NCBI GenBank assembly: GCA_018971485.1 | Contig: JAGXAQ010000014.1 | Location: forward strand, 1 to 42,690 | Source: Pseudomonadota bacterium | GTDB taxonomy: Bacteria > Pseudomonadota > Gammaproteobacteria > Burkholderiales > REEB80 | DNA: 42,690 nucleotides | Direction: 5' to 3' | Part shown: positions 1 to 42,690 of the stretch, piece after piece | Layout of the letters: each line of letters begins with the position of its first letter | How positions within the stretch are numbered: position 1 is the stretch's first letter | Made by a program: the position numbers and the translations under genes | The notes under the pieces: generated by a model | What the model was told of the DNA's origin: nothing | Database searches by the model: none | The model's input: the letters and a program-made list of their open reading frames with translations, nothing else

Positions 1-2
1 CG

Positions 3-206
3 GGCAAATGCTGGGTATTCATTGATGTTGACCTCCTCGACTGGCTGCGTGCACAATATCCGGTGCAGGCGTCGATGAGTGACGATCAAGAAAGGAGTTT
101 TACATGTCACTCTTCAGGCGCAAAGATTCACCCTCGTGGTGGATCGAACTCAAGGCCCCGGATGGACGACGCATACAGCAAAGCGCTCGGACTACCAACC
201 GATTAA
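3..206 (+). CDS. Excisionase-like helix-turn-helix protein (5' end outside window)
   Basis: The open frame enters from the left edge and stops with TAA at 204-206, giving 67 visible residues. The visible part begins GKCWVFIDVDLLDWLRAQY, which resembles the end of the short winged-helix DNA-binding proteins found just before tyrosine recombinases (AlpA/MerR-like excisionases). The C-terminal tail, with a CHSSGAKIHPRGGSNS stretch and a final ALGLPTD, is of a kind I have seen in such proteins; this is recall, not a search. The last 103 bases overlap the start of the integrase in another frame, so the two are probably translationally coupled. Its likely role is to set the direction of excision or to regulate int. 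The missing N-terminus limits certainty. Confidence 0.55.
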   Translation, partial: GKCWVFIDVDLLDWLRAQYPVQASMSDDQERSFTCHSSGAKIHPRGGSNSRPRMDDAYSKALGLPTD

Positions 207-1201
207 AGGCGCAGGAGCTCCATGATCGGCTCAAAACGGAATTCTGGGATCAAAAACGACTGGGAATCAAACTGCGTCACAGTTGGGAGGAATCGGTTAT
301 GCGCTGGCTTGAGGAAAAGTCACAGAAAGCAACCTTAACGGATGACAAGTCGCATCTGCGCTGGCTGGATCCTTACCTTCGCGGTAAATATCTTGACGAA
401 ATCAATCGTGATTTAATCGCCATGATCACGACTGCCCGCCAAAAGCCTTATGAGATTCCACGCAAAAAAGGGCCACCGCGACGGATCGCACCGAAACCCG
501 CGACCGTCAACCGGACGCTGGAAATCCTCCGTGCCATTTTACGCAAGGCAAGAGATGACTGGGAATGGATCAACCATTGCCCCAATATTCCCATGCTGAA
601 GGAACCGGCACGACGGATCCGCTGGATTACGCGCGAACAGGCGATATTGTTACTGCACGAAATTCCGGATCATCAACGGCCCATGATGCTGTTGGCCCTC
701 GAAACAGGATTGCGCCGTAGCAATGTCACCCACCTGGAATGGACGCAGGTCAGTCTGGAGCGATGCTTGGCCTGGATCCACCCGGATCAGGCCAAAGCCG
801 GAAAGGCCATCGGTGTCCCCTTGTCATCAGAAGCCATCAGCCTGCTCAAAAAACAGCAGGGAAAACATCCCACCTGGGTCTTTCCCTACCACGGCAGGCC
901 CGTTGTTCAGACTTCGACCAAGTCCTGGCGAGACGCAGTCCAACGTGCTGGAATCACTAAAGGGTTTCGGTGGCATGACTTGCGTCATACCTGGGCAAGC
1001 TGGCATGCCCAGGACGGGACTCCGATGAATGTCCTGCAGGAACTGGGGGGATGGGCTTCGGCCGAGATGGTACTCCGGTATGCACATCTTTCTACTGGAC
1101 ATCTGGCCCACTGGGTTAACCGGCGCAGTGGACTCCGGTTTATGGAAACTACTGAGGATTTCCCTACGCTAAAGAAAAAGGCCACGGATAAAGTGGCCTA
1201 A
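104..1201 (+). CDS. Tyrosine recombinase / phage-type integrase
   Basis: A full-length 365-residue tyrosine recombinase. An N-terminal arm-binding region (about 1-55) is followed by a SAM-like core-binding domain (about 56-165) and the catalytic domain. Catalytic residues visible are Arg204/205 in ETGLRRSN, His291 and Arg294 in WHDLRHTW, the LGGW segment, and nucleophile Tyr326 in RYAHLS. The ATG at 104 has a good ribosome-binding site (AAAGGAG, 91-97). The gene overlaps the preceding HTH gene by 103 bases. It stops 13 bp short of the 3' end of tRNA-Arg, the usual geometry for an element integrated in a tRNA 3' end; the element therefore extends leftwards out of the window. It probably catalyses integration and excision at this tRNA. 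Confidence 0.9.
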   Translation: MSLFRRKDSPSWWIELKAPDGRRIQQSARTTNRLKAQELHDRLKTEFWDQKRLGIKLRHSWEESVMRWLEEKSQKATLTDDKSHLRWLDPYLRGKYLDEINRDLIAMITTARQKPYEIPRKKGPPRRIAPKPATVNRTLEILRAILRKARDDWEWINHCPNIPMLKEPARRIRWITREQAILLLHEIPDHQRPMMLLALETGLRRSNVTHLEWTQVSLERCLAWIHPDQAKAGKAIGVPLSSEAISLLKKQQGKHPTWVFPYHGRPVVQTSTKSWRDAVQRAGITKGFRWHDLRHTWASWHAQDGTPMNVLQELGGWASAEMVLRYAHLSTGHLAHWVNRRSGLRFMETTEDFPTLKKKATDKVA

Positions 1202-1214
1202 GTCATTGATTTTA

Positions 1215-1292
1215 TGGCGCGCCCGGCAGGATTTGAACCCACGACCCCCTGGTTCGTAGCCAGGTACTCTAATCCAACTGAGCTACGGGCGC
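1215..1292 (-). tRNA. tRNA-Arg(ACG), likely attachment site of the left element
   Basis: The reverse strand folds as a 78-nt cloverleaf. The acceptor stem GCGCCCG pairs with CGGGCGC, followed by GCCA, so CCA is encoded. The anticodon stem CCTGG/CCAGG encloses loop CTACGAA, giving anticodon ACG, and the T-loop TTCAAAT is normal. Its 3' end faces the integrase stop codon 13 bp away, so the 3' part of this gene is the likely att core. The gene itself appears intact. Confidence 0.95.
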
Positions 1293-1810
1293 TTCCTTCA
1301 GGTTGGCATTATACGCACTCAAGGTTCATATCGCAATCAAAGCAAAACCTACTATTAAAGGGCAAACAAACTGTCTGGTTTTATCCTGTTTCCAAGGGGG
1401 ATAAAGATGGGACCGCCAAGGTGGCACCAGGAAACGCGGAAGATAAGGTTTAAGGAAACATTCTCAGGTTGGCAGGGAAAGTATTTGTGACACAAGAAGT
1501 GGCCACACGGCTGCTGGGAATGCGCAAGTGGTCGGTTCGGCGGTATCTGAACCGGTATATGGGGAAGCGTAACGGGATGGACTAATTAACAGGCGGCTGG
1601 AGCAAGGTATCGCACCGCCCCTGTCGGCACAGCACTCTCGGTCAAAGAGACGAACAATGCAGCAGATTAAAAATTTAAACGGAATTAGGGCGGATTTGAA
1701 ACAATTAAATACAACTCCAGAGGATACGAAAAAAAAGGTTAAAATACCTGAAACCTTTATTCTACGGCTTTTGCGGTTCTCTGATATTGTCTATGCATTA
1801 TCAAGTGAAA
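1293..1810. other. Intergenic stretch with decayed sequence between tRNA-Arg and tRNA-Ser
   Basis: About 520 bases without an intact gene. The only coding-like trace is a short HTH reading frame at 1487-1585, listed separately. The rest shows no convincing promoter, terminator or RNA fold. Open frames running into either tRNA are artefacts. Confidence 0.5.
1487..1585 (+). pseudogene. Possible remnant of a transposase N-terminal helix-turn-helix
   Basis: A GTG-initiated 32-codon frame reads VTQEVATRLLGMRKWSVRRY and continues LNRYMGKRNGMD before a stop. The spacing 'TQ-x-x-A-x-x-LLG-x-x-x-x-SVRRYLNRY' is like the first HTH of ISNCY-type transposases. Nothing downstream extends it, so if real it is a fragment. 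The similarity is judged by eye and the stretch is short, so this is weak. Confidence 0.25.
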
Positions 1811-1903
1811 TGGCGGAGGGTATGGGATTCGAACCCATGCGAGGAATTTATGTTCCCCTTCCGCTTAGCAGGCGGACGCCTTAAGCCACTCGGCCAACCC
1901 TCC
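1811..1903 (-). tRNA. tRNA-Ser(GCT)
   Basis: A 93-nt class II tRNA on the reverse strand with a long variable arm. The acceptor stem GGAGGGT pairs with ACCCTCC, followed by GCCA. The anticodon loop CTGCTAA in stem CCGC/GCGG gives anticodon GCT, and the T-loop is TTCGAAT. It lies 31 bp downstream of lysC, an adjacency seen in other betaproteobacteria. Confidence 0.96.
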
Positions 1904-1934
1904 AACAAGACCAGATTCTAACGTTACCCTTTGC

Positions 1935-3170
1935 TTACGTCAAACCACCTTCATTCTGAAGATTAAATGCCCGATGAAGAACCCGAACCGCCAACTCAAG
2001 ATACTTTTCATCTATTACAACTGAAATCTTGATTTCTGAGGTGGAAATCATCTGAATATTAATCCCCTCATCCGCCAAAGCCTTAAACATGAAGCTTGCA
2101 ATACCAACATGGCTACGCATCCCTACACCTACAACCGATACCTTGCAAATCCTATCATCACTAATTACTTCACTGGCACTGATCTGATTTCTAAGCTGCC
2201 CTAACACTTTTAATGCATTACCCAACTCAGACTTATGAACTGTAAAGGTAAAATCTGTCAATCCATCAGCGCCTACATTTTGAATAATCATATCGACATC
2301 GATATTGGCTTCTGCAATAGGGCCTAGTATCTGATAGGCTATACCAGGTTTATCTGGAACACCAAGAACAGTTACCTTTGCCTCATCGCGGTTAAAGGCT
2401 ATACCAGAAATTATCGCTTGTTCCATTCGCTCATCATCCTCATAGGTAATCAGTGTACCTTCGCCACTTTCCTCAAAACTAGACAGAACCCTTAATCTGA
2501 CCCGATACTTGCCAGCAAACTCAACACTTCTAATCTGTAACACCTTGGATCCCAAACTTGCCATTTCCAGCATTTCTTCAAAAGTAATTACCTTGAGCCT
2601 ACGTGCTTCAGGAACCACCCGCGGATCAGTTGTATACACACCATCTACATCCGTATATATCTGACATTCATCTGCTTGCAAAGCGGCAGCCAGCGCAACA
2701 CCTGTCGTATCAGATCCCCCCCTGCCCAAAGTCGTAATATTACCCTCTCCATCCACTCCCTGAAATCCGGCAACCACCACAATGTAACCCTGTTCAAGAT
2801 CCCGCCTCATGGCCCCATTATCAATATCAAGAATTCTAGCTTTGTTATAGGCATTATCTGTCAGGATACGCACCTGAGATCCAGTATAACTTCGAGCTTT
2901 AAAGCCCAGATCTTTCAAAGCCATTGATAAAAGTGCAATAGTTGCTTGTTCCCCTGTAGACAAAAGCACATCCAGTTCACGAGGATCCGGGCTAGACTGA
3001 ATTTGTCGTGCCAAATCAACCAAACGATTAGTCTCGCCACTCATGGCAGATACCACGACAACAACCTGATGGCCATCAGCTTGAAATCTCGACACACGTT
3101 TAGCTACATTCCGTATGCGTTCTGGACTGCCAACAGAAGTACCCCCATATTTCTGGACGATAAGTGCCAT
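1935..3170 (-). CDS. lysC: Aspartokinase (aspartate kinase), lysine/threonine-responsive class
   Basis: Catalyses ATP-dependent phosphorylation of aspartate, the first step to lysine, threonine, methionine and diaminopimelate. The 411-residue length is normal for the monofunctional class. The N-terminus carries the kinase signature VQKYGGTSVG (6-15). The amino-acid-kinase fold runs to about residue 245, with GRGGSDTTGVALA near 150 and YTDVDGVYTTDPR near 172. Two ACT domains follow, for example VTVLGVPDKPGIAYQILGPI near 268 and VSVVGVGMRSHVGIAS near 345, which bind the feedback inhibitors. Related enzymes make a shorter regulatory subunit from an internal start; no strong internal start was identified. 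The gene stands alone, ending beside tRNA-Ser. Confidence 0.97.
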   Translation of the reverse strand: MALIVQKYGGTSVGSPERIRNVAKRVSRFQADGHQVVVVVSAMSGETNRLVDLARQIQSSPDPRELDVLLSTGEQATIALLSMALKDLGFKARSYTGSQVRILTDNAYNKARILDIDNGAMRRDLEQGYIVVVAGFQGVDGEGNITTLGRGGSDTTGVALAAALQADECQIYTDVDGVYTTDPRVVPEARRLKVITFEEMLEMASLGSKVLQIRSVEFAGKYRVRLRVLSSFEESGEGTLITYEDDERMEQAIISGIAFNRDEAKVTVLGVPDKPGIAYQILGPIAEANIDVDMIIQNVGADGLTDFTFTVHKSELGNALKVLGQLRNQISASEVISDDRICKVSVVGVGMRSHVGIASFMFKALADEGINIQMISTSEIKISVVIDEKYLELAVRVLHRAFNLQNEGGLT

Positions 3171-3368
3171 GTCTTGCTTACCCTAAAAAATGAATGATCG
3201 TATATTAAAACCTATCAACTGACGAGCCTTAACCCAATCTTATCTTTAAAAAAAGATATATTGGTCTAGAGACATAAGCTGGTTTCCACCAGAAACGCCC
3301 TACCAGCCTATCTTGCAAAGCCTGTCAAAAAAGACACTAAAAAATTTACTGGAAAAGGCGGATAATAC

Positions 3369-3388
3369 GTACAGCCACCTGGCTGTAC
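3369..3388. promoter_or_regulatory. Perfect palindrome upstream of the XRE regulator, candidate operator
   Basis: Arms GTACAGCCA and TGGCTGTAC, separated by CC, form a perfect 9-bp inverted repeat about 90 bp before the start of the XRE-family gene at 3480. HTH repressors commonly bind such dyads in their own promoters, so autoregulation is a reasonable inference. A transcription-terminating role is less likely because no T-run follows. Confidence 0.4.
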
Positions 3389-3479
3389 CACATAGCCTCT
3401 GATAAAACGTTCATCTCGCATCTTTATGTATCAATTAAATTTCCGGGCACACCCGCCCCAAACCAAGTTGGAGGGTGAA

Positions 3480-3785
3480 ATGGGAAAATCATCAGAAAGG
3501 TCAATAAATCCAAAAGACATCAGACAGCGCTTAGGATTCAATCAGCAGGAATTCTGGAACAAAATAGGAGTCACGCAAAGCGGAGGGTCACGTTATGAAA
3601 GTGGTAGACCCATCCCCAAACCAGTTAAAGAACTCTTCAGGCTAGTCTATATTGAAAGAATCGATCTGGCTCAAATCTGCAGAGAAGACCATGAAATCAT
3701 GGATTATCTGAAAAGATTCAGACCAGATCTCCTTCATATATTGCGTCAGGAGATAAAACAGGCCAAAAGCTCTATGAAGAAATAA
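3480..3785 (+). CDS. XRE-family helix-turn-helix regulator
   Basis: The protein has 101 residues. The start chosen is the ATG at 3480 because GGAGGG lies at 3470-3475; an upstream in-frame ATG at 3426 has no ribosome-binding site. The HTH (about residues 11-45) reads DIRQRLGFNQQEFWNKIGVT and continues QSGGSRYESGRPIPKP, the Cro/C1 pattern with recognition helix around QSGGSRYE. The C-terminal half is charged and probably mediates dimerisation. I recall similar small regulators in other betaproteobacteria but know no assigned target. It converges with the radical SAM gene 8 bp downstream. The palindrome at 3369-3388 is its likely own operator. Confidence 0.75.
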   Translation: MGKSSERSINPKDIRQRLGFNQQEFWNKIGVTQSGGSRYESGRPIPKPVKELFRLVYIERIDLAQICREDHEIMDYLKRFRPDLLHILRQEIKQAKSSMKK

Positions 3786-3793
3786 GTAGCATT

Positions 3794-4636
3794 CTAGAGT
3801 GCCAGCTTGACCAAATAGCCTAAATCCCGAATTGCGCTAGCCAACTGATTCATCCAGTCGAACCCAGGGTTTGATAGTTTAGCCGAATCTGGTTGCATAG
3901 AAGGTCGCGCCAGGTCATACAACAAAACTCCTGCAATCGGCAAGTTATCATTTTTAAATGAAGCAAGTAATTCAAGATAAGCCTGTTGTTCGCTTACAGC
4001 CGGGGGAAAATTCCCAACAGAAAAAAAACAGCTTTGAATCCAGGTTGTACATAAGCTGGATGCTATCACCAGGTTTTCCCTGACCCGTTTCAAAGAAAGC
4101 TTTATGCCATTTACCTGATAAATTCCGCCTGGAGTAGCCCGATCCAGCTTGAACCAAATTTGGCCATCCAGCTCACCAAAACGCTTTAAGGCTAACTGAA
4201 TATCAGGTCGATGAATCTGGCTTCCATTTGTAATCAGTATCAATTCAATACGACCCAACAAATGAAGCTCTTTTAATATTTTATTAATTATTTCAACTAC
4301 TTGACCGAACTCTTTGGCAGTTGTTGGCTCACCATTACCTGATAAAGCAATGTCATTCAAGCGTCTAGCCCACTGTGGGGTCTGCTCTTCTAAGAACCGC
4401 CCCTCAAGAATCTCATGCAAAAAATCGGTTAACTCTGTTTCCAGTTGCAACAGATCAATGGCAGGAGCACGACCTCTTGTCAAATTGGGCACCTGGCAAT
4501 ACACACAAGCCCAGTTACAAGCATTATTCGGATTTAAATTGATTCCAACAGACAAACCTCCCGAACGACGTGAAACAACCGGATAAACATAAGTCAATCC
4601 AGCACTTTCACGATTATGATCTTTAACTGATAGCAT
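3794..4636 (-). CDS. Radical SAM protein of unknown substrate
   Basis: A 280-residue protein from the ATG at 4636, which follows AGGAAGAGG; a longer TTG start at 4735 lacks a ribosome-binding site. The cluster motif CNWACVYC (CxxxCxxC) near residue 36 ligates the [4Fe-4S] cluster that cleaves S-adenosylmethionine. GNGEPT near residue 103 is the SAM-binding glycine motif of the family, and the VGINLNPNNACNW lead-in is typical of the COG0731-like group. No C-terminal auxiliary-cluster motif is evident; an isolated pair of cysteines is present in SLCTTWIQSCFF. The reaction is unknown. Neighbours, an XRE regulator and a lipoprotein, do not suggest a pathway. Confidence 0.8.
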   Translation of the reverse strand: MLSVKDHNRESAGLTYVYPVVSRRSGGLSVGINLNPNNACNWACVYCQVPNLTRGRAPAIDLLQLETELTDFLHEILEGRFLEEQTPQWARRLNDIALSGNGEPTTAKEFGQVVEIINKILKELHLLGRIELILITNGSQIHRPDIQLALKRFGELDGQIWFKLDRATPGGIYQVNGIKLSLKRVRENLVIASSLCTTWIQSCFFSVGNFPPAVSEQQAYLELLASFKNDNLPIAGVLLYDLARPSMQPDSAKLSNPGFDWMNQLASAIRDLGYLVKLAL

Positions 4637-4905
4637 ATTAGTCCGCCTCTTCCTTTTTATTGTAACATGGCCTTTGCTAACCTTTACAAAAGGCCTTGAG
4701 GCACCATCATTTTTTAGATACCCACCTGATATCAAGCAAAATGAGGTTGTGAAATTACGTGGGGGCTGTCAAAATGAGACGCAAGGAGCATCAAGGTAAC
4801 AAAAAAGAATACGTATGCAAAACAATACGCCTTCGCTTGTCCTAAAAAAACAAAGGCAAAAGTAGCAATAACCTTTTTAAAATCAGCGTATCGGAGAATC
4901 AAGGC

Positions 4906-5460
4906 ATGAAGCCAATCGTTACTGTCATCACTGTCTCTTTGCTCGCCATGCTGACGGGCTGCTCAACCCTGGAAGGGCTAAACCCTTGGGGAAAACATGA
5001 ATCAGCGCCCACAAAGAGTCAGAATAGTTCCTCTACTCAAACCAAATGGAAAACCGTTTCACGGATGGAAAATGGTACGTGGGTCACATACCAAGTCCCG
5101 ATAACAGAAAAGGTTCCTAATACTTACAGTAGCCAGTCAGGCAGCCAGCAAGGCCCATCCATTGCTGATGAGGGTAGCCCCACCCCAATTAATGGTACAA
5201 CTACAACAAATAATCAAGGGAATAATTCTCCTGCAGCCAGCGTCAACAATGCCAACCAAACTCCCATAAAACCGGGTGATACGACTGAAGCTGCCGAAGT
5301 CGCACTAGGTCAAGCGGAAATCATAGTTCGGGAAGCACAAAGCCGCTATCAGACTGCTGAAACCATGCTAGATTTAGCCAGAAAAGCTGAAAAAGCCGGC
5401 GATAATGCTGAAGTTATTAAATATTCGCAAGCAGCTATTGCTCTTTCTCAGTCGCGTTAA
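4906..5460 (+). CDS. Putative lipoprotein with C-terminal helical repeat region
   Basis: The protein has 184 residues. A signal peptide of about 18 residues ends in the lipobox LTGC, so Cys19 should be lipidated and the protein exported, probably to the outer membrane. Residues 30-125 are low-complexity and rich in Ser, Thr, Asn and Gln, likely disordered. The last 55 residues (EAAEVALGQAEIIVREAQSR onward) form an amphipathic alpha-helical hairpin resembling a TPR-like unit. No family is recognised. Start ATG 4906 follows CGGAGA. It stands alone before tRNA-Ser(TGA). Confidence 0.7.
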   Translation: MKPIVTVITVSLLAMLTGCSTLEGLNPWGKHESAPTKSQNSSSTQTKWKTVSRMENGTWVTYQVPITEKVPNTYSSQSGSQQGPSIADEGSPTPINGTTTTNNQGNNSPAASVNNANQTPIKPGDTTEAAEVALGQAEIIVREAQSRYQTAETMLDLARKAEKAGDNAEVIKYSQAAIALSQSR

Positions 5461-5540
5461 AGGCTAAACATCCAGCAACAACAGCTACCTTCATTTGAAG
5501 GCATGGACGCTACCTTAAGCACTTTGGTACAATAAAAAAC

Positions 5541-5630
5541 GGAGAGTTGGCAGAGTGGTCGAATGCGGCTGACTTGAAATCAGTTGTACGGGTGACCGTA
5601 CCGGGGGTTCGAATCCCTCACTCTCCGCCA
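5541..5630 (+). tRNA. tRNA-Ser(TGA)
   Basis: A 90-nt class II tRNA. The acceptor stem GGAGAGT pairs with ACTCTCC and is followed by GCCA. The anticodon arm CTGACTTGAAATCAG has loop CTTGAAA and anticodon TGA. A long variable arm (GTACGGGTGACCGTAC) and T-loop TTCGAAT are clear. Confidence 0.97.
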
Positions 5631-5652
5631 CTGACTTAAATTTCACGAAACT

Positions 5653-5700
5653 GAAATCTCTTACCCCAAACACGTAAACGCGTTTGGGGTAAGAGATTTC
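5653..5700. terminator. Very long perfect hairpin after tRNA-Ser(TGA)
   Basis: Two perfect 19-bp arms, starting GAAATCTCTTACCCC (5653-5671) and ending GGGGTAAGAGATTTC (5682-5700), enclose a 10-nt loop segment that can add two further pairs around TAAA. It starts 23 bases after the tRNA. It lacks a clean T-run, so it could be a tRNA terminator or processing signal, or an isolated repetitive palindrome. No second copy was noticed in the window. Confidence 0.55.
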
Positions 5701-6005
5701 ATTCCATAATCGTTTGACCCAAATGCGATGTCCATCCATTCAATTACAGCAAGATATTATTCCAACCAGACATAATGACATTTCATAACATTGAATAATC
5801 AGCAGCCTATTGCGTAATACAAGCTATATTCCAATCCTGACCTTAGTCATTACATCATTTTTTTCATAATCTGTACACAAAACTGGATAAAAAACTAAAT
5901 TCAGATATAAACTCATATTAAGAGCACCTAACAAAGCACCTCTATTCACCAATAAGGTTTATCATATACAGGAACATCTTTTAGTAACCAGAAAGGATCT
6001 CCTTC
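5701..6005. other. AT-rich intergenic stretch
   Basis: About 300 AT-rich bases between the hairpin and the next gene. It must contain the promoter of the gene at 6006, whose ribosome-binding site (AAAGGA) is visible at 5992-5997. I see no other gene or structured element. Confidence 0.5.
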
Positions 6006-6377
6006 ATGCCTTCCCCTCTTGAACTCATAAAAGCTGAACGTCTGCGACAACTTCAAAAGGGATATACTCCCGAACACGATCAGCAACACGTAAAAAATGA
6101 ATTAGCTCACGCTGCAGCCTGCTTTGCAGCTGGAACAACGAGTCTGGCAGATATAGAACTAGCTGCTTTAGGCCGGCATGAAGAATTATGGCCCCATCAC
6201 CAATGGCATCCGGATGATTTAATCAAGCTGTCCAGAAAACAGCAGCTGATTGTGGCTGGCGCACTCATTCTTGCTGAACTGGAGCGAATGGAGGCAGAAG
6301 AAACAAACCATTTGCCATTGCAACCAACCGAATCCCAGCATTACATTACCTACGATGAACTAATGCACCCTGACTAA
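6006..6377 (+). CDS. Small phage-like protein of unknown function
   Basis: A 123-residue protein with a good ribosome-binding site (AAAGGATCTCCTTC then ATG). It begins LELIKAERLRQLQKGYTPEH and later has ELAHAAACFAAGT, WPHHQWHPDDL and LIVAGALILAELERME. This order (RxRQ...GYTPEHD...ELAxAAACYA...W...LxxAGALxLAExER) matches a family commonly carried by phages and annotated only as hypothetical; the comparison is from memory. It is predicted to be soluble and helical. No other phage gene flanks it, so it may be a domesticated or stranded gene. Confidence 0.7.
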   Translation: MPSPLELIKAERLRQLQKGYTPEHDQQHVKNELAHAAACFAAGTTSLADIELAALGRHEELWPHHQWHPDDLIKLSRKQQLIVAGALILAELERMEAEETNHLPLQPTESQHYITYDELMHPD

Positions 6378-6578
6378 CAGGCTATCTCATACCTCATCAA
6401 GCAAAATCAGATGTTGCCCAAACTCTAGGTTATGGCTGTATCCCTGGCTCATTTCCATCCTGAGAAGTGAAAACATGGAAATAAACATGATCATAAAATG
6501 TTCAATTCTTAGTCACACCAATTTAACAATTAAGCCCTAAACTTAGAGCCACTTTCGTGAAAAACAGGAATAGCGAAC

Positions 6579-6785
6579 GTGAAGGACAACGGCAACGACA
6601 ACTATTTTCTCAATACAGAGCTCAGTATCAACAGTTATCGCCACATGCTTTCTGATACGAGCCCTCTAGCCCATGCCATTGATCGGAATGACAGCTGGCC
6701 ACGTCTGGCAAAACTGGCATTACGCCTTGGGCATACGCATTTTGCTGAGTTGCTAATTCACGCCTCGGAAAAAATAACACCTTAA
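6579..6785 (+). CDS. Small orphan protein
   Basis: A 68-residue frame starting with GTG at 6579, with AGGAA 9 bases upstream. The sequence shows YFLNTELSINSYRHMLSDTS, then an amphipathic helix pair (WPRLAKLALRLGHTHFAELL). There is no signal peptide or membrane segment. No family is recognised. It lies alone between two plus-strand genes. Composition looks coding, but evidence is limited to frame length, start context and amphipathic pattern. Confidence 0.4.
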   Translation: MKDNGNDNYFLNTELSINSYRHMLSDTSPLAHAIDRNDSWPRLAKLALRLGHTHFAELLIHASEKITP

Positions 6786-6956
6786 ACCCCTTTTTTACCC
6801 GGGCTCTTGAAAAGGTCACTTTTCTCCCCATCTAAACCATCAGAAACACGACGCCTTAAAGGGATTAAACTTGCTTTTTAACTAATACTTGAGTATTTTT
6901 AGACAGGATTTCTTAAATCAGGTTTTATGTCCGACCCGCTCACATTAGGAGTATCT

Positions 6957-7649
6957 ATGTTCCCAAATTTTGATATCACCTCTCCATCTGCCTCAGGCCA
7001 GGTCAGAAACAAGGTGATGCGAAGCACAATGTATCTATTGAGTGCTTCCCTTATTCCAACCGTGCTAGGCAGTTTTTTTGGCATGACCCCTGCATTCATT
7101 GGCTTCATGCTCAGAAGCCCTATCATGGCATCAATTGCCATGCTTGCCGTTATGTTTATTCTGGTAATGGGTATTCAAAAGAATCGAAACAGCAGAACAG
7201 GAATCGCACTTTTACTTTTTCTGACTTTTGCAATGGGTGTTTGGCTAGGCCCACTTCTGGCAATGGTTCTACACTCGGCTGATGGTGCTGTTATTGTAGC
7301 AGAGGCAGCCGGGGGAACAGCTGTGATTTTTGCATCCCTGGCAACCATTGCCACGGTAACACGTAAAGATTTCAGTTTCATGAGCCATTTTTTATTCATC
7401 GGGCTAATATTGCTCATCATCGCTTCATTTGCAAACCTCTTCCTACATATTCCAGCCATGCAACTAACAATTGCGGCTATCGCCATACTGGTATTTTCAG
7501 GCTATCTGCTGTTTGATTTAAGCCGGATTGTCACAGGGGGAGAGACCAATTATGTCGTAGCCACATTAGCCTTATATCTTGATCTCTACAACATTTTTGT
7601 CAATCTGCTTTATTTACTCTCGGCCTTGTCCGGAAATAACCGGAGATAA
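6957..7649 (+). CDS. Bax inhibitor-1 / YccA family membrane protein
   Basis: A 230-residue protein from the ATG at 6957, preceded by TAGGAG at 6946-6951; a longer start at 6927 has weaker context. After a short cytoplasmic N-terminus there are about seven hydrophobic segments, beginning near STMYLLSASLIPTVLGSFFG. The C-terminal signature with LDLYNIFVNLLYLLSALSG is characteristic of the BI-1 (TMBIM) family, whose Asp residues near the last helix form a pH-sensing pair. Bacterial members are inner-membrane proteins; YccA of E. coli modulates FtsH, and BsYetJ is a pH-sensitive calcium leak. The exact role here is unknown. A terminator follows the stop. Confidence 0.88.
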   Translation: MFPNFDITSPSASGQVRNKVMRSTMYLLSASLIPTVLGSFFGMTPAFIGFMLRSPIMASIAMLAVMFILVMGIQKNRNSRTGIALLLFLTFAMGVWLGPLLAMVLHSADGAVIVAEAAGGTAVIFASLATIATVTRKDFSFMSHFLFIGLILLIIASFANLFLHIPAMQLTIAAIAILVFSGYLLFDLSRIVTGGETNYVVATLALYLDLYNIFVNLLYLLSALSGNNRR

Positions 7650-7658
7650 TCATAGTAT

Positions 7659-7690
7659 GGCCTGCCATGAAAAATGGCAGGCCCACTTTT
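7659..7690 (+). terminator. Rho-independent terminator after the BI-1 family gene
   Basis: Perfect 10-bp stem GGCCTGCCAT / ATGGCAGGCC (7659-7668 and 7674-7683), loop GAAAA, followed by CACTTTT. It starts 10 bp after the stop codon of the upstream gene. Confidence 0.8.
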
Positions 7691-8244
7691 CATTTGATGC
7701 ATTTTACACCACCTGTTTTATCTGACAGGACCAACAGATCCGATCCATTGAACTTAACAGGCAACATTCTTCACCCGGTAAAACTAAAAAAACCCTACTA
7801 AAACAATAAAACAAGTTTTTTTACACAAGAAAGTTCCAAAATAAAACAGCTTCGATAAAAAACCTAACACTAAAAACACCTGTTCATAACAGGCTATCAA
7901 TTACGCATGACGACTCTATAAACCTCACCTTTTCACAACCTCAAAAGACAACCTCTCAAAAAAAACATGCATAACGTAGAGGAGGGAGTTGCTTAAACGG
8001 GCCTTAAGTGTACAGATTCAATACCAAAATGAAATAAAATACCTTTTTAGCAGGTTTTTCAGGCGCAGGCAGCTTGCCAGGCTGGCAAAACCAAATAGCA
8101 TAGTTTCTTTCATCCCAATATAGCACTAAATAACCCTATCAGACCCTATTCGCATTATAAACAGGCATATAACTAGATTATCTATACATGTTTTATAGTT
8201 ATGCCACGCCCTATTTTTATATTTCTAGAATTATTATTTATCTT
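7691..8244. other. AT-rich gene-free region
   Basis: About 550 AT-rich bases downstream of two converging genes (the BI-1 family gene and rlmD). There is no supported reading frame. An isolated AGGAGGGAG at 7980-7988 is followed by no suitable start. A small RNA cannot be excluded, but I see no clear promoter-terminator pair. Confidence 0.45.
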
Positions 8245-9564
8245 TCAATTTCTCTCAAACAACATAATGGATTCGATATGGGACGTATGGGGGAACATAT
8301 TCAGAACACCCGCAGCTTTAGGCCTATACCCTTTTGCATGAACCAGAACATTAGCATCCCGCGCAAGAGTTGCTGGATTACAGGACACATAAACTATTCG
8401 TTTAGGTCCATTTTCCGGATCAATTGATTTAACAACTGCGATAGCGCCATCACGGGGAGGATCAAGCAGTATTTGATCAAAATGGCCCAATGCGGCCAAT
8501 CTTTCAAACGTCATTTCAAAAAGATTCTCAGCATACAAAGCGACTTTTTGGTCCAGACTATTTAATTGCGCATTACTTAATGCCCGGCCGATCAAGGCAT
8601 CATCCGCCTCAATACCCACAACCTGTCTAGCCATCCGGGCTAAGGGAAGAGTAAAATTACCCAGGCCACAAAAAAGATCCAGAATCGTCTCCTCTGGGCG
8701 CGGCTCAAGTAACTGCATCGCCTGATGGATCAAAACACGGTTCATTTCCGGATTGATTTGTGTAAATTCTGTTGGATAAAAAGGAAGGCGTAAATTAAAC
8801 TCGGGCAAACTGTAATATAACTCAGCTCCTGCTTCCGGGTAAAACCGGTATGCTGAAGCAGGTCCTTTGGATTGCAACCAAATTTCCAGATTATATCTCT
8901 CCGAAAATGCTCTCAGGATACCTTCGTCCTCTTTTACAAGGGGTTTCAATATCCTAAAGACCAGAGCTACAGTTATTTCCCCAACAGCCACTTCAATCTG
9001 GGGCAAATGAGAAACAATGGATAATTTTTGCACCATATCACGTAATGGCCCCAAAAGGCTTGCTATCGGCTGAGCCAATACATCACAGCTTAAGGTATCT
9101 ACAATGAACGAACTGCGTTTTTCATGAAACCCGATTAAAATTCCTTTCGTGGCCACATTGCGAACAGACAATCTCGCTCTATGACGATAATGCCAAGATA
9201 GCCCCTGTACTGCAGGCAGAATAACCTCGGGACGAACCCTGCCGATATGCCAAAGATTGTCTTCAAGAACACGTTGCTTCATGACAACCTGAGCCGACTC
9301 GCCTAAATGTTGAAGGCTACACCCCCCACACCGTTCAAATGCTGGACAACGGGGATCCACCCGCAAAGTCGATGCTTTAACAATATGGGTTGCCCTGCCT
9401 GTTTCAAAACTGGATTTGTTCCGGTAAAGCTCGTAATAAACAGTCTCGCCAGGCAAAGCACCCTCGATAAAAAGGGTTTTGCCATTCCTGTGCGCAACAC
9501 CCTGCCCTGCATGATCCAGGGATTCAATCAAAACCGGCTCTGCTGTCAACTGCGCTATCCTCAT
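8245..9564 (-). CDS. rlmD: 23S rRNA (uracil(1939)-C5)-methyltransferase
   Basis: Methylates U1939 of 23S rRNA using S-adenosylmethionine. The 439-residue length is normal. Order of domains: an N-terminal TRAM RNA-binding domain (about 5-70), a [4Fe-4S] motif CPAFERCGGC near residue 78 with a further cysteine at CDVLA near 163, then the Rossmann methyltransferase domain. The latter shows DLFCGLGNFTLPLA near 295, the LDPPRDGA motif near 369 and the catalytic nucleophile Cys in YVSCNPATLARD near 395. Start ATG 9564 has only a weak ribosome-binding site. It is transcribed alone. Confidence 0.95.
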   Translation of the reverse strand: MRIAQLTAEPVLIESLDHAGQGVAHRNGKTLFIEGALPGETVYYELYRNKSSFETGRATHIVKASTLRVDPRCPAFERCGGCSLQHLGESAQVVMKQRVLEDNLWHIGRVRPEVILPAVQGLSWHYRHRARLSVRNVATKGILIGFHEKRSSFIVDTLSCDVLAQPIASLLGPLRDMVQKLSIVSHLPQIEVAVGEITVALVFRILKPLVKEDEGILRAFSERYNLEIWLQSKGPASAYRFYPEAGAELYYSLPEFNLRLPFYPTEFTQINPEMNRVLIHQAMQLLEPRPEETILDLFCGLGNFTLPLARMARQVVGIEADDALIGRALSNAQLNSLDQKVALYAENLFEMTFERLAALGHFDQILLDPPRDGAIAVVKSIDPENGPKRIVYVSCNPATLARDANVLVHAKGYRPKAAGVLNMFPHTSHIESIMLFERN

Positions 9565-9788
9565 TTGCTACTTAAGACAATAAACCAGATATAATGTTTT
9601 TCTAGTCCCTGTGAGCAACCAGATCTTCTTGCAATCTGCAGTGACATCCATACCGGTTAAACCACACCTGCCAGATATTCCCAGTCTCACCCACCTTGCC
9701 TATTCAACCTACGTGAAAGCCGCATTGAATCGGCCAAGCCCTGAAAAACAAACTGCTGACATCAACCTTATATCAAGAAAATGTACGT

Positions 9789-10226
9789 CTATTTTTGTAC
9801 CCAGGCTCCTTTTTTTCTGACATACCACCCTGAAGGAGCCTTATCTATCCACCGTTGTGCAAAAATGGACCGGATCTGACCGGCCCACTCAGGATGACCA
9901 TTCGCCTCGGCCAGGGTGTCATAAAGCTGGAGCCTGGTTTCGTTATCAGCACGAATCAGGGCTTCAATCCGGCCACGATTGGCAAGAGGAATCCTGGAGG
10001 CATCATGCATGGCCATCATCCCATCATCCGTCAACCCGACTGTTCCATTCTGCAAATAAGGCCGAAGTATCAGAAACTGATCATGGAGTTCAGATTTAAT
10101 AGCATTAATTGCCGGGGTGTTGATTTCAAGATTAGCTGCCTGTTGAGCCTGGGCTAAAGGAATAGCTCCCGAATTACCCAACAAAAATAACGTAAACAAG
10201 GCAGAAAACAATACAAATCGTTTCAT
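9789..10226 (-). CDS. ydbL: YdbL family periplasmic protein (DUF1318)
   Basis: A 145-residue exported protein. The signal peptide (about 1-27, ending AQAQQAA) is followed by INAIKSELHDQFLILRPYLQ, a GTVGLTDDGMMAMHDAS segment and ASWY-like C-terminal GWYVRKKGAWVQK; this is the DUF1318 pattern. In E. coli, YdbL is a periplasmic partner that modulates the YdbH-YnbE lipid bridge. It follows ynbE by 14 bp, and the trio with ydbH is conserved, so function transfer is reasonable. It is the last gene of the probable operon starting at the NRAMP gene. Confidence 0.85.
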   Translation of the reverse strand: MKRFVLFSALFTLFLLGNSGAIPLAQAQQAANLEINTPAINAIKSELHDQFLILRPYLQNGTVGLTDDGMMAMHDASRIPLANRGRIEALIRADNETRLQLYDTLAEANGHPEWAGQIRSIFAQRWIDKAPSGWYVRKKGAWVQK

Positions 10227-10240
10227 AAAACTCTCCAGGG

Positions 10241-10438
10241 TTATTTGGTAGCAGGATTCTGGGGTGTACCAGGCACAGCCTGCGTTTTCTGATGGGGCTT
10301 AAGCTGCCACACATCATCTATGATGCGATCAGCCGCCTTTTTTGCAGCAGCAGCCGGAAAATAAATATTAATGGTGACACAGGCCGACAGTAAAAGAAAA
10401 AGACTTGCAGCAGCAATGAGTTGCGCTCGTATCACCAT
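10241..10438 (-). CDS. ynbE: YnbE family outer-membrane lipoprotein
   Basis: A 65-residue protein. The signal peptide ends at lipobox LSAC (Cys20), followed by VTINIYFPAAAAKKAADRII, the almost invariant YnbE signature. In E. coli, many YnbE copies stack on the periplasmic end of YdbH to complete a groove for phospholipids reaching the outer membrane. Here it sits between the glycine-zipper lipoprotein gene and ydbL (14 bp), downstream of ydbH, which fits that role. Confidence 0.9.
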   Translation of the reverse strand: MVIRAQLIAAASLFLLLSACVTINIYFPAAAAKKAADRIIDDVWQLKPHQKTQAVPGTPQNPATK

Positions 10439-10517
10439 CAGTTAACTCCTCTTTATCCTGAATCCAGGTTAATCCATATTGACTAGACAAATATCCCATG
10501 AAGATTTGCCATAAATA

Positions 10518-10970
10518 TTATTGTCTCGGTACAAGATGGGGGCGTTGTGACATGACAACATAAACCCTGGCATTCATATGAATAGCTGGATCATATTGCT
10601 CAATAATTGTAACCAGGCGCCCATTATGCAACCTGACAATATATTCTGCGGCCTGTTGTTGGGTCATTTTATTCTCCAGGGCCTCGCCTGCCACACCTCC
10701 TGCTATCGCTCCAACCAAAGCGCCAGCAATGGAACCCTTGCCCTGGCCTACATCACTGCCTGCCAGTCCACCCAGGACTGCGCCGGCAGGAACACCAACT
10801 GTAGACGTGCCCGACACTTTTACAGGCCGGATGGATACAACCACCCCTTCTACAGTTGGAACCGTATAATCAGCTGCATTGGATGAATAAACATTTCCTT
10901 GAAGATTAGGCGCACTGCAACCACTGATGAGCAATAAAAACAGTGCAGGCAACATAAACAAGATTTTCAT
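10518..10970 (-). CDS. Glycine-zipper outer-membrane lipoprotein, SlyB/Pcp-like
   Basis: The protein has 150 residues. A signal peptide ends at lipobox ISGC (Cys18). A glycine-zipper 2TM segment follows at about 75-100 (GAVLGGLAGSDVGQGKGSIA, then GALVGAIAGGVAGEALE). The C-terminus is a small beta domain (YIVRLHNGRLVTIIEQYDPA). SlyB-type proteins form ring-like complexes in the outer membrane and protect it under envelope stress in E. coli. It is inserted between ydbH and ynbE on the same strand with gaps of 64 and 79 bp; E. coli has no gene at that place, so its presence suggests a shared envelope-lipid function. Confidence 0.82.
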   Translation of the reverse strand: MKILFMLPALFLLLISGCSAPNLQGNVYSSNAADYTVPTVEGVVVSIRPVKVSGTSTVGVPAGAVLGGLAGSDVGQGKGSIAGALVGAIAGGVAGEALENKMTQQQAAEYIVRLHNGRLVTIIEQYDPAIHMNARVYVVMSQRPHLVPRQ

Positions 10971-11034
10971 ATCTACCTCTTCATAATATCTACTTTACCC
11001 TTGCTTCATCCGAAGATAACCAGCTGGCACCAGC

Positions 11035-13050
11035 CTAATGAATAACCGGTTTAAGTTTCCCACTGGTTGCTGCAATTAACCTATCGACTAAGACCTGCCA
11101 GTCTACTTCCCTATTGTGCCCCACAACAGTCAATGAAGGCACTCCCCCACCTGAAATAATCACAAACCCATTACCCATGTTTTTTATCCCGCCCATGTGG
11201 CAGACTCCCGCGCGTAAAGCGCAGGAAAGGCCTATCCGGCTATAACCAAAAGTGTGAAAGAAACGTAATATACCCTGCTGAATTGCTGCGCCAGCCCCTG
11301 AACCACCCAGCGCAGTAATATTCTTAACCGCTTCCTGGCTAATCCGTTTACGGTAATGGCCCTGGCTTGATTCAATGGTTGCATTAAAGTATAAGGGTCG
11401 CCAGTCATACAGCACAAGATTGCTGACCCGTGCATCCATCAGTCCTTCTATCGAACCAAATGAAAAGGCATGCGTCATTAGGCCTAAATCAACTTTTTCA
11501 GCATCAAAATTAGCTCGCAGCAATGCATTATTATCGAAAGGATGCGTAATTTCCAGTCCGCCTATAGTAATAGCACCATTAAACACGTTTGCCTTCACTA
11601 CCCCCCCCAGATCCAGACGATGATGGGCATAGGTTACGACAGGAATCCGAGCAGAAACCGCTCCACTCATTGAGGGCCATCCCAGTTCTTGAGACAGGCG
11701 TTTCATCGATACGGGTTTTAATTCTCCCCCGACAGACCACTTCCACTCAGAACCCTGTTTTTCTCCTGTAGCATTGCGAAGTTTTAATTGGCCATCTACA
11801 ACCGGAATATCCATCGTCTTAATCTGAAAGCTCAATCCACGCGTAACCACCTGGATACCAGCCGGACCAAATGGTATTTTTCTCCAGTGGCTCAATCCAA
11901 AATGAACTGATGCGGTACGTGCTCTATGTTGATCCCAGGGAAAATCAGCCGAAACATCACGAATTGCCCAGCTTTTACCATGGTTGACCAGACTCACATT
12001 GAATAATTGAACATGAAGCTGAACGGGCTGCCCTTCATGAATCTTAGCCATAAAACCAAGATAGCCGGACGCAACTGAATCACTCAGAACCGAGTCAGGC
12101 GCTACAAAGGGAGCAACAAACACAGGCCAGGCCCGGGCCAGGCTTATTTTAGAGGAAACCAGATTAACCTGATGGATTTTAAATGGAAAAAAATCAATCT
12201 CACCTGAAGCAGATAACTTCCCTGCCCCAGGAACAAACAAGGATGCTTTCGCCAGCTTCCAGCGCCCATAAGAATATGTCCCTTTTACTTTAAAAGAATC
12301 ACCTGCCTGGTTCAAATAAACCGGCTGAAAATACAGTTCCCCCTGTTCAGAACGTACTGTTGCAGCCCAATCCAGAGCCTGGGATCGTCTTGATGCAGCA
12401 AACAATACATGAAACTGTTCCTTATCTGCTGCATGGTTTCCGCTGGCATCTGAAAAGGCCATGTTGTGAATAGCCATTTGAACCCGCATCTGGTCAATCT
12501 GTTTATGTTTGCCGCTCACCAGTGCAACCCCGCTAAACCTACCCGAAGTGATTTTGACGTGGTGCGCTAACAATAACAAATGATCTAACATGTCAAGCTG
12601 AACCCCATTCCATTTCGCCTTAATCTGCCAATCAGCCGTTAATTTGGCCTTAAGCCTGAACTGCTGATGAGGCCTTTTCAAGGTAAGCTGCAACATATGG
12701 GAATCAAACCGATAAAATAAGCGCAATCGATAACGCCGCAGAGCGATACCGAGCTCCCCCTGGCATCGTAACTTCTGGCTGGTCCATTGAAATGACGTAC
12801 AATCCAGTTGAACATGATACAGATGCTGGCCAAGAATACTCAATTGGGCAATAGACAGATGCAAGGGCCCTGTCTTGTCGTACCCATCTCCGGAAAGTTT
12901 CAGGCCGTGAAAAGAAAAATTCGGGCCTGAAACATCTGATACGGTTAAATTAAGAGCCAAGGCCTCATGGGGAACAAGCCAGCCCAAAAAAACCAGCCAG
13001 CCCGCCAGCATGGATTTGCGCACCACCTTGTTCCAGACACAATTGAGCAT
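11035..13050 (-). CDS. ydbH: YdbH family inner-membrane-anchored lipid-transport protein
   Basis: A 671-residue AsmA-like protein, shorter than E. coli YdbH (879). An N-terminal anchor lies at about 10-32 (SMLAGWLVFLGWLVPHEALA), followed by a long beta-rich periplasmic region. The C-terminal YdbH domain (about 480-665) has GGSGAGAAIQQGILRFFHTF, two cysteines in LSCALRAGVCHM and a final VDRLIAATSGKLKP. YdbH, TamB and YhdP redundantly move phospholipids between the membranes in E. coli. It starts only 10 bp after the NRAMP gene, implying cotranscription. A second start at the Met near residue 15 is possible; no strong ribosome-binding site distinguishes them. Confidence 0.85.
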   Translation of the reverse strand: MLNCVWNKVVRKSMLAGWLVFLGWLVPHEALALNLTVSDVSGPNFSFHGLKLSGDGYDKTGPLHLSIAQLSILGQHLYHVQLDCTSFQWTSQKLRCQGELGIALRRYRLRLFYRFDSHMLQLTLKRPHQQFRLKAKLTADWQIKAKWNGVQLDMLDHLLLLAHHVKITSGRFSGVALVSGKHKQIDQMRVQMAIHNMAFSDASGNHAADKEQFHVLFAASRRSQALDWAATVRSEQGELYFQPVYLNQAGDSFKVKGTYSYGRWKLAKASLFVPGAGKLSASGEIDFFPFKIHQVNLVSSKISLARAWPVFVAPFVAPDSVLSDSVASGYLGFMAKIHEGQPVQLHVQLFNVSLVNHGKSWAIRDVSADFPWDQHRARTASVHFGLSHWRKIPFGPAGIQVVTRGLSFQIKTMDIPVVDGQLKLRNATGEKQGSEWKWSVGGELKPVSMKRLSQELGWPSMSGAVSARIPVVTYAHHRLDLGGVVKANVFNGAITIGGLEITHPFDNNALLRANFDAEKVDLGLMTHAFSFGSIEGLMDARVSNLVLYDWRPLYFNATIESSQGHYRKRISQEAVKNITALGGSGAGAAIQQGILRFFHTFGYSRIGLSCALRAGVCHMGGIKNMGNGFVIISGGGVPSLTVVGHNREVDWQVLVDRLIAATSGKLKPVIH

Positions 13051-13060
13051 GAGATTAAAA

Positions 13061-14326
13061 TCAACCTAAAATACCACTCATTCCAGCATAAACACCAAAC
13101 ACCGATGTGACAACCACAACTATCGCCACCAGCAGGGCATATCCTCCCTTGAGACGATAAGGATCCGGCAGGGCACGTGTTGCAAGCAAAAACAGGAAAA
13201 CAAGAACAATCGGCAACAGGAGGGCATTCATGACCTCAACCGCCACAGTAATATCAACCAGATTAACCCCACTTAATACAACATAGGCAGCCACAAGCGT
13301 CACCAGGGTAAACACCGTATAAAACCAGGGCGCTTCTCGAGGATGATGCTCAAGAGAACGCTTGTAGCCTAGCACCTCGCCCAACCCCCAAGCAGTGGTC
13401 AGCGAAACCACAATAGCCGAAATAAAAGCAGCGCCCAATATTCCCAAGGCAAAAACAATCTTGCCTATCTTTGAACCCAGCATGGGAGTTAATGCATCGG
13501 CTATCTGCTGAACAGTATCAAGAGGGACATGAGGATTAATTCGGCCTAGAGTTGCTGCAGTTGTGATAAGCACTGCAGCCATAATGACCTGGGTCACCAC
13601 TGCCCCTAACGCAGTATCCAATCTTGCCCAGGTCAAGTCCTCCGCAGTCAGGCCCTTGTCCAAAACCGCTGACTGCTGATAAAAAATCATCCAGGGCATA
13701 ATCACCGCACCGATATTCGCAGCAGCCAGATACAAGTAATGCGAATTATTAAGCGGCAATTGAACAAAACCATGCACCATTGCAGCGAGCTTTGGGTGGG
13801 CATACCAGGCCACCCCAATAAAAACAAGCTCAAACATGCCAAATAAAATCGCAATTCGTTCGATAGCCAGATAAGAGCCGGTCCAGACCATGACAAGCAG
13901 AAAAGAAACAGTCAGCAGCATGCTCACCCACTGAGGGACACCAAAAAGCAGCCCTGCACCTGCAATTCCAGTCATTTCTGTCACTAAAGCGCCAATACAG
14001 GCCAGCATAAGCGTTGTGACAGAAAGCCATGCCCAGCCTACACCAAATTTTTCGCGAATTAATTCACCATGCCCCCGGCCAGTGACCAGCCCCAAACGCA
14101 AGGTCAACTCCTGCGCCAGATATAAAACAGGAATCAGAATCAGCTGAAGCAGCAAAAGCTTATAACCCCATCTTGCGCCGCTTTGTGCCGCCGTAATAAT
14201 ACTCCCTGCATCCGTATCAGCAAGCATCACCACCAATCCAGGGCCAATTACTGCCAATAGATGCCGCCGTTTCATGGCCCGTTTACGACGACCATGCTCC
14301 GGTTTTTGAATATGTTCAGTGGGCAA
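13061..14326 (-). CDS. Divergent NRAMP (SLC11) family divalent-metal transporter
   Basis: A 421-residue inner-membrane protein with about eleven hydrophobic helices of the LeuT fold. It starts with TTG at 14326, preceded by GGAGGA at 14331-14336. In helix 1 the family's metal-binding DPGN is replaced by DAGS (GPGLVVMLADTDAGSI, about 30-45), keeping the Asp but not the Pro or Asn. In helix 6 the MPH motif reads MPW, followed by MIFYQQSA. Known Mn/Fe NRAMPs use Asp, Asn and Met from these motifs, so the substrate cannot be assumed; magnesium-type relatives also diverge here. A perfect Fur box lies 18 bp upstream of the start, so iron control is likely. ydbH follows after 10 bp. Confidence 0.85.
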   Translation of the reverse strand: MPTEHIQKPEHGRRKRAMKRRHLLAVIGPGLVVMLADTDAGSIITAAQSGARWGYKLLLLQLILIPVLYLAQELTLRLGLVTGRGHGELIREKFGVGWAWLSVTTLMLACIGALVTEMTGIAGAGLLFGVPQWVSMLLTVSFLLVMVWTGSYLAIERIAILFGMFELVFIGVAWYAHPKLAAMVHGFVQLPLNNSHYLYLAAANIGAVIMPWMIFYQQSAVLDKGLTAEDLTWARLDTALGAVVTQVIMAAVLITTAATLGRINPHVPLDTVQQIADALTPMLGSKIGKIVFALGILGAAFISAIVVSLTTAWGLGEVLGYKRSLEHHPREAPWFYTVFTLVTLVAAYVVLSGVNLVDITVAVEVMNALLLPIVLVFLFLLATRALPDPYRLKGGYALLVAIVVVVTSVFGVYAGMSGILG

Positions 14327-14343
14327 TTAATCCTCCATTAATA

Positions 14344-14370
14344 TGTAAATGATAATTATTATCATTTACA
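14344..14370. promoter_or_regulatory. Fur box upstream of the NRAMP-ydbH operon
   Basis: A 27-bp perfect palindrome. Its centre (14350-14364) is TGATAATTATTATCA, exactly the 7-1-7 Fur consensus, extended by TGTAAA and TTTACA on the flanks. It lies 18 bp before the TTG start of the NRAMP gene and would block the promoter when Fe-Fur is bound. No divergent gene shares it, since cysM on the other side ends at 14562 on the same strand. Confidence 0.9.
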
Positions 14371-14561
14371 TTAGCACACACCATCCCCCCTGTCAAAATG
14401 CCCACCCGTTATCAGAAATCATCTGGATTAACTGTAACAAGAATTCCGGCTTACACCATCTAAACCTTCTTAAATCCGTTGCAGCTTCTTTATTCAGGTC
14501 AGGTTTGACTCACGAACAAAACCTGCTTCTGGTTTAAGAAGCATAAATATGACCAAAGAAG

Positions 14562-15452
14562 TTAATCCGGGAAAATTCCAGTCGACAGATACCGATCGCC
14601 CCGATCACAGACAATGGAAACGATCACAGCATGCTCAACCTCGTCACTGATCTTCAAAGCAGCGGCCAGGGCCCCTCCTGATGAAACACCGGCAAAAATT
14701 CCCTCTTCCCGGGCCATACGTCGGGTCATGTCTTCCGACTCTGCCTGAGTGACCTCAACAATTCTATCCAGCCTGTCCCGTTCAAATATGGCAGGCAGAT
14801 ATTCTAGTGGCCATTTTCGAATTCCAGGAATACTGGATGCATCATCTGGCTGTACCCCAACAATCGTAATGGCAGGATTCATTTCCTTGAGATAGCGCGA
14901 ACAACCCATGATGGTTCCAGTCGTACCCATGGCACTGACAAAATGAGTCAAAGTTCCTGAGGTGTCACGCCAAATTTCAGGACCTGTAGTCTCATAATGT
15001 GCCAATGGATTATCGAAGTTGCCGAATTGATTCAAAATGATCCCTTCGCCCTGTTTCTGCATATAATTGGCTCTATCGATCGCGCCTTCCATACCCTTAT
15101 CCTTTGGTGTCAGGATAATATCCGCGCCATAGGCACGCATAATCTGCCGTCGTTCTGCACTCATATGCTCAGGCATCACCAGTTTGATCCGATACCCCAT
15201 CATGGCAGCCACCATGGCCAGAGCAATACCAGTATTGCCACTTGTTGCCTCTATCAGGGTATCACCCGGATGAATGGTTCCGCGTAATTCAGCCTTAAGT
15301 ATCATGGACAGGGCAGGACGATCCTTAACTGATCCGGCCGGGTTATTGCCTTCAAGTTTCAGCAAAATCACATTCGTACTGTTCCCTTGCAAGTGCTTTA
15401 GCCTCACAAGGGGCGTATTGCCTATCGTTTCCTCAATAGTTCTGTACATCAC
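14562..15452 (-). CDS. cysM: Cysteine synthase B (O-acetylserine sulfhydrylase, PLP)
   Basis: Makes cysteine from O-acetylserine and sulfide or thiosulfate. The length of about 296 residues fits CysM. It has ETIGNTPLVRL at the N-terminus, PLP lysine in NPAGSVKDRPA near residue 42, the substrate loop SGNTGIALA near 69, and phosphate-binding GTTGTIMG near 177. Start could be GTG 15452 or the adjacent ATG 15449; AAGG lies 7 bases before the ATG. It follows hldD by 9 bp and is probably cotranscribed with it, an arrangement seen in betaproteobacteria. Confidence 0.94.
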   Translation of the reverse strand: MMYRTIEETIGNTPLVRLKHLQGNSTNVILLKLEGNNPAGSVKDRPALSMILKAELRGTIHPGDTLIEATSGNTGIALAMVAAMMGYRIKLVMPEHMSAERRQIMRAYGADIILTPKDKGMEGAIDRANYMQKQGEGIILNQFGNFDNPLAHYETTGPEIWRDTSGTLTHFVSAMGTTGTIMGCSRYLKEMNPAITIVGVQPDDASSIPGIRKWPLEYLPAIFERDRLDRIVEVTQAESEDMTRRMAREEGIFAGVSSGGALAAALKISDEVEHAVIVSIVCDRGDRYLSTGIFPD

Positions 15453-15461
15453 TTAACCTTT

Positions 15462-16454
15462 TTAGACGCTTTCAGCCAGTTGATCCACATATCGGGCCAC
15501 CCCTTCTTCTACGGACATGAATGAATCCGTATAACCAGAGTCGCGCAACTGGTGAAGATCAGCCTGGGTATAATTCTGGTATTTACCCACCAACGCCTGT
15601 GGAAAAGGAATATATTCAATAAGATGCCCAGCAAGCAGATCATTCAGGCTTAAGGGGGCTTCCTGACGTTGTTTGCGTACAGAATTCACTACAGCACAAG
15701 CTACATCATTAAAGGTTTGCGCACGTCCTGTTCCGAGATTGAATATCCCGGATAAATGGATGTTATCCAGAAAATGCAGATTAACCCGAACCACATCATC
15801 GACATAAATGAAATCGCGCCGCTGCATCCCGTTCATGATACCTTCTGCTCCCTCGAACAAGCGAACCTGGCCCTCTTTTACAAACTGGTTATAAAAATGA
15901 AAGGCAACCGAGGCCATCCGGCCTTTATGTGATTCACGCGGACCATAAACATTGAAATAACGAAATCCGGCGATCTGGGATGTTTTTCTGTCCATCACCT
16001 GCCGTACATACTGATCAAACAGGAACTTGGAATAGGCATACACATTTAAGGGAGCCTCATGCTCCCTGGATTCCTGGAATATCGGCCCATTACCATAAAC
16101 AGAAGCACTAGAGGCATACAGAAACGGAATGTGTTGTATTTGGCACTGCTCAAGAAGCGTAACAGAATACCGGTAGTTATTCTCCATCATATAACGCCCA
16201 TCCTGCTCCATGGTATCTGAACAGGCTCCTTCATGGAACAGGGCCTGAACAGGAGACTTGAGCCGGCCCTGGGAAAATATCTGGAGAAAGGCCGCCTTAT
16301 CCAGAAAATCGGCCACATCCAGATCAGAAAGGTTCGCTATCTTGTCACCCTGAGCCAGGTTATCGACGGCCAGTATATCAGTGATTCCACGCTCATTGAG
16401 TGCACGAACCAGATTAGATCCAATAAATCCTGCTGCTCCAGTCACAATATACAT
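15462..16454 (-). CDS. hldD: ADP-L-glycero-D-manno-heptose-6-epimerase
   Basis: Epimerises ADP-D,D-heptose to ADP-L,D-heptose for the lipopolysaccharide inner core. 330 residues, NAD(P)-dependent short-chain dehydrogenase fold: [15 protein letters not shown] at residues 5-19, catalytic Tyr-Lys in [14 protein letters not shown] near 137-141, and the HldD-type [14 protein letters not shown] near 208. The start codon overlaps the stop of the heptose kinase gene by one base (TGATG), so the two are translationally coupled. Confidence 0.95.
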
Positions 16455-17416
16455 CAGTCACACTCCAGCATGGTTGCAGCCCATAATTCCTCACGGCTCA
16501 ATACAGCAGTGCCAAACTTACCAACCACAACACCAGCTGCACGATTCGCCAATCGAACCGCTTCTTCCATCGTTGCTCCACAAGCCAGCATAAGGCCCAA
16601 AGTTCCGATCACCGTATCCCCTGCACCACTTACATCAAACACCTCCCGGGCTCTGGCAGCTTCGTGTACCATCCCACTCCCGCTGAAAAGAGTCATCCCC
16701 TCCTCACTACGTGTCACCAGCAGGGCCTGAAGATTAAGGCGCTCACGCAATGCCTGGGCCCTGGACTCCAGATCTGATTCATTCTTCCAACGCCCACAGA
16801 CTTCGCGTAATTCCGAACGGTTAGGAGTCAGCATGGTAGCATTGCGATAACATTCATATTCATCACCCTTCGGATCAACCAAAACTGGCGTTCCCAACTG
16901 GTTACAGGCCAGAATCATATCCTGCACATGCGCAAGCGCCCCTTTACCGTAGTCCGACAGGATCACAAGATCCGCCTCCTGAATCAGCTCATGAAAATCA
17001 CACAGCTTGCGATCAAGGCTCTCCGTACTGGGTTTTTTTTCAAAATCAATCCGCAGCAACTGTTGCTGGCGCCCTACAACACGCAGCTTGATTGTCGTAT
17101 CAATTGCCTCATCCCGATGAAGCCTGCTTTCAACACCATCAGCTTTCAGTAAGCGTTCGAGAGTCAACCCTGCCTCATCTTCACCCACAACCGATAGCAG
17201 TGAAACGCTGCCTCCAAGGGCAGCAATATTGCGTGCCACGTTAGCCGCACCCCCTGCCCGCTCATCGACCTGATGAACATGGACAACTGGAACTGGGGCT
17301 TCTGGAGAAATACGGCTTACTTCGCCAAACCAGTATCGATCAAGCATTACATCGCCAACCACCAGCACCCGTACCTGCGAAAGACGTGCAAAAAGATCAT
17401 TGAGCATTTCATTCAC
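16454..17416 (-). CDS. hldE: D-beta-D-heptose 7-phosphate kinase (kinase domain only)
   Basis: Phosphorylates D-glycero-D-manno-heptose 7-phosphate at C1. At 320 residues it corresponds to the PfkB-type kinase half of the bifunctional E. coli HldE. The nucleotidyltransferase half (rfaE2/hldC) is not here and must be encoded elsewhere, as in other betaproteobacteria. Motifs: [17 protein letters not shown] near 16, [15 protein letters not shown] near 55 and the ATP-site [18 protein letters not shown] near 258 with catalytic Asp. It starts with GTG overlapping the pyrF stop (GTGA) and is coupled to pyrF and hldD. Confidence 0.93.
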
Positions 17417-18108
17417 GCTTTCAGCTCCCCTAGTATTTTCTGCAGAACCTGCCCAGGATTATCAGCCCGGGTAATGGGGCGTCCGATCACCAGATAATCC
17501 GCGCCTAATCGTTTTGCTTCCATAGGGGTCACAATCCTGCTCTGATCATCACTGGAATATCCGGACGGGCGAATTCCAGGCGTCACCAGACAAAAGCCCT
17601 GCCCCATCGCCTGGCGCAAAGCCGACGCTTCCAAGGCTGAACACACCACTCCATCCAGCCCACATTCTGCAGACAATCTTGCCAGCATGAGTACCGACTC
17701 ATTAAAACCGTTAACCCAGCCCAGCTGCGCTAAAGCTTCAGCATTCATGCTGGTCAGCAAGGTGACAGCCACCAGTTTAGTCCGGGAACCGGAGGTCTCT
17801 ACAGCATCCCTCGCTGCTTCCAGCATGCGGCGTCCTCCCAGGGCGTGAACATTAACCATCCAGACTCCAAGCCCTGTGGCCACCCGAACAGCTGCAGCAA
17901 CCGTATTGGGAATATCATGAAACTTGAGATCCAGAAAAATATCGAACCCGCGTCTGGCAAGGGTATCAATCAGCTCTGGCCCGGCCGCCGTATATAATTC
18001 CATCCCGACTTTAAGACGACACTCATCCGGGTTAAGACGGTCGGCAAAATCCAGCGCTGTTCTCGCATCATGGAAATCCAGGGCAATAATAAGAGTTGGA
18101 TCAGGCAT
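17413..18108 (-). CDS. pyrF: Orotidine 5'-phosphate decarboxylase
   Basis: Last step of UMP synthesis. 231 residues, a TIM barrel of the bacterial short class. It starts with IIALDFHDARTALDF. The catalytic Lys-Asp-Lys tetrad segment FLDLKFHDIPNTV is near residue 58, with LVTPGIRP near 182 and phosphate-gripping VIGRPITRADNP near 212. It overlaps the heptose kinase gene by 4 bases and lies 51 bp after lapB, an arrangement (lapB-pyrF) shared with many proteobacteria. Confidence 0.96.
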   Translation of the reverse strand: MPDPTLIIALDFHDARTALDFADRLNPDECRLKVGMELYTAAGPELIDTLARRGFDIFLDLKFHDIPNTVAAAVRVATGLGVWMVNVHALGGRRMLEAARDAVETSGSRTKLVAVTLLTSMNAEALAQLGWVNGFNESVLMLARLSAECGLDGVVCSALEASALRQAMGQGFCLVTPGIRPSGYSSDDQSRIVTPMEAKRLGADYLVIGRPITRADNPGQVLQKILGELKA

Positions 18109-18159
18109 GGCAGGGGTTTCCGGAAAAATGGGTTGATTTTATCATGACAACACGATTCC

Positions 18160-19365
18160 TTACATTGGTCCGGTTTCATCAATCATTTCAAGCCTGGAAT
18201 CCGAAATTTCTTCAATCCTGCGGGGTAAAATGGTATCCCAGTGCAAACAGGCCGGGCATTGCCAATGAAAAACATGGGCACAAAAACCACAGTTTTCACA
18301 TCGAAACAGGGATAAACGTATTGTATGGCGATGAACCAAGGATTTGATCAAGACAGCATCCCCCCTTTTGTAGGGACTCATGTCTATCAACTGGGCTTCA
18401 AGAAGCTTGTCAAAACCGTGAAGGCTCGGATGAATCCGGATATAATCCCGTAGCATGCCATAGGCCGGTTGAGCACCAGAATTAGCCAAGGTTGCATGAT
18501 AAGCCGCATCAAGCAAGTCCAACGACTGATACTGGTTTAGAAGCCGGATAAAAACAGCCTCTGCATCTTCAGTGCGTCCACTTGCCAGCAAGCTTTCCAG
18601 CATGGGTTTAGCTACAAGGTTCAAATAAACGGGATTCTGATGTTCAATCTGTAACCAGACATTCACTGCTATATCATGATGCCCCGATGTTGACTCTATC
18701 TGGCCTTTAATCACATTAGCCCGGACACAATGAGAGCTGACAAACAAAGCCTCGCTCAAACGTTCCTGAGCCCTATTCATGTCCTGCCGGGTTGCGGCAA
18801 TCTGGGCCTGCTCACAAATAAAATGAGAGCGTTCACGTCGATAATCCTGATCCTTTCTCTCAAGTGCCACAGTCATTTCTATGGCTTTATCCCAGTCGCG
18901 CTCCCGAACATAAATATCGAGCAAGCGCCGCATGGCATCAAGCGCATAAGAGGAATCCAGCAGTTTGGAAAAGATTTCTTCCGTACGATCCAATAAACCG
19001 GCGCGGTAATAATCCTGCCCTAATTCATACAATGCCGCCAATTTCTGATCTACAGAAAGATGAGTGCGATCTACCAGGCTCTTATGCATTCGAATTGCAC
19101 GCTCAACCTCTCCTGTCCGCCGAAAAAGCTTACCCAGGGCAAAATGAAGCTCCACTGTCTCCTGACTCACATCGGCAATTTCGACAAATGCTTCGATTGC
19201 TTTATCAGGTTGTTCATTAACAAGAAAATTCAGGCCTTTGAAATAGGATTCAGGAAGTCGACGGTTTTCAGAGAGAATCTGGCTGACATCAATACGCGCG
19301 GCAAGCCAACCCAAACCGAAAAAGAGTGGAAAAACAAGTAACCACCAATATTCGAAATTTGCCAT
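18160..19365 (-). CDS. lapB: Lipopolysaccharide assembly protein B (TPR, rubredoxin-like)
   Basis: LapB (YciM) recruits LpxC to FtsH for degradation and so limits lipid A synthesis. 401 residues: an N-terminal membrane anchor (WWLLVFPLFFGLGWLAARI, 7-25), the conserved LNFLVNEQPDKAIEAFVEIA that begins the TPR array (about 45-340), and a C-terminal zinc/iron rubredoxin-type domain with CENCGFC near 353 and CPACLHWD near 369. It is inner-membrane with a cytoplasmic body. It lies downstream of a terminator separating it from ihfB; the usual lapA gene is missing in between. Confidence 0.94.
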   Translation of the reverse strand: MANFEYWWLLVFPLFFGLGWLAARIDVSQILSENRRLPESYFKGLNFLVNEQPDKAIEAFVEIADVSQETVELHFALGKLFRRTGEVERAIRMHKSLVDRTHLSVDQKLAALYELGQDYYRAGLLDRTEEIFSKLLDSSYALDAMRRLLDIYVRERDWDKAIEMTVALERKDQDYRRERSHFICEQAQIAATRQDMNRAQERLSEALFVSSHCVRANVIKGQIESTSGHHDIAVNVWLQIEHQNPVYLNLVAKPMLESLLASGRTEDAEAVFIRLLNQYQSLDLLDAAYHATLANSGAQPAYGMLRDYIRIHPSLHGFDKLLEAQLIDMSPYKRGDAVLIKSLVHRHTIRLSLFRCENCGFCAHVFHWQCPACLHWDTILPRRIEEISDSRLEMIDETGPM

Positions 19366-19706
19366 TTTTGGGTTGACTCTAAATCAGGAGTAAAAAAACC
19401 AACCACCAGGCAACCCCTTTTATCCAGGCCTGGCCCCATAGCAATCATTAATCATAGAACATGCAGTATCATGCTGCAGATCTCATCTGTCCAGAAAACC
19501 TGCTGGCTAACAGCCCTTAAACTACCATCCTTATAACCGGTTTACGCAAGAGGGAAGAGATTTCAGGCTTTCTAGACCTGCTGGACTACAGTAACCCAAT
19601 CCGGCCCAGGCATAACAAACACATTGCGTTTGTGCTGACGTCAAAAAAAGGGCGCCCCCTTTTTCAGGGCAGCGCCACTCAGTTCAAGATTTAAAAACAA
19701 CGTGGT
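19366..19706. other. Intergenic region where lapA would be expected
   Basis: 341 bp between ihfB and lapB. In many proteobacteria this holds lapA, a two-helix membrane protein of about 100 residues. No frame of that length or with two hydrophobic helices is present on the minus strand. The region carries the ihfB terminator (19643-19676) and must hold the lapB promoter. Confidence 0.6.
19643..19676 (-). terminator. Rho-independent terminator after ihfB
   Basis: On the minus strand GGCGC-TG-CCCT pairs with AGGGG-GCGCC around a GAAAA loop and is followed by CTTTTTTT. It lies about 30 bp after the ihfB stop and closes the gyrA/rpsA-side transcription block. Confidence 0.8.
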
Positions 19707-19994
19707 TTAATACGCCTCATCTACCCGTTCGCGCAGTTCTTTACCTGCCTTAAAATGCGGCACATACTTTTCAGGAACGCTCACCTTGCCTCCTGTTTTA
19801 GGATTGCGTCCCTGGCGTGGTGGGCGATAATTCAGACTGAAACTACCAAACCCCCTTATCTCAATACGTTCTCCAAATGCAAGATTCTTTACCATGGCAT
19901 CGAGGATCGTCTTGACCGCGAGCTCAGCATCCTTGGCAACCAATTGTGGGTACCTCAGAGCCAGTCGAGCAATCAGTTCAGATTTAGTCATCAT
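19707..19994 (-). CDS. ihfB: Integration host factor subunit beta
   Basis: A 95-residue DNA-bending protein of the HU/IHF family that pairs with IhfA in the nucleoid. It has [11 protein letters not shown] at the start, the family signature [20 protein letters not shown] (about 48-67) forming the beta arm with its Pro, and [11 protein letters not shown] at the end. Two adjacent ATG codons are possible starts. It follows rpsA by 8 bp, the classical rpsA-ihfB operon. Confidence 0.96.
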
Positions 19995-20002
19995 TCTTCC
20001 CT

Positions 20003-21727
20003 TTACTGATCTTGATTTTTTCCATCAAGTTTAGCCTTAAGCAAGGCTCCCAGATTGGTCGTCCCTGCATTAGTCGCCGACTGTTCAGCAACTGCACCCT
20101 TTTGCGTGGATTCAGTTTCATCAGCACTATCTTTGGCTTTGATGGAAAGGCTTATGTTCCGATTTTTACGATCGATACTAATAATCCTGACTTCAATTTC
20201 TTCGCCTTCGTTCAAGTGAGTCCGGATATCCTCAACTCGCTCCCGGGCCACTTCAGATGCCCGCAAATATCCTTCAACCTCAGCTGCAAGCTGTAATGTT
20301 GCCCCTTTTGCGTCAAGAGATTTAATCACGCCTTTCACCAATGCGCCTTTATCATGCATACCAACAAAATTGGTAAAAGGATCGCCTTCAATCTGCTTGA
20401 TGCCCAAAGAAATACGCTCACGCTCAGAATCAATTGCAAGAACGACTGCTTCTACTTCTTCACCCTTACGATAATTGCGAACCGCTTCTTCACCAGGTAA
20501 ATTCCAGGACAGATCGGAAAGATGAACAAGGCCATCTATACCACCCGGTAATCCAATAAAGACACCAAAATCAGTGATTGACTTAATCTGGCCTCGTACC
20601 CGATCACCTTTCTTATGCCCTGTAGAAAATTCTTCCCAGGGATTAGACAGACACTGCTTCATGCCCAAAGAGATACGACGACGGTTCTCATCAATTTCAA
20701 GCACCATGACCTCAACCTCGTCACCCACTTGAACCACCTTGGCAGGATGGACATTCTTATTGGTCCAATCCATCTCAGAGACATGCACAAGACCTTCAAT
20801 ACCCTGCTCAATCTCTACAAAAGCACCATAATCAGTCAGATTGGTTACTTTACCAAACAGACGCGTGCTGGCCGGATAACGGCGAGCCAGATTGACCCAT
20901 GGATCATCCCCCAGCTGCTTGATACCCAAAGAAACACGGTTCTTTTCCTGATCGTATTTCAAGACCTTGGCTTCAACCTCATCTCCTACCGCCAGCACCT
21001 CGGAAGGATGCTTAACCCGACGCCAGGCCAAATCGGTGATATGCAAAAGACCATCTATGCCGCCCAGATCAACGAATGCACCATAATCTGTAATATTCTT
21101 GACTATTCCCTTGATTACAGCCCCTTCATGAAGGTTCTCAAGCAGGGCTTTGCGTTCTGCTCCCTGTGTCGCCTCAAGGACTGCACGACGGGATACCACC
21201 ACATTATTCCGCTTCCTGTCCAGCTTGATGACCTTGAATTCCATCTGCTTGCCTTCAAAAGGCGAGGTGTCTTTAATGGGGCGGATATCAACCAGCGAAC
21301 CAGGCAGGAAGGCACGGATACCATTTACCATCACCGTCAGGCCACCCTTGACTTTTCCGTTGATCATGCCTTCAACGATATGGCCTTCATTCATGGCTTC
21401 TTCAAGCTCGTTCCAGGCCGCCAAGCGTTTTGCCTTTTCGCGGGAAAGGCGGGTTGAACCATATCCGTCTTCAAGCGCATCAATGGCCACACTGACAAAA
21501 TCGCCCACCTTGACTTCCAGCTCTCCCCGATCATTTCGAAATTCACTGGCAGGAATGATGGATTCAGACTTAAGGCCTGCATTAACAATCACTTCATCAT
21601 TATCTACATGGACAACTTCTGCCGTAATGACTTCACCAATACGCATTTCCTGGTGAGACAAGGATTCTTCAAACAGGCTGGCAAAACTTTCATTTACATC
21701 GGTTACGGAAGGGGAAACAGTAATCAT
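20003..21727 (-). CDS. rpsA: 30S ribosomal protein S1
   Basis: Binds mRNA on the 30S subunit through six S1 (OB-fold) domains. 574 residues from the ATG at 21727; a longer in-frame start at 21802 adds 25 residues unlike any S1 I know. Repeats recur about every 86 residues, for example [20 protein letters not shown] near 194 and [20 protein letters not shown] near 453. No Shine-Dalgarno sequence precedes the ATG; the leader is an A/T run after GGGTA. E. coli rpsA is likewise SD-poor and autoregulated by S1 on a folded leader, so the same may hold here. Gap to cmk is 93 bp. Confidence 0.96.
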
Positions 21728-21820
21728 AAGAAAAAAATACCCAATATCCGCCTCAAGGGCGGGTCTGATTGATAAAAAAGGCACCGGAGAACTGACAGCC
21801 AAGCCAGAGCTCCACGGCGC

Positions 21821-22486
21821 CTACCGCGGCTTTACTTTTTCATACCGCCTTAAAACTGCTTGCACCACTTCATCTATACTCAAATCAGATGTGTCAAGAA
21901 GAACTGCATCCGTGGCTTGGCTTAAGGGAGCCACTGCACGGGCTACATCACGCGCATCCCTTTCGTCCAGATCAGCAAGAACTTCTTCAATCTTAACACC
22001 CTTTTCTTTTCCCATCAACTGGTTATATCGCCGTTTAGCCCGAATCTCCCGGCTCGCAGTTAAATAAATCTTTAAAAGGGCATCGGGAAAAACCACACTA
22101 CCCATATCCCGTCCATCGCAAACCAGCCCGGGCAGTTGACGAAAGCCTCTCTGCCACGCCAGCAACCCGGTTCTTACAGCAGGAACCGTTGCAACCTGTG
22201 AAGCCATCCTGCCCACTTCCTCTTTACGTATGGCAGAGGTAACCCGATCCTGGCCCAGATAAATCTCACCTTTCTCAAAACGAGCATCCAGCGTCTCAGC
22301 CACAGTTTTCAGTCGGCCCGCTTCCTGTATTGTCAATCCCTCACGCAGCGCAACCAGGGCAACCAGTCGATACAGAGCACCTGAATCCAGATAATGAAAC
22401 CCCAGAAACCGGGCCACCCGGACCGCAATCGTTCCTTTTCCACTGGATGCGGGCCCATCAATGGCAATAACCGGAATAGGGTTCAA
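21821..22486 (-). CDS. cmk: Cytidylate kinase
   Basis: Phosphorylates CMP and dCMP. 221 residues with P-loop IDGPASSGKGTIAVRVA (9-25), FHYLDSGALYR near 30, VCDGRDMGSVVFPDA near 122 and the lid region YLTASREIRAKRRY near 140. It starts with TTG whose last bases overlap the aroA stop (TTGA), indicating translational coupling. aroA-cmk-rpsA order is conserved across proteobacteria. Confidence 0.95.
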   Translation of the reverse strand: MNPIPVIAIDGPASSGKGTIAVRVARFLGFHYLDSGALYRLVALVALREGLTIQEAGRLKTVAETLDARFEKGEIYLGQDRVTSAIRKEEVGRMASQVATVPAVRTGLLAWQRGFRQLPGLVCDGRDMGSVVFPDALLKIYLTASREIRAKRRYNQLMGKEKGVKIEEVLADLDERDARDVARAVAPLSQATDAVLLDTSDLSIDEVVQAVLRRYEKVKPR

Positions 22487-23790
22487 ACAGAATCTCCCAC
22501 CCGAAGACGTAGACCGGATAGTCTTGCCTGCTCAGAAAAGCCAGGAAACGAAGTCGCTACGTTCGCGCAATCCAGAATGGTCAAAGGGGTTGTAGCAGTC
22601 AGTGCCGCCATGGAAAAAGCCATGGCAATGCGATGATCGCCACGGGTTAGAATGCTCCCTCCATGATAAGTTCCTCCTTCAATCAGTATCCCGTCTGATC
22701 TAGGCTGATTGATGACACCAAGCACACTCAATCCATCCGCCATGGTCTGAATGCGATCTGACTCTTTTACCCTAAGCTCTGCTGCACCGTAGAGTTCGGT
22801 TTGACCGGATGCATTCGCCGCTGCAACGAATATCGCTGGAAATTCGTCAATGGCAAGAGGAACCAGATGCAAAGGGATGCGAATCCCATGAAGTCGAGAT
22901 GAACGCACACGAATATCAGCCACAGGCTCGCCAGTAGAATGGCGATGATTCTGGACTACGATATCTGCGCCCATCAAGCGAAGAATATCAATTATTCCGG
23001 TGCGGCTCGGGTTTATCCCGACACCAGTCAACGTTATATCAGAATCCTTGGCAATCGTGGCCCCCACCATAAAAAATGCTGCCGAGGAAATATCACCGGG
23101 AACATCAATCTGGCAGGACTGAAGAGCCCCCCCTCCTCTAACGCAGATACGTAACCCGGCTACCTCAACCGCATAGCCAAACGCCTGAAGCATACGTTCA
23201 GTATGATCACGTGTCATAGCCGGCTCAGTCACCACTGTCTGTCCTTGGGCATACAAGCCGGCCAGTAATAGCGCAGACTTGACCTGGGCACTGGCAACAG
23301 GCAATTCATACTCAATCCCATGAAGACGGGAAACCGGAGAGATATCCAGGGGCGGATATCCTTTTTCTGCCGTATGGATTCTCGCGCCCATCAAACCCAG
23401 TGGCTCTGCAACACGCAGCATGGGGCGGCGCATCAGTGAGCCGTCACCTACAAGGCTTGCAGGAAAGGTCTGGGCAGATAAGAGCCCGGCCAGAAGACGC
23501 ATGCTGGTTCCCGAATTACCCAGATCCAGGGGGGCAGAGGGTGCTTTCAGTCCCCGCATGCCAACCCCGTGAATCACGACTTGACCCGATTTTGGTCCCT
23601 CGATCCTAACTCCCATGGCTCGAAAGGCATTCATGGTTGACAAGGCATCCTCACCTTCCAGAAATCCTTGCACGCGTGTTACTCCTTGGGCCAAGGATCC
23701 GAACATAATGGCTCGATGCGAAATGGATTTATCGCCTGGAACCTGAATCTGTCCGGTTAACCTGCCTCCTGGTTCGACCTGATAATGCAA
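22483..23790 (-). CDS. aroA: 3-phosphoshikimate 1-carboxyvinyltransferase (EPSP synthase)
   Basis: Sixth step of the shikimate pathway. 435 residues, two similar domains. GDKSISHRAIMFGSLA (19-34) binds shikimate phosphate. LGNSGTSMRLLAGLLS near 91 and SLMRRPM near 117 are next, and LRVKESDRIQTMADGL near 344 carries the PEP-site Lys and Arg. GDHRIAMAFSMAAL near 387 is the C-terminal signature. The start is TTG with GGAG seven bases upstream. Confidence 0.96.
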   Translation of the reverse strand: MHYQVEPGGRLTGQIQVPGDKSISHRAIMFGSLAQGVTRVQGFLEGEDALSTMNAFRAMGVRIEGPKSGQVVIHGVGMRGLKAPSAPLDLGNSGTSMRLLAGLLSAQTFPASLVGDGSLMRRPMLRVAEPLGLMGARIHTAEKGYPPLDISPVSRLHGIEYELPVASAQVKSALLLAGLYAQGQTVVTEPAMTRDHTERMLQAFGYAVEVAGLRICVRGGGALQSCQIDVPGDISSAAFFMVGATIAKDSDITLTGVGINPSRTGIIDILRLMGADIVVQNHRHSTGEPVADIRVRSSRLHGIRIPLHLVPLAIDEFPAIFVAAANASGQTELYGAAELRVKESDRIQTMADGLSVLGVINQPRSDGILIEGGTYHGGSILTRGDHRIAMAFSMAALTATTPLTILDCANVATSFPGFSEQARLSGLRLRVGDSV

Positions 23791-23815
23791 GTTCTTTCTC
23801 CACTGTTATTTATAG

Positions 23816-24682
23816 TTATTGACGTTCCTGCTTCCAGGATTTTCGGGCCAACTGGGCTTTCTCAAACATATTGAACAAAGCCTCAGCGTCTTCTCTGCTT
23901 AATCCGTCCAGAAGGGCATTCAATTGTTCACGATATTGTGTCAGGACCCGGATCAACTCTACCCGGTTGGCCATACATATATCACGCCACATCTCAGGGG
24001 AACTGGCGGCAATACGGGTAAAGTCCCTAAAACCACTCGCTGCAAAAGTAAACAACTGCTCTGCATCAGGCCGGCCGGCGAGCATCTCGACCAAGGCAAA
24101 TGACAGGGCATGCGGCAGATGACTGACAGCCGCAAATATCCTGTCATGTGTTTCCGGATCCATCAAGGATACACTTGCGCCACAGGCCTGCCAGAATGTC
24201 CGGCCTGCTTCCAGTGCGTTCTTGTCAAGATTATCATGAGGTGTCAGCACAACAGCCTTGCCCTGAAAAAGATCGGCTCTGGACCCAATACACCCTGAAA
24301 CTTCAGCGCCTGCAACAGGATGACCCGGTACAAACCGGCTAAAATGTCGCCCTAAACAGGCCTGCCCTGCTGCGACAACATCCTGCTTCGTGCTCCCGGC
24401 ATCCAGTATCACGCAGGTATCAGATACAACACGGGCCAAATCAGAAAATATCCCAGGCATTTTCCCAACTGGAGTGCTCACCAGTATCCAGTCGGCCCTT
24501 TTAACTCCTGTCAGAAGATCAGTAAACCCTTCGTCAATCACCCCTTCGTCCAAAGCCTGGGCAAGATTCTCCCGTTGACGCCCGATTCCAATAATATGCT
24601 CAACTTTCCATGCCTTTCTGAGCGCCTTGGCAACCGAACCGCCAATCAGTCCAACACCAATTACAACCAGAGTCTTTTGCAT
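23816..24682 (-). CDS. tyrA: Prephenate/arogenate dehydrogenase
   Basis: NAD(P)-dependent oxidative decarboxylation of prephenate (or arogenate) to the tyrosine precursor. 288 residues, Rossmann motif VVIGVGLIGGSVAKALRK (6-23), the SRFVPGHPVAGAEVSG segment near 115 with the catalytic His, and HDRIFAAVSHLPHALSFAL near 179. There is no fused chorismate mutase or ACT domain, so the class is the monofunctional one. Cosubstrate preference cannot be read. Sits between hisC (52 bp) and aroA (25 bp). Confidence 0.93.
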   Translation of the reverse strand: MQKTLVVIGVGLIGGSVAKALRKAWKVEHIIGIGRQRENLAQALDEGVIDEGFTDLLTGVKRADWILVSTPVGKMPGIFSDLARVVSDTCVILDAGSTKQDVVAAGQACLGRHFSRFVPGHPVAGAEVSGCIGSRADLFQGKAVVLTPHDNLDKNALEAGRTFWQACGASVSLMDPETHDRIFAAVSHLPHALSFALVEMLAGRPDAEQLFTFAASGFRDFTRIAASSPEMWRDICMANRVELIRVLTQYREQLNALLDGLSREDAEALFNMFEKAQLARKSWKQERQ

Positions 24683-24734
24683 CAGTTTGTCATCTAAAAA
24701 TTGCTATGGGAGAGCACTGATATGGGGACTCGTT

Positions 24735-25826
24735 CTACCCCAAAATCATTGCCAGTGTCTTGAGAAACTGCTCATTTTCCTTATCCAGGCCCACGGTCAC
24801 CCTAAGCCAATCCGGTAAACCATAACTGGCCACAGGCCTGACAATAACCCCTTTCCGCAAAAGCTGCTCATAGACCCTGCCTGCCTCTTGCACCTTAAAC
24901 AGGACAAAATTGCCAAAGGAAGGGAGATACTGCAATCCGAGCGTCTTGAATCCAGCATAAAGCTGGGCCAACCCCGCCCGGTTGATTTCATAGCTTAACG
25001 CCATGAATTCCTGGTCTTCTAAAGCAGCCATGGCCGCCATTTGGGCAACCGTGCTTACATTAAAGGGTTGACGAACACGATTCAGCAAATCCGCTACCGG
25101 CAGGTTGGCCAGTGCATATCCTACTCTCAGCCCAGCCAATCCGTAGGCTTTTGAGAAAGTTCGGGTAATCAGGAGGTTTGGGAATTCAGAGAGCCATTGC
25201 GATGCATCATAACGATATTCAGGCGGCAAGTATTCAGTATATGCCTCATCCAGCACAGCCAGAACGTCCTGTGGCAGTCGACGCAGTAAATGATGCAACC
25301 GACTGGACTCAAGAAACGTTCCTGTCGGATTATTGGGGTTGGCAATGAAAACCACGCGCGTATCCGCCCGAAGCGTAGCTAAAATTGTTTCAGGATCATG
25401 GGCATAATTTTGCGCAGGTGCAACCAATCCTTTTGCTCCGGTAGCCTGGGTGACCAAAGGATACACGGCAAATGAGTATTGGGCATAGACTGCTGACGCG
25501 TTCACTCCAAGAAAAGCCCGGGCTGCAAGTTCCAGAAGATCATTTGAACCGTTTCCCAGCACAATTTGTCCCAACTCAACAGCATGCCGGCCAGCAAGCC
25601 GCTTCTTCAATTCAAATCCATTCCCATCCGGATAGCGGGAAATGTCCTTCATGGCCTGACGAACCGCTTCATCTACCCTGGGACTTGCCCCCAAAGGATT
25701 TTCATTGCTGGCAAGCTTAATTGCCTGGGCAATACCCAATTCCCGTTCCAGCTCACTTAAGGGTTTTCCCGGTTGATAGGGAGAAATGGCCCTCACATAA
25801 TCCGGTGCGCATGAAATCAGATCCAA
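24735..25826 (-). CDS. hisC: Histidinol-phosphate / aromatic aminotransferase
   Basis: PLP-dependent class I/II aminotransferase, 363 residues. SNENPLGASP near 40, NPNNPTGTFL near 163, DEAYTEYLPPEY near 194 and PLP lysine in TRTFSKAYGLAGLRVGYA near 223. The start is TTG with AAGGAG nine bases before. In this gene order the enzyme (HisC2 type) usually also transaminates phenylpyruvate or prephenate, so a role in phenylalanine/tyrosine synthesis is likely, but sequence alone does not separate this from histidinol-phosphate use. Confidence 0.9.
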   Translation of the reverse strand: MDLISCAPDYVRAISPYQPGKPLSELERELGIAQAIKLASNENPLGASPRVDEAVRQAMKDISRYPDGNGFELKKRLAGRHAVELGQIVLGNGSNDLLELAARAFLGVNASAVYAQYSFAVYPLVTQATGAKGLVAPAQNYAHDPETILATLRADTRVVFIANPNNPTGTFLESSRLHHLLRRLPQDVLAVLDEAYTEYLPPEYRYDASQWLSEFPNLLITRTFSKAYGLAGLRVGYALANLPVADLLNRVRQPFNVSTVAQMAAMAALEDQEFMALSYEINRAGLAQLYAGFKTLGLQYLPSFGNFVLFKVQEAGRVYEQLLRKGVIVRPVASYGLPDWLRVTVGLDKENEQFLKTLAMILG

Positions 25827-25840
25827 CTTTAAACACTCCT

Positions 25841-26908
25841 TTAAAGAGGGGCAACAGGATAAGACCCGAGCACCTTTACATAGCTTGCCCTTTGCGTCAC
25901 TTCCTTGATGGCAAGCTTCACAGGTTCATCATCAACATGACCTTCGACATCAAGATAGAAAACATATTCCCACAAAGCCACCCGTGATGGACGGGATTCA
26001 AGCTTGGTCAAGCTAACGCTATGTGCTGCAAAAGGGGCCAGCATGTCAAACATGGCACCAGGCCGGTTGGCAGCAGCCAGAACCAAAGAAGTCCGATCCA
26101 CACCGGTTGGGGCAGCTGCATGCCGGCCCAATACCAAAAACCGGGTTGTATTCTGCAGCTCATCTTCAATGTTTTCCACCAGAAGATTGAGCCCATACAG
26201 CTCACCCGCCACTTTTGAGGCAATGGCGGCCACACCTTGTTCCTGAGAGGCCCTTCTTGCAGCCTCGGCATTACTCACAACCGATTGGCGCTCAGCACCT
26301 GCCAGATGAAGACCCAGCCATTCATGGCATTGCCCAAGCGACTGGGCATGCGAATAAACTGTCTGGACAGCCTGAAGGGAAGTCTCCTTAGAAAGCAGGC
26401 AATGATGAATCGGCAAAGCCACTTCGCCACAAATGGCAAGCGGGGTCTCCAGAAGCAAATCAAGTGTTCGGCCTACTGCACCTTCAGTCGAATTTTCAAC
26501 GGGAACCAGCCCATAATCTGCATGACCAGCCTCAACCTTATGAAACACTTCATCAATACTTGCAGTTGGGCATAATCTTGCAAACTGTCCAAAATGCTTG
26601 ATTGCCGCTGCATGCGACCACGTGCCTAACGGACCAAGAAACGCAATATCCAATGGTTTTTCCAAAGCAAGACAGGCTGACATGATTTCACGAAACAGGT
26701 TACCTATCACATTATCGGACAGCGGACCTTTGTTTTTCTCCCTGATGCGTCGAATAACCTGGGCTTCCCGATCAGGGCGATAAATTCCCTGACCATTTTT
26801 CAAATGGCCAATATCCTGGGCATGACGAGCCCGTTCGTTAAGCAGTTCCAGTATTTCATCGTCAATCGCATCAATTCGATCCCGATAGTGTTTTAGTTCA
26901 TCTGTCAT
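25841..26908 (-). CDS. pheA: Bifunctional chorismate mutase / prephenate dehydratase
   Basis: P-protein of phenylalanine synthesis, 355 residues. The chorismate mutase domain (about 1-85) starts RDRIDAIDDEILELLNERAR. The prephenate dehydratase domain (about 90-265) has FLGPLGTWSHAAA near 89 and the NTTRFLVLGR motif near 252 with the catalytic TRF. The C-terminal ACT domain (about 275-350) holds NRPGAMFDMLAPF and the phenylalanine-binding ESRPSR, so feedback inhibition is expected. GTW replaces the more usual GTF/GTY. Gap to serC is 20 bp. Confidence 0.96.
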   Translation of the reverse strand: MTDELKHYRDRIDAIDDEILELLNERARHAQDIGHLKNGQGIYRPDREAQVIRRIREKNKGPLSDNVIGNLFREIMSACLALEKPLDIAFLGPLGTWSHAAAIKHFGQFARLCPTASIDEVFHKVEAGHADYGLVPVENSTEGAVGRTLDLLLETPLAICGEVALPIHHCLLSKETSLQAVQTVYSHAQSLGQCHEWLGLHLAGAERQSVVSNAEAARRASQEQGVAAIASKVAGELYGLNLLVENIEDELQNTTRFLVLGRHAAAPTGVDRTSLVLAAANRPGAMFDMLAPFAAHSVSLTKLESRPSRVALWEYVFYLDVEGHVDDEPVKLAIKEVTQRASYVKVLGSYPVAPL

Positions 26909-26928
26909 AAGTATACAGTCTCCCCCAG

Positions 26929-28002
26929 TCAGCCATTAATGCGCTCAAATTCAGACATAAAAGCTATCAGCGCATCAACTCCTGCTTCAGGCATGGCATT
27001 ATAGATAGACGCACGCACCCCACCTGCCAGTTTATGTCCTTTTAACTGCAAAAACCCTTCTTTTGCCGCCTGCGAAAAAAACAAGGGGTAGAGCGATTCT
27101 TCCTGCAGATAAAAAGCGACATTCATGCAAGAACGTGCGCCCGGATGCACCCGGCAGACATAAAGACTACTGGCATCAATACAACCATACAATTTACTCG
27201 CTTTTCGCTCGTTTATACCCTGCATCGCAACAAGTCCGCCTTGACGTATCAGCCACTTGAATACAAGCCCTGCCATATAAATCGAAAATGTAGGGGGCGT
27301 ATTCAGCATTGAATGCTGGCTGGCAACCTGGCGATAGTCGAAAAGACGGGATTGCTGTGGAAGCACTTCCCCCAAAAGATCATCCCGAACAATAACCAGT
27401 GTCAGACCTGAAGGACCGATATTTTTCTGCGCACCCGCATAAACAAGCCCAAACCGACTGATATCTACAGGCCTGGACAGAATATTCGATGACATGTCAC
27501 ATACCAGAGGTAACCCTTGCGGATCCGGGATCGACTTGAACTCAATTCCACGGATCGTTTCATTTGAGGTGTAATGCAGGTAAGCGCTGGCCATATCAAC
27601 CTCAAGCTCATCCGGTACATTCACGAACCCATGAACCGCTGTATTCGCGGCAAGATGCACATCGCAAAACCGGCTGGCTTCCGACACCGCCTTTTGTCCC
27701 CACTCTCCTGTCACAATGTAATCAGCCTGACGTTTTCCCCTTAACAGGTTAATTGGAACCATGGCAAACTGGGCGGTAGCTCCACCTTGCATAAAAAGCA
27801 CCTGGTAGTTGGCAGGAATGGCCATTAATGAACGAAAGTCAGACTCAATCTCTTCAAACAATGCCTCAAACAGCGGACCCCTATGACTCATCTCCATAAT
27901 AGATACGCCATGCCCGCGAAAGTCCAGAAGCTCGGCCTGGGCCTGCAACAAGACATCACGGGGCAAAACAGCCGGACCTGCTCCAAAATTATAAATAGTC
28001 AT
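26929..28002 (-). CDS. serC: Phosphoserine aminotransferase
   Basis: Converts 3-phosphohydroxypyruvate to phosphoserine, and serves in pyridoxine synthesis. 357 residues, class V PLP fold. It starts YNFGAGPAVLP; MEMSHRGPLFEALFEEIE near 37, FMQGGATAQFAMVPINLL near 71 and the PLP lysine in VYAGAQKNIGPSGLTLVIV near 197 match the family. It lies 20 bp from gyrA on one side and 20 bp from pheA on the other, the conserved gyrA-serC-pheA order. Confidence 0.96.
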   Translation of the reverse strand: MTIYNFGAGPAVLPRDVLLQAQAELLDFRGHGVSIMEMSHRGPLFEALFEEIESDFRSLMAIPANYQVLFMQGGATAQFAMVPINLLRGKRQADYIVTGEWGQKAVSEASRFCDVHLAANTAVHGFVNVPDELEVDMASAYLHYTSNETIRGIEFKSIPDPQGLPLVCDMSSNILSRPVDISRFGLVYAGAQKNIGPSGLTLVIVRDDLLGEVLPQQSRLFDYRQVASQHSMLNTPPTFSIYMAGLVFKWLIRQGGLVAMQGINERKASKLYGCIDASSLYVCRVHPGARSCMNVAFYLQEESLYPLFFSQAAKEGFLQLKGHKLAGGVRASIYNAMPEAGVDALIAFMSEFERING

Positions 28003-28022
28003 AATCGGTTGAAAATTATTCT

Positions 28023-30632
28023 TTATTCTTCTGGTTCATTGACCACCCCGTCTGGCTCACCCGGGGAATCATTACCGTCCTCATCTGGTTTAAAATCATC
28101 CTCAGGCTCTGCTACCGGCTCCAACCCAATCAGTTTTTCACCTGCATCAAGATTAATCAGGGTAACGCCCTGAGCCGTACGACCGGTCACCCGGACCTCT
28201 GATACACGGGTTCGAATCAGGACTCCGCCATCTGTAATCAACATCAGCTCGTCACTCTCCCTAACCAGGGTAGCAGCCACAACCCGACCATTCCTTTCAC
28301 TCGTTGCAATCGCAATCATTCCCTGTGTGCCCCGGCCATGACGGGTATATTCACCTATTGGCGTGCGTTTGCCATAACCATTTTCAGTAGCAGTCAAAAC
28401 AAACTGGGTTTCATCTTCAGCAACCAGCATGGAAATCACCCGCTGATTATCACCCAATTTCATCCCCTTGACCCCCCGGGCCGTTCTGCCCATGGCCCTA
28501 ACATCCGATTCATCAAATCGAACTGCCTTGCCCGCATCAGTAAAGAGCATGACATCATGATGCCCATCAGTTATGGCAACTCCCACCAGAAAATCACCTT
28601 CGTCAAGATCCAGGGCAATAATGCCAGAACTACGCGGGCGTGAGAAACCTGACAGGGGTGTTTTCTTTACCACACCTCGGGCTGTCGCAAAAAATACATA
28701 ACGATCTTCAGTGAAAGCCTTAACCGGAAGAATGGCATTAATCTTTTCCCCTTCATCCAGCTGGAGCAGGTTCACGATAGGGCGGCCCCGACTCATACGG
28801 CTGCCTTGCGGAACCTCATAGACCTTTACCCAGTAGACACGCCCGAGACTTGAAAAACAGAGAATATAATCATGGCTGTTGGCAATAAAAAGCTTGTCAA
28901 TGAAATCATCTTCTTTCGTTGCCGTAGCCTGCTTTCCGCGCCCCCCCCGACGTTGGGCGGTATAATCTGAAACAGGCTGGGCCTTGATATAACCCGAATG
29001 CGACAGGGTCACTACCACATCCTCCTGGGCAATCATGTCCTCAAGGCATAAATCAAAAGCGTTATACTCAATCTCGCTGCGACGGGTATCCCCATATTGA
29101 GATCGTATAGCTGAAAGCTCTTCTACGATAATAGCGGTTACACGCGATGGGTTAGCCAGGATATCAAGCAAATCAATAATATTGGCCATGACCTCACGAT
29201 ATTCTGTCAGAATCTTATCCTGCTCAAGATTTGTCAATCTGGACAACTGCATTCTCAGAATCTCATCCGCCTGCCCTTCACTCATATGATAGCCATCAGG
29301 ATGCAAGCCATACTGAAAAGGCAGTCCGGATGGACGGGAAGCCATCCTGTCAACACGTCCGAGCATTTCTTCAACAAGGGCCGAGTGCCAGATGCGGGAT
29401 ACCAGTTCTTCCTTGGCAGCAGCAGGAGAAGCTGCTGCCTTGATTAGGGTGATCACTTCATCCACATTGGACAGAGCCACAGCCAACCCTTCAACCACAT
29501 GCCCCCGTTCCCGTGCTTTCCTGAGTTCAAAGATAGTCCTGCGGGTAACAACCTCACGCCGATGCCGCAAAAAAGCTTCCAGCATCTGTTTCAGGTTCAA
29601 TAGCCGCGGCTGGTTATCCACCAGGGCCACCATGTTCATACCAAACGAATCCTGAAGCTGGGTCTGCTTAAATAGATTATTGAGCACCACCTCAGGAGTT
29701 TCTCCACGCTTTAACTCAATGACCCCCCGCATGCCGGACTTGTCGGACTCATCGCGGACATAGGCAATGCCTTCAATCTTTTTGTCACGGGTCAACTCAA
29801 CAATCTTGTCCAGAAGATTTTTCTTGTTCACCTGATAAGGCAATTCATCAATAATGATGGCCTGACGACCTGATTTATCAATGTCTTCAAAATGGGTTCG
29901 GGCCCGCATGACAACCCGTCCTTTCCCGGTTCGATAACCTTCATGGACGCCAGTGAGCCCATAAATAATCGCTGCGGTAGGAAAATCCGGGGCAGGAACA
30001 AGCTCTATCAACTCATCCACACTGATATCGGGTTGTTGAAGCAAAGCGAGACAGGCACTCACGACCTCCGTCAGATTATGGGGTGGGATGTTCGTAGCCA
30101 TGCCAACAGCAATGCCCGACGACCCGTTGACCAGCAAATTGGGTACTCGGGTGGGCATCACCAGGGGTTCATGTTCTGAACCATCATAATTGGGGCCAAA
30201 ATCAACTGTTTCTTTATCCAGATCAGCAAGAAGTTCATGGGCAATCCGTGTCATCCGGATTTCGGTATACCGCATAGCGGCTGGATTATCTCCATCCACC
30301 GAGCCAAAGTTACCCTGTCCATCCACCAGAGGATAGCGCAAGGAAAAAACCTGGGCCATACGTACAATCGTGTCATAAACAGCGCTGTCTCCATGGGGAT
30401 GAAAACGACCTATCGTCTCACCCACGATACGGGCTGATTTCTTGTAAGGTCGATTCCAGTTATTGCTAAGCTCATGCATGGCGAACAGCACTCGCCGGTG
30501 TACCGGTTTTAGACCATCCCGGACATCCGGCAATGCACGGCCAACAATCACGCTCATGGCATAATCCAGATAGGATCGGCGCATTTCTTCCTCAAGACTG
30601 ACAGGAAGGGTTTCTTTGGCAAACAAACTCAT
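28023..30632 (-). CDS. gyrA: DNA gyrase subunit A
   Basis: Breakage-reunion subunit that introduces negative supercoils with GyrB. About 869 residues from the ATG at 30632, which has AAAGG eight bases upstream (the frame opens two codons earlier with TTG). It begins [20 protein letters not shown]. The quinolone-resistance region [15 protein letters not shown] keeps Ser and Asp at the positions of E. coli 83 and 87, thus wild type. The active-site Tyr lies in AAMRYTE. The GyrA box QRRGGRGKQ near 560 and repeated C-terminal beta-pinwheel blades are present, with an acidic tail ([14 protein letters not shown]). Confidence 0.97.
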
Positions 30633-30682
30633 TGGCAAGACCTTTGACTGAAGGCTAAATTTTTAGGCAAAAATATATTGCG

Positions 30683-30711
30683 ATTCTAGCATATCGCCTC
30701 TGTAACGTCAC
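30683..30711 (-). promoter_or_regulatory. Candidate sigma-70 promoter of gyrA
   Basis: On the minus strand GTGACG (-35) and TAGAAT (-10, with extended TGC before it) are 17 bp apart, and the -10 lies about 50 bp before the gyrA start. It is back-to-back with the ubiG promoter. Only motif-based. Confidence 0.5.
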
Positions 30712-30761
30712 ACAAGAACCCGTCCCCCACCCGCGACTCAGGCAAGGCCGTATCGGTTAAT

Positions 30762-30790
30762 TTGTAGACGCCTTCCCCCTTTGCTAGAAT
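30762..30790 (+). promoter_or_regulatory. Candidate sigma-70 promoter of ubiG-gph
   Basis: TTGTAG (30762-30767), 17-bp spacer, then extended -10 TGCTAGAAT ending at 30790; 26 bp before the ubiG start. The -10 element is the same as in the divergent gyrA promoter. Confidence 0.55.
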
Positions 30791-30816
30791 AATCATTTAA
30801 GTTTAGGTTTTATCAT

Positions 30817-31512
30817 ATGCCAAACGTTGATTCGCTTGAGATCGACAAATTCGCCAAGCTCGCTCATCACTGGTGGGATCCTTCAGGAAAATTCAAGACA
30901 CTGCATGATATCAACCCGCTACGGGTCGATTACATCCGGCGCCATTGCACCCTCACTGAAAAAAAGGTTCTGGATGTAGGCTGTGGCGGGGGGATTCTCA
31001 GCGAAGCCATGGATTCATCCGGAGCTCATGTAACCGGTATCGACCTGGGCGAGAAAGCCATCCGCATAGCCAAATTGCACCAGCTTGAGAGCGGATCAAG
31101 TGTCCGTTATGATGTCTTAGCGGTGGAAACACTAGCGCGCCAGGAACCTCTATCGTTTGATATTGTCACCTGCATGGAAATGCTTGAGCATGTTCCGGAT
31201 CCAGCTTCAATTGTCCATTCATGTGCACAACTTGTAAAATCAGATGGAACGGTTTTTTTCTCAACACTAAACCGGCATCCAAAAGCCTATACGCTAGCCA
31301 TACTCGGTGCAGAATACCTCCTTGGCATGCTTCCTCGCGGCACCCATGACTACAGCCGCTTCATCCGTCCTTCAGAACTGGTCTTCTGGTGCCGCCAGGC
31401 AGGACTTGAACTGATTGATTTATGCGGCGTTCATTATCATCCACTCACTCAAACCTACACACTCGGTCACGATGTATCGGTCAACTACCTCATGGCTACC
31501 CGGAAACAATGA
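30817..31512 (+). CDS. ubiG: Ubiquinone biosynthesis O-methyltransferase
   Basis: Carries out both O-methylations in ubiquinone synthesis using S-adenosylmethionine. 231 residues. The UbiG-specific start KFAKLAHHWWDPSGKFKTLH (about 8-27) is followed by INPLRVDYI, motif I VLDVGCGGGILSEAM near 50, and MEMLEHVPDP near 115. The C-terminal GVHYHPLTQTYTL matches UbiG. Start ATG 30817. Its stop overlaps the gph start (ATGA). Confidence 0.96.
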   Translation: MPNVDSLEIDKFAKLAHHWWDPSGKFKTLHDINPLRVDYIRRHCTLTEKKVLDVGCGGGILSEAMDSSGAHVTGIDLGEKAIRIAKLHQLESGSSVRYDVLAVETLARQEPLSFDIVTCMEMLEHVPDPASIVHSCAQLVKSDGTVFFSTLNRHPKAYTLAILGAEYLLGMLPRGTHDYSRFIRPSELVFWCRQAGLELIDLCGVHYHPLTQTYTLGHDVSVNYLMATRKQ

Positions 31513-32162
31513 GCCAAATCCAAGCCATTCTATTTGACTTGGATGGAACCCTGGCTGATACAGCCCCTGATCTGGGTTATGCCTTAAACCTGCTTCTTGC
31601 TGAGCACAACCGGCCCACCCTGCCTCATGAAATCATTCGCCCCGTGGCTTCACATGGGACAAAAGGACTCATTAAGCTCGGGTTCGATATTGGCCCCGAA
31701 CACCCTGGATTTAATGCGCTAAAACATGATTTTCTGGCCTATTACGAACAGTATTTATGCCATAAAACCTCCTTGTTTCCTGGAGTAAACAATCTCCTGG
31801 CTCAACTAAAAACCCGACATGTTCCATGGGGTATTGTCACCAACAAGCCTTTTCGATACACGCAACCCCTGATTCGTGCACTTAACCTGGATAATGATGC
31901 AAGCTGTTGCATCAGCGGAGACACCACCCCGTTCTCTAAACCTCATCCCGAACCTTTGCTTTTTGCGGCAAGGCAACTCGGTTATGAACCCAAGACTTGT
32001 CTCTACGTTGGCGATGCCAAACGGGACATTGAAGCAGCACGTCTTGCCGAAATGAACTCACTTGTTGCGCTCTACGGATACCTTGCTTCAGAAGATGAGC
32101 CTGAAACCTGGCAAGCATCTGGTCTAATTAAAACTCCTGCAGGTCTTCTGGATTTTCTTTAA
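31509..32162 (+). CDS. gph: Phosphoglycolate phosphatase (HAD family)
   Basis: Hydrolyses 2-phosphoglycolate. 217 residues from the ATG at 31509 that overlaps the ubiG stop by four bases; the frame is open further upstream inside ubiG but that part is a shadow. HAD motifs: I LFDLDGTLADTAPDL (8-22), II GIVTNKPF near 110, III KPHPEPLLFAA near 144, and IV YVGDAKRDIEAA near 166. The ubiG-gph pair is typical of betaproteobacteria. Terminates about 70 bp before ssrA. Confidence 0.93.
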   Translation: MSQIQAILFDLDGTLADTAPDLGYALNLLLAEHNRPTLPHEIIRPVASHGTKGLIKLGFDIGPEHPGFNALKHDFLAYYEQYLCHKTSLFPGVNNLLAQLKTRHVPWGIVTNKPFRYTQPLIRALNLDNDASCCISGDTTPFSKPHPEPLLFAARQLGYEPKTCLYVGDAKRDIEAARLAEMNSLVALYGYLASEDEPETWQASGLIKTPAGLLDFL

Positions 32163-32233
32163 ACCTTATAAGGCTCTATTATCATAATATATGCTATACT
32201 TTCTGGCTGAAGTAGCTACATAGCGCAATAAAT

Positions 32234-32597
32234 GGGGGCGACTTGGTCTCGATTGCGTTACGGAAATAGAGCAGTGCATGCCAAGGTTTCAGTTACCTTG
32301 TAAAACAGCTGAACGGCAAATAAACGCCAACGATTCAAACTACGCTCTAGCTGCTTAATCCAGCTAGACCTCGCTCCAGTTAGTCTGCGGGCTGGGTCGG
32401 GAAACCGACAGCGGGGTCATTAACGCAGAACCGCATCCATTCGGGTCACCGGTATGGATGTTAAATAAGGTGACTCGCTTAACACGAGCCTGGCGGTTGG
32501 CGCGTGAAGGGCTAAATCCAAATAATCTGTCCAAGCATGTGAATGACTGACTATCAAAGGACGTAAGACGCGGGTTCGATTCCCGCCGCCTCCACCA
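32234..32597 (+). ncRNA. ssrA: Transfer-messenger RNA (tmRNA), tag ANDSNYALAA
   Basis: Rescues stalled ribosomes with SmpB. 364 nt. The 5' end GGGGGCG pairs with CGCCTCC before the encoded ACCA at the 3' end. The tag frame starts at the resume codon GCC 32326 and reads ANDSNYALAA then TAA (32356-32358). The T-arm CGGGTTCGATTCCCG lies at 32570-32584. The 3' half is the target of many integrating elements, and everything to the right in this window is accessory; fragments of this T-arm recur at 34.57, 36.15 and 40.43 kb. The gene itself is intact. Confidence 0.96.
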
Positions 32598-32797
32598 ATA
32601 ATGAAACCCCAACCATTCTCGGTTGGGGTTTTTTCTTGTCTGATCGCGCCAGTTCCCGCGTGTTGTCTGGGGTTTCTGCGAATACTTGCGGACTTCACCA
32701 GCCGCCCGAATTGCCTGTTCTGGGCCACATTCCACTCTCTCCCGGCCATTATTCTCTCCAGATTCGCTCTCCGAAACAAGCCCGAAATCCGCAAAGG
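32592..32797 (+). repeat. ssrA-distal 206-bp direct repeat, left copy
   Basis: Begins in the tmRNA 3' end (CCACCAATAATGAAACC) and runs through the terminator to CCGCAAAG. A copy at the same length lies exactly 8056 bp downstream (40648-40853). The first 73 bases differ at five positions; the middle is more diverged, and TCCACTCTCTCCCGGCCATT is identical. It behaves like an att-flank duplication marking an integrated unit. Confidence 0.85.
32605..32634 (+). terminator. Terminator of ssrA
   Basis: Perfect stem AACCCCAACC / GGTTGGGGTT with loop ATTCTC, then TTTT, 8 bases after the tmRNA 3' end. Two related hairpins occur at 37424 and 40661. Confidence 0.9.
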
Positions 32798-32979
32798 CCG
32801 CAAGTCAGATCAATACAGATCAATGAGTTACGTTCGGACGAATCAAGAGGCTGGATTGCGGCATTGGGTGGCGGAGGGAACCACCATCTTTGCGTTTCGT
32901 CGGTAGTTATCGACAACTCCTGACGTATCGCAAAGCGGATGCACACGCACATGGCTGAGAGCAGAGGCAACAAAAAGAC

Positions 32980-33009
32980 TTGTCAGGACAGCGTCCGGAC
33001 AACTACAAT
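32980..33009 (+). promoter_or_regulatory. Promoter and operator of the first DUF1778-GNAT module
   Basis: TTGTCA (32980-32985) and TACAAT (33004-33009) are 18 bp apart. Overlapping the -35 and spacer is an inverted repeat, TGTCAGGAC and GTCCGGACA (32981-32989 and 32993-33001) with one mismatch, separated by AGC. This is the expected site for the ribbon-helix-helix antitoxin to repress its own operon. The start codon is 28 bp downstream. Confidence 0.6.
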
Positions 33010-33036
33010 AAGAGCATCTAAAGTCCGGAGGGCACC

Positions 33037-33315
33037 ATGAGCACCCTGAATATTTCCAAAACCGAACGCATTGACGTCCGAGCAAGCACACCAGTCAAGC
33101 AACTGCTGCAGGAAGCTGCGCGCGCCTGCCACAAAAACGTCAGCGAATTCCTGCTCGACGCGGGCGTGACGGCGGCAGCCCAAACACTGGCGGATCGTCG
33201 CCAGTTCATACTGGACGAGGTGCAGTGGCAGGCGTTCCAGGAAGCGTTGGATCGGCCGGTGCAAAGCAAGCCGCGCCTGAAGAAGTTGCTGAGTGAGCCC
33301 GGGGTACTGGGTTGA
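33037..33315 (+). CDS. DUF1778 antitoxin (ribbon-helix-helix), first module
   Basis: A 92-residue antitoxin with a strong ribosome-binding site (GGAGGGCACC then ATG). The N-terminal RHH part reads KTERIDVRASTPVKQLLQEA, followed by CHKNVSEFLLDAG. The C-terminal tail (FQEALDRPVQSKPRLKKLL) should wrap the toxin, the LDRP motif being typical. It overlaps the GNAT gene by four bases. By analogy with TacA/AtaR it neutralises the acetyltransferase and represses the operon. Confidence 0.92.
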   Translation: MSTLNISKTERIDVRASTPVKQLLQEAARACHKNVSEFLLDAGVTAAAQTLADRRQFILDEVQWQAFQEALDRPVQSKPRLKKLLSEPGVLG

Positions 33316-33830
33316 GCGGTGACGTCATGGCGTCACCCTACGCCCCCGTTCGCAAACTGGCAGCAACGGATCAGACCGATGCCTTCGATTGTGGCCAAGT
33401 CGCGCTGAACCAGTTTCTGCAACGCTATGCGCTCGTCAACCAGAAGGCCAACAGCGCGCAGACCTACGTCTGCTGCCAAGGTGACGTGGTCGTCAGCTTT
33501 TACAGCATCGCTGTTGGCAGTGTTGATCCGGAAGCCGCACCTCCGAGAGTGATGAAGGGGCTAGCGCGCCACCCGGTGCCAGTCATGATCCTGGCCCGGC
33601 TCGCGGTGGACAAGGAGCATCAGCGCAAGAGCCTGGGCCAAGCCTTACTCAAGGATGCCCTGTTGCGCACAGCACAGGCCGCAGACATCGCCGGCATTCG
33701 CTGCCTGCTTGTGCATGCCAAAGACGATGCCGCGCGGCAGTGGTACGAATCCTGGGAATTCGAGCCCAGCCCGACCGACCCGTATCACCTGTTCCTCATG
33801 TTGAAGGATCTCAAAAGCTTGTTGAACTGA
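33312..33830 (+). CDS. GNAT-family toxin (TacT/AtaT-like acetyltransferase), first module
   Basis: Relatives acetylate the amino group of charged tRNA and stop translation. 172 residues from a TTG at 33312 overlapping the antitoxin stop; an ATG at 33327 is the alternative start. It has FDCGQVALNQFLQRYA near 26, YSIAVGSV near 63, VMILARLAVDKEHQRKSLGQ near 91 and catalytic-type Tyr in ARQWYESWEFEP near 140. The acetyl-CoA loop (Q/R-x-x-G-x-G/A) has Ser in place of the Gly (QRKSLGQA), which the second module keeps as Gly, so this toxin may be weakened. The reading frame is otherwise intact. Confidence 0.9.
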   Translation: MSGDVMASPYAPVRKLAATDQTDAFDCGQVALNQFLQRYALVNQKANSAQTYVCCQGDVVVSFYSIAVGSVDPEAAPPRVMKGLARHPVPVMILARLAVDKEHQRKSLGQALLKDALLRTAQAADIAGIRCLLVHAKDDAARQWYESWEFEPSPTDPYHLFLMLKDLKSLLN

Positions 33831-33845
33831 GGTGATGCCATCACC

Positions 33846-34276
33846 TCAAAGCCCAACCCGATCACGCTGTTCATCCCACAATGCCGGCGGAACGACCGCC
33901 AGATCGAACAGTGTGATGTTGTTAGGCAGCGTGTCTCCAGGATGGCCGCAACAGTCCATGGTGGCAACAGCGTCAAATTGATCATCCGGCTGACATAGCT
34001 GTTATCCACGCCCTCACGGGCAGCCAGTTCTCGTATGGTTTTCACCTCGCCGGATTCCAGCATGGCCAGCCAGCGATGACCGCGCGCCAGCGCAAGTTGC
34101 AGCGGCGTTGTCGTGGTATCCCAAGGTCTAGGTATGATGGTTTCCCCGTTGGGCAGCGTAACCAGTTTTCGCCCACTGCGCCGCTTGATCTGGATCGGCG
34201 CTGACATGGTCAGACGGCCATCGCTGGCCTCGACGATATCGGGCTCGCCCGTCTTCTGGATGCGGATCTCACTCAT
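33846..34276 (-). pseudogene. Frameshifted regulator-like gene of mobile elements
   Basis: From ATG 34276 the frame reads MSEIRIQKTGEPDIVEASDG and later SGRKLVTLPNGETII, LALARGHRWLAMLESGEVKT and AAREGVDNSYVSRMINLTLL, a protein family that usually accompanies serine recombinases in proteobacterial elements (annotated variously as LacI- or ParB-like). After about 33935 the expected C-terminus (DTLPNNITLFDLAV, then ALWDEQRDRVGL and TGA at 33848-33846) continues in another frame, so one base has been lost near GAGACACG. No recombinase gene remains beside it. Family recall is by eye. Confidence 0.65.
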
Positions 34277-34450
34277 GCCATCATCATCCAGATCGACGGC
34301 AACAGCTATCGCCTGAAAAAACATGCGGCACTTTTACCTCAAGGCCTGTCCCACCCCCGCCATTCATTCTCTGCAACCCATCCTCCCCACCACCGAGGTC
34401 GCCCACTCAAAGAAAAAGGAGAACAACAATGATCCCATCAGGCTGATCAT

Positions 34451-34507
34451 CCAAAACTGGGGAATTTTACTTTGCCACTTTTGGGGAGTTTTACTTTGGC
34501 ATTGACA
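34451..34507. mobile_element. IS21-type terminal inverted-repeat remnant
   Basis: Two tandem units, CCAAAACTGGGGAATTTTAC (from 34451) and TTTTGGGGAGTTTTACTTTG (from 34479), end in GCATTGACA at 34507. Read from the other strand it starts TGTCAATGCCAAAGTAAAAC, the form of an IS21-family end with its repeated internal TnpA sites. No istA/istB gene is present, so only an end survives. The second end was not found. Confidence 0.55.
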
Positions 34508-34570
34508 CGAACTATCTACACTCGATCAACTGCTCAAGAAAAAGTAAACGTCAATCGCCTTTGGGGGCGA

Positions 34571-34620
34571 AATGCGGACGCGGGTTCGATTGCGCAAATG
34601 GGAATCGAACTGAGGGCTAC
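34571..34620 (+). repeat. tmRNA T-arm-derived repeat A
   Basis: GCGGACGCGGGTTCGATT matches the tmRNA 3' T-arm (GACGCGGGTTCGATT) and then diverges into GCGCAAATGGGAATCGAAC. GTTCGATT and AATCGAAC (34584-34591, 34603-34610) form an inverted repeat, like the paired core sites of a tyrosine-recombinase att site. Closely similar to repeat B at 36151, including the following GGGCTAC. It lies 11 bp beyond the 3' end of the small HTH gene. Confidence 0.8.
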
Positions 34621-34630
34621 GGTACATTTT

Positions 34631-34843
34631 TCAACCGGCACCGACCTGAGGCGCTGCGGTCTTGGTCGATGTTGCCAAGCACGATTCCTCATAGGCTTCG
34701 ATGTCGATCTGGCGGTAAAGTACCCGCCCGCAAAGCTTAAGAAATTTTGGACCGATCCCCTCGCTACGCCAGCGTTCGAGAGTAGCCTCGCTGATTCTCC
34801 AACGGGTGGCCAGTTGTTTTTGATCGAGGTGTACGACATCCAT
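34631..34843 (-). CDS. Small helix-turn-helix DNA-binding protein next to fic
   Basis: 70 residues from the ATG at 34843, which follows AAGGAGACCAAG; a longer frame starts at 34879 without a site. MDVVHLDQKQLATRWRISEA is followed by TLERWRSEGIGPKFLKL and GRVLYRQIDIEAYEE: an AlpA/MerR-like winged helix with beta-wing. It lies 83 bp downstream of fic on the same strand and may be its regulator or antitoxin, or a leftover excisionase; sequence does not decide. Its 3' end abuts repeat A. Confidence 0.7.
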   Translation of the reverse strand: MDVVHLDQKQLATRWRISEATLERWRSEGIGPKFLKLCGRVLYRQIDIEAYEESCLATSTKTAAPQVGAG

Positions 34844-34926
34844 CTTGGTCTCCTTGCTAACGAGTTGGCAGGAGTCCATGAAGGCGTTGTTTTGCCCTCA
34901 AGTCAAGGCAATTCCAGGAAACGCCG

Positions 34927-36051
34927 CTACTCCAGTAGATCGCTCAGCTCATAGCTGGTGCTACGCCCACCCGCATCCAATTTCCGCAGGACGCGCCGCT
35001 CAAGCAGATCCTTGATGTCGCGCAGAGCCGTATCCGGCGAGCATTTGGCAATGGCCGCCCACTTGCTGCTGGTGAGCTTGCCTTCAAAGCCGTCGAGCAG
35101 CTTGTTGATCAACTTCACCTGTCGCTCGTTTAACGGCATGGTCGCCCACCGCCGCCAGAACCGAGTCTTGGTCAGTACGGCATCGAGTGTGTGCTGTGCC
35201 TGGTTAACAGCACGGTGAAGCGTATCAAGGAACCAGACGAGCCACTCGGTGACGTCCATCGACCGCTTCTGGGTCCGCTCCAGGATGTCGTAGTAGGCCT
35301 TGCGTTCGCGCTGGATCTGCGCCGACAAACTATAGAACCGCTGTGGACTGCCATCGGCACGAGCCAGCAGCAGATCACCGATGGCCCGGGCGATACGGCC
35401 ATTGCCATCGTCGAACGAGTGCAGAGTGACAAACCACAGATGGCCGAGGCCCGCTTTGAGCAGCGGCGGTTCGTTCGACGCGCCATTCAGCCAGTCGAGA
35501 AAGCGGCTGGTTTCAGCCTCGAGGCGATCGGCGGGCGGCGCCTCGAAATGCACCCACTGGCGGCCGATGGGACCAGACACCACCTGCATCGCCCCGTTAG
35601 CATCATCGCGCCAAGCACCGACCTTGATCCTGGAAAGTCCGGAGTAGCCAGTAGGAAACAGCGCGGCATGCCAGCTGAACAGCCGCTCCCGCGACATCGG
35701 CGCTTGGCAGTTGGCGGTGGCATCAAGCACCATCTCGACCACGCCTTCGACATGCCGATCCACTGGAGCCAAAGCACCGATGTCCACGCCCAATCGGCGC
35801 GCGATACTCGAACGCACCGATTCGACATTGAGTTGCTCGCCCTCGATCTCGCTGGTCTTGACCACGTCCTCGGTCAGTGCCGCTAGGCTCGCCTGATCGC
35901 GCAGGGCCATGCCCACGTCGACCAAACGGCCCATCAACAGTCCCTGGGCACGACTGACCTCGACCATGTGTTCAGCCAACGCAGCCAGGTCGAAGCGCCA
36001 ATTCGGCCAGTCACTGGCCTGCCAGACATATTTGTAATCCCCGCTTTTCAT
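34927..36051 (-). CDS. fic: Fic-domain AMP-transferase with DUF4172 and winged-helix domains
   Basis: 374 residues. The start at ATG 36051 is preferred because DYKYVWQASDWPNW is the normal DUF4172 beginning; a GTG at 36069 is in frame. A class II inhibitory helix TSEIEG (about 66-71) can reach the ATP site, so the enzyme is self-inhibited. The Fic core has HSFDDGNGRIAR near 211 (canonical HxFxxGNGR, catalytic His). The last 75 residues form a winged helix (WAAIAKCSPDTALRDIKDLL). Fic proteins transfer AMP to proteins; the target here is unknown. A perfect 12-bp dyad covers the start codon, a likely operator. Confidence 0.92.
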   Translation of the reverse strand: MKSGDYKYVWQASDWPNWRFDLAALAEHMVEVSRAQGLLMGRLVDVGMALRDQASLAALTEDVVKTSEIEGEQLNVESVRSSIARRLGVDIGALAPVDRHVEGVVEMVLDATANCQAPMSRERLFSWHAALFPTGYSGLSRIKVGAWRDDANGAMQVVSGPIGRQWVHFEAPPADRLEAETSRFLDWLNGASNEPPLLKAGLGHLWFVTLHSFDDGNGRIARAIGDLLLARADGSPQRFYSLSAQIQRERKAYYDILERTQKRSMDVTEWLVWFLDTLHRAVNQAQHTLDAVLTKTRFWRRWATMPLNERQVKLINKLLDGFEGKLTSSKWAAIAKCSPDTALRDIKDLLERRVLRKLDAGGRSTSYELSDLLE

Positions 36052-36081
36052 GCGGAGATTATGAGCCACAATCTCCGCATG
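36049..36081. promoter_or_regulatory. Perfect inverted repeat over the fic start codon
   Basis: CATGCGGAGATT (36049-36060) and AATCTCCGCATG (36070-36081) are perfect 12-bp arms with a 9-bp spacer. The left arm contains the fic ATG on the minus strand, and the right arm includes the spot where its ribosome-binding site would be. This suggests repression by the Fic winged helix or by the HTH partner, or a leader hairpin hiding the start. Confidence 0.7.
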
Positions 36082-36150
36082 CGCAAATTATTCGACGCAC
36101 GGCGGGCTGCCTCACCTTGGAATGGGTGTAAATGGGTGTGCTTTTGGTCG

Positions 36151-36200
36151 CTGTACGGACGCGGGTTCGGTTGCACGAAGGGAATCGAACTGATGGGCTA
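36151..36200 (+). repeat. tmRNA T-arm-derived repeat B
   Basis: TACGGACGCGGGTTCGGTT, then GCACGAAGGGAATCGAAC and TGATGGGCTAC. Same orientation and layout as repeat A 1.58 kb to the left, with GTTCGGTT and AATCGAAC as imperfect inverted-repeat arms. Repeats A and B exactly bracket the HTH-fic module. Confidence 0.8.
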
Positions 36201-36300
36201 CCTGGAACATATGAGCAGCGCTAAGATGCTGGAAAAATTTGAAGCACTGTTGCCTTGGAATTTGCATGTGCTGGATTTAACCAACGAAATGGTCAGCTGA
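36193..36300 (+). CDS. Short reading frame or gene fragment
   Basis: 35 codons from ATG 36193, reading MGYLEHMSSAKMLEKFEALL and ending PWNLHVLDLTNEMVS. It begins inside repeat B, so it is probably the 3' remnant of a gene truncated at the recombination point rather than a gene of its own. No family recognised. Confidence 0.25.
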   Translation: MGYLEHMSSAKMLEKFEALLPWNLHVLDLTNEMVS

Positions 36301-36410
36301 ACAGATTGCACTTCGTGGAGCGCTTACGGTAAAAACACCGAATGATGACATATCAGGGGTGTGGAAACGATTGGACGCTGTTTGACACCCATGCTTGCGC
36401 GCGTTCGATT

Positions 36411-36917
36411 TTATTGTGATGTTCCAGCAAAACGTCGTGCATCCTTGAGCAGCAAAATTAGTTGCCGATCGTGCGCTGGTGTCGACTCGAAGCCAAAACG
36501 ACGATAGAACGCCTCGGCATCTTCGTCGATGGGGTGTGTCAGCAGAGCTCGAATGCCCGCGTGCTCAGCAATTGTAACTGTTCGGCGAATAGCGTCTTGC
36601 AGCAGGCTGAAACCAAGACCCTGCCTTTGGTAGTCGACATCGACAGCAAGCCTCGCCAGAATGACCAGCGGAATCGGGTACTGGCCCATTCCACGACGAA
36701 TCCGTTCTGGTGCGTCAAGTGTGTCAATCTGACCAACTGTCAAGCTGTAGTACCCGGCAACGCGATTTCCATCGCAGGCGACGAACGTTTTTGCCGAACC
36801 GCTACCTTGAGCTTGGCGTGCGTGTCTCAGCAGCCAATCGGTGAGGGCCGGTTTTCCGCAGTCAAAATCTTCCAGCTGATGATTCGCATCCAGTGACTGC
36901 GGTGCCGATAGAGTCAT
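36411..36917 (-). CDS. GNAT-family toxin (TacT/AtaT-like), second module
   Basis: 168 residues. FDCGKPALTDWLLRHARQAQ near 19, YYSLTVGQID near 56, VILARLAVDVDYQRQGLGFS near 85 with an intact acetyl-CoA loop (QRQGLG), and catalytic-type Tyr in AEAFYRRFGFES near 139. ATG 36917 overlaps the antitoxin stop (ATGA). It is only distantly similar to the first GNAT toxin, so it is a second acquisition, not a recent duplicate. Expected activity: acetylation of charged tRNA, blocking translation. Confidence 0.92.
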   Translation of the reverse strand: MTLSAPQSLDANHQLEDFDCGKPALTDWLLRHARQAQGSGSAKTFVACDGNRVAGYYSLTVGQIDTLDAPERIRRGMGQYPIPLVILARLAVDVDYQRQGLGFSLLQDAIRRTVTIAEHAGIRALLTHPIDEDAEAFYRRFGFESTPAHDRQLILLLKDARRFAGTSQ

Positions 36918-37198
36918 TTATCTGCCCACACCGGGCGCCGGGAGAACAAATTAGCCAAACCGGTGTTGTCAGACTCCGGCCGATCCAGCATTTCCAGTAG
37001 CGCTTGGTACTGACTGCCAGAAACCATAAACAATCGCTGATCGAGCAATGTGTGCTCTGCCGCTTGGTAAGCGGCATCAAGAATGAAATCAGTTAACGAC
37101 TTGTGTGCAACCTCGGCGGCGCGACGCAGAACGGTTTCTTGTTCAGGTGTCGCGCGCAGGCCGAGCCGGGCCGAACGAGCGGTGGTAGTGGCCGTCAT
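36914..37198 (-). CDS. DUF1778 antitoxin (ribbon-helix-helix), second module
   Basis: 94 residues; ribosome-binding site AAAGGAAAATTATC before ATG 37198. RHH part SARLGLRATPEQETVLRRAA and HKSLTDFILDAAYQAAEH; C-terminal ALLEMLDRPESDN should bind the toxin. Overlaps the GNAT gene by four bases. The upstream region carries TGTAC and GTACA half-sites 21 bp apart, a likely operator. Confidence 0.92.
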   Translation of the reverse strand: MTATTTARSARLGLRATPEQETVLRRAAEVAHKSLTDFILDAAYQAAEHTLLDQRLFMVSGSQYQALLEMLDRPESDNTGLANLFSRRPVWADK

Positions 37199-37215
37199 GA
37201 TAATTTTCCTTTAGA

Positions 37216-37241
37216 TGTACGATAGCCTCTATGTTAGTACA
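37216..37241. promoter_or_regulatory. Candidate operator of the second DUF1778-GNAT module
   Basis: Inverted half-sites TGTAC (37216-37220) and GTACA (37237-37241), centre-to-centre 21 bp or two helical turns, 18 bp before the antitoxin start. Suits two RHH dimers. Short half-sites make this tentative. Confidence 0.4.
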
Positions 37242-37423
37242 AATGACGCAATTCGTCCAGAAGAATATTTTCCGATGCTGCTGTCCAAGATAGCTGAATC
37301 CAGGGCGACAAAGTCGTGAATAACATGATTCCACAATGTTCCTCTCCAATCCGCACATTTCCGCAAGCGCGTAACAGACACGGTTTGAACCAGGTGGCGA
37401 TTACACCACCATTATTTAGAAAA

Positions 37424-37448
37424 CCAACCGCTCTCGGTTGGCTTTTTT
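37424..37448 (+). terminator. Third copy of the ssrA-type terminator, inside the island
   Basis: CCAACCG-CTCT-CGGTTGG followed by CTTTTTTC, preceded by CACCACCATTATTTAGAAAA, which resembles the CACCAATAATGAAA next to the tmRNA end. It follows no plus-strand gene, so it is best explained as another fragment of an ssrA 3' flank brought in by integration. Confidence 0.6.
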
Positions 37449-37604
37449 CGCCCGCCACCCCGAACTGCTTGGTTCCGGGCGGTTTTCCGTTCTCTGTTTC
37501 TGCGAAGGACGCCGCCGCGCGCCCTCCAGCAATGACGCGGGATTCCGGCTGCTTGTTCGTCATGGAAAGCGCCTTCACGCGGGCGACTCGGCCCAGGAAC
37601 GATG
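37449..37604. other. Non-coding spacer after the ssrA-type hairpin
   Basis: Together with 37242-37423 this makes about 400 bp without a supported gene. TTTCTGCGAA and GACGCGGGATTC here recall pieces of the ssrA flank, in agreement with a decayed att region. Confidence 0.4.
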
Positions 37605-38006
37605 CTACGAATTCACGATGGGCCGGACGTCCCAAGTGATGGGCATCCCCGGCCGGTAGACAGCCTCGTTGCCGAGTTTGATCGAATCCTTCAGGTGCTG
37701 GGCCAGCGGCTTGTCGTACTTCTCGACCTGCTTGATGGCTCGGTCGACGGCGTTACGGAAGGCGTCGCGGACGTTTTTGCGCTTGTCACCGGTCTTGCGC
37801 TGTCGCCCGCCGAGACCCTTGCCGCTCTCGATGTACTGGAGCAAGACGGCCATCTCCTTCTCGATTTCCTCAATACGGGCGTGGTCGCCACGCTCACGTG
37901 CTTCTTCCATTTCTCCAAACAGCTCATGCGCTTGCTGCTTGCACTCGTTTAGAGCGCGTCGATCAGCGACATCGCCAGCATCCCCCAAGGACACACCTTG
38001 GGTCAC
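37605..38006 (-). CDS. Probable 3' fragment of a larger helical protein
   Basis: A 133-codon frame reading from GTG 38006. It is strongly charged and helical (ELFGEMEEARERGDHARIEE), then ESGKGLGGRQRKTGDKRKNV and HLKDSIKLGNEAVYRPG. The GLGGR...(R)-x-N/ARxxV...LxxSIxxG...YRP pattern resembles a C-terminal domain I have seen at the end of larger ATPase or signalling proteins. The frame continues upstream of the GTG only to a stop at about 38060, with no better start or ribosome-binding site, so truncation is likely. Function unknown. Confidence 0.45.
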   Translation of the reverse strand: MTQGVSLGDAGDVADRRALNECKQQAHELFGEMEEARERGDHARIEEIEKEMAVLLQYIESGKGLGGRQRKTGDKRKNVRDAFRNAVDRAIKQVEKYDKPLAQHLKDSIKLGNEAVYRPGMPITWDVRPIVNS

Positions 38007-38197
38007 TTGGAAGCCTTCCTCGATTTCCTCCTGTGCAACACCGGAATTGGTGGGCAGAGCTCAAAGCAGCGTAGGTATCAACCGCGAGGCTTCCACTTAA
38101 AAAATGGAAAATACTGTCCAACCAAGCGGAGCCACCTCTGATTCTAGCCGCAATGGCTTAACAGCGGTATGGTATGGCATCAACGGTGGGCAGGGAC

Positions 38198-38434
38198 ATG
38201 GGACTACGTTTTCGCAGGCGCATCAAGATTCTGCCGGGCTTATGGTTCAATGTGAGCAAGTCCGGCGTGAGTACATCCATTGGCGGCAAGGGGCTGACTG
38301 TCAACCTGAAGGGCGACAAGGTTAAAATGACTGTTGGACTGCCCGGCACCGGCCTGAGCTACAGCGAGACTTTAAGCCGCACACCCAAACCACAAGGCGA
38401 TGCACAGACACCCCGGCGCGTTACCTTATTATGA
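38198..38434 (+). CDS. DUF4236 domain protein
   Basis: 78 residues from ATG 38198. MGLRFRRRIKILPGLWFNVS, then KSGVSTSIGGKGLTVNLKGD and GLPGTGLSYSE: the complete DUF4236 signature, a small beta-rich module of unknown role often found at the N-terminus of phage- or island-borne proteins. The remaining 20 residues are unstructured and probably reflect loss of the usual C-terminal part. It stands between the fragment and hipBA. Confidence 0.8.
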   Translation: MGLRFRRRIKILPGLWFNVSKSGVSTSIGGKGLTVNLKGDKVKMTVGLPGTGLSYSETLSRTPKPQGDAQTPRRVTLL

Positions 38435-38771
38435 GGTTGGCTGGTGGTCATTGCGGTGATCGTGCTGGTGATATGGCGCGCTGAGCTTGTCGAATGTGAA
38501 AGGGAGTTTTGAGGCGGCATAACCGGGGCGGCCTTGAATGCTTGGGGGCATAATCGGGGGCATATCCAAAAGCAGGTTAGCGCAGATTAAGCATTGACGC
38601 GGCTTTTCGCGTACTATTCGGGACCCCGCCGCGGTACGTTTTTCAGCTGGCAAGAATCTGAGACATCTTCTCCGCAAAGAAAATTTAGTGGCGCGGTTCG
38701 GGCATGCGACTGGCGAACTGCGCCACATTGGATGTGAATGGGTGTTAATTTGGAATCGAGAGCCGCCTTTA

Positions 38772-38887
38772 TTTCCCGATCGGGAAACAAAAGGCCGAAT
38801 CATGCCCTAATCACACTAAAAATTCCCGATCGGGAAATATCGCTTGCACATAGTCCAGTTGTGGATGATAATTTCCCGAACGGGAAA
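38772..38887. promoter_or_regulatory. Three hipBA operators at exact 50-bp spacing
   Basis: TTTCCCGATCGGGAAA at 38772-38787, ATTCCCGATCGGGAAA at 38822-38837 and TTTCCCGAACGGGAAA at 38872-38887. Starts are exactly 50 bp apart, close to five helical turns, so bound HipB dimers face the same side. The third site is 11 bp before the hipB start. The E. coli hip operon likewise has several dyads but with a different core. Confidence 0.85.
38844..38872 (+). promoter_or_regulatory. Candidate hipBA promoter between operators 2 and 3
   Basis: TTGCAC (38844-38849), 17-bp spacer, GATAAT (38867-38872). The -35 lies just after operator 2 and the -10 touches operator 3, so repressor on either site would block polymerase. 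Confidence 0.5.
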
Positions 38888-38898
38888 CTGAGCAAGCC

Positions 38899-39159
38899 AT
38901 GACATCCATTCGATCACCTCAACAACTCGGCGATGCACTGCGTGCCGCTCGCAAGCAGCTCGGGCTGACCCAGCCCCAGTTGGCGCTGGCGGCTGGAGTG
39001 GGTGCGCGCTTCATTGTCGATCTTGAAGCAGGCAAGCCCACCTTGCGACTGGAAAATGTGCTGCGGGTCATTGATGCCCTGGGTGGTGAGGTTCACCTGA
39101 TCGGATTGCCATCTGTTGCAGCCAACAATCAACGTGAAGGTGACAACCATGGGGCATGA
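38899..39159 (+). CDS. hipB: HipB-type antitoxin (XRE family)
   Basis: 86 residues. Cro/C1 HTH: SPQQLGDALRAARKQLGLTQ, then LALAAGVGARFIVDLEAGKP and LRVIDALGGEVHLIG, the usual HipB ending before a short tail. It represses hipBA through the three upstream dyads and holds HipA inactive. Overlaps hipA by 11 bases. Confidence 0.92.
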   Translation: MTSIRSPQQLGDALRAARKQLGLTQPQLALAAGVGARFIVDLEAGKPTLRLENVLRVIDALGGEVHLIGLPSVAANNQREGDNHGA

Positions 39160-40426
39160 GCTGGAAGTCTGGCTTTTCGCCGATCGGGTCGGCACGTTGG
39201 CCCTGGTCGATGGACGACTAAATTTTTGCTACGCACCCGATTGGCTGTCACACAAAGACACCATTACCTTGTCCGCCTCGCTGCCCCTGCAAGCGGAGCC
39301 GTTCGACGATCGCAAAACGCGCCCCTTCTTTGCTGGTCTTCTACCCGAAGGGCAGATGCGCCGCCTGATTGCGCAGCAGTTTCAGGTGTCTGGACAGAAC
39401 GACTTTGCGCTGCTGGATCACATCGGCGGTGAATGCGCGGGGGCTGTGACGTTCCTTGAGCCGGGGCAGCCTTTGCCCGTGCTGACCCACAGCGATGACG
39501 TTCAATGGCTGAGCGACGAGGAAGTCGTTGCCATCCTGGATGAATTGCCGCGTCGCCCCATGCTGGCAGGCAAAGACGGCTTGCGGCTTTCCTTGGCTGG
39601 TGTCCAAGACAAGTTGCCAGTGGTTTTCGATGGTGCGCGCATCGGGCTGCCCCTCAACGCCACGCCTAGCTCCCACATCCTGAAACCGGCCATCTACGCC
39701 ATGGACGACAGCGTGATCAACGAAGGATTTTGCATGGCACTGGCTGAGGCCATGCAGCTCAAGCCAGCAAAATCAAAAATTCACCAGGTATTGGATCGCT
39801 CGTTTCTGCTGGTTGAGCGCTACGACCGACTGATTGATGCCCAGGGGTACCGACAACGCCTTCATCAAGAGGACTTCTGCCAGGCGCTGGGCGTGGTGCC
39901 CGAAATGAAGTACCAGAATGAAGGTGGTCCGGATCTGGCGCAGTGTTTTGATCTGGTGCGCAGTGCGACCCGCCCCAGTGCGCCCCAAGTCCTGCGGCTG
40001 CTCGACTACGTGATCTTTAATACGCTGATCGGCAATCATGATGCGCACGCCAAGAATTTCTCTCTGCTGTACGCAGGCAAAGCCCCCGTTCTGGCACCGT
40101 TTTACGACACGCTCTCGACGGCGGTGTATCCAACACTGACGCAGAAGATGGCGATGAAAATCGGCAGCAAGTACAAGTTCAGCGAAGTCCAGGCGCGTCA
40201 CTGGGAGCAATTCGCCGAAGGTGTAGGCTTTACCAAGGCTCAGGCCAAACGGCGAATTCTGGAAATGGCAAAGTCACTGCCAGCGACGGCGCGCAAGCTC
40301 CAGTCTAACCCCGGACACAGTTTTACTGGCAATGCCCTGGTTGAGCAAATCAATACCTTGATTGAACAACGCTGTGCCCTGACGATTCGGAGGCTCACCG
40401 ACCTCGCCGCCGAACCCTCCGTTTGA
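39149..40426 (+). CDS. hipA: HipA-type serine/threonine kinase toxin
   Basis: E. coli HipA phosphorylates glutamyl-tRNA synthetase and causes dormancy. 425 residues from ATG 39149 (within the hipB end). Domains: N-terminal couple-hipA (about 1-105; LEVWLFADRVGTLALVDGR), then HipA-C. Gly-rich loop LSLAGVQDKLPVVFDG near 150, ATP-site HILKPAIYAMDD near 178, FLLVERYDRL near 219, RLHQEDFCQALGV near 236, catalytic GNHDAHAKNFSLL near 298 and metal-site PFYDTLSTAVYP near 318 are all present, so it should be active. Its stop is 8 bp from repeat C. Confidence 0.95.
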   Translation: MGHELEVWLFADRVGTLALVDGRLNFCYAPDWLSHKDTITLSASLPLQAEPFDDRKTRPFFAGLLPEGQMRRLIAQQFQVSGQNDFALLDHIGGECAGAVTFLEPGQPLPVLTHSDDVQWLSDEEVVAILDELPRRPMLAGKDGLRLSLAGVQDKLPVVFDGARIGLPLNATPSSHILKPAIYAMDDSVINEGFCMALAEAMQLKPAKSKIHQVLDRSFLLVERYDRLIDAQGYRQRLHQEDFCQALGVVPEMKYQNEGGPDLAQCFDLVRSATRPSAPQVLRLLDYVIFNTLIGNHDAHAKNFSLLYAGKAPVLAPFYDTLSTAVYPTLTQKMAMKIGSKYKFSEVQARHWEQFAEGVGFTKAQAKRRILEMAKSLPATARKLQSNPGHSFTGNALVEQINTLIEQRCALTIRRLTDLAAEPSV

Positions 40427-40433
40427 ACCACTA

Positions 40434-40474
40434 TGCGGACGCGGGTTCGATTCCGGATTCGGAATTGAACTGGC
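40434..40474 (+). repeat. tmRNA T-arm-derived repeat C
   Basis: TGCGGACGCGGGTTCGATTC then CGGATTCGGAATTGAAC. Inverted-repeat arms GTTCGATTC and GAATTGAAC. The left half equals repeats A and B and the tmRNA T-arm; the right half is more diverged. Starts 8 bp after the hipA stop codon. Confidence 0.75.
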
Positions 40475-40647
40475 ACTGAAAGGCAGACGGGTTTGATGCA
40501 CGTTCCCGGCGACCAGCATGGCTGGAAAACCTGCTTGCAGGTCTACAATCCGGCAGGCTTTTCGAATGAGTTCGCAATGGTTCGCAGCAGCCCGCAGCGC
40601 TTCAATTGCGTAATTTCAATAGACGTTTGATGCGGGGTATCATCCCA

Positions 40648-40853
40648 CCACCAATAATGAAACCTCAACCGTTCTCGGTTGGGGTTTTTTGTTGTCCGAT
40701 CGCTCCAGTTCCCGCGTGTTCGCGGGGGTTCGTGCGGAAGCCTGCGGATTCCACCGGTCAGCCAGATCGCCCGCCCAAGGCCTCTTTCCACTCTCTCCCG
40801 GCCATTCTTCTCTCCGACTTCGCTCTCCGAATCCGGCCCGAAGTCCGCAAAGA
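40648..40853 (+). repeat. ssrA-distal 206-bp direct repeat, right copy
   Basis: Same orientation and length as 32592-32797, offset exactly 8056 bp. It starts with CCACCAATAATGAAACC, includes a terminator hairpin, and ends CCGCAAAG. Immediately upstream is a degenerate T-arm/CCA end, so this is a relic of an ssrA 3' end plus flank. Confidence 0.85.
40661..40690 (+). terminator. Relic ssrA terminator hairpin in the right repeat
   Basis: AACCTCAACCG / CGGTTGGGGTT with loop TTCT and a following T-run. One pair is T-G compared with the ssrA copy at 32605. Could still end transcription from hipBA. Confidence 0.7.
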
Positions 40854-41105
40854 CATAAAATTTCATCCTTTATTTCCAGTGGATTACGCGCGGACTCGGA
40901 TGAACGGTTTAACATGAGGACCGGTAGGCGGGAAAAATTTCACAATCGGAGGCATCAGATTCTCGGCTAAACCGTCGGTCGATTGAGTCGCCCTATGCTT
41001 GTCGAATGCCCTGCTTTTCGACCTTTTGTCATCCGACAAAATTCGACCCTATGCGGGTGTTCATGAAGGCGTGAAGACATAACAGTTTCTCAGCCATTGC
41101 CGACG

Positions 41106-41336
41106 TTAAGAAGGCTGACTTTGGCCACGCATCTTCTGTTGATGAAAGTGCTCCAGTAGCACATTTAAGGTCGAAAACGTCACGGGAGCGGATAGCCTTG
41201 TCCTCACCTCGGTAAGCGATTGCACGCTTTCCAATAGGACGTCGAGCTGGGCCACGCTCGCGGAAGCGGCATTGAGCGGATGGGCGTTGATGTGTTGCCC
41301 TGCCGCCTCAAGCAGGCGTGTCTCTTCCCGAAACAA
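41106..41336 (-). CDS. Small hypothetical protein following abiEii
   Basis: At least 76 codons, from TTG 41336; the frame stays open upstream into the end of abiEii (HTKKRQVEDFNTNLRL precedes LFREETRLLEAAG), so the real start may be earlier. It is alpha-helical and soluble: NAASASVAQLDVLLESVQSL and TFSTLNVLLEHFHQQKM. No family recognised. Same strand as abiEi-abiEii and directly downstream, so it may be a third operon member. Confidence 0.4.
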   Translation of the reverse strand: MFREETRLLEAAGQHINAHPLNAASASVAQLDVLLESVQSLTEVRTRLSAPVTFSTLNVLLEHFHQQKMRGQSQPS

Positions 41337-41404
41337 GCGTAGATTCGTGTTGAAGTCCTCGACTTGCCTTTTTTTCGTATGAATCGCCCCGGGTTTTGAG
41401 CCGG

Positions 41405-42247
41405 TCAGCCGCCGACCTTCGGCAAGTTGGCGGCGCGAACGACGCGCAGCACTTCCCGAAAAACATCGTCGAACGGTGGCAGTTCGTTCATCTGGTGCGC
41501 GAGGCGGGCGGCCCAGAGCCGCCGCAGTCGATCTTCCTTGGCGGCGATGGCCTGTTCCATGCCCGCAACGACGCGCTGCCGCAAGGCCAGCTTGGTATCG
41601 AGTTCGGCGCGCATTTCGGCGATACGCAAGTTAGTAGAGGCGAGCAGATACCAGAGGTCGTACAGGTCGCGCGGCTCGTTGCGCGCTCGATCGCTCAATG
41701 CCAGCAGCTTTTCAACCACGATCTCCTCGATGGCGTAGACCTTCACGGTCGGCCCGTCAGGCAAGTCGTCAAAGCTGTTGTAGATGCGCTGTATCGGGCG
41801 ATCTTGCAGTGGGAAACACAGGGCTTCGTTGATCGTGATGTCGACCTTCACGTCGTTCGCGGCCGGCAGTGGCCCCTGATAGCGCAAGTAGAAGGTGTGG
41901 CTGTTCTGGTGGCCGTGGCGGTCTTCGCGGTCGAATGCGATCCGCAGGCCGCAGGCGGCTTCAACCGCCTCAAAGATTTCGTTCAGCCCCGCCAGGATCT
42001 CTTCGAGGGCGATCGGACGGATCAAGGTGAAATCCAGGTCTTCCGAAAACCGATAGTCGTCAAGCCAGCAGCGGCGCAGGGCCGTGCCGCCTTTGAAGGC
42101 CATTACCTCGCGCAACGGATGACTGGCAAGACCGGTCAGGAACCAGGCCAGCACGTAATCACGTTCGATGACGGCCTCGGGGATGCGTCTGCCACCGGCG
42201 CTCACCAGCGTGTTCGAGATCAGGGAAATGTTGCGTTGAGGAATCAT
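41405..42247 (-). CDS. AbiEii-type nucleotidyltransferase toxin
   Basis: Toxin of type IV AbiE systems, some of which transfer nucleotides to tRNA acceptor ends and abort phage infection. 280 residues from ATG 42247, which overlaps the upstream stop (TAATG). FKGGTALRRCWLDDYRFSED then LDFTLI near 50-75 is the DNA-polymerase-beta-like motif with catalytic Ser/Thr-Asp-x-Asp pattern. DVKVDITINEALCFPL near 150 and YAIEEIVVEKLLALSDRARN near 197 complete the family motifs (KxDI/VEKxxAL). The frame is intact. Confidence 0.93.
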   Translation of the reverse strand: MIPQRNISLISNTLVSAGGRRIPEAVIERDYVLAWFLTGLASHPLREVMAFKGGTALRRCWLDDYRFSEDLDFTLIRPIALEEILAGLNEIFEAVEAACGLRIAFDREDRHGHQNSHTFYLRYQGPLPAANDVKVDITINEALCFPLQDRPIQRIYNSFDDLPDGPTVKVYAIEEIVVEKLLALSDRARNEPRDLYDLWYLLASTNLRIAEMRAELDTKLALRQRVVAGMEQAIAAKEDRLRRLWAARLAHQMNELPPFDDVFREVLRVVRAANLPKVGG

Positions 42248-42690
42248 TAGCCAAGCCTCGCGGCATCCAGTTCTTCGGGAGTCACGTTGAGCCGGAGCCG
42301 CCAACGTGATAGGAATACTCCCTCGGCGGGGAACAGTGGATCAAGGCGCTGGTAAGTTGCCGTCAGCATGCCGCGTAGCGGCTCCAGCACCGAAGCATCG
42401 GCTAGACCGTAGTGTTCCAGCAGGTAGCCGAGGCGACGCACGACGGCACCGACGCCAAGGTGTCGTGCGTAGTCCACCAACCGTTCGATTTTCAGTACGT
42501 CCCGCTTCATCCACAAGCCCTTGGCGACTTCGGTGATGCCACCGGCAAATGCCGGATGGCGCAGACCATCGATGATGGTGCGCTCCATGTCACTGATCAT
42601 CACGAAGCGCTCCTTGTCGATCCAATGCTTCATGACTCCGAATTCTTGCTCCGCCGTAATGTGGACGAACCGAAAGTCATAGCCGCCCAC
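42247..42690 (-). CDS. AbiEi-type antitoxin (5' end outside window)
   Basis: 147 visible codons; the frame runs off the right edge. The C-terminal AbiEi antitoxin region shows VMISDMERTIIDGLRHPAFA, LVDYARHLGVGAVVRRLGYL and the final WRLRLNVTPEEL. AbiEi normally has an N-terminal winged helix that represses the operon, which would lie beyond 42690. Stop and toxin start overlap by one base. Confidence 0.9.
   Translation of the reverse strand: MGGYDFRFVHITAEQEFGVMKHWIDKERFVMISDMERTIIDGLRHPAFAGGITEVAKGLWMKRDVLKIERLVDYARHLGVGAVVRRLGYLLEHYGLADASVLEPLRGMLTATYQRLDPLFPAEGVFLSRWRLRLNVTPEELDAARLG

Follow-up and report, generated by a model that had tools for sequence, protein, structure and literature searches.

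Can the genes of a lipid bridge between the inner and outer membranes be placed under the control of iron? To our knowledge, the control signals of the redundant AsmA-type lipid bridges are poorly understood, and we know of no earlier iron-controlled lipid bridge, so that a genuine case would be the first. The question is raised by a locus in a stretch of 42,690 nucleotides from a bacterium of the order Burkholderiales (GenBank assembly GCA_018971485.1, contig JAGXAQ010000014.1), hereafter the window. From its sequence it had been predicted that a Fur palindrome, an NRAMP metal transporter gene and the genes ydbH, ynbE and ydbL form one iron-controlled unit. The arrangement itself is confirmed: behind the palindrome lie NRAMP, ydbH, a lipoprotein gene, ynbE and ydbL, all on the minus strand (Table 1). 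The spacing between NRAMP and ydbH is exactly 10 bp (13051-13060), with ynbE and ydbL further along the same strand, in agreement with the original prediction.

Table 1. Features of the NRAMP-to-ydbL locus and its flanks, in window coordinates.
Feature	Position	Strand	Remarks
rlmD	8245-9564	-	frequent downstream neighbour of the block
YdbL (DUF1318)	9789-10226	-	PF07027, E 2.6e-17
YnbE-like lipoprotein (Cys-VTINIYFP...)	10241-10438	-	gene order, lipobox, short strand motif
SlyB-like glycine-zipper lipoprotein	10518-10970	-	glycine zipper; pairwise SlyB match; between ydbH and ynbE
ydbH-like, distant YdbH relative	11035-13050	-	671 aa; remote profile comparison and gene order
NRAMP-family transporter	13061-14326	-	421 aa; TTG start; PF01566, E 6e-73
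Possible internal ydbH promoter, TTGTCA-17-TATGCT	13085-13113	-	within NRAMP codons 404-414
Fur-type palindrome	14343-14371		perfect, 29 bp; between -35-like TTGACA and NRAMP start codon
Promoter-like TTGACA-17-TAATGT	14368-14396	-	-10 overlaps Fur palindrome; -10 weak (3/6)
Terminator-like hairpin	14524-14543	-	18 nt after cysM stop; different hairpin in same gap of the second genome
cysM	14562-15452	-	presumed ancestral upstream neighbour of ydbH

The gene labels do not all stand on the same ground. Those of NRAMP and ydbL are upheld by Pfam (PF01566, 246 bits against 29.8; PF07027, 63.6 bits against a cut-off of 27), whereas the assignment to YdbH is remote, drawing on profile-profile comparison and gene order. 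Searched by itself, the ydbH-like protein matched nothing in Pfam or NCBIfam, and BLAST against E. coli YdbH, a protein of 879 aa to which it is only remotely related, gave no significant hit. At this locus PF11739 exceeded its Pfam cut-off in 0 of 18 genomes; at E up to 1 it matched one of 17 members (E 1.7e-4), whose 21 bits fell short of the 26.3-bit cut-off. A profile of the 17 members found nothing significant in the single E. coli YdbH sequence or among solved structures (best E 0.65), and among the comparisons made only a larger profile, set against the YdbH profile, gave detectable homology (hhalign probability 89.7, score 63.4, 327 columns, against at most 23.4 in 20 column shuffles and 29.2 for the reversed profile). 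A single-sequence AlphaFold model of the protein had a mean pLDDT of 32. The YnbE-like protein did not match the Pfam YnbE model up to E 10; gene order, the lipobox and a short strand motif, the TIN stretch, which by eye it has in common with E. coli YnbE, point to its putative label. The remaining lipoprotein has a glycine zipper and is 30% identical to E. coli SlyB over 128 aa in a pairwise comparison (E 4e-12); E. coli slyB adjoins slyA, whereas the gene here lies inside the ydbH-ynbE block.

In E. coli, ydbH, ynbE and ydbL form a tightly spaced operon in that order, and the order is kept here with the lipoprotein gene interposed in the genus. The E. coli operon differs in that ldhA lies upstream in divergent orientation, no transporter gene adjoins it, and ydbH and ynbE are not separated by a lipoprotein gene; the best Fur-type match in the 300 bp upstream of E. 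coli ydbH has 6 mismatches. A likeness for the upstream part is E. coli mntH, an NRAMP gene behind a Fur site, which is reportedly Fur-repressed (Patzer and Hantke 2001, cited in PMC3788343). E. coli mntH is not known to stand at the head of an operon of lipid-bridge genes.

The order cysM-NRAMP-ydbH-lipoprotein-ynbE-ydbL-rlmD was found in both genomes of the genus, namely the window's own and the sole other one found, here called the second genome. The NRAMP-ydbH junction measures 10 bp in the former and 11 bp in the latter, and the two NRAMP proteins are 81% identical. The two assemblies are drafts, of 35 and about 280 contigs, which might suggest that the junction is an accident of annotation or assembly without biological meaning, but gene order and spacing agree between the separate genomes, and this agreement already refutes that reading, whose probability we regard as negligible. 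Restriction to a single strain, named beforehand as an outcome that would count against the prediction, is likewise excluded, as the second genome has the same order, junction and box. Beyond the genus the picture changes: among 42 ydbH-like loci from other families of the order, chosen as related loci carrying both ydbH and ydbL, NRAMP was found near ydbH in none and the lipoprotein insert in none, and in 25 of the 42 ydbH lies directly behind cysM, within 95 bp. The junction is thus conserved in both genomes of the genus but confined to it in the material examined, and NRAMP with its box, as well as the lipoprotein gene, look like genus-level insertions into an older cysM-ydbH-ynbE-ydbL block. 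The G+C content of NRAMP is not clearly distinct from that of its neighbour genes, and therefore gives no sign of recent transfer.

The palindrome ahead of NRAMP is perfect, as predicted, though slightly longer than the 27 bp first given. Fur sites were sought with the 19-bp consensus AATGATAATNATTATCATT, which has 18 specified bases. The palindrome matches all 18 and is the only site in the window with up to 3 mismatches (0.04 expected); the box before NRAMP in the second genome has 1 mismatch, and genome-wide these are the only sites with up to 2 mismatches in their respective genomes. The remaining Fur-type sites listed in both genomes have 3 mismatches each, near the control level. The 250 bp ahead of each of ydbH, ynbE, ydbL and the lipoprotein gene hold nothing comparable, the best matches there having 7-9 mismatches. 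The promoter-like pair at the palindrome was not picked up by a stricter promoter scan; its counterpart in the second genome, TTGACA-18-TAAATT, matches 10/12 consensus positions, is the best pair of its region and has almost the same spacing to the box. Counted by eye, TTGACA stands 27 and 28 nt upstream of the box's GATAAT in the two genomes, and in a MAFFT alignment the two TTGACA boxes are not aligned with each other. A near-consensus palindrome in the promoter region and a Fur protein encoded in the genome (C4:52604, 151 bits) give the locus the features of a Fur regulon member at the sequence level.

The transporter bears on which metal might be sensed. The closest solved chain is PDB 7QIA (E 7e-56), which we take to be EleNRMT and which likens the protein to the NRMT magnesium transporters; the NCBIfam MntH score of the protein here is 112 bits, below the cut-off of 430 bits. 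According to PMC8806188, classical SLC11/NRAMP proteins carry the motifs DxxN and A/CxxM, NRMT proteins carry DxxG-TxxA/T, and the metal-site methionine is associated with transition metals, for example Mn or Fe. The protein here shows DxxS-AxxM (DAGS, 39-42; AVIM, 207-210): it differs from NRMT proteins in this signature and has the second of the classical MntH motifs and lacks the first. No Rfam element matched in 8000-16500, and hence there is no M-box riboswitch in that segment. The retained methionine, together with four Fur-family proteins in the window's genome, would suit a palindrome read by another metalloregulator, either a Fur-family protein that responds to Mn or one of the three other Fur-family paralogues, with manganese or zinc control as the result. 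Against this stand the site's classical Fur consensus, a best Fur with 52% identity to that of E. coli and, in both genomes, a related though weaker site ahead of an operon for a cupredoxin and an FTR1 iron permease; we hold this alternative to be quite improbable.

Fur boxes also accompany the transporter elsewhere, as they precede 15 of 80 related NRAMP loci (the best 80 of at least 551) against about 0.1 expected in shuffles, which indicates that the switch belongs to the transporter. ydbH, ynbE and ydbL, considered as usual downstream genes of this NRAMP clade, were found at 0 of these 80 loci (tblastn, E 1e-5, flanks up to 6 kb, often ended by contig edges), and inspection by eye of the 79 informative ones gave no general downstream partner; on these loci the idea that the clade usually carries envelope genes downstream was rejected. 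The co-location of NRAMP and ydbH could be a neutral insertion, with ydbH-ynbE-ydbL on its own promoter in the 3' end of NRAMP and the bridge without meaningful iron control. A candidate for such an iron-independent promoter, named in advance as evidence against the prediction, does exist in both genomes, its activity being putative: the same hexamers with the same spacing lie 34 and 35 nt before ydbH. Furthermore, codons 404-414 of NRAMP are unchanged between the genomes in 10 of 11 cases, against 139 of 325 comparable codons (43%) gene-wide, and the stretch ranks first among the gene's 12-codon windows for synonymous conservation. However, promoter-like pairs that, like this one, match 9/12 consensus positions occur about as often as expected by chance (10 against 9.1 in the window, 9 against 9.1 in the second genome), 12% of codon-flag shuffles gave an equally good codon window somewhere in the gene, and the figure of 0.65% for the last part of the gene comes from a test chosen after the element was seen. 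The element may drive ydbH without iron control, yet the 10-bp junction has no listed terminator-like site, and we consider a bridge free of iron control rather unlikely. An intergenic promoter would not fit into the gap.

The proposed transcript is flanked by terminator-like hairpins, behind cysM in both genomes and, in the second genome, also right after ydbL, where a G+C hairpin of 9 pairs has a T-rich tail. In the window others lie inside it, including one 41 nt into ydbH, followed by a run of T, and another just after ydbH; both are absent at those places in the second genome. Counts of such sites are near chance (8 against 5.9 expected in the window region, 5 against 6.3 in that of the second genome).

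The claim that the bridge is under iron control with the transporter thus draws on the junction in both genomes, the strongest box in both, the presence of Fur, the tight gap and the flanking hairpins, but meets the genus-confined junction, a Fur box general to the NRAMP clade and the candidate internal promoter. That iron controls the bridge genes is the favoured, though still putative, reading of these sequences. What was observed comprises the order of the genes, the box and the conservation of both; the mechanism proposed from them, to which we give a probability of roughly 0.6, is as follows. A cassette of Fur box and NRAMP would have separated cysM from the old ydbH-ynbE-ydbL block in the genus ancestor, ydbH giving up its tight position behind cysM, and the SlyB-like gene would have come to lie between ydbH and ynbE. 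Iron-loaded Fur would block the box overlapping the -10 region; in iron shortage Fur would leave, allowing a single transcript from NRAMP through ydbH, the SlyB-like gene and ynbE to ydbL, so that metal import would rise along with the YdbH-YnbE phospholipid bridge, which spans the envelope, and with its helper YdbL. For ydbH a low, iron-independent basal supply probably persists from the putative promoter inside the 3' end of NRAMP, in which case control by iron would raise the level of the bridge and not switch it on or off.

That iron starvation induces the AsmA-type bridge (YdbH-YnbE-YdbL), the SlyB-like lipoprotein and the metal importer as one functional unit is a more tentative proposal, possible though with the odds against it. 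TamB and YhdP are also encoded in the genome; the YdbH bridge is therefore probably not essential alone, and it is not evident why iron shortage should call for more YdbH. If true, the proposal would mean that the supply of lipid between the membranes follows the metal status of the cell; a natural operon tying a lipid bridge to Fur would offer a concrete, testable regulatory input and would suggest when YdbH is wanted. PMC11226057 describes YdbH as the lesser bridge in E. coli. Among the matches listed, titles and the beginnings of abstracts held no report of iron control of ydbH. In iron-nanoparticle-selected E. coli, ydbH appears, within the passages of PMC8003623 that were covered, in mutation tables only, with one low-frequency intergenic change.

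The seven genes from cysM to rlmD follow one another in identical order in both genomes of the genus, the window's own draft genome of 1.93 Mb (G000) and the one other genome found (G001) (see table). The original prediction had placed a Fur palindrome at the head of an operon running from the NRAMP gene to ydbL, and with it a lipid bridge under iron control. The spacing of 10 bp claimed between NRAMP and ydbH was confirmed in the window, where no Shine-Dalgarno sequence was seen in the gap by eye, and the junction is kept in G001 with 11 bp, so that the neighbourhood is not peculiar to this strain. To our knowledge, the joining of a Fur-box NRAMP gene to a ydbH-ynbE-ydbL block that encloses a SlyB-like gene is new, and in a literature search it was not reported in the titles and abstract starts among the matches listed. 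The ydbH-ynbE-ydbL gene set is already known, as is Fur control of NRAMP genes (Patzer and Hantke 2001, cited in PMC3788343). Judged by sequence, the arrangement is a union of known parts, restricted to this genus among the genomes examined, and its physiological meaning is putative.

Features of the block and of related loci (C, contig; L, DNA stretch taken from a genome)
Feature	Location	Strand
cysM	15452-14562	minus
NRAMP gene, TTG start	14326-13061	minus
ydbH-like gene, 671 codons	13050-11035	minus
Glycine-zipper lipoprotein gene (SlyB-like)	10970-10518	minus
65-codon lipoprotein gene (ynbE-like)	10438-10241	minus
ydbL, DUF1318	10226-9789	minus
rlmD	9564-8245	minus
Fur-like site with cupredoxin, FTR1 iron permease and unknown gene (three genes)	L153:6042-7995 (G000:C28), L154:8319-10321 (G001:C111)	
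Second G000 NRAMP, 593 aa	L023:4831-6612 (G000:C30)	
NRAMP followed by WQFLQV protein	L063, L066, L075, L087, L097	

The window's ydbH-like protein alone gave no family match and no match to E. coli YdbH, than which it is about 200 residues shorter, and among 17 relatives a single one matched PF11739, weakly and below the cut-off (E 1.7e-4). A 44-member profile compared with a profile of E. coli YdbH and PF11739 members aligned over 327 columns with a probability of 89.7 and a score of 63.4, against at most 23.4 in 20 column-shuffled controls and 29.2 in the reversed one. Together with the kept ydbH-ynbE-ydbL gene order, this comparison makes a remote YdbH homologue likely. The ynbE-like product has VTINIYFP directly after the lipobox cysteine; in E. 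coli YnbE, ITINMNV comes at some distance after the lipobox. YnbE and YdbH together are described as moving phospholipid to the outer membrane in E. coli (PMC11784454), where the major roles are ascribed to YhdP and TamB (PMC11226057). Since both of these proteins are also encoded in G000 and G001, ydbH is presumably redundant in this genus as well.

A ydbH-like match was found in 18 of 60 related genomes, a set that contains the window's own (G000, G001 and 16 of other families). We examined 54 stretches around ydbL or ydbH, including further genomes of the order; using the window's proteins as queries, 5 lacked a ydbL match and 6 a ydbH match, leaving 43, namely G001 and 42 loci of other families, one per genome. 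None of these 42 has an NRAMP or SlyB-like gene in the stretch examined, which extends some 1.4 to 9 kb beyond ydbH on its upstream side; a few are shorter, starting at or just before cysM, and L163, cut off upstream, is uninformative. Instead, a same-strand cysM precedes ydbH in 28/42, and in 25/42 the open ydbH frame reaches to within 95 bp of the cysM stop. No Fur-box match with fewer than 6 mismatches occurs in the 300 bp preceding ydbH at these loci, and the lowest count ahead of cysM, where testable, is 4 (L180). Furthermore, among 200 genomes of the order ydbL was found in 55 and an NRAMP match, apparently in the same draw, in 40; 11 had both, which share a contig in G000 and G001 only. 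These two surveys argue that cysM-ydbH-ynbE-ydbL is most likely the ancestral order. The Fur-box NRAMP gene and the lipoprotein gene would have entered the block in this genus, where NRAMP replaced cysM as the upstream neighbour of ydbH. In one locus of another family (L197, between about 2659 and 8660; genome G025) ydbH and ynbE lie about 6 kb apart, so the pair can be split.

The box, located in the gap from cysM to NRAMP, was predicted as a perfect palindrome of 27 bp; it is indeed perfect and ahead of NRAMP but measures 29 bp (14343-14371) and includes AATGATAATTATTATCATT. At up to 3 mismatches it is the single AATGATAATTATTATCATT-type site in the window (0.04 expected). Genome-wide, the same limit gave 5 sites in G000 against 2 in a backwards control and 6 against 4 in G001, and the only site with fewer than 3 mismatches was the NRAMP box in G000 and its orthologue, with 1 mismatch, in G001. 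A search for the 15-base core that allowed 2 mismatches gave 13 sites against 11 in G000, placing other weak sites there at chance level, and 26 against 14 in G001, where further weak sites may exist. When a GAGAAT half-site was allowed with 1 mismatch, we found 2 sites against 1 in G000 and 5 against 2 in G001. The second G000 site (C28:15041) lies upstream of cupredoxin and FTR1 iron permease genes, and a G001 site with 3 mismatches (C111:22318), below the limit of that scan, lies at the corresponding position ahead of their G001 counterparts; this cluster is probably a second Fur target. No iron gene was seen by eye beside the four other G001 sites of the scan, for which open frames only were viewed. 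Both Fur-like sites common to the two genomes consequently front metal-uptake genes, the NRAMP box being the better, and a Fur protein with 52% identity to that of E. coli is encoded on G000 contig C4.

The switch appears to be older than its link to ydbH. Using two peptides, one of them AVIMPWM, we took the best 80 of at least 551 NRAMP relatives from named genomes; they span many phyla at 57-71% identity. Upstream of 15 of these 80 genes, within about 250 bp, lies a Fur-type site with no more than 3 mismatches; 20 dinucleotide shuffles gave 0.1 such loci on average and never more than 1. The genes ydbH, ynbE and ydbL were not found near any of the 80. These counts make the Fur switch a habit of this NRAMP clade, and ydbH a newcomer which joined behind it. 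In 5 of 79 NRAMP loci a protein of roughly 200 aa with a shared WQFLQV motif is encoded no more than 40 bp downstream of NRAMP; the one scanned gave a sub-threshold LPD7 match.

Upstream of the box, TTGACA is followed after 17 nt by TAATGT in the window (9/12 consensus) and after 18 nt by TAAATT in G001 (10/12), positions at which the box overlaps the -10 or comes immediately after it. The G001 pair was the top one of its region in a general promoter scan, from which the window pair was absent because its -10 matches just 3/6; in a MAFFT alignment the two TTGACA boxes do not stand opposite each other. A terminator-like hairpin lies 18 nt past the cysM stop in the window, and a different one between cysM and NRAMP in G001, where ydbL is also directly followed by a G+C hairpin of 9 pairs that has a T-rich tail. 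Further hairpins within ydbH and just past its end in the window have no counterpart at those places in G001, and totals are near chance (8 against 5.9 in the window, 5 against 6.3 in G001).

Iron control of ydbH, as originally proposed, is favoured by the Fur-type box heading NRAMP and by the junction kept in G001, but a candidate internal promoter speaks against exclusive control. In both genomes TTGTCA-17-TATGCT lies within NRAMP, 34-35 nt before ydbH (window 13085-13113). The codons holding it (404-414) are identical at 10/11 between the genomes, against 139/325 comparable codons in the whole gene, and this stretch is the top 12-codon window of the gene in synonymous conservation. With codon flags shuffled, 12% of trials matched it somewhere in the gene and 0.65% did so in the last part, the latter a post hoc figure since the place was picked after the element was seen. 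Coming from two genomes only, this is a hint of a ydbH promoter in the 3' part of NRAMP, and would imply basal ydbH expression from inside NRAMP plus read-through from the Fur-controlled promoter under iron starvation.

The closest solved relative of the window NRAMP by sequence is 7QIA (E 7e-56), which we take to be the magnesium/manganese transporter EleNRMT. Metal-site motifs are given as DxxG-TxxA/T for NRMTs and DxxN-A/CxxM for classical NRAMPs (PMC8806188). The window protein, with DAGS (residues 39-42) and AVIM (207-210), has DxxS-AxxM, which matches neither and is intermediate between both; its kept methionine would fit a transition metal, in line with the Fur box. An Acidobacterium protein of an NRMT-related group is reported to rescue a manganese-uptake defect fully and a magnesium defect at low millimolar magnesium only, and is regarded by its authors as a likely manganese transporter (PMC4072509). 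The second G000 NRAMP has, by eye, the NRMT (magnesium-type) pattern, DAGG and TTVA, and extends C-terminally past the Nramp domain, where the Pfam match stops at residue 466.
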